DNA of 64,000 nucleotides from Cristatella mucedo (Eukaryota > Bryozoa > Phylactolaemata > Cristatellidae). Positions 1 to 64,000 of this stretch are shown piece by piece. Within the stretch, counting starts at the first letter, position 1. The number at the start of each line of letters is the position of its first letter. The stretch lies in assembly GCA_009760855.2 (NCBI GenBank), contig WPIO01000026.1, positions 1,617,501 to 1,681,500 on the forward strand, written 5' to 3'. The notes below the pieces were generated by a model, which made no database searches, had not been told where the DNA came from, and was given only the letters and a program-made list of their open reading frames with translations. Made by a program: the position numbers and the translations under genes.

Positions 1-29
1 ATCGTGTCCACACCGGATCAAGCGCTGTT
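1..29 (+). CDS. P4HA: Possible 3' end of an upstream P4HA exon
   Basis: A perfect donor GTAAGT starts at base 30. The 29 bases before it are open in the frame that would leave two bases to join the single-base overhang of the exon at 1991. The encoded residues (IVSTPDQAL plus a split Phe) do not resemble the YRVSKS-like segment expected at this place in the family. The coding status is therefore doubtful; the true upstream exon may lie outside the window. Confidence 0.3.
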
Positions 30-2841
30 GTAAGTCTCTCCCGACTGCATGTCAGCTTGCTCGAGCTGGCCTGCCTGGTCGACCAGGCACATGACTCGAT
101 GGCAATTAGTTTTCACTGAATTTAAATTATGTGCCCTGCTTGTTGTCTGAACATTTTTTATGGATGGAGTCTCTTGTATTTCAGGGTGCATTCTCATATA
201 TTCTTTCGTTCACAGCTGCATGGGGACAAGAACCAACGTCTTTATGGTGTGCTCGGACACTAATAATGCGACCTTGATAATAGTATTAATAATAATAAAT
301 TTGTTTAGTGCCCTCAGAGAACATACTCTCTATATATGCATTTTACTTATGCTATAAAGGGGGCACGATCAAATGGTTAATGGACCCAACCAAGGCATTT
401 GATCATTCGTGCTGCTTCGAGAGAGCTGACTCATTGGTGCACTGCTGTTCACACAGAACATACCTGCCCAACTGCCAAATCAGGCAGCACCTCACTCACC
501 AGTCGAATTTCAGAGCATCCACCTGTTACGCGACGTGGTCTTGTCTTACATGCCTGCTCGGTTATCCGGCTTATTAGTTGCTGCCATAAAGCTAAAAAAA
601 AGTTCCTTTTTAGTCATGAGAACACACATGCCATCTAATGCTCAGTGCTGTTCAAATGATGCATGTATAAAGAAAGCAGATTTTATTATGAAAGGGGATA
701 GATAAAGTGATTTTGTTTTTAATTGTCCGTGCACCTGTCGGCTGCTGATAAAGCTAGTGTATTCAAAAGGTGGTATTGCGTTATCAGGCTGCTACATAAA
801 CATGACCCGTGTCTAATGATCAGCCGATGTGTTATTTATTAACCAACCGAGACTTATTTGTGTGGGAGAATAATCGTGGATTGTCATGCTTATGTGCTAC
901 TTACATAAAACTTCCTTGGTAGAGTTGCAGATTCCGTTTTTGATGACAAATTATTAGCAGTACTGTTTTTCATGTTTCAACACTTGTAACTCAAAGGAAT
1001 TGTATTGCACGTGCCATGCTGAAAGATCAGTCCACCTGATGTTACAGCTGTGACTAGACTTCATGTCCCCAGCAAACTTCAATCCTTTGCACAGAAGGCA
1101 TGTTCAACTCACTTGCTAAAATATAGGTATTCGAAATAATCAGATGTTCTTGCAGAAAAGGTATCTTCCAATTCGTATCAGCATGTGATACCCTGATTTA
1201 TGCAGTAACACCTAGATCTGCTGACAAGCTGGACCAGTAAGATGACCAAGACTGCAGCAGTGACACGTTTTTTGTTCCTTATGCGAAGTCTAGGCGCTTG
1301 GCAGTGACTCGTGAGATACATGCTTTGTGAGGTCGGTCTGTGAGACAACTTTCGTTGGGAGTTAGGTCGTGTACTGTAGAAATGAGCAGTACTACAATGT
1401 TGAAACATCTGAGTTGATTGCATGTCAAACTTGGTGGTATCTACCACGAGCTTCATGCTCGTCATTATGAGTGGGTCGAAATGCCATTTTAAGTTTCTGC
1501 CTCCTGCACATTAAATATTCAAAAGTTCAAGTCGCCTAGATGTTGTTCGTGGAAAAAGGAAAGTAGTGAAATAAAAAAGGCCCCTAGTTGTTTTGATGAA
1601 AGGGCTTCCTTGCATATTCCATGAGGCTGCTGAGCCCGCATGTGGCATGAAGCCAAAGTTGGGAGGGAAAGAAGGGAGTCCACGGGCCGATCGCTTGTGA
1701 TCTCCATCTATGGCAAAGTCTAGTTGAGCTAAAGAAGCAAGCTAATATGCATAAACGTGTCAGTAACTGCTATTGCTACTGCTGGTATTTAAGCCAGCTG
1801 ACCGTAATGAAATTTGCTGTGCCATTCGAAACAGAATTGAACCTGGCTCACGTCCGAGATTTAGAAACCGAGGTGCTACAGCTTTTCTTGCATGCTGAAT
1901 AGAAGTAGTCTGAACAGGCATGCGCCTGTGCAGTGCATCTTCGATTTCCTGTCGTTGCTTGCAGTCAGTGGATTTTATGCACATTTTTAGTGGCTGGATT
2001 CGGGATGAAGAGAATGCCGTGATCAGGACCATAAGCAGACGTATCAGTGCAATGACAGGTCTTAGCCTTGAGACAGTGGAACAGCTGCAGGTTGGTGCTG
2101 CATTTGCGTTTTTTTTTCAATGTTATTTGCAGAGACCAGTTAGCCTTTGCATTACCGTCCTGCGATTACTGGAGTTTGCATTACTATCTCAGGATTGTCA
2201 GACAATAGACCTATTTTTTGCTTCAGCTTTATGAGTTTTTTCCGATAGGGTTGGATAGTCATGACAGCATATAAGCCAGATTTATTCTGACATTGCTTAA
2301 TTGGCTGGCCGCTGGCCAAGCCCAGTCTATGCACTCTGGCAGTCTAGACGGCAGCTGCCTGCATCGAGGGTCTAGCCCTCTTCTTTCCTCTCCTCTCTTC
2401 TGCACTCCTTCGGTAACCCTTATATTCCATGCTTGCATTGTTGTAGCACTGCCGAGCCATTGCTCGTCCCAGAACCGTCCGACAGCTGGCGGCAGTTTAT
2501 GGTATCCCTACAGTATGATGTCCCCACAGATGCATCCAATGCATGGATTTATGCCGGGCTGTCGAGTTACAGCTCGAACCATTGTCTGATCCTCAACCGC
2601 TCGTGAGCCGAAGCCTGCTCAGGCAGTTTGCTCCCTCGTCGTGCCACCGTCCAATGCTCTGCTCGAGGCCTCCTGAGTCACGTTCCCTTACATTCATTTT
2701 CTCATCAAAATTTGCTCTTGCACTGCTAATGTTTGCCCTTCGATGCGTGCATGCCCTGCCTCTCCTCGAATTCCGTCTGGCTTAAGCTAAAAAAAAGTCA
2801 TCTATTTATCAGAGCATTTAGTGGGCCCTTGTGATTCGTCT

Positions 2842-2892
<51 letters not shown>

Positions 2893-5800
2893 ATGTGTGT
2901 GTGTACGTGTGTGTACGTGTGTGTGTGTACGTGTGTGTACGTGTGTGTGTGTGTGTGTACGTGTGTGTGTATGTTGACACTGTACATGCTGCCATTAACC
3001 GTATTTGCATGCTGACCATGTCACATCTAACCATGTTATGCTTGTTGTCATTGAGTATGCTGCCACGAATCATTTGATCGTGCTTCCTTTGCTGCAAATT
3101 TAGAGTGCCTAGAAAGAGATTAAGCTGGGGGGGGCACTATGCAAATGTATTATTATTATTATTGTTGTTATTATTAACTGCTAGAACCGCTTTTTTTAAA
3201 CCTTTTATTTGACACCTAGACACAGCTTCTACCTTCGTTTAGGTTGCACTTCAATGGCTTGTGATAGTTTTAGAAGCCTTTTTGTAGCATAAAAGTTACG
3301 GTCAGGTCACTCACATTGTTTGTGCATTGCCTGCCTGCATTGCTTCCTTGTTGTAGGTTGTCAACTATGGAATCGGTGGCCAGTATGAACCGCATTTCGA
3401 CTTCTCTCGGGTACGATATTTTTTTAGATATTGGCATTTTTAATGAGAATGCCGTGTGCGGCTGCCATGCAGAAGTGCTGTGCAGGTCCGTGAGTTAGCA
3501 GTGCTCTTTGGGGGCTGACAGCTTTATCTTCATGTTTCACGAATCACATTAAAAGGCTGCACATTCTTTGTCGCAAAGTTGGTTGTGCTTTTGTGCTGAG
3601 GGCGAGGATTTGTTGCCGGCCAGGCTGAGGGACCGGCTGTGCATTAGGTAAGCTGTAAACTTTGTAACGGCTACCTTGAGACCGCTGACCCGCAAGGCCC
3701 ACCACGGCTTGGCTGCTCCGCACCTGATTCTCACGAACTTATTTGGATGTGAGGAGCACAATTATGCAACACGGTGAAAATTCTTTACGGTGTAAAATTC
3801 AAAATGTTGCTCACAGTCAAGTGCCATGCACTAGAAGTATTCAACTAATTGACATTGTAGCTTGGCTAACCTAACTTTTTGTGCTACTGCTAATATGTTG
3901 CCAGCAAATAAAGATATGATGTCAAGTCAGTGATTCCGATCTGGTTGCTCTGATGGCACAGCACAGTGTACCCTTTTGTGTAAAGCAGCCTTACTGGAAA
4001 TATGTTGGAGCTAGTGCATTTCGTAGTCTTGAATCTATACAAATTGCCCTATTAATGACTCAGGAGATGGTGAAAGTGTTAGCATAAAAAAACATTAGAA
4101 ATCTTAATTGTTAAGAATTTTCCGAAAATTAATAATGCCGAGCTGGTTTGGTCCAGCGGTAAAGGTGCTCGCCCCGACCAACCAACTACTTGATTTATAT
4201 TGCATCCACTGTTGCAGTTCAGTTCCACATAGGATGTGTGAACAGTGATGCCGCGGTGCCTTGCCGTGTGGCCGAGCTACTGCTGTGAGCCGTGTGCAGC
4301 GTGGATTGCTGTTTGCAGAGAAAGTTTCCCGAAAGCGAAACTTTTGATAAGAGCATTGGCAACCGAATTGCGACTTGGATATTTTATGTAAGTATCGGGT
4401 GGGAACCCGGTGCATGACTAACGCGTTGCATGCTTTAGGTTCATCATGATACTCACCAGTTTGAGGAAGAGATTGGCAATCGCATTGCCACGTGGATCTT
4501 CTATGTAAGTGAAGCACTTGAGGGATGGACCCTTTACTCGGCCTCGAGAGAGCTGTGGGCCTTGCTCGGCCTTGACCTGCCATGTCTGGATGATGCTTTC
4601 GGTTTCGCGAATCGTGCTCAGCTTCTGCCGTGCCGACCGGGCACTCATTGGGCACCCCCTTTAGCACGGCTAGCGCTTTGAGTTGCACCTTGTACTGCTG
4701 TCGTTCATGCATTCCTTTTGGTGGGTGAGTGCGTTGTTTCGGTATGTTTTTATGTCCATTCAGCTCAGTATGTTGAGCCTCTTGAAGCCTATGCTCTTGG
4801 CCGCTATCAGCTTGCGCAAACCGCAGCTCCCTCGCTTTCCGAACGGGTGAAACGAAGGTCTCGCAAAAAATGGACGGCTGGGGCGTGCTCACCCGTTCTC
4901 GCTGCCGTTCTGCGGCAAGCGTCTCACGCACGCACACTAACGAGACCGAGCTGTCGCAGCTGCTGCCGTGTGCCGCTCGAACTGGCTGGGGCTTCCGGCA
5001 TCGTTTCCTGCCGCTGCCTCCTGTCCCGAGCTCCGCTGCCGCTCGCTCCGCCGCCCGCGTGCTGACACTGCAGATGCTTCCCTTGCTGCCCTTCTCGTTG
5101 ACGCTTAGCTCTTCCATCCTCCTCCTGCTTGCTTGTTTATTTTTCTTGGCGAGTTCCTTCGTGGCCTCAGCCCGTGGCTGAGGGAGAGAAGAGAGAGGAG
5201 ACAGACAGCAGCCCGGGTGTTATGGGCCGCAGTGCATAGCGTTTTCTGAGGCAATCTCTTTCCTTTTTTATGCCTCCAGTGGTTGGTTTTTTTTTAAGCC
5301 AGGTGACTCTCGCTGGCCACGTGACGGCTCGCAGAGTGTGCATAGCAGCAGCTTCCGGCGTCGCCGATAGTCTGTCGGCAAGTGAAACGTCGGCTGAGCA
5401 TCTGAGCGTTTTCCTTCGTCGATGCATTAATGTGTGTTCCAGCACGGCCCGCCCCTCTCTTTGTCTTCATGTTTACACTGAAAAGGTTGCCAGTTAACAC
5501 TAAACTCGCACTCTCGAGAGCCAATTGCAGCATCGTGTATATGGATAAGGCGCGTGGGCAGCGGTGTGTATGCATTATTGTGGTGTAGTCTACCGTATGA
5601 GCAAGTCATTCCAGTTTAGAAGGGAACTGCTTGCGTGGATTTAAAGCACGTGGCTATAAATTATACGGTACCTCGGCTTCCAAACGCTGGTGAATTTGCA
5701 CAGGTTTTTGTCACACTAGTAGTTGTATGGTCTCTTCTAGACAGGGTTTGGGAACGAATTTGGAAGCCAATGGGATCGCTTTATGCTTTTATGGAATCGG

Positions 5801-8800
5801 ATCATGATCAAATCTCCATTAACTTTGCTTGTCATTAACTCTTGGTTAATGCTTCTTTTGCAGTAGATTCTTCTCCTTCGTTACATTGCAATAGACATTG
5901 TTATTATTGAAGTCGATATTACGAGTATCTCGGCCCTCAGCCTATCTTCTCAAGGTTTAGTGGTCACTGCCTGCAGTCGGGCTATCGAGCATGTTTATTC
6001 TGAGCCCGAACAGCCTTTTGTGATTTACGTGCTAGCGATCTCAATTATGTATGGAGTGAAAGTGTCGTAAAGTGTGCAACCAAGTAGGTATCGAAGAAGC
6101 AAACACTCTGTATGTAAGGGCACGGTAATATATTGCTCAGGAATGATCTGCTTCTAGTGCTCGTTAAGCAGCTTTAGCTCGTTAAGGCAAAAGATGCCCC
6201 AATAGTTAGGAAATGGTGAATGTAGATGGTGAAGCTTCAAGCCTCCCGTGAACAGTAGCAGCTGTGTGGATAAAAAAAAGTGCAAACTTTGATATGCTTG
6301 CGCAGAACTTGTCTTCGAACTATCGTTCCTCAAGTTATTGCTAATCCTATCTAAGGAAGAGTTTGATCACAATGTTGCAGAAAGAGCACGTCGGTTCTGG
6401 TACTTTTGCAAGCAGACCTTACAGGATTGGTGCATAGTTTTCGACTGACGTGCAAAATAAATTCAGATAGTGGTATGAATAATAATAATAATAATAATAA
6501 TATTGCACTTGATAAAGCGCCCTCAGAGAACTTAATCTCTTTCTAGGCGCTTTACATTTGCTGCAAAGTGATACGCAATAGAATAGTAAGTAAAATCATG
6601 CTTGAAAAACAAACAAAATGAATAACATGGTTAGGGGTTACATGCACTGGGTCAGCATGCAAATGTGGTTAGTGGCAGCATGAACAGTGTCAGCACGCAT
6701 AAGCACATCGAGGACGAATCACAAGGACCCACTAAATGCTGTCCTAAATAGGTATGTTTGTAAGTTTCTTTTAAATGTGGTCAGGTCAGGGGATGTTCTG
6801 ATGCAGGTCGGGAGGGAGTTCCAGGCTTTGGGAGCATACGAGCTAAATGCACGGTCTCCAAAGGATTTAAGGTTTGTACGAGGTATTTCTAGACTGTTGG
6901 ATTCCGAAAAGCGAGTGGTACGATGCTTTGCCTGATGGGGTAGTATATCTGAAAGATAGGCTGGAGCCATAGAATGAAGAGACCTAAAAGTGAGCGACAA
7001 AACCTTGAAGTCAATCCGTTGCTTGACTGGTAACCAGTGCAGGTCGGCGAGAAGTGGAGTAATGTGGCAACTGCGACGCTCACGACAGACAAGCCTAGCT
7101 GCAGAGTTTTGCACCAGCTGCAATCGCCTGATCGCACATGCTGGTAGGCCAGTAAGCAGTGAGTTGCAGAAGTCGAGACGAGATGTCACGAATGCATGGA
7201 CCAACTTGGACGTGGTATCCTTATCTAAACAAGCCCTAATTTTAGCAATGTTATGAAGCTGAAAATAGGCTGATTTGACTGTGGAGCTGATGTGGTCGTC
7301 TAACGAGAGGTCGCTTTGGAATATGACACCTAGATTTCGAGCTGATGCAACTGGAGATATGCTGGCAGAGCCAATTTTGAAAGTCAGCCTTTCCAATTTC
7401 TGAATAACACTAGGTTTGCCCATAACTAGTAAGTTAGTTTTATGGAGAAAACCCTGCTTGGAATCCCATCTTTCATAATTCGTAGCCGTACAACGTCAAA
7501 CATAAACCGTGCTTGGCATCTTTCAGACGGCATATGCGAACAATATTAAACAAGTTTGACAAGAAGTTCGAGACTGGCAGTTTCTAAGGCACTCATTGTG
7601 AGCTTGTATGCAGTGCTTGAAAGTGTTAACTGGTCTTGATTGTATGAACTGTTTGGTCAGATCCTAGACATGAAAAATCTCGTGGAAGCAATTCTTTTTT
7701 CAGCATGCCAGTTAATCCGTGGAAAAGCAGCTTAGCACGGGCCCCTGGATAAGTTACACTGAAACTCGGCTAGTTAGACGTTAATTACACATCATTTAGG
7801 AAGTTTGAGGTCTTCGAGATTCATTTTCACAGTTGATCTGCAGAAAGCAATGTATAAATAGGGAATGCAGTCAATGACTGTGCTGGGCATGATAATGCTT
7901 ACATCGTTGTCTGGATTTTGATATTGTTTGAACAGAACTCGATGGTAGTAATGAAATCTACTCTTACAGAAAACAAATTAATACTCCAGTTGTAAGGCTT
8001 AAAACTGAATCCACTTTGCATTAAATGTTTACCAAGAGCCCTGAATTGCTCCGTGTAAAATCGGTTTGTTGTACTCAACAGCTCTATCCTTTGCAGCAAA
8101 TTTAAAGTGCCTAGAAAGAGATTTGAGTTCTCGGAGAGTGCTATATCAAATGTATTATTATTATTATTATCATCATCATCATGCATTTGGCCAAGAATCA
8201 GGCCATCTTCTAACTTATGACTCCCTATATAGGCCATGGTTTGTTTCTGTGCTTCATCTTACATGATGCAGGAGTGTCAAACATGGTGCAAAGTGCTTCA
8301 GTTGATCCAATTTTAAAAACAATGCTCTGGCCTTGACAGCATTTGATCCATTACAGGCTCAATGGCATGTGCTCCAGATGTCGAGTTCAGTTTTCTGCTT
8401 TATTAGTCGCTGACCTCAAAACCCTTGAGCACCGGGACTGCATATCAGTGGTCCTTAATTAGTGGCTCTTTTGGTCCCCACATCGCATTGACTGCTTCAT
8501 TTGGTTGTGACATTTTTCAGGTGAGGTGTCAGTGTCTTTCTAGGGTCTTGGCCTTTGTTAAGGTCTGCCAATTGCCACGTTTACGTGATTGTATCATCAT
8601 GCGATACTTAATTCGTCAGGATTTGTTGGCAGTATAGTCCAGACTCAATTTTGGAGTTACTGGTTTTCGAGGGTTTGACAGTTCTTAATAGCCGATTTGT
8701 TTAATGCTCGGCTTTTCGGTTTCTGGGGATATTAAATGTAATTCATTTGTATATTTGATTGTTCATTTTAACTTAATCTCTATCCTAGCGCTTCTCATAT

Positions 8801-11800
8801 GCTGCATGGATGATACAATTATTTCGTGAGATGCATCCTTTGTGCTGCCTACTCCGTATTCTGCTAATGTAGGCTAGATTTGCCTCTGCCTATGGCTTGT
8901 AGAGAGGCCAGGCTGCTTTAGACTCAACTAATGTGAGCACTTTGTTCCTCTAATACTTTGCTCTGTGTTTAATATCCTGTGAGCTAACAGGAAGCATGGC
9001 AAATATCTCAGCACTCTGGGCGTAACAGCTGCGATTTTTTGTCCAATAATGTAGTGTAAATACTTCCTGTCCTGTTATTTAATGTGCACACTTTGGCTCG
9101 TCCAGCTGCCGGACTTTCATTAAACCCATGATCTATTGTCTCCTTGGTCAGTTTATATCACTTGTTTGTTTTTATATGCAGCTGAGTGACGTTGATGCTG
9201 GAGGAGCGACCGTCTTCACGTCCATCGGTGCCAAGATTTGGCCGAAAAAGGTTAGTGAGCTTTTGCTTTGGTGTTTGGGATGCCTTATGTTACTTTTGGG
9301 TTCTGGGATATTGGTGCCGTGTTTCGGAGTCCATCTACCGTGTGTGCAGCAAAGCAGCTGAGCCGACGATGGCCGGGATTTCCAAAAAGAACCTGCATAC
9401 TGTCTGGTCTGGATAATGCTTTTGGATTGTATTATGAAATAGCCACAACTATGTCTTGTGCTGCCATATTTGATAGCAGCGTTCGAGCCTTTATCCGGTT
9501 GTCGGCTACGGCTTACGGATAACAAAACAAAGCACAGATGATAGGCTGCATAAGTTACAAGGTCACACTACAAAGGAGTTTGGCTGTTTGGTGCTGTAAT
9601 TTCTTTTAGACTTGACTTCAGCGACCCACACTCGTAGATGATCTTATAAGAAAAGCCTCGTATCCTGAAAATTAGCTTGCTGTACAGAGTGGCAAACCCA
9701 TAATTCGTTATTTCTACGGAGTGTGTCAAACTGAACTTTAAAATTACTCTCTACGGAGTGTGTCAAACTGAACTTTAAAATTACTCTCGTAAGTGGGAAC
9801 AGCAATGACCTGTTTTTAAAAGCTAAGTTCGAGTAAGCCAGCAACGTATTAAATCTCTTAATGGAAAACCAGGAAAACGAAGCTGGTCTGTGCTAATTCT
9901 GTAAAGCCGCCATTCAGCCACTTTCAAGAAAACAGAGTACTGTAGATCAGTGACTGCTAAATGCATGCTCGAAATAGTATGGAGGACAAGAAACATTCAG
10001 TCCCTTGATGCTGTTAGATTTTCATACCGGTGTTATTCTCCGGCTGGCAGTACCCGATATTCATATCCTGTGTACAGAGTTTAGACACATAGCCATGTTT
10101 TGGATGCTGTACAGATTTTAACATTATTTTAAGATCGCTGCTTTTTCAAAACTTGTCTAACTGACCTGAACACCACTTTCCGTTTTCTGTTTGCATCTTT
10201 GCCTTTATCGCGTGTCTAATGTAAGGCGGGGAATTTGGGAATGACCCTGCCTATGACACAAAACTAGGCATAGAAAGTGAGCTTTCAGCATGCATCGCAA
10301 GTCTGTGAACATGTTCAGAAAACTCAGATGTTCACAGAAAGAGAAATTAGCCCACTGCTTCCGGTAGCTAGAGATTGAGATTACCTTAAAATTCTTGCCA
10401 GCATTGGTGGCTATATGCTTCGTATTTTCTAATACGTACCGAAAGCCGCTTAGGCTGTGAGTGTTGTCTAGAAAGGTTTCATTTGTAGCACCCACTTAGT
10501 CATTAGAGATGCAATACATTATATTGCATACTTGTGACCCAGTGCATGTATCTGGATGCCACTGACACTCAACAAATCTACAAATAAAATAAATTGCGAT
10601 CTCTGCATCATATAATAATAGTAATAATAACACACTTGATAAAGCGCCATCAGAGAACTCAATCTTTTTCTAGGCGCTTTACATTTGCTGCAAAGGAAAC
10701 ACGATCGAATGGTTAGTGGTAGCATGCTCGATAACCAACAAGAATAACATGGTTATGGGTGACATGCACAGGGTTCAGCATGCAAGTGTGGTTAGTATGC
10801 ACAGGTGGCATATGCGACTTGTATTCCAATTTGTTGAACCTTAGTAGATCGAGATACATGCTTAAAGCTAGTTAAGGTTGTTGTTGAGGTTGAGCTTGTT
10901 GACTGCCCTCTTTTGACTTCTATCCAGCTTTATTTCTTGGGTAGTTTGGTGCCTTGTAAGTGTCATAGCTCGGCTAATACTTCACGTATGGGAGTAAAAT
11001 TTGAAATGCGAGTTCAGCTCTGCTTGTTTCAAATGAGGCAAGAGAAATTTCTGATTTCGGCAGGATACATTTTGCTGTTAACGTCATCAAACGTACCGGA
11101 GCTTTATTTTCCATAACCGTGGACATATAGGTCAGTAGTATCTCTCTGCTAGTTCTGCCTCATCTCTCGGCCGCTTTTGATACCATTGATCACTAAGACC
11201 TTATTGAGCACCTATCGTCTCGTTGAGGCTTTAGTGGTACCTACTGCACTGGTTTAGGTCCAGTCTCTGTAGGAGGCTTCAAAGCACAGATGTCAAGGCC
11301 CTATGGGGAGCCTTTGAAGTATGGGTACCCCGTGGATCTGTTCTAGGTCCACTTCTTTTTCAGTTTATACTCTCGTTCTTGCCGATGTAATCACCAATCA
11401 TAGTCTAGGCTTTCATTGTAATGCAGATAACACTCAGTTGTACCTGGGCTCTCATCCCCTACCTTCCAGCTAGGCAAACTCTCCCTTTCACAATGTACTT
11501 TGTGCTCGAATGTCATCTCCATTTGCTTCTCCATCTACTTCCCACCCCGGCACTAGCCAGGGGATCAGAACTCGGCATCCCTTTTGCTGGGCGAGTCATA
11601 GCCCTGTGCTCGGTTGCTAGGTGCAAGCCAAGACTCAGGCCAATCGGAGCAAAGCCGGTTGGTCGAAGGCGAGCGAGTCCCTGTTAGAATTAACGTCCAC
11701 GTGCCAGTGGAAAATAATAATAATAATACATGTGTATAGCACCCTCAGAGAACTGAATCTCTTTCTAGGCACTGTACAGATGCTGTATAGAAAACATTAC

Positions 11801-13659
11801 CAAATGATTGTTGGTAACATTCGCAAGCAGAAGGTACGGTATATCAGGCAAATGCACACGATGGATGAATCACAAAGGCCCACTAAATACTGTAATAAAC
11901 AGGTGTGTTGTAAGGTTCTTTTTAAATTTAGTCATGTCAGGGGACGTTTATCGGTAGTTAGTTCCAGGCTTTGGGAGCATAGGAACTAAAGGCGTGGTCT
12001 CCAACGGTTTTGATGTTCGTACGATGTATGGCTAAACCATTCGAGTCAGAACAACGGGTTATGTGACTCTTTACCTGGTGGGGAAGTATTTCTGATAGGT
12101 AGGCTGGAGCCATAGAATGAAGAGACCTAAAATACAGCGTTGCCAAGTACTGCTTAGTACAAGTGCTCTCGAAAGTTTTTTACTGTTTAGAAAGGCACGC
12201 AGCTAAACTCGAAACATAGTTATGAGGTAAACATAGCGTCTTTTCAAAAACTGAAAAGGCTGACCCTCAGAATGGATATGGCCTGCATATATCCTGAAGT
12301 GTCAGCAAGCAGTGTGGGTTTCCTGTTCAAAAATGACCTTTCACTAGATGACCACATCAGCTCCACAGTTAAGTCTACCTTCTTTAAGCTATATAATGTC
12401 GAAACATTTGGTGTTGCTTAATAATAATGATGCCACAGCCAAGCTTGTTCGTGCCCGTGCGACATCCTTCTCGACTAATGGAACTCACTACTTGCTGGTC
12501 TTCACTCTCTAATGCAAGAAGGTGAAAACACTTCTGGAGCGAGGCTTTCTGCCGTGAACGTTGCAACTGCCACATTAGGCCACTTCTCATCGACCTGCGC
12601 TGGCATATCGAAAGCATCGAAGCATATCGAAAAGGTTTTGTTTCTCTCCTACTCCTCAGGCTTGCCATGGTAGTGCCTGCTCTTATGACTTAAGTCGTTT
12701 AGTTGTATCTCTAACCAACTTTAAGTCATTTGGAAACCGTGCCTGCAATTGATATGTTCCCAAAGCCTGAAACTCACCTCCAACCAGCATCACGACATCC
12801 CGTGACTTGACATTGAAAAAGAAGTTTGTTGCTCACTGCATTTGCTGCATTGGTGTGAATTGTCCTTTGTGTGCTTATATATGCCGACACTGTGCATGCT
12901 ACCAATTGATATGCTTGCTTAATAATAATAGTACATTTGTATACCACCTTCAGAGAACTTGATCTCTTTCTAGACATTCTTTACATTTGCTGCAAAGGAA
13001 GCACGATCGAATGGTTAGTGGTAGCTTGCTCAATGTCAACAAGAATAGCATGGTTAGAAGTGATAAGCACAGGTTTAGCATGCAAAAATAGTTTGTGGCA
13101 GCGTGCACAAGTGTCAGCACGAACAAGCACACAAAGGACGAGTCAAATGGACCCACTTAATGCTGTGACAAATAGATGTGTTTTAGCTTCTTTTTAAATG
13201 TCCTTCCAATCATATATAAAGTACCAAGGAAGAGATTGAGTTCTCTTTAAGAGCTATGCAAATATGTATTAATTTATTATTGGTGTCTGCACACTGTTCT
13301 GCTTTGATCACAGGGTACGGCCGCCTTTTGGTTCAACTTGTACAGGAATGGTGAGGGAGACATGGAAACCCGCCATGCTGCCTGCCCTGTCCTTGCCGGC
13401 TCCAAGTGGGGTGAGTCATCGGGTTGATGCCAGTTCTATTCAAGCCAGCTGTCGTTCGTCGTGTTCCATCACATCGCCCATCTGTTCACTTATGTATGTT
13501 GTATGGGCTTCTTTTTGCTGTTGGCTTCACGTGTTTGAGTCTAGTCCCCGAATCTTCTGCACCTGTCAAGTTCCCTTCTTTCTTTTAGTGGCCAACAAGT
13601 GGTTCCACGAGCGTGGACAGGAGTTTCTTAGACCTTGCGGTCTGTCCGAAGACGCCTGA
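1..13659 (+). CDS. P4HA: P4HA gene, 3' half: prolyl 4-hydroxylase alpha subunit (spliced; entry spans exons and introns)
   Basis: The exons encode the catalytic domain of collagen prolyl 4-hydroxylase alpha, the ER enzyme that hydroxylates proline in X-Pro-Gly repeats using Fe2+, 2-oxoglutarate, O2 and ascorbate, normally as an alpha2beta2 tetramer with protein disulfide isomerase. Visible signatures, in order, are NYGIGGQYEPHFDF (first iron-binding His and the Asp), GNRIATWIFY, DVDAGGATVF, IWPKKGTAAFWFN, TRHAACPVLAGSKW (second iron His and the 2-oxoglutarate-binding Lys) and NKWFHERGQEFLRPCG, close to the family C-terminus. Exons join in phase at GT-AG sites and end at TGA 13657-13659. The N-terminal peptide-binding and dimerisation region lies upstream of the window. 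Two homologous versions of the GNRIATWIFY exon are present. The C-terminus looks more like vertebrate P4HA2 than P4HA1, but that is a by-eye impression, so paralogue assignment is not claimed. Confidence 0.95.
30..1990 (+). other. Intron or upstream flank of P4HA
   Basis: Non-coding, moderately AT-rich. It contains one short minus-strand LINE 3' end (262-385). No other exon, RNA or mobile element is recognisable. Short open frames on both strands have no protein-like features. An acceptor (pyrimidine-rich tract then TTTTTAG) ends at 1990. Confidence 0.6.
262..385 (-). repeat. LINE family A 3' end, minus strand
   Basis: An imperfect AATAAT tail is followed by the complement of the family A terminal hairpin (GTGCCCTCAGAGAAC) and the subterminal block with CACGATCAAATGGTTA. 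Truncated 5'. Confidence 0.7.
1991..2090 (+). CDS. P4HA: P4HA exon (segment before the iron-binding motif)
   Basis: Bounded by acceptor TTTTTAG and donor GTTGGT. One base completes an upstream codon, then 33 codons follow, starting GWIRDEENAVI and ending MTGLSLETVEQLQ. This matches the P4HA segment whose usual form is ...RI..MTGL.V.TAE.LQV immediately before the NYG-GGQYEPHFDF exon. Length 100 nt, ending in phase 0. Confidence 0.92.
2807..3176 (+). repeat. LINE family A 3' end with internal GT expansion
   Basis: Reads GCATTTAGTGGGCCC, a GT tract, then ACACTGTACATGCTGCC, the terminal hairpin block (GTGCCTAGAAAGAGATTAAG) and a TATTATTATT tail. In sister copies the position of the GT tract is a short GTGTGCTTATGCGTGC stretch, so the microsatellite grew inside the element. 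A G-run replaces part of the hairpin loop. Confidence 0.85.
2843..2971 (+). repeat. (GT)n microsatellite
   Basis: About 130 bp of GT repeats interrupted by regularly spaced TACGTG variants, inside the LINE 3' end. Confidence 0.95.
3357..3410 (+). CDS. P4HA: P4HA exon with iron-binding HxD motif
   Basis: Eighteen codons, phase 0 at both ends, acceptor TTGTAG and donor GTACGA. Encodes VVNYGIGGQYEPHFDFSR. The His and Asp of HFD are two of the three Fe2+ ligands of the 2-oxoglutarate dioxygenase fold. Confidence 0.96.
3411..4318 (+). other. P4HA intron upstream of the alternative exons
   Basis: AT-rich and unique, apart from a short tRNA-like SINE head at 4137-4185 about 130 bp before the first alternative exon. 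Ends in GCTGTTTGCAG. Confidence 0.85.
4137..4185 (+). repeat. SINE family 2 head fragment (tRNA-like)
   Basis: GCCGAGCTGGTTTGGTCCAG followed by CGGTAAAGGTGCTCGCCCCG matches the 5' tRNA-like part of the fuller SINE 2 copies at 35103-35263 (+) and 22101-22246 (-). The B-box half and LINE-like tail are missing. Confidence 0.6.
4319..4387 (+). CDS. P4HA: P4HA alternative exon A (mutually exclusive candidate)
   Basis: Twenty-three codons, phase 0 at both ends, acceptor TTTGCAG and donor GTAAGT. Begins RKFPESETFDKS and ends IGNRIATWIFY, the segment just after the HFD motif in the double-stranded beta-helix. It encodes the same protein segment as exon B, 51 bp downstream. Its 3' intron (4388-4438) is too short to expect normal splicing to exon B, so transcripts should use A or B. 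Confidence 0.9.
4388..4438 (+). promoter_or_regulatory. 51-bp intron between alternative exons, with close branch point
   Basis: Starts GTAAGT and ends CTTTAG. A consensus branch site CTAAC lies at 4418-4422 with its adenosine at 4421, only 33 nt from the donor. Spacing this short is known to block splicing between paired exons by steric interference (classically alpha-tropomyosin). The pyrimidine tract before exon B is weak (TGCTTTAG). Confidence 0.75.
4439..4504 (+). CDS. P4HA: P4HA alternative exon B (mutually exclusive candidate)
   Basis: Twenty-two codons, phase 0 at both ends, donor GTAAGT. Begins VHHDTHQFEEE and ends IGNRIATWIFY, identical at the protein level to exon A over the last 11 residues but different in the first part and at many synonymous sites. 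The synonymous divergence implies an old duplication with conserved protein. Both exons are multiples of three, so frame alone would not forbid tandem inclusion. Confidence 0.9.
4800..5200. other. CpG- and GC-rich block inside the P4HA intron
   Basis: Dense CG dinucleotides and C/T-rich tracts (GCTGCCGTTCTGCGGCAAGC). A minus frame stays open across it, but it also runs antisense through both alternative exons and has no protein-like character. It could be a regulatory element or an alternative promoter; nothing decides this. Confidence 0.35.
6478..7441 (-). mobile_element. CR1/L2-like LINE (family A), 5'-truncated, intact C-terminal frame
   Basis: From its 3' end (AATAAT tail at 6478-6503) the minus strand carries the terminal hairpin, the 3' UTR and an open frame of 234 codons (7423 to 6719). 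That frame encodes the C-terminal part of a non-LTR reverse transcriptase: SARNLGVIFQSDLSLDDHIS, LDFCNSLLTGLP, LQLVQNSAARLV, HITPLLADLHWLPVKQRIDF, SYAPKAWNSLP. These blocks follow the RT and thumb in CR1/L2-group LINEs. The copy breaks off before the catalytic YADD motif. It closely matches the plus-strand copy at 22544-23419, so both are relatively young. Confidence 0.9.
8085..8182 (+). repeat. LINE family A 3' tail
   Basis: GCAGCAAATTTAAAGTGCC, AGAAAGAGATTTGAGTTCTC, then a TATTATTATT tail that changes into CATCAT repeats. Confidence 0.8.
9182..9250 (+). CDS. P4HA: P4HA exon (SDVDAGGATVF)
   Basis: Twenty-three codons, phase 0, acceptor ATGCAG and donor GTTAGT. Encodes LSDVDAGGATVF and SIGAKIWPKK. 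The SDV-AGGATVF block is the beta-strand segment diagnostic of P4HA. Confidence 0.96.
9714..9787. repeat. Exact 37-bp tandem duplication
   Basis: Units 9714-9750 and 9751-9787 are identical (each begins CTACGGAGTGTGTC and ends AAATTACTCT). Confidence 0.97.
10433..10510 (+). repeat. LINE family B 3'-end fragment
   Basis: ACCGAAAGCCGCTTAGGCTG is shared with 43015-43063, 57240-57310, 58020-58085 and, more divergently, 30560-30630. Confidence 0.6.
10611..10805 (-). repeat. LINE family A 3' end, minus strand
   Basis: AATAATAGTAATAAT tail, complement of the terminal hairpin (AAAGCGCCATCAGAGAAC), then the conserved 3' UTR. Confidence 0.85.
11130..11520 (+). mobile_element. Degenerate LINE reverse-transcriptase fragment
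   Basis: In broken frames it reads SAAFDTIDH (RT motif A), VPRGSVLGPLLF (motif B region) and a decayed C-NADNTQLY where YADDTQLY (motif C) is expected. Several stops and frameshifts make it non-functional. Confidence 0.75.
11705..12136 (-). repeat. LINE family A 3' part, minus strand
   Basis: AATAATAATAAT tail, hairpin complement, 3' UTR, then the C-terminal coding remnant (SLHSMAPAYLSEILPHQ, AFSSYAPKAWN) read on the minus strand. Confidence 0.85.
12170..12920 (+). mobile_element. Decayed LINE family A C-terminal region
   Basis: Plus-strand remnants include GACCACATCAGCTCCACAGT and the 3' UTR words GTGCTTATATATGCCGACAC and TGTGCATGCTACC. Frames are broken throughout. Confidence 0.65.
12921..13202 (-). 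repeat. LINE family A 3' end, minus strand
   Basis: AATAATAATAG tail, CTCTTTCTAGAC hairpin complement, 3' UTR through ACCCACTTAATGCTGTGAC. A plus-strand tail at 13205-13282 abuts it head to head. Confidence 0.8.
13205..13282 (+). repeat. LINE family A 3' tail
   Basis: AAGGAAGAGATTGAGTTCTC, then GCTATGCAAATATGTATTAA and a TTATTATTGG tail. It lies 32 bp upstream of the next P4HA exon. Confidence 0.7.
13314..13410 (+). CDS. P4HA: P4HA exon with second iron His and 2-oxoglutarate Lys
   Basis: Thirty-two codons plus one base, acceptor GATCACAG and donor GTGAGT. Encodes GTAAFWFNLYRNGEGDMETR and then HAACPVLAGSKW. The His of RHAACPVL completes the iron triad. The Lys of GSKW is the 2-oxoglutarate C-5 carboxylate ligand. 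Confidence 0.97.
13589..13659 (+). CDS. P4HA: P4HA terminal exon
   Basis: Two bases complete Val, then ANKWFHERGQEFLRPCGLSEDA and TGA. The acceptor is a strong pyrimidine tract ending TTTTAG at 13588, and the preceding intron is 178 bp. This is the canonical P4HA C-terminus. Confidence 0.97.
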
Positions 13660-13912
13660 TAGCAATTTAGTCAACGAGTACGCCTCAAGTGTTCCTTCTT
13701 TTTTTCGATGGACCATTGTTTTAGTGCATGCCTACTTGTGCTATTAAGAATTCTCAGGCTTCACTTTCAACTCAGCAGGCGTTCGGGCAAGCTGCTTCTC
13801 TGTGATGGCTGCTCGTCAGGACCAGCTCGTGTTCCATTCGGCAGCACTAGTGTGTAGTCACGTGATGTATCGTTGCTTTGTTATGGGCCAATAAAAGCAG
13901 AGCATGCTCATC
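13660..13912 (+). other. P4HA 3' UTR
   Basis: About 250 bp between the TGA and the expected cleavage site. No repeats. Confidence 0.75.
13890..13895 (+). terminator. P4HA poly(A) signal AATAAA
   Basis: Canonical hexamer 231 bp after the stop, followed about 25-40 bp later by a GT/T-rich element (CTGTGTCTGTTCGTGC), the expected downstream signal. Confidence 0.8.
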
Positions 13913-14079
13913 GAGCCCTCTGTGTCTGTTCGTGCAGTGCCCGCGGTTTGCCTACACTGTCAAAGGAAACTACTAGCCCTGTAGATCCCAAACCTACCAT
14001 TCGCCTAATGAGATGCATAGATATGGTGCTGCCTTGAATAATTAACATAATGCATTCGACCTTTGCTTCTGGTCTCGTC
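13913..14079. other. Intergenic, nothing recognised
   Basis: Short unique stretch between the P4HA 3' end and the LINE fragment that follows. Confidence 0.5.
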
Positions 14080-15010
14080 CCTGCAGCCTCGTCTAAAGCT
14101 GCTGTTAGGTCACTCATTAAGAAGACAACTCTAGTCCGGGAGAACTTTCACAACTTATGCCAGAATACCTGCTGTTGGTCTTATCACAGACTCTGGAACA
14201 TGTAGTGGCAGCCCAGATATTCTTATGTCAAAACTTAAGATCTAGCAAGTAACTTCCTCTCAGATTTTAGAGCGAATCATTCCACAGAGTCAACATTGTA
14301 GTGAGTGTATTGCGACCTTCTCTGCAATGCTGGCCTAGATGATCTCACTGCTAGTTCTGTTGGATCTCGCCATTGCATTTGATACCATTGATTGCTAGTA
14401 GCATGTGACGCCATTGATTACCCAGACCCACCTCTGCTCCACAGTCAAGTCTACCTACTTTCATCGTACATACCATTGCTCTGGCCTGCTTAGGAAAGAA
14501 TACTCTGCAGCTGAGCTGACATTTGTGAGATACCATCTACACTTCTGCAACTTGCTACTCGCAAGTCTTGCAACATGTGAAATAAGACGCTCTAAGTTGG
14601 TCCCTTCAATCTCTTGGTCCAGTCTACCTAACCGAACTGCTTCCCAATTATGCCTGGCATCGCACCGCCTCCTCTTTTGACTTGAGTCGTTTAGCCTCTA
14701 GCACACTTCAAATCTGTTGAAGACCAAGCGTTTAGTTTGCATGCTTCCAAAGCCTGGAGCTCACTCCCGACTGACGTCACGACAGACCCCCCCCCCCCGA
14801 CTTGATCAATTAAAAGGAAGGTCAAAACTCGCCTGTGTCGAGCTGGGTTCTTTTATATTGGCTTTTGTGTGCTTGTGAGTGCTGACACTGCATCTTATCA
14901 CTAAGCAATTGACATGCTTTCTTTTCAGCTTATGTAAAGTGCCTAGAAAGAGATTGTGTTCTCTTTGGGCACTATACAAATGTCATATTATTATTTTTTA
15001 TCATAATAAT
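14080..15010 (+). mobile_element. LINE family A remnant with large internal deletion
   Basis: The 5' part (about 14150-14400) decodes in broken frames to the N-terminal RT (TLEHVVAAQI-like, SDFRANHSTEST-like, DLAIAFDTID). At about 14430 it jumps to the C-terminal region (CTCCACAGTCAAGTCTACC). It ends with a hairpin tail (AAGTGCCTAGAAAGAGATTG) and an ATT-rich end. A C-run lies at 14791-14798. Confidence 0.75.
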
Positions 15011-15089
15011 GCACTTGACGTTGCACATTGCTGTGTGCTTGATGTGGCACGACGTTACTTTTCCAAGTGTGGTGGCTAAAACCAGCTGT

Positions 15090-15475
15090 AATTTAATTGA
15101 CATCTTGTATGTTCCGAATGGTTGGGCGTTTCGTTGAGTTGCGAGAAGGGTTGAACGCATCGTTGAACTTTTTCCTCTAGTGATTTGATATGAAGTGTTA
15201 AGGGTTCCTTAGTTAAATGCTAATGAGCATCATATAGCCTTTATTCAGTGGTAAAGTGAGAGCACACTTACATGCTCATCAGCTGGAAACCTGAGCAGAC
15301 GCTTTCTTAAAGCTCGTGGCTGCCTCAGCATACAGCACTTGTTGCTTCGGGTGACTTGGTGACAAGTCAAATTTGTCTTTGCTTTTGGAGCACCTTTTCA
15401 AATGGTTTGGCAAATTGACAGCAAAAGGCATAGATAGCTAAAAGCTGTGTTATCCGACATTCCGTCTGACGCCAG
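15090..15475. other. Intergenic, nothing recognised
   Basis: Unique sequence between LINE pieces; no gene-like structure seen. Confidence 0.5.
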
Positions 15476-15727
15476 GTGCAGCTGAAGGTGGTGCAGCCCG
15501 AGCCTATACAATACGATCGTAAGCAAATAAGTAGAACGTTTCTCAAAAATCTTGTTCAAGTGGTCCAAGAAATCTCGGATGACTCAGTGACTGGTTTTAT
15601 TAGGGCCCAGTTTATAGACATTGCTGCACTCACCACCAAGATTCAGCTTTACGAATATGGTGATGAAATAGAGAATTTAGCCGGAACTGTATCCACTAAA
15701 GATGAGTGTAAAACTTGTTTGACCCTC
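15476..15727 (+). other. Unidentified open segment, protein-like composition
   Basis: An open frame of about 84 codons before it runs into an inserted LINE tail. It is rich in charged and hydrophobic residues in ordinary proportions (QEISDDSVTGFIRAQFIDIA, TKIQLYEYGDEIENLAG) and has a CAG-type acceptor just before it. I do not recognise the family. It could be an exon of an unannotated gene, a decayed transposon coding region, or chance. Confidence 0.3.
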
Positions 15728-15730
15728 CGA

Positions 15731-18050
15731 TTAATTTTTAATAGTAATACTATAGATTTGTATAGCTCCCCCAAAGAACTAAATCTGTTGGTATTTACAT
15801 ATGCTGTGAAAGAAACATGGTCAAACGGTTAGTGGTAACATACACAATGGTAAGCTTAGCATGGTTAGAGGTTACATGCACAGTGTCAGCATGTAAAATG
15901 TGGTTAGTGGTAGCATGCACAGTCGGGTAAACAAGTACGAATCACAAGAACTCACTAAATGATGTGATAAATAAGTGTTTTAAGCTTTTTAAATATCAAG
16001 TCATGGGATGTCGTTACGTCACTTAGGAGTAAGTTCCAGACTGTGGGCATTAACCAATTAAAGGCACGTCACTTAGGAGTAAGTTCCAGACTTTGGGCAT
16101 GAACCAATTAAAGGCACGATCTTCAAGCAGTTGAGGCTCGTACGAAGTATGCTTAGCTAAACGATATGATTCAGAGCCACATGTGGTACGATGCCTGGCC
16201 TGGTTGGGGAGTAGCTCTCTTAGGTTGGCTGGTGCAAAATAATGAAGGGACCTACAAGTGAATAACAGAACGGAGTTGATGAGCTGCTTGATTGAGAGCA
16301 AATGCAGGTCGCGAGAAGTGGTGTGACGTGGCAACTATGACGGTCATGACCGATAAGCCTTGCTGCAGAGTTTTGCACCAACAGTAAGTGCCTGAGTACA
16401 CAGACCAGCAAGCCATGAGTTGGAGAAGTCAAGACGCGATGTCACAAGTGCATGGACCAATTTGGATGTAGTATCCCTGCTTGAGCAAGCCCAAATTTTG
16501 GTGATGTTATGTTGCTGAAAGTTGGCCGACTTGACTATGGAGCTGATCTGGTTGTCTAGAGAAAGGTCACATTGGAGCAGGACACTTGGATTGCATGCAG
16601 ATGCAGCAGGAGATATGCTGGCAGAGGCGATTTTGAGTGTTGAGCTTTCCAACTTATGAGTCGCATTTGGTTTGCGCATAACTAGTAAGTTTTGTTGTCA
16701 TTTAGTTTGAGTAAGTTGTCTGCCGTCTATGTGCAGATGTCAGCAGTACATGCAGCAAAGGAATTAAGAGAATTCTACGAGCTGGAGGGCTGAGAGGGAT
16801 CAAAGCAAAAGTACAATTGAGTCAAATGCCTAGAAAGGAAAGCCTATCTGGCGATCACATCGGCAAGAGAGAGGGTATAAATTGCGAAATGAAGCGAACC
16901 GAGGACAAGGCCTTTATGTCAACCTGTACTTTGATGGTTTCTCGGTTGATCCTTGTTCATTCACATCAAAACTTTGGAGTCTCCTATTTATTTTTATCTC
17001 CTATTTATATTCCTTATCTCCTATTGATAGGACCTAAACCATTGCAGTGCAGTGCCCGTGATTTCCAGGCGAGATAGGGGGTGCCGGAGAAGGACTCGGT
17101 GATCTAATATGTATCAAAAGCTGCTGAAAGACCAAACAAAACAAATAGAGACATTCTGCCTAAGTCTGCATTCCTAATAAGGTTTTTATGCACCCGAGGC
17201 AATGCTGATTCCGTAGAGTGATTAGCTTAAAAAAGCAGACTTGAACTTACTTGTTAATAGTAAAGTTTCAATGAAAGAATTTAGTTGGTCTGCGACTCGT
17301 GCGAGTGTCGTCGAGAGGAACGGGAGCAGGGAGACTGGGAGGAAATTGCTAAAGTTCTATTGGTCTGGTATCGCTTTCTTAATTAGTGGCCTAACTACAG
17401 CCTTTTTGAAAGGTGCCATGACATGACCTGATGCTAAGGACATATTTTTCACGTTAGCTATGCATGGCAGCTGCAGATCTATGCATTGTAGAAGTTAGAC
17501 CATGGGAATATGGTTTAAAGAGCATGTAGTCTTCTTTGAATATGACTTTCAGTATGAGGTCTGTAATGGCTGCCTTGAATACAGAAACTCTGAGGCGCTT
17601 CACAGAAAGGAGTGAATCCTACGGGGTTGTTAATGAGGGACGGGAGTTCCGAGGGGAATGCTGCTACCTTAGGGACAGACTCTCTGATCTTGTCTCATCT
17701 TGCTGACAAAGTAGCTATAGAAGTGATCAGCTTGATCACCGCAAAAATCATTAGGTAAGGAGCTGACCTTGGACAGGTTAAGGAGATGGTTGATGGTAGA
17801 CATAAGGTTTTTTGGATTGTGCATCTGTGATTCGACAATTTTACTGAAGCTAGACTTAGCCTTCACTCGAATCGACTGTTATGGTCTAAAGTAGCCCTCC
17901 TATACCTGTAGATGGACAGTCAGTCCTGGTCTTTAGTATGCTTTTTCAAGCTTGGGCTTAGTAAAGCTAGCTAGTTTAATATCTGCGGTAAACCATAGGC
18001 AGTCCGGGCGAGGGCGAATAGTGTGCTTGGTCTGAGGTGCAAGCATGTCA
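15731..18050 (-). mobile_element. CR1/L2-like LINE (family A), longest copy, minus strand
   Basis: About 2.3 kb. From its 3' end (AT-rich tail at 15731-15760) it contains the 3' UTR and C-terminal blocks (STLKIASASISPAASACNPS, DTTSKLVHALVTSRLDFSNS). The RT region follows, with the complement of the palm at 16700-16890. Near 17669-17866 is the linker between endonuclease and RT (NPKNLMSTINHLL, DQADHFYSYFVSKMRQ). The 5' edge resembles the end of the endonuclease module (WFTADIKLASFTKPKLEKAY in broken frame). Many stops make it a pseudo-element. A 50-bp tandem duplication lies in it at 16017-16117. Confidence 0.8.
16017..16117. repeat. 50-bp tandem duplication inside the LINE
   Basis: Two units starting at about 16017 and 16067 (both containing ACTTAGGAGTAAGTTCCAGA) differ at only two or three positions, so the duplication occurred within this copy. 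Confidence 0.9.
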
Positions 18051-18859
18051 GCTAATATTTCACCGAATACTCTTAACGTCAACGAGAGCTATCTGAGTCA
18101 GTTGAACAAGTGCTGTTGAACAAATGCCTTTCCCAAAATCCAAGTTCTGCCAAAGAGGAAATTCGTTCGTAAATGCAGGGTAGCATGCACACCATATAAA
18201 CACACAGGGTAGTGTAAATACCATTAGGATGTAGCTGCCCGATGACTTTGCACACATATATACGAAAACCTATTACGGATCTCGGCAAAAGCAATTCATA
18301 TTGCAAAAACAGGAAGGAATTCGAATACAGTTTCACATTGCTAATCACGTAGGACCCAACCAGTACCGCCACTGCTTGGGATTCAGTACGAAGAATGCTG
18401 CCCACTGGTGCTTGTTAGCTTACTCTACAACTGCCTAGCTTCGTCACCATTTTCCTCGGCAAGCTACGTTTGTACCCACAGTGAGGCTAAATAGTCCGAC
18501 TCCTCAGTTATTGACTCGGCTAAGACCCAGCTGCTTTCTAGAGGCGATCAGGTGCATCCATGTATTTCGAATCGGTAGCTGATTAGCATCAACCTAAGAA
18601 GGGAGGCAATCGATAGCACATGCACATGCCGGATGAGATGCTTTGAGGCTCTGAGCAAGCGATGGAACACATTTTGAAAGCTGGCCATCCCCATTGACAT
18701 CATTTGGGGGGGGCGGATTTCCCGGCATATTCAGCTAGTACTGCTTAAACTGAATTAACATGCTAAAGCACTCTACCATCCGTGGAAGCTCAGCGAAATT
18801 TACTAGACTGATGATCGTGCAGCGGCTGCCAAGGCTTCACCCCAAAGGTCATAGCCCAG
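18051..18859. other. Intergenic, nothing recognised
   Basis: No exon-like, RNA-like or repeat structure apart from a G-run at 18704-18713. Confidence 0.5.
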
Positions 18860-18997
18860 GATTCAAGGTGCTCGCTCTTCACGACCCAGGTTGTGGGTTT
18901 GAGTCCTGCACTAGGCGATTCTGAATCGCCTGCTGCAAGCGTTTGTTATAACCGTAAAGACTCTGCCGCCACTGTATAAATGGAGCTGTTAAATCAT
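18860..18997 (+). repeat. SINE family 1 copy, divergent
   Basis: GCTCTTCACGACCCAGGTTG and a B-box-like GGGTTTGAGTCC, then ATAACCGTAAAGACTCTGCC and GGAGCTGTTAAATC, the family's 3' end. Confidence 0.7.
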
Positions 18998-19177
18998 CTA
19001 AGCTTTTTTCCTGGAGGTCGATTTGGGCTCTCGCAATTTTTTCGCATATTGGCTCGCGATCAACAAGTAGGCAGGAGAAGTAATCATTTATTCACAGAAG
19101 CTGAATACTATAAGAGCAAGTACCCTACCATTACGTGGAAAACGTTAAATACGTTATACATGTATGAAATGGCACAG

Positions 19178-19573
19178 CTCGTACAAACCTCAAATCCTTT
19201 GGAGACCATGCCTTTAGTTCGTATGCTCCCAAATCCTGAAACTCACTCCCAATTTTCGTCACATCTCCTGACTTGACCACATTTAAAAAGAAACTACAAA
19301 CGCACTTAAATATCACAGCATTTACTGGGTCCATGTGACCTGCCCTTTGTGTGCTTATTCGTGCTGATTCTGTGCATTGAGCCACTAACCATACTTGTAT
19401 GCTGACCCTGTGTGTGTCACACCAAACCATTATTCTTGTTGTTTATTGAGAATGCTGCCACTAACCACTCGAGCGTGGTTCCTCTGCAGCAAATTTAAAG
19501 CACCTAGAAAGAGATTAAGTTCTCTAAGGGTGCTTTATCAAATGTATTATTATTATTATTATTATTATTATTA
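19178..19573 (+). repeat. LINE family A 3' end
   Basis: C-terminal codons (CTCGTACAAACCTCAAATCC), 3' UTR, terminal hairpin (AAGCACCTAGAAAGAGATTA / TTCTCTAAGGGTGCTTT) and a clean (ATT)n tail at 19542-19573. Confidence 0.9.
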
Positions 19574-19688
19574 CTAACCAACCGTCCTTTTTGCAAGCAA
19601 TACGCCGTCAAACTAAACTGTTGGCAGCCACTATTATTTTGATTTCCTTCAGGGTCCTATTTTATGGATAGTGAATGCAGGACCGTTA

Positions 19689-20440
19689 TAATAATAGTAA
19701 TAAGAATATAATTTTCAATGTGTATAGTAACCACGATAGCTAATACTGTTCAGGGTCTTTACAATGCTGGAAAGGAAGCAAATCAACCGACTTGGAATTG
19801 TAGCAACTCAATTATTTCGGGCCTAAGCATATACAAGTCAGTCCGTGCAGACAAAACAAATACTGTGAGAGCAGGTAGGATTTTAGTTAGTGAAAGTCAG
19901 GGGATGACTTGATGTTAAGCCACAGTCAGTTCCAGGCTTTGGGTGCATATGAACTGAAGGGCTGCTTCAAAAAGATATGTGGCTGCTGGAGGACAGTTCG
20001 AAGCCTGATTAGTAAGTATTTGGTATAGGTAGCCTCGTGCCCAAGAGAATGAAGACCTAAAAGTAAGAGAACCTTGATATCGACAAACTGCTCGATGGGA
20101 TGCTGGTCGTTCAGAATTGCTTTATAATGACGGCTGTGACATTAACACGATTGACATGCATAACTGCTGCAGGCTGTGCACCCATCTGATAGCTTCTGAC
20201 TATGCAAGCAGGAAGACATGCAAGAAGAGTAACCCAAGTCTAGATGGTCTGTCACACGTGTATAGACTAACTTGGCTGTGGTACCGTGGTCTAAGCACGT
20301 CAATATTGTTTACAATTTCATGTTTCATTTGACTCATAACTTTTGGAGCACACATAGTCTTGTGTGGTCATGATTTTACTCTTTACCTCGAGCTCATGCA
20401 GGCTATTCTGAAAAACTCGGATCTTTGTGCAGTTCACGAT
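19689..20440 (-). repeat. Divergent LINE family A copy, minus strand
   Basis: Starts with AATAATAGTAATAAG and preserves fragments such as GTTCCAGGCTTTGGGTGCAT. Heavily mutated. Confidence 0.6.
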
Positions 20441-20622
20441 ATAAATTACAGCACTACGTAATTTATTGAAATATCCCCGACCACTCAGTATTTTGAAATT
20501 GCAGCTTTACTTGCAGCTTATCGCTTAAAGGCCACTCACCGGTTGTTAGGGAATGCTACGACTGACTGCTCGTGCGGTTTCCCACCAGCTTGCATCTGCA
20601 TTAAGCCGGGATTGCTCTTGAT

Positions 20623-20809
20623 CAGCTGTTCTCAACCTGTGGATCGCGACACCTTCGGGGGTCGAACGACCCTTGCACACGGGTCGCTTAAGACCATCGG
20701 AAATGCATTTTCACATTTTGCTCACGCTAGTTTTATGGTTGGGGTCGCCACAACATCAGGAACTGTATTAATGGGTCGCGGCATTGGGAGGGAAGGTTGA
20801 GAACCACTA
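20623..20809. mobile_element. SPIN-like non-autonomous hAT element (MITE)
   Basis: A 187-bp element. The left terminus is CAGCTGTTCTCAACCTG; the right terminus, read in reverse, is TAGTGGTTCTCAACCT, so the terminal inverted repeats match. Internal blocks GGGGTCGAACGACCCTTGCA, GTCGCTTAAGACCATCGGAA, TTTTATGGTTGGGGTCGCCA and CAACATCAGGAACTGTATTA match, as I recall it, the SPIN family consensus of short hAT elements. The flanks CTCTTGAT (20615-20622) and CTTCTGAC (20810-20817) agree at five of eight bases, as expected for a decayed 8-bp hAT duplication. It has no transposase. Confidence 0.85.
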
Positions 20810-20819
20810 CTTCTGACGT

Positions 20820-21900
20820 TTGGCTACGGCAGTACGGTCCAGCGTATTGCGACGCATTCCTCTCGGGCATGCTTGGAGAAACAACCACGAGAGCGCATTC
20901 GCAGGCCAGATCGCACTGAGCAACGATCGACCGGGTTCGACCAGCGTTCGAGGCGCCAGTCAGTGCTGGGGGGGGGGAGAGGGAGCTACGGCTACGGCCA
21001 GGCGCGGTACAAGTGCTGGGCCGAAGAGTGTGGCGTACGATCGAAGGGTTGCCGGGCTGCAGAGCCTCGAGAGGCCTCGAGAGTGCACGAGGAAAGGGAA
21101 ACCCGGGACGTACGTAAGCGCGACGGCGGGAGCGCTAGACGAAATCGGGCGATCAGGGTCGCCCTCGCGGTGTACTGAGCGGATCGGTCGCTCAAGCGCG
21201 ATAAAGAGGACGCTCGCCAAGATGCTGCGCCTGCTTTGAGGAGGCGCGCCGGCGGCAGTTGGAGCAGGACGGCCACATTAGGACCTTCCCCTGCCGCGAA
21301 GCTGCCGCCATCCCGCGTTCGACTTCCGAGACAATTGCTTCCTGCAAGGGAAACGACGTAGCGGCGCAAGAAGAAACAATAGCGAAAACAAAAACGTAGC
21401 GACATAGCAAACACCGCCTCGGTTGGCTCGGCCTCGCTTACTGCTGCTGCTCGCATTTATCGCTCCAGAGAGTCTGCCAACCAAGTTCGATCGCGCCCGA
21501 ATTCTTTCGCGTCACCTAGCCTGGCGCCAAGTAGACCGGTCGCCCGTTCTGGGAGACTCAGATCCGTTATGTTCTGGACACGGTATCAGAGGCTCTGGCC
21601 TGCGTTAGCTGTCGCCGTTGCTCATACTGGCGAGCCGTCTCGACCGTCCTCAGGCTTATCAGTTCGGCGTAGCGAGTCACTTTGCTTGACTCGGCGCCTC
21701 CACCCATCCCCTACCAGCTTTGGTAACTCGGCGGGTCACGTGGCGCTAAAGGTCTCATCGCGCACCGTAAGCCGCGCTGACAGGCTGATTGTGCCGCTAG
21801 CGCCCTCTAATACGCGGTCCGCGTCGCGTAAGTCAAGTCTCTCAGGCCCTATTAGTCGATTTGTCAGGATTGTCACACCTAGTCTTACCTATTTTTGTGT
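20820..21900. other. CpG-rich block upstream of the tRNA gene
   Basis: Dense CG dinucleotides. Frames stay open on both strands only because stop codons are rare in GC-rich DNA; none resembles a known protein. It may be a promoter-like region or an unmethylated island around the tRNA. Confidence 0.4.
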
Positions 21901-21903
21901 GAA

Positions 21904-21974
21904 GCGTCGGTGGTTCAGTGGTAGAATGCTCGCCTGCCACGCGGGCGGCCCGGGTTCGATTCCCGGCCGACGCA
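21904..21974 (+). tRNA. trnG-GCC: tRNA-Gly (anticodon GCC)
   Basis: A complete cloverleaf of 71 nt. The acceptor stem GCGTCGG (21904-21910) pairs with CCGACGC (21967-21973), with discriminator A at 21974. The D-arm contains GTTCAGTGGTAGAAT. The anticodon stem CTCGC/GCGGG encloses loop CTGCCAC with anticodon GCC at 21936-21938. The T-arm contains GGGTTCGATTCCC. Internal A and B boxes are intact, there is no intron, and Pol III terminators TTTT (21977-21980) and T7 (21982-21988) follow. It closely resembles vertebrate tRNA-Gly(GCC), so it is probably functional rather than a SINE. Confidence 0.97.
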
Positions 21975-21976
21975 AC

Positions 21977-21988
21977 TTTTGTTTTTTT
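21977..21988 (+). terminator. Pol III terminator of tRNA-Gly
   Basis: Runs of four and seven T separated by one G, starting three bases after the tRNA. Confidence 0.85.
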
Positions 21989-22033
21989 CGAGAAACCTCG
22001 CCCGTAGCTGGCAATTGGGCTTAGTCACCAGCT

Positions 22034-22037
<4 letters not shown>

Positions 22038-22075
<38 letters not shown>

Positions 22076-22092
22076 TATATATATATATATGT
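22038..22092. repeat. (CA)n/(TA)n microsatellite
   Basis: A TATATA, CACACA, ATATAT, GTGTAT compound tract between the tRNA and a SINE. Confidence 0.9.
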
Positions 22093-22100
22093 GTATGTTA

Positions 22101-22246
22101 TATAATTCATTGTATAGCGTCCCAAGAGAACACAATCTTTATTCAGGCACTAGTTCACATATGCCTCGGGGCTCGAACCCAAGACCTCAGCCAGACCTTG
22201 GTTGGGGCGAGCACCTTTACCATGGAACAAAGCCAACTCGGCATAC
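22101..22246 (-). repeat. SINE family 2 copy, minus strand
   Basis: On the minus strand: tRNA-like head (AAGGTGCTCGCCCC), B-box-like GGGTTCGAGCCC, then a LINE-like 3' end (GTGCCTGAATAAAGATTGTG) and an ATT-type tail. It is structurally the same as 35103-35263. Confidence 0.8.
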
Positions 22247-22284
22247 GCTATATTAACGTAAAATAAACGCGATTTTAGAAATCT

Positions 22285-22430
22285 CATCAGTTTAAATTAT
22301 CTCCCCAAAACCCTAACACTAAGCACAAAACATCAAACCCCAAAAACTAGCAATTGTAACCACTAAAATGTTAACCCCAGCACCAAAACATACAGCCTTT
22401 ATTAGTCACCCACAATCCTAAACCCTAAAC
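22285..22430. other. A/C-rich tract with CCCTAA-like words
   Basis: Repeated words AACCCTAACAC, AAACCCCAAAAAC and AAACCCTAAACG in an A/C-rich, G-poor strand. There is no regular period. It might be a degenerate interstitial telomere-like tract or just biased composition. Confidence 0.35.
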
Positions 22431-22543
22431 GACGCCGTGTTAGTCCAATAAAATCCTGCAATGAACAGGCTCATACTGTAGACCCGCAGCGTTTCAGTAT
22501 CAAGTTTTTTGTCCCTCGATGCATTTCGCGCCTATATATCTGC

Positions 22544-23419
22544 AAAAGGCTGACTTTCAAAATTGGCTCTGCCAGCATATCTCCAGTTGAATCAGCTCGA
22601 AATCTAGGTATCATATTCCAAAGCGACCTCTCGTTAGACGACCACATCAGCTCCACAGTCAAATCAGCCTATTTTCAGCTTCATAACATTGCTAAAATTA
22701 GGGCTTGTTTAGATAAGGATACCACGTCCAAGTTGGTCCATGCATTCGTGACATCTCGTCTCGACTTCTGCAACTCACTGCTTACTGGCCTACCAGCATG
22801 TGCGATCAGGCGATTGCATCTGGTGCAAAACTCTGCAGCTAGGCTTGTCTGTCGTGAGCGTCGCAGTTGCCACATTACTCCACTTCTCGCCGACCTGCAC
22901 TGGTTACCAGTCAAGCAACGGATTGACTTCAAGGTTTTGTCGCTCACTTTTAGGTCTCTTCATTCTATGGCTCCAGCCTATCTTTCAGAGATACTACCCC
23001 ATCAGGCAAAGCATCGTACCACTCGCTTTTCGGAATCCAACAGTCTAGAAATACCTCGTACAAACCTTAAATCCTTTGGAGACCGTGCATTTAGCTCGTA
23101 TGCTCCCAAAGCCTGGGAACTCCCTCCCGATTTAAAAGAAACTTACAAACATACCTATTTAGGACAGCATTTAGTGGGTCCTCGTGATTCGTCCTCGATG
23201 TGCTTATGCGTGCTGACACTGTTCATGCTGCCACTAACCACATTTGCATGCTGACCCAGTGCATGTAACCCCTAACCATGTTATTCATTTTGTTTGTTTT
23301 TCAAGCATGATTTTACTTACTATTCTATTGCGTATCACTTTGCAGAAAATGTAAAGCGCCTAGAAAGAGATTAAGTTCTCTGAGGGCGCTTTATCAAGTG
23401 CAATATTATTATTATTATA
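22544..23419 (+). mobile_element. CR1/L2-like LINE (family A), 5'-truncated, plus strand
   Basis: Near-identical sister of the 6478-7441 copy in the opposite orientation. It has C-terminal RT blocks (KLVHAFVTSRLDF-like, LVQNSAARLV, HITPLLADLHWLP, SLHSMAPAYLSEIL), 3' UTR, hairpin (AAAGCGCC / GGGCGCTTT) and (ATT)n tail. It lacks about 36 bp within the coding region (after 23130) relative to its sister, destroying the C-terminus. Confidence 0.92.
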
Positions 23420-24249
23420 ATACAGCACATGCTACTAGCCAAATAGCCCACTAATCGGAAGGCCCTGAGCGTCTTCTTGTTTGCTTTTGCACGCCGGCCT
23501 AAAATTTTTACTTGCTCATGATCGGGTACGATACCGTCCAGGTCGTCTTTTGATTCTCCTGCAGCGAGCTGTAAAGTGCCTGGAGAGACATTTGGTGCCC
23601 TTCGGGTCCTATTACAAAACTACCTGCTATCATAATTATTGTTACATAGATTAGGGCTAAACGGGACATGGTCGGCCGAGTGCTTTTGGCGTGCCACATC
23701 CGGATAGTCTACGGAGGGGGGATAAAGCCCTCTGGCCCTTGTTACCCACTCGTCTAGAGTGACACGACGAACAAGCGGCACAGAAGCGCAGTGAGTTGGA
23801 AAGCGGCAAATTGCTTATTTATCACGAGCCATCGCCATTGCGTTCTTAACAATGAAGGCGTTAAGTGGTACGTCTAAATACTTATTATCAGGAGCCGTCA
23901 AGTCTAGGTGTTTAGATAGAATTTCAGTTAGGCAGTCTAACGACGTGCGACTATCTGTACTGCGAGTCCATTCCTAGTAACGCCCTACGCCGTCCAATTT
24001 CATGAAATCCTGAATGAATTATCAAAATGAATGTTTATTAGCTCTGCAGCCCGGCCCGGTACATTTGCCACGCTACCTAGTCCAGCACTAACTTTGTGTA
24101 CTAATTAGCATAAAAAGGCGATTTTGAAACGCAGACCGGTATCAATCTGACCTCGAATACGACAGCCGAATGCGGGCTCCGACTTATGCCGGTTAAGGGC
24201 AGCACGTATCGAAATAAAGCGTAGGTAAAGGCATTGACATATTTGATTG
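23420..24249. other. Intergenic, little recognised
   Basis: A diffuse LINE-tail-like piece (AAAGTGCCTGGAGAGACATT at 23574) and otherwise unique sequence. Confidence 0.45.
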
Positions 24250-24780
24250 CTCATCTGCCAGCTCCTTAAGTGTAGCGACGTAGCGTACTCTGTCGCTCGG
24301 CCTTGGGGAGTAATCTCCCGCTACGCGCCATGCGTTTTGTGGCGGTTTTGTCGAGGACCAGTTCCAGAGCTGCAGCATGCGATTGAACCGGCGCGGAGCT
24401 CATTGGACGCGCGTCTTTCCTATCGTCTGGACTCGCCGCGGCGGCGGCGGCCAGCAGCCGCATTGGCCATAACCGCGTGCAGCGGAATGTAGAATGAGGC
24501 GGGGCTGAAGGCCGTTTTACAAGCGCTCGCGGCGCGGCCTCCGCGCACGGACATGTGCAAGACCGCAAACGCAGCGCTCGTAACGTCGCTAGTCAGCAGC
24601 CGTCGCCTGGCGACGGCTGCTGGCGACGACTGAATCTTGCGGCGGCGCGGCTAGCGAGTTGTGGTAGCGGCGATGCGTCGGTCGATGCACGCAGGCGGTA
24701 CGCCGCAACGCAAGTAGGAACGCCGCCGCCGCCGCCACCGCAGCGACGACGAAGAGCGATCGTACCTTAACGTAGCAAGT
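24250..24780. other. CpG-rich block
   Basis: GC-rich with many CG dinucleotides and CCG repeats (GCCGCCGCCGCCGCCACCGC at 24722-24741). No gene-like frame. It could be a distal promoter or enhancer island. Confidence 0.4.
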
Positions 24781-25016
24781 TCGTGAATCCGTAGGAAAGT
24801 CTGCTTGACTGCTGCAGCGGAGGATTACTGGCGGTCAACAGCGGTCGCGACATTTACCGACGGCTCCGTGGCCTAGAGATCAAATCAGCTCAACTGGCAA
24901 TACCGAGTCCAAAATCGTGACTGATTGCCTATCTCGTGGCGTCAGCTGTTATGCGGCATCGGCTATAGATTGTAGCATGGTCGGTTTCTAGCCGTAACAA
25001 TTCGAGAACTGCAAGC

Positions 25017-25047
25017 TATCGGTCATGATAACTTATCATGACCGATA
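25017..25047. repeat. Short perfect hairpin plus third copy
   Basis: TATCGGTCATGATA (25017-25030) and its exact complement (25034-25047) are separated by three bases. A third direct copy of the core (ATCGGTCATGAT) follows at 25053. Confidence 0.9.
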
Positions 25048-25767
25048 TGGTTATCGGTCATGATCCAGCTGGTCTAGCTCTAGCTGTCATTGCAGCGGCG
25101 GTGAGACGTCAGTTTCATTTACTCTACTGTACTATCTTTCTCGGCAAGCAGCCTCCGATCGTTGTAGCATCTGCCGTCAGTTTTAGTGGCCCCATCGCCA
25201 ACTTCTTGCTCTTAAGCCAGGCGTTAGACGTGTCTGTCGGGTACAGGCTAGCATCCGGTTTAGACCCGTCCTGCGAAACGACGCTTCGGCGCCTCAGACG
25301 ACATCTCAAATGCCATCAATTTGGGTGCAGTCGAGTAAACTTCCTCTTTTAATCCGAGCTCCGGATCAGCCAGCTTTCATTTCTGAGCACCAGGATTCAC
25401 TGGCAGCAGACAGAAATCAGCTCGTGGTGAACGCGACCAAGGGTTCCCAGGCAGGTCTCACCGTACAGCGAAACGTCGTTGGTCAACAGCCGTAATACGC
25501 AAGTTTGACAGGTAATTTCGCAGTCCTTTTAAGACCAGAGGATGATATTGCGTAGTAGAAATCGTCTGTTACTTATTAGAGTACAAGCAAGTTATTTCCA
25601 AACGCTTGTTTTGGGTCTTGTTTCCTTATTGTACGGCTGCGGTACTGGCTCATACCTTGGTGAAGGCCAAAGGGGAAGAACTGGCGTGTACTGGGCGTAC
25701 TGGACGCCAAGGCTGAATTAGCATCCCTTGCACCATTACGAAACGCTTTGTCTTTTGGAAGTGTAAC
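25048..25767. other. Intergenic, nothing recognised
   Basis: Unique sequence, moderately GC-balanced. Open frames lack protein-like features. Confidence 0.5.
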
Positions 25768-25804
25768 AGAGAGAGAGAGAGAGAGAGAGAGAGTGACAGA
25801 GAGA
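25768..25804. repeat. (GA)n microsatellite at a LINE tail
   Basis: GAGAGA tract directly before the AATAAT tail of the next LINE. Confidence 0.9.
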
Positions 25805-26382
25805 TAATAATAATATTAATACACTTGATAAAGCGCTCTCAGAGAACTCAATCTCTTTCAAGACGCTTCACACCCATTTGCCGCAAAGGAAAACGCGATG
25901 GAATGGTGAGTAATACCATACTCGATAAACAACACGAATTACATGGCATACTAGGGGTGACAAGCGCAGGGTCAGCATGCAAGTGTGGTTAGTGGCAGCT
26001 TGCAACAGCGCCAGCACGCATAAGCAATAAAGGACGAATCACAGGGACCCACTAAATTCTGTCATAAATAGGAGCATTTTGAGTTCTTTTTAAATGTGGT
26101 CAAGTCAGGGGATGTCGTGATGAAAGTCGGGAGTGGGTTCCAGGCTTTGGGAGCATACGAACTATTAAGTAAGGTCTCCATACGATTTCAGGTTTGTACG
26201 AGGTATTGGTAAACGGTTAGATTCCGAAAAGCGGGTGGTACCGTGCTTGGCCTGGTGGGGCAGTAGATCTGAGAGATGGGCTGGAGCCAACTAATGAAGT
26301 GACCTACAAGTGAGCAACAAACCCTTGAAGTCGATCCGTTGCTTGACTTGTAGCCAGTGCAGGTCAGCGAGAAGTGGGGTGA

Positions 26383-26553
26383 TCCTAGCTTATTAAGCAG
26401 CCTCTTTTTGTATAGCGACAGAAGAGCCTTTACGGCTATCACCACCGCTTGCAGTGACGATACAGAATCGTTTACCGCAGGAATCGAACCCACGACCTCG
26501 GTCCCGAGGTCGTGAAAGCAACCGCCTTACCTAGTGTGCCATCACGGCTCACC
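26383..26553 (-). repeat. SINE family 1 copy nested in LINE
   Basis: Minus strand: GAGCCGTGATGGCACACTAG, AAGGCGGTTGCTTTCACGAC, B-box GTGGGTTCGATTCC, ATAGCCGTAAAGGCTCTTCT, and the 3' end near GCTTAATAAGCTAGG. Confidence 0.92.
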
Positions 26554-26801
26554 ATGTGGTAACTGCGACGCTCACGACAGACAAGCCTAGCTGCAGAGTT
26601 TTGCACCAGCTGTAGGCGCCTGATTGCACATGCCGGTAGGCCAGCAAGCAGTGAGCTGCAGAAGTCAAGACGGGATGTCTGAAATGCGTGGACCAACCTA
26701 GATGTGGTATCTTAATCTAAACAAGCCCGAATGTTAGCAATATTATATTGCTGAACGTAGGCATACTTAATTGAGGAGCTGATGTGGTCGTCTAACGAAA
26801 G

Positions 26802-27860
26802 TGTAGCACAGCGCTGGCCTGACTCAGTTTTAGAGCGCATGAGAATTGCTCAGCAGGAAACACCTCTGCCCTTAAGCAAGAGGACGCAGCCATCGTAGTA
26901 GGTCAATGAGGTGATTGATATTGGCTGGCCTGTCAACCCTATAGTCCCGCCTAGCAATTTGAGAATAGGGCAACGCTTGCCCAAGGTCGCGGTCGCCGCC
27001 AGCCATCCTAGATTTGCTGGACGGTTTCCGTGAGAACAAAAGAAGTGGGTGAAGAGCATCTGCGTTCTCGAGCTGTGAGCAAATGGACGCAGAGGTCACT
27101 GAGGTGATTGATATTGGCTGGGTTGTCAACCTCATTGTCCCAGCTAGTTATATAATGATAGGGTGACGCTCGCTAGCGGTTCCTTCATCTTCGGCTCCGT
27201 CTCGACACCGTCGCCGGACTTGTTTCTCTGAAAGCGAGGGAGGAGGGCGAGCTGTTCGCCGGTGATTGAGGGACAGGACGGGACAGCGCCAGGAGGATTC
27301 GGTGGACGCCACCGAATACGGTCGCATAGCGCTCGAGCTCGTATTTTTGTGTTTCTTCTGAGTTTTGTGTGTCTGTGCGTGCACGTGGTATCGCCAAGAG
27401 TGCTTGGTGTAGTGTGTGAGGTATTCCTGCCATTAAGGTGGAAGCGCAGCCCTAGTTCTCCGGTCAGGGTTTAGGCTCCGGTCCGGGCTCCTCGTCTTAT
27501 TTGGGTCGTTCCCCACAATAAACTTAGTTAGCCTAAGTTTGGGGACGTATTCCCTCCGCAAACGAGTTTGTGCTGTTGAGAGCGTGTGAGGAGTGTGGAG
27601 ATAAAACTGAGCTAGACGAACAGCGACTGCGCTTGCGAATAAAGCTCAGTAAAATTCCCTATTTGTGTGTGCCTCTTTCTAATTCACGCCGCGGACTCAC
27701 GACCCCTTTAGTAACGGTAGGTAGGCCAGCGCCAGTAACGCTCGTTTCGTGGCGGCCTGCTTATTGCGCGTAGGCGCGCACCGAACGGCATTGGGCGGTA
27801 GGTTACGCCGCTAAGTAAGCGGTAGGTTAAGTCTACTCCGCCAGAACCTTCGGCGTTACA
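26802..27860 (+). mobile_element. Solo LTR (1,059 bp) of an LTR retrotransposon
   Basis: Begins TGTAGCAC and ends GGCGTTACA, the TG...CA termini of LTRs. It is flanked by 4-bp duplications AAAG (26798-26801 and 27861-27864); excising it restores the LINE sequence. A TATA-like TATATAA is at 27149-27155 and AATAAA signals are near 27520 and 27639, giving a plausible U3-R-U5 layout. A block around GAGGTGATTGATATTGGCTG occurs twice (about 26908 and 27102). The 4-bp duplication suggests the Ty3/gypsy group. No internal coding region remains, consistent with LTR-LTR recombination. Orientation is inferred from the TATA and poly(A) order. Confidence 0.85.
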
Positions 27861-28206
27861 AAAGGTCACTTTGGAACATGAGATCTAGATTTTGTGCAGA
27901 TTCAACAGGAGATATGCTGGCAGAGCCGATTTTGAGCGTCAGTCTTTCCAATATCTGAATCACACTTGGCTTGCCCATAACTAGTAAGTTAGCTTTATCA
28001 TAATTTAATTTAAGAAAACTTGCTGCCATCCATGTGCGGATGTCATCAATACATGCAGCAAATGAGTTGAGAGAATTCGAGGTGCTCGAAGGCTGGGAGG
28101 AATCAAAGCAAAGGTACAACTGAGTATCATCCGCATAAAAGAGAAAGCCTAGATTGTGCTTGGCAATCACATCGGAAAGAGGGGGAGTATAAACTGATAG
28201 ATAGAG

Positions 28207-28208
<2 letters not shown>

Positions 28209-28256
<48 letters not shown>
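28209..28256. repeat. (GA)n microsatellite
   Basis: Uninterrupted GA repeats at the 5' break of the LINE copy. Confidence 0.95.
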
Positions 28257-28262
<6 letters not shown>

Positions 28263-28906
28263 AGAGAGTGACAAGAGGCAAGGGCACTCGTTTCAAAACT
28301 GAAGTTTACGCGTTCGCCACATTTTCGCCTTAGTACTTTCCTGAAAGATTTTTTCGTGTTGTGCATAACAGTATTGCGGTCGCAATTGTAATCTTTTAAC
28401 ACAGGAAAGTATTCACATTAGCGGTCAAGGGCTACTCATTGGCACCCTAGTATCGTGAGCAGGTGGAACATTCTTATCTTAAAACGCAGTTCACATTTTC
28501 CTCAAGGCTCTCAAATTTAGGAGCTATACGGTTATGCAGAGAGCCGCGAACGCCTACACCTCCATCATTGTTATGCATGTAAACAGAACACTGACTTTCA
28601 CAGGACATCACATCACATCACATCACCAGTATGAATGGTGTACATGGAAAGTAAGGCCGGTAAAACAGGTTGTTATTTTTGTAAGGGCAGTCGCGAACAG
28701 ATCAAGACGGCTCAAGCAGATGCCGTTTATTGCGGAAACGCGGAACCGGGTCGTGCGGCTACGCCAACTGAATGGACGGCGGCAGCAGTGGATCGTCATC
28801 CGGGATGGCACGAGATCGTGGCCGAGTATACACGTGCACGAGCCGTCGATGAGCTGGCGCGTGGTCTTTGGGCAAAAGAAGTCCTGACCGGCGACCACCC
28901 ATCCCA
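28257..28906. other. Intergenic, nothing recognised
   Basis: Overlapping frames stay open on both strands between about 28530 and 28910, but they have no recognisable motif. A CATCACATCACATCACAT pentamer repeat lies at 28608-28625. Confidence 0.45.
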
Positions 28907-28976
28907 ACAATAAAAATAAAACAACACATTTGCATAGCACCCTCAGAGAGCTTAATCTGTTTCTAGGCAATAGGCT
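28907..28976 (-). repeat. LINE family A 3' tail, minus strand
   Basis: AATAAAAATAAAAC tail and GCACCCTCAGAGAGCTTAAT hairpin complement. Confidence 0.75.
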
Positions 28977-29399
28977 CGCAGAGAAAGCGTCCAGGAAGGG
29001 TTCAGCGAGCGTCTGCTTGCCCCGCGGTCACTCGCCGTACTGAAGCCCCCCTATACCAGAGAAGACTGCTCGAGGCCACACTCAGCCACTTGATTAGAAG
29101 GCCAATACGCAGGCGACGCTGGTGGCCGACCAACACTGCCGCCACGCCCTGAAAGTCAGCTTGTAAAGCATTGTGGCAAGAGCGAGATCGGGTGGAAATT
29201 TGCCCGGCCTCGTGGCGTCGCCTCGCAGGCCAATTTTCCCCTCGTTGGCCGCCATCGCGGCCACCGGTGCCGAAACTGTCGGCTAAGCCAGCTCAGGCTT
29301 GCTGATCACAGTGCTAGCTAGGTGCATCAGCAACGAAGCCTCGTCTCACCTGAAAGGCTTCTCAGCTGCCACTTGCGGATTCCTGGCCTTTGAGGAGCA

Positions 29400-30165
29400 C
29401 GTGGATTTCTAGCTTCTTTTGAAATACCGTCAAGTCAGGCCATACAGCGACAGCAGTCGAGAGTGAGTTCCAGTCTTTGGAAGCATGCGATTAAAGGCTT
29501 GGCCTACAGATGACTCGCGGTGGGTCAGATGCAGAGCTAAACGACATGCTAGTGAGAAGAGAGCGCTGTAGGATGCGTTCCCTGATTGGGAAGTAGTTCG
29601 GATTGGTGGGTTGGTGCAAGAGAATGGTAGGACCTAAACGAGAGTGATACAACCTTACAGTAGACACTCTGCTTGATGGAAAGTCAGCGTAGGTTGGTGA
29701 GAAGAGGTGCACTGTGGCAGTTCGCGTCTGGCATGCATAGCTGCAGAGTTTGGCACCAACTATAGGCACCTGCTGTAGACGCCGGAAGACCAGCGAGTAG
29801 CGAGTGACAGAAGTCGTAACGGGATATTACAAATGCAAGTAACAACTTGAATACGGTATCATCGGGCGAGCCGTGATGGCGCACTAGGTAAGGCGGTTGC
29901 TTTTCACGACGTCGATCCCGATGTCGTGGGTTCGAATTCTGCGGTGGGCGGTCCTCTATCGCCACTGCAAGCGATGGTGATAGCCGTAAAGGCTCTTCTG
30001 TCGCTGTACAAAAAAGCCTGTTAAATCAGCTAGTATACAATTTTAGTTTTCTAATTTTAGAGCATACTCATACGAAGTTTTGCAATGCCATGATGCTGGA
30101 AGGAGGCAGACGTGACTGTGGAGCTTATCTGTTCATCTAGTGAAAGGCTAAACATTCAAGAAATT
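29400..30165 (-). repeat. Divergent LINE family A copy with nested SINE
   Basis: Minus-strand 3' UTR and C-terminal region (GTGAGTTCCAGTCTTTGGAA, GCTGCAGAGTTTGGCACCAA), interrupted by a SINE at 29866-30037. Resumes to about 30165. Confidence 0.75.
29866..30037 (+). repeat. SINE family 1 copy nested in LINE
   Basis: GAGCCGTGATGGCGCACTAG, AAGGCGGTTGCTTTTCACGA, B-box GTGGGTTCGAATTC, GTAAAGGCTCTTCTGTCGCT and 3' end TTAAATCAGCTAGTAT. Confidence 0.93.
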
Positions 30166-30169
30166 CGAC

Positions 30170-30630
30170 CAAGTTTTGTCTTTTTTGCTGAAGGAGCTGT
30201 ATTGCCTCCCGTTTGATCAATGGATGCAGAGCAAAATTCTCACTCAGATCCTCCATGGTTCACCATGATTGCACTCCTTCATGCCGAGTTGGACTGCTGC
30301 ACCATTTTCAGTCTCTTCGTCCCCTCAGGCTTTCTATGGACAATTGAATTTCTACTCCACTTTTGTTTTAGTTAGAGGCTGGTGCCGACAGATGATTTTG
30401 CTCTGCAGGTCCTAGACTGGAGCTCATTTCCACGATTCCTTGCAAAAGCATCTCTCCATCTTCCAACCCTGGCGCGATATTTCTAGCCGCCCTGCAGTGA
30501 TACTTCCTCGTTATTCACTTATTCTGCCGTCCTCCAGACTAATCTGCGCTTCTCACTTTTCCTTTGTTTCGTGAGGCGTAGTCTGTTGGCTGCCGTGTGC
30601 TCACCGAAAGCCGCCAAGGTTTTGAGCACA
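30170..30630 (+). repeat. LINE family B C-terminal fragment
   Basis: Broken frames give LLKELYCLPFDQ-like words, the counterpart of the LLADLHWLPV block in family A, then TTGCTCTGCAGGTCCTAGAC and the family B 3' end (TCACCGAAAGCCGCC). Confidence 0.65.
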
Positions 30631-30639
30631 CCAGAGGAG

Positions 30640-31478
30640 ACTCTCCAGCTAAACACCAATCTAGTCTTGGTTGCTTTGAGATGTTACTGATGGTGATGCA
30701 CGCACCACCGGTCTTCCCCCCAGAGGAGCCTCGTAAGCAATATTGTTTGACCGCTAGGATCCTCCCCCACTCGAAAGCCCAAGAGGGGTTACCAGACTTA
30801 AAGAATGGCCGGCAAGTGAGCCTTTGGGAAAATAGCTCATGCAGCTTCTTCAGAGAAAGTAAAAGATGTTTTACAATGGGGCTGAAATGTGACTGGCTCG
30901 CGATTGGACGTGCGCGTCGCTCACTGCAAGTGTAAGTTTCTAGATGAATCTTTGATTTTCGTTATAGGAACGATCATATTTTTAGAGCTGCAAAAAAAGT
31001 AATCTCTTGCGGACGAGTCTAGATAGGTCACACAAGGCTCTCAAAATCTTCTTTCTGTAGTCAGGCTAGATTCCCAGATAGCGCGTCATTAGAATGAAGC
31101 TCCTACCTAGCTCCCCAACAACGTCTAAAAGAGTAACGCCTAAAGATTTAAACAACGGTACTTGTTTAAAAGTGCAGTTACGATAAGAAAAAAGAGTTGC
31201 AGAAATAACAGTTTTTATCGTCTAAAGAGACATTTCCTAGCGGATTCCTAAGAAAAGGCCGTTGCCTGGTGCCAGGCCCCAAGAACTAGGTTTGGTTTCC
31301 ATGCCAAACTCCTGGCTAAGGCTAAAGTGATAAAGTGATCGCTGCGTCACAAAGCTCTTCATCATAAAGCTGAAACGCAAGCAACCTAAGGTGCACAAAT
31401 AGGGCAACGGTTAGCATCAACTATATAAAGAAACCGTGAGCGCTCGCACACGAACGTGCACAAACATGCACACAAGCA
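30640..31478. other. Intergenic, nothing recognised
   Basis: Unique sequence without gene-like structure. Weak word repeats only. Confidence 0.5.
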
Positions 31479-31556
31479 CACACACACACACACACACGCA
31501 CGCACGCACACGCACGCACACACGCACGCACACACACACGAACACACACACGCACG
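31479..31556. repeat. (CA)n / (CACG)n microsatellite
   Basis: CACACA with interspersed CGCACG units. Confidence 0.95.
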
Positions 31557-32074
31557 AGTTCGCTTTCGAACGGGTACACAAGTGCGAACAACCGTGGCCC
31601 CGCATGCACGATTGGGCGTTGGCATGTGAAGGTGGTAACCTTGCGAAATGCCAATCTGAAGCGGCCACTGGGCAGCACAATTTTTACTCGCTGCTTCACG
31701 CGTGGCGAGCTCATTTTGGAGCGTCGACGGGGGGAGGGGGAGGGGGGGACGATCGCCAATTCATCTGCTGCAGCAGAAGCTCCTCCAGAAGGTCCCCCAC
31801 TACCGCGTGGAGGGGGAGCGGAGGAGCGGACTCTCCAACAATAGGCGCATCCGTCGTATCGCTACGCAAAATTAGCAGCAACTATGCGAAACGCAAGGCA
31901 GCTCCTCCCGCGTTTAATGAAATGGGGTCGCTGTGAGCTGACGGCTAGGAGCAGCCCACGGAATGAAGGTAGGCGCTTTGCTGAGACGCATTCGCTCGCT
32001 GATGAATCGAGCGGAGACGAAAATATGTAAATATTAGGTAAAAAAGGGAAAGTAAAGGTTGGCAGCTCCGGCCG

Positions 32075-32235
32075 CCTCATGTATAAAGCGGCAGAAGAGC
32101 CTTTGTTACAACCACCCTGCTCGCAGCCTGGCGTAGAGGGTCGTGCGATGCAGGACTCAAACCCGCGACATGAGTAGTCACGTTCGGGCCCCTTACCACT
32201 GAGCTCACTTTGGTCGGTGACAAGAAGTGATCCAG
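32075..32235 (-). repeat. SINE family 1 variant, minus strand
   Basis: Contains AAAGCGGCAGAAGAGCCTTT and, on the minus strand, the B-box-like GGGTTTGAGTCC and an A-box-like CTCAGTGGTAAGGGGCCC. Diverged from the main family. Confidence 0.6.
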
Positions 32236-32239
32236 GCAA

Positions 32240-32690
32240 AGTACCCATTGTAAAGACCACTTGTTATTGCAGCCACCCGCAAATAAGTCGATGCAATAGC
32301 ACAACGTGATCAAGGGGCCAGGACATCGGACTGACGCACCTGGTTTCGCTAAGCCGCTGAGGCGTGACAATATAATGAATAAATAAAATACAATTCGCTT
32401 GTATCGCACCCTAAGATAACTTAATCTCTGGAATAAGAAGAGAACTTATGAGAACTTAATTTCAGCAGTACGGAAAAACAAGCATCGGAGTGGCCATAGC
32501 TGTCCACGCGAGTAGCACGCTCCCGGTGGAGCTGACTGGACTTGGACACGCTTTAAGGCCTTCGCCTTCAGGCCATCAGAGCTTGCAGCCTTGGCGTCTA
32601 CAGCAGCCTAAAGCACGGCGGGAGATGTAGGTTCCGCAAACATTCGCTGGCATTCGTCCCCTAAACGTTCACCTTCCAACAGAGCTGCGC
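32240..32690. other. Intergenic; one short LINE tail
   Basis: A minus-strand LINE tail at 32377-32430 (AATAAATAAAATAC, GCACCCTAAGATAACTTAAT). Otherwise unremarkable. Confidence 0.5.
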
Positions 32691-34040
32691 TCGATTGAGT
32701 GCGAAGAGAAATATAGCCAAGCTACACGTCATGGAAGGCCTGGTTGGGCGCCACTTCACATCCCCGACCGGACGTATCATTTGGCTAATGGTTCCAACGA
32801 ACGTACAAATTGGACGTCGGAGGCGCAGCATGCTGGCGGGTCGCGCGAGGGCCGCGCGCGTCGGCGTCGCGCCCGGCCTCTCGCCGGGTTCCGGTGCCGC
32901 ACGTTCGCCCTTTCGCCGAGCCACGCACGAGGTGCCGCTCGTGGTTGACGAACCGCCAAGCGGTCAAGTGCGCGACGCAGGGTTTCGACGCGGCGGCGGC
33001 GGCGGCGGCGGACGACGCCGCGCCGCCGACAGCTCCGTATAGAGCGGCTGCTGGGGGAGGGGGCCGCCATTAGCCGTCTGTCTCTGAATGCCGATTGGCC
33101 GACAGAGGCGAGGCCCTCGTGACCGACGACCGGTTAGCCTCAGGTGTGCGCAGGCCCGCCGGACTGTGGCGGTCGCATACGGAATAGCAGAGGCCGGCAC
33201 ACCCGCGGCGCGTGCATTTTTTTGTGCGCGTTGCTCTTGCGGCCCCGCAGTTGCGCTAGGCGTTTGAGGAGGCCGTTCGTCAAAGAAGCGGAGCGCTCGT
33301 ACCGACCGCCTGGAAGCTGGAAACGATATAGCCTCGCCGCCGCACGGCAGCCAACGGCCGGCAGCGGCTGCCCGAAAGCGTGGGCGCCCGGCGGCGGCCC
33401 GCCGACGACGCCTAGGTGAGTGGCCGCAGGCGCGCGCAGCGCCGCCGCCCAGGGTGCTCGCCGCGTCCGTTAGCGAGTGCGCCACCGCCCCGCGAACTTG
33501 ACCGTTGTCACGCGTACCGCCCCTCGCTGCTGGGGCCGCGCCCGAACGACTCCGCGTTAGCGGTGGGCGGGTTGCAACGGCTGGGCCGAGGGGGGGGGTG
33601 CTGCTCGCACCGCCCATGGTGGGTGGGGTCTTGCGCGGGTGTTGGTGTAGGCCCGCGTCGCCCCCTCCCTTGTCCGCGTGTGCTTCGGCTTCGAAATGGC
33701 ACACCCCGGACACCAAAGCCACCGCGATATACGCCGGTGCTTTCGCGTTCGTCGAACCACGCCTACGTGATGGCCGCCGGCGTCGGGTCTGCTGGGACGG
33801 CTCCCGGCCCCGCTGTGTGCCGACAGCTTCGATGCGAGGCTACGTGAGCTGCCGCATTGCCCGGGACATGTGGCGGCCGAGCCGAGGCCAGGGAGGCAAG
33901 CTCTGCCTCTGGTCAGCACCTCCCGGTCGACTTAAGAAGCTGAACTTTGAACTAAAGGATTATCGCGCTACAATTGGTTGGTGCTCAGAAGGTCGCCTTT
34001 TCTTTGCTGTACTTGTTGCTTTGCAGGTGTAGAGGGCGGG
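32690..34040 (+). promoter_or_regulatory. CpG-island-like promoter candidate for the GH31 gene
   Basis: The strongest CpG concentration in the window (for example CGCGCGAGGGCCGCGCGCGT and long CGG/GGC runs), ending about 450 bp before the first GH31 coding exon. Frames are open on both strands because of base composition and have no family resemblance. A TATA box is not evident. I infer a non-coding first exon here, spliced to the acceptor at 34411-34420 (GCCGTTTCAG). This is not proven. Confidence 0.5.
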
Positions 34041-34499
34041 GGAGCAAAATGCACGCAAGCACGGACTGTAAGTCTGCATCGACATGGCTGGTTTCTGCTA
34101 CCAGTCATTGTCGTTAGAGCAAGACGGCGCTAAACTAACAAACCGTGCCGGCAGCTTCCTGCCAGGTAAAGTGGCCGGCCGAGGTCCCATTGACCGGTTA
34201 CGACTTCGTCGTTACATATTAGTCGTGACTGTGCGGCATATGTAAAGGACTCAGCAAGAGATGTAGTTCTGAGATTTACTTCTCCGAAGAAGCTAAACAG
34301 ATTTGTTATTATTATTATGACAATACAAATGTCTTGTCGTTATTATTATTATTATTAGCATTATATTTCTCTCTTCTCCGTAAGTCGTTCTAGTTATCTG
34401 ACGCAGGTTGTTGCCGTTTCAGCTCCTTCGCTGGGGGGGGGGGCGTCGGCTGCTGATCGACGCTTTGCTTAACCCGTGAGGGGTGGAGCAGCGAGCCGG
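34041..34499 (+). other. Presumed 5' UTR intron and leader of the GH31 gene
   Basis: Contains (ATT)n tracts at 34308-34317 and 34341-34356, a pyrimidine-rich acceptor GTTGCCGTTTCAG at 34408-34420, a G-run, and an in-frame TAA at 34470-34472 that closes the reading frame before ATG 34500. Confidence 0.5.
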
Positions 34500-63835
<29,336 letters not shown>

Positions 63836-64000
63836 GTAGGGTGGGGGTTTTCGCTTAGGATTTCCAAACTCCCTGAACATGTAAAAGCTCACACCCTTGA
63901 TCGCATTTTCTCACATGATTGTACTCGGCCGATCCCAAACGTCACCCTATTTTGCCACATGCGATCGTGTCCAAAAAACTATTCCATTATTCACGGAGAG
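63836..64000 (+). other. Start of GH31 intron 9
   Basis: Window ends within this intron; nothing recognised. Confidence 0.8.

Follow-up and report, generated by a model that had tools for sequence, protein, structure and literature searches.

A collagen prolyl 4-hydroxylase alpha-subunit (P4HA) gene of the bryozoan Cristatella mucedo contains two neighbouring homologous exons, A and B, that encode alternative versions of a segment beside the iron site. Judging from sequence, we put at roughly 0.83 the probability that they are a mutually exclusive pair that swaps the betaII-betaIII loop, with joining of A to B blocked mainly by steric hindrance. The exon at 3357-3410 would be spliced to either A or B, which the exon at 9182 would then follow. 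Whichever exon was chosen would supply the loop that closes over the procollagen peptide, and the beta-strand that follows would stay unchanged. Exclusivity in the RNA would come from the 51-nt intron that separates the pair, whose predicted branch point lies close enough to the donor of A that U1 and U2 snRNPs would be unable to bind together in this species.

A P4HA gene with paired exons beside the iron site

The window, as we call the whole 64,000-nt stretch analysed, holds the 3' half of the gene on its plus strand in seven exons, all GT-AG (Table 1). Pfam recognises the P4HA domains: P4Ha_N (PF08336) at 108.8 bits (cut-off 25.3) in a query of three exons joined by eye, the 2OG-Fe(II) oxygenase domain (PF13640) at 59-60 bits (cut-off 27), and TPR_P4H (PF23558; cut-off 27) at 55.5 bits in psb1 and 58.3 bits in psb2, two upstream exons described below. 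The iron and 2-oxoglutarate motif, compared with residues named in PMC9676403, is present as HFD in exon 3357-3410 and as RHAACP and SKW in exon 13314-13410. The first base of exon 1991-2090 finishes a codon begun in the preceding exon. Exactly 2,500 N (C188:1615001-1617500, on the contig of the window) end one base before the window and hide the P4HA exons between the peptide-substrate-binding (PSB) domain and position 1991. We infer that the gene is continuous across this N run. Elsewhere in the genome, a lone copy of exon 1991-2090 occurs on the minus strand at C221:3262228-3262329, with 79% protein identity; 381 columns of that segment, flanks included, align with the window at 87%, and no further P4HA exon at E 1 or better was found in the 19.9 kb read there.

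Table 1. Exons and introns of the Cristatella mucedo P4HA gene. Coordinates are window positions unless a contig is named.
Feature	Position	Strand	Details
P4HA catalytic-domain exon, GWIRDEENAVIRTISRRISAMTGLSLETVEQLQ	1991..2090	+	similar to human P4HA; acceptor TTTTTAG, donor GTTGGT
Exon with HxD iron ligands, VVNYGIGGQYEPHFDFSR	3357..3410	+	54 nt, phase 0/0
Exon A, RKFPESETFDKSIGNRIATWIFY; loop variant RKFPESETFDKS and strand IGNRIATWIFY	4319..4387	+	69 nt; PDB match human P4HA2 7zsc
A-B intron	4388..4438	+	51 nt, GTAAGT...TTTAG
Exon B, VHHDTHQFEEEIGNRIATWIFY; loop variant VHHDTHQFEEE and strand IGNRIATWIFY	4439..4504	+	66 nt; PDB match human P4HA2 7zsc
Exon 3' of B, LSDVDAGGATVFTSIGAKIWPKK	9182..9250	+	phase 0/0
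Exon with distal iron-ligand His and 2-oxoglutarate Lys, GTAAFWFNLYRNGEGDMETRHAACPVLAGSKW	13314..13410	+	
Final coding exon, (V)ANKWFHERGQEFLRPCGLSEDA and stop	13589..13659	+	
psb1, peptide-substrate-binding-domain exon	C188:1612666-1612850		185 nt; ~4.7 kb upstream of window base 1
psb2, peptide-substrate-binding-domain exon	C188:1614526-1614686		161 nt; ~2.8 kb upstream of window base 1

A first-pass annotation of the window had described A and B as a homologous exon pair adjoining the iron site of a P4HA gene, with a common ending of 11 residues and differing N-terminal parts. Exon boundaries, translations and human matches bear this out, and the annotated coordinates of both exons and of the intron between them are exact to the base. 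In a PDB search the A-form and the B-form each align with human P4HA2 (7zsc) over the iron-site region. Both exons run from phase 0 to phase 0, are similar in length and have their own splice sites.

What the pair encodes can be placed on known structures. Passages of PMC9676403 put Arg435-Gly448 of human C-P4H-II, directly after His430-X-Asp432, in the betaII-betaIII loop, and describe how in the Chlamydomonas enzyme this loop and a hairpin loop make a peptide-holding tunnel. The same passages describe P4HA2 variants at the betaII-betaIII loop, citing Nokelainen 2001 for the alternative exons, and P4HA1 variants that alter the hairpin loop. The window pair thus corresponds to P4HA2 exon 12 and not to the P4HA1 pair; the annotation's statement that vertebrate P4HA genes have an exclusive pair at the corresponding position holds for P4HA2 but fails for P4HA1. 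Like human P4HA2 12a/12b, A and B swap both the sequence and the length of the loop, keep a conserved strand after it and occupy the same site in the catalytic domain. The human exons, named 12a and 12b, are mutually exclusive. A count of charges by eye gives a roughly neutral variable part in A and an acidic, His-rich one in B; the choice between them would alter substrate preference. As for the hairpin-loop exon, the site of the P4HA1-type pair, nothing in window positions 1-1992 rose above shuffles, and each of the three paralogs described below has one clear match, with an additional 9-residue match (E 3.1) in C486b.

Several features suggest that both exons are maintained. Over the last 11 codons, A and B show six synonymous and no nonsynonymous differences, and only 13 of 200,000 neutral simulations with six changes retained the shared peptide. 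Synonymous sites are saturated between the two (pS 0.84). Together these values make both A and B look old and under coding constraint, and a recent duplication, or a recent gene conversion of the 11-codon segment, is very unlikely. By a simple score, the acceptors of A and B are the weakest of the gene's seven in the window (0.5 and 1.4 vs 3.3-9.8). Weak acceptors are frequent in regulated exons. They would also suit a decaying or unused copy, but that either exon is one seems highly unlikely: GTAAGT donors and AG acceptors are intact on both, none of the six differences changes an amino acid, and synonymous divergence has reached saturation without introducing a stop. A third A/B-like exon was not found on the plus strand between 3411 and 9181, where the listed candidates above the null all lie inside A or B and the best candidate outside them scores 9, against a shuffled maximum of 20 in 10 shuffles.

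A proposed block to A-B joining at a 51-nt intron

Reading frame does not keep A and B apart. The joined form stays open in phase 0/0, and the lengths of A and B would likewise preserve the frame if both were skipped, so only splicing itself could prevent these outcomes. The first-pass annotation was therefore right that frame would not reject double inclusion. It erred in calling exon lengths divisible by three unusual for such a pair: passages of PMC5740500 report non-divisible exons in 60% of the clusters of mutually exclusive exons (MXEs) in a human atlas, leaving about 40% without them. At 69 and 66 nt, A and B lack the frame-based exclusion seen in the psb pair (185 and 161 nt). Incompatibility of U2 and U12 sites is also absent, as the donors of A and B are GTAAGT, the A-B and neighbouring introns are GT-AG, and mixed sites do not occur. 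Retention of the A-B intron brings in at least one in-frame stop.

An open joined frame raises the possibility that A and B are normally included in series, as a 45-residue insert with a repeated strand. Lengths divisible by three, 0/0 phases and joining without a stop would all allow this. With A alone (59.2 bits) or B alone (60.1 bits), the Pfam catalytic domain is found as an unbroken stretch. It falls to 39 bits with neither, and with both reaches a total of 64.7 bits, above either alone; the summed score by itself is thus no argument against A+B. That total, however, is spread over two stretches, which means the joined protein splits the domain. Among the alignments listed (5/7 each for the A-form and the B-form), the PDB relatives of P4H have no second copy of the strand. 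Moreover, 3/3 paralogs have one loop exon, and a 51-nt intron is under the floor of the sizes sampled below. We give serial inclusion very little credence and retain mutual exclusion.

The A-B intron itself would supply the block. Its sole yTnAy motif is CTAAC, with the branch A at intron nucleotide 34, 33 nt from the donor and 17 nt to the AG; the motif search thereby confirms the spacing noted at first pass. The published steric threshold is about 50 nt between donor and branch. Passages of PMC7969005 describe OGDH branch points at 25-41 nt that enforce exclusivity in human, and passages of PMC5740500 report potential steric interference in 57 of 629 human MXE clusters (9%). At a predicted 33 nt, the A-B intron falls within this steric class by a threshold that is vertebrate-derived. 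It resembles known steric-interference MXEs, including OGDH 4a/4b (PMC7969005) and the 57 human clusters (PMC5740500), in placing the branch less than about 50 nt from the upstream donor. It differs from them in that the whole intron is shorter than any in our genome sample and the branch-acceptor distance is a conventional 17 nt, not that of a distant branch point.

That sample comes from the 572-Mb assembly containing the window and covers two families, PF00063 (91 hits) and PF00118 (79 hits), for 170 exon hits. All 92 gaps between adjacent exons (40 + 52), taken as estimated introns, are at least 76 nt, in a sample where introns of length divisible by three could hide within single exon hits. 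Splice sites were resolved for 33 of 33 short-gap introns, from pairs picked by eye, and the minimum was again 76 nt; one of them, whose best solution is 82 nt, has a lower-scoring 49-nt alternative. Predicted donor-branch distances are at least 49 nt in 30/33 introns (the 30 kept had positive splice-site sums; three were dropped), compared with 33 nt in the A-B intron, all branch points being predictions. Exon hits with an excess of at least 8 codons number 1/91 and 8/79 in the two families. One such excess spans 25 codons and contains stops, as an intron of about 75 nt might; another, of 14 codons in open frame, resembled a loop insertion on inspection; the others span 9-14 codons. The sampled minimum of 76 nt against 51 nt backs the annotation's description of a short intron that would block joining sterically. 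Against it, ultra-short introns are spliced in some animals. If our reading is correct, the A-B intron is a clean case of an intron held below its own species' usual size floor.

RNA structure could add to the block. The A-B intron RNA has a stronger computed fold than most of its shuffled versions (z -2.36; 3 of 200 shuffles do as well), and a predicted 9-bp hairpin at nucleotides 5-26 takes in donor positions +5 and +6. This hairpin could further hinder splicing, though as evidence it is weak.

Repeats are present elsewhere in the window. Repeated frames occur at 6491-7495 and at ~22500-23150, neither with a Pfam match; we take both to be LINE-like. A sub-threshold Pfam match to reverse transcriptase lies at 27856-28305. 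The LINE-like copy between B and exon 9182 matches one on C221 at 94% identity across 835 bp, which indicates that the B-to-9182 intron took an insertion while the 51-nt A-B intron is small.

Paralogs and the origin of the pair

Three further P4HA genes lie head-to-tail in tandem on contig C486, within 926000-1041000. In the stretches read, each has one loop exon and one first-PSB exon. Their loop exons, of 63, 66 and 63 nt, occupy the same intron positions and phases as A and B; for the C486a exon the acceptor chosen is the one preceded by the better pyrimidine tract, although an alternative of 57 nt scores 2 points more. A second loop exon above the shuffled null was found in none of the three. 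The strand ends in WIFY in A and B, and in F[LI]NY in the C486 exons and in human P4HA2 12b (PDB). We assume that human 12a also ends in F[LI]NY and that human P4HA1 ends in WLFY.

These comparisons bear on whether the pair reflects deep conservation or convergent duplication, both of which the first-pass annotation had entertained. Because just one loop exon occupies these intron positions in 3/3 paralogs, and because the WIFY ending has no counterpart in the paralogs or in human P4HA2, the pair most simply arose within its own gene lineage, convergently with P4HA2, an origin better supported by the sequences than deep conservation. B has its best match in the C486b loop (13/22 residues) and for this reason may be nearer to the ancestral form.

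The alternative is that A/B are orthologous to P4HA2 12a/12b, through one duplication in the bilaterian ancestor kept in both genes. The loop is the same, and a tree built from the catalytic exons minus the loop joins the window gene to human P4HA1/P4HA2, leaving the C486 genes outside (ultrafast bootstrap 90, SH-aLRT 97); that tree has 7 rows and a long outgroup branch, its support falls short of the strong mark, and its P4HA2 row comes from PDB letters. Presumably the human P4HA2 loop exon also has the same intron positions as A/B, and we take 12a to begin R-x-F, as does A; both points count for orthology. However, the strand is the same in A and B and differs from that of P4HA2, which reads ATFLNY in 12b by PDB and presumably in 12a too. 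The single loop exons of the three paralogs count against orthology as well, as does the placing of P4HA1 variants in the hairpin loop in passages of PMC9676403, and several losses plus concerted evolution would be required. We regard orthology as improbable. A/B and 12a/12b were compared by pairwise identities, 22 residues being too few for an informative tree.

On present evidence, then, convergence is preferred, and the window pair differs from P4HA2 12a/12b in being independently duplicated, in its 51-nt intron, in WIFY rather than FLNY, and in having a second candidate pair in the PSB domain of the same gene. If this is correct, the substrate-tunnel loop of collagen P4H acquired alternative exons at least twice independently in animals. 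Such recurrence would suggest that the betaII-betaIII loop is a site of collagen-preference tuning.

The human P4HA1 pair (9a/9b in PMC11868403, 10a/10b in PMC5224494) also consists of homologous exons in a substrate-binding loop of a collagen P4H alpha subunit, but in the hairpin loop (PMC9676403). Its exclusivity is described in passages of PMC11868403 as hypoxia-regulated through CTCF and ATF3, whose sites in the intervening intron are ~380 bp apart, so that, unlike in the window, size gives no steric block; passages of PMC5224494 describe a response to U2AF. By analogy with these CTCF/ATF3 and U2AF effects, A/B choice is likely regulated in trans. Among the matches listed from the open-access literature, none reports mutually exclusive exons in the P4HA gene of an invertebrate, and a term search found neither "P4HA" nor "prolyl" in the main texts of three exon-duplication surveys (PMC9741552, PMC4465641, PMC5740500).

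A candidate second pair in the substrate-binding domain

Upstream of the window, psb1 and psb2 are both homologous to the first part of the human PSB domain, lie 1.7 kb apart and have identical entry and exit phases. Both match human PSB structures. They agree with each other at 21/53 residues and with human P4HA1 at 27/52 (psb1) and 27/51 (psb2). Both have lengths of 2 mod 3, and an mRNA that included the two together would run out of frame into a stop. Five first-PSB exons pass the cut-off genome-wide, two in the window gene and one in each C486 gene; second PSB exons, below the cut-off, were found genome-wide in the three C486 genes only and not for the window gene. At pocket residues 158/192/193/196/199, numbered per passages of PMC12433258 and placed by our own count on the human sequence, psb1 has Y-D-Y-F-Y and psb2 F-D-Y-Y-A, differing at 158, 196 and 199 (3/5) and agreeing at 192 and 193.

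By these features, psb1 and psb2 are probably a second mutually exclusive pair in the same gene, policed by frame and not by intron size, and would be spliced into the P4HA gene across the N run. They may otherwise be fragments of a partial tandem copy of the gene, the rest of which sits inside the 2,500-base N run. The run does hide the following exons, and the missing second PSB exon would fit. However, tblastn over 54.5 kb found a single set of N-terminal exons and a single set of catalytic exons, and psb1 and psb2 share acceptor and donor phases and both pass the TPR_P4H cut-off. We consider a partial copy unlikely, though a serious competitor, and favour an exclusive pair.

Taken as a whole, the gene might carry two exclusive pairs, one in the TPR domain kept apart by frame and one at the catalytic loop kept apart by a short intron. 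It could then make up to four isoforms that swap both substrate-holding elements, with choices maybe coordinated to yield collagen-specific hydroxylases. We hold this combined picture tentatively, at a little under even odds. Such a gene would offer naturally occurring swaps of loop and groove with which to study how the enzyme reads procollagen.

Two observations concern other genes. At window positions 48875-49276 on the plus strand, an exon of another gene encodes the beginning of a TIM-barrel domain of glycoside hydrolase family 31 (PF01055; 38 residues, 35.5 bits, cut-off 23.5). In the same assembly, contig C688 is mitochondrial, with COX1 by Pfam, and reads sensibly with code 5. Frames that we take to be COX3-, ATP6- and ND3-like stand in a row with COX1 on one strand, in a gene order presumably unlike the arthropod ground pattern.
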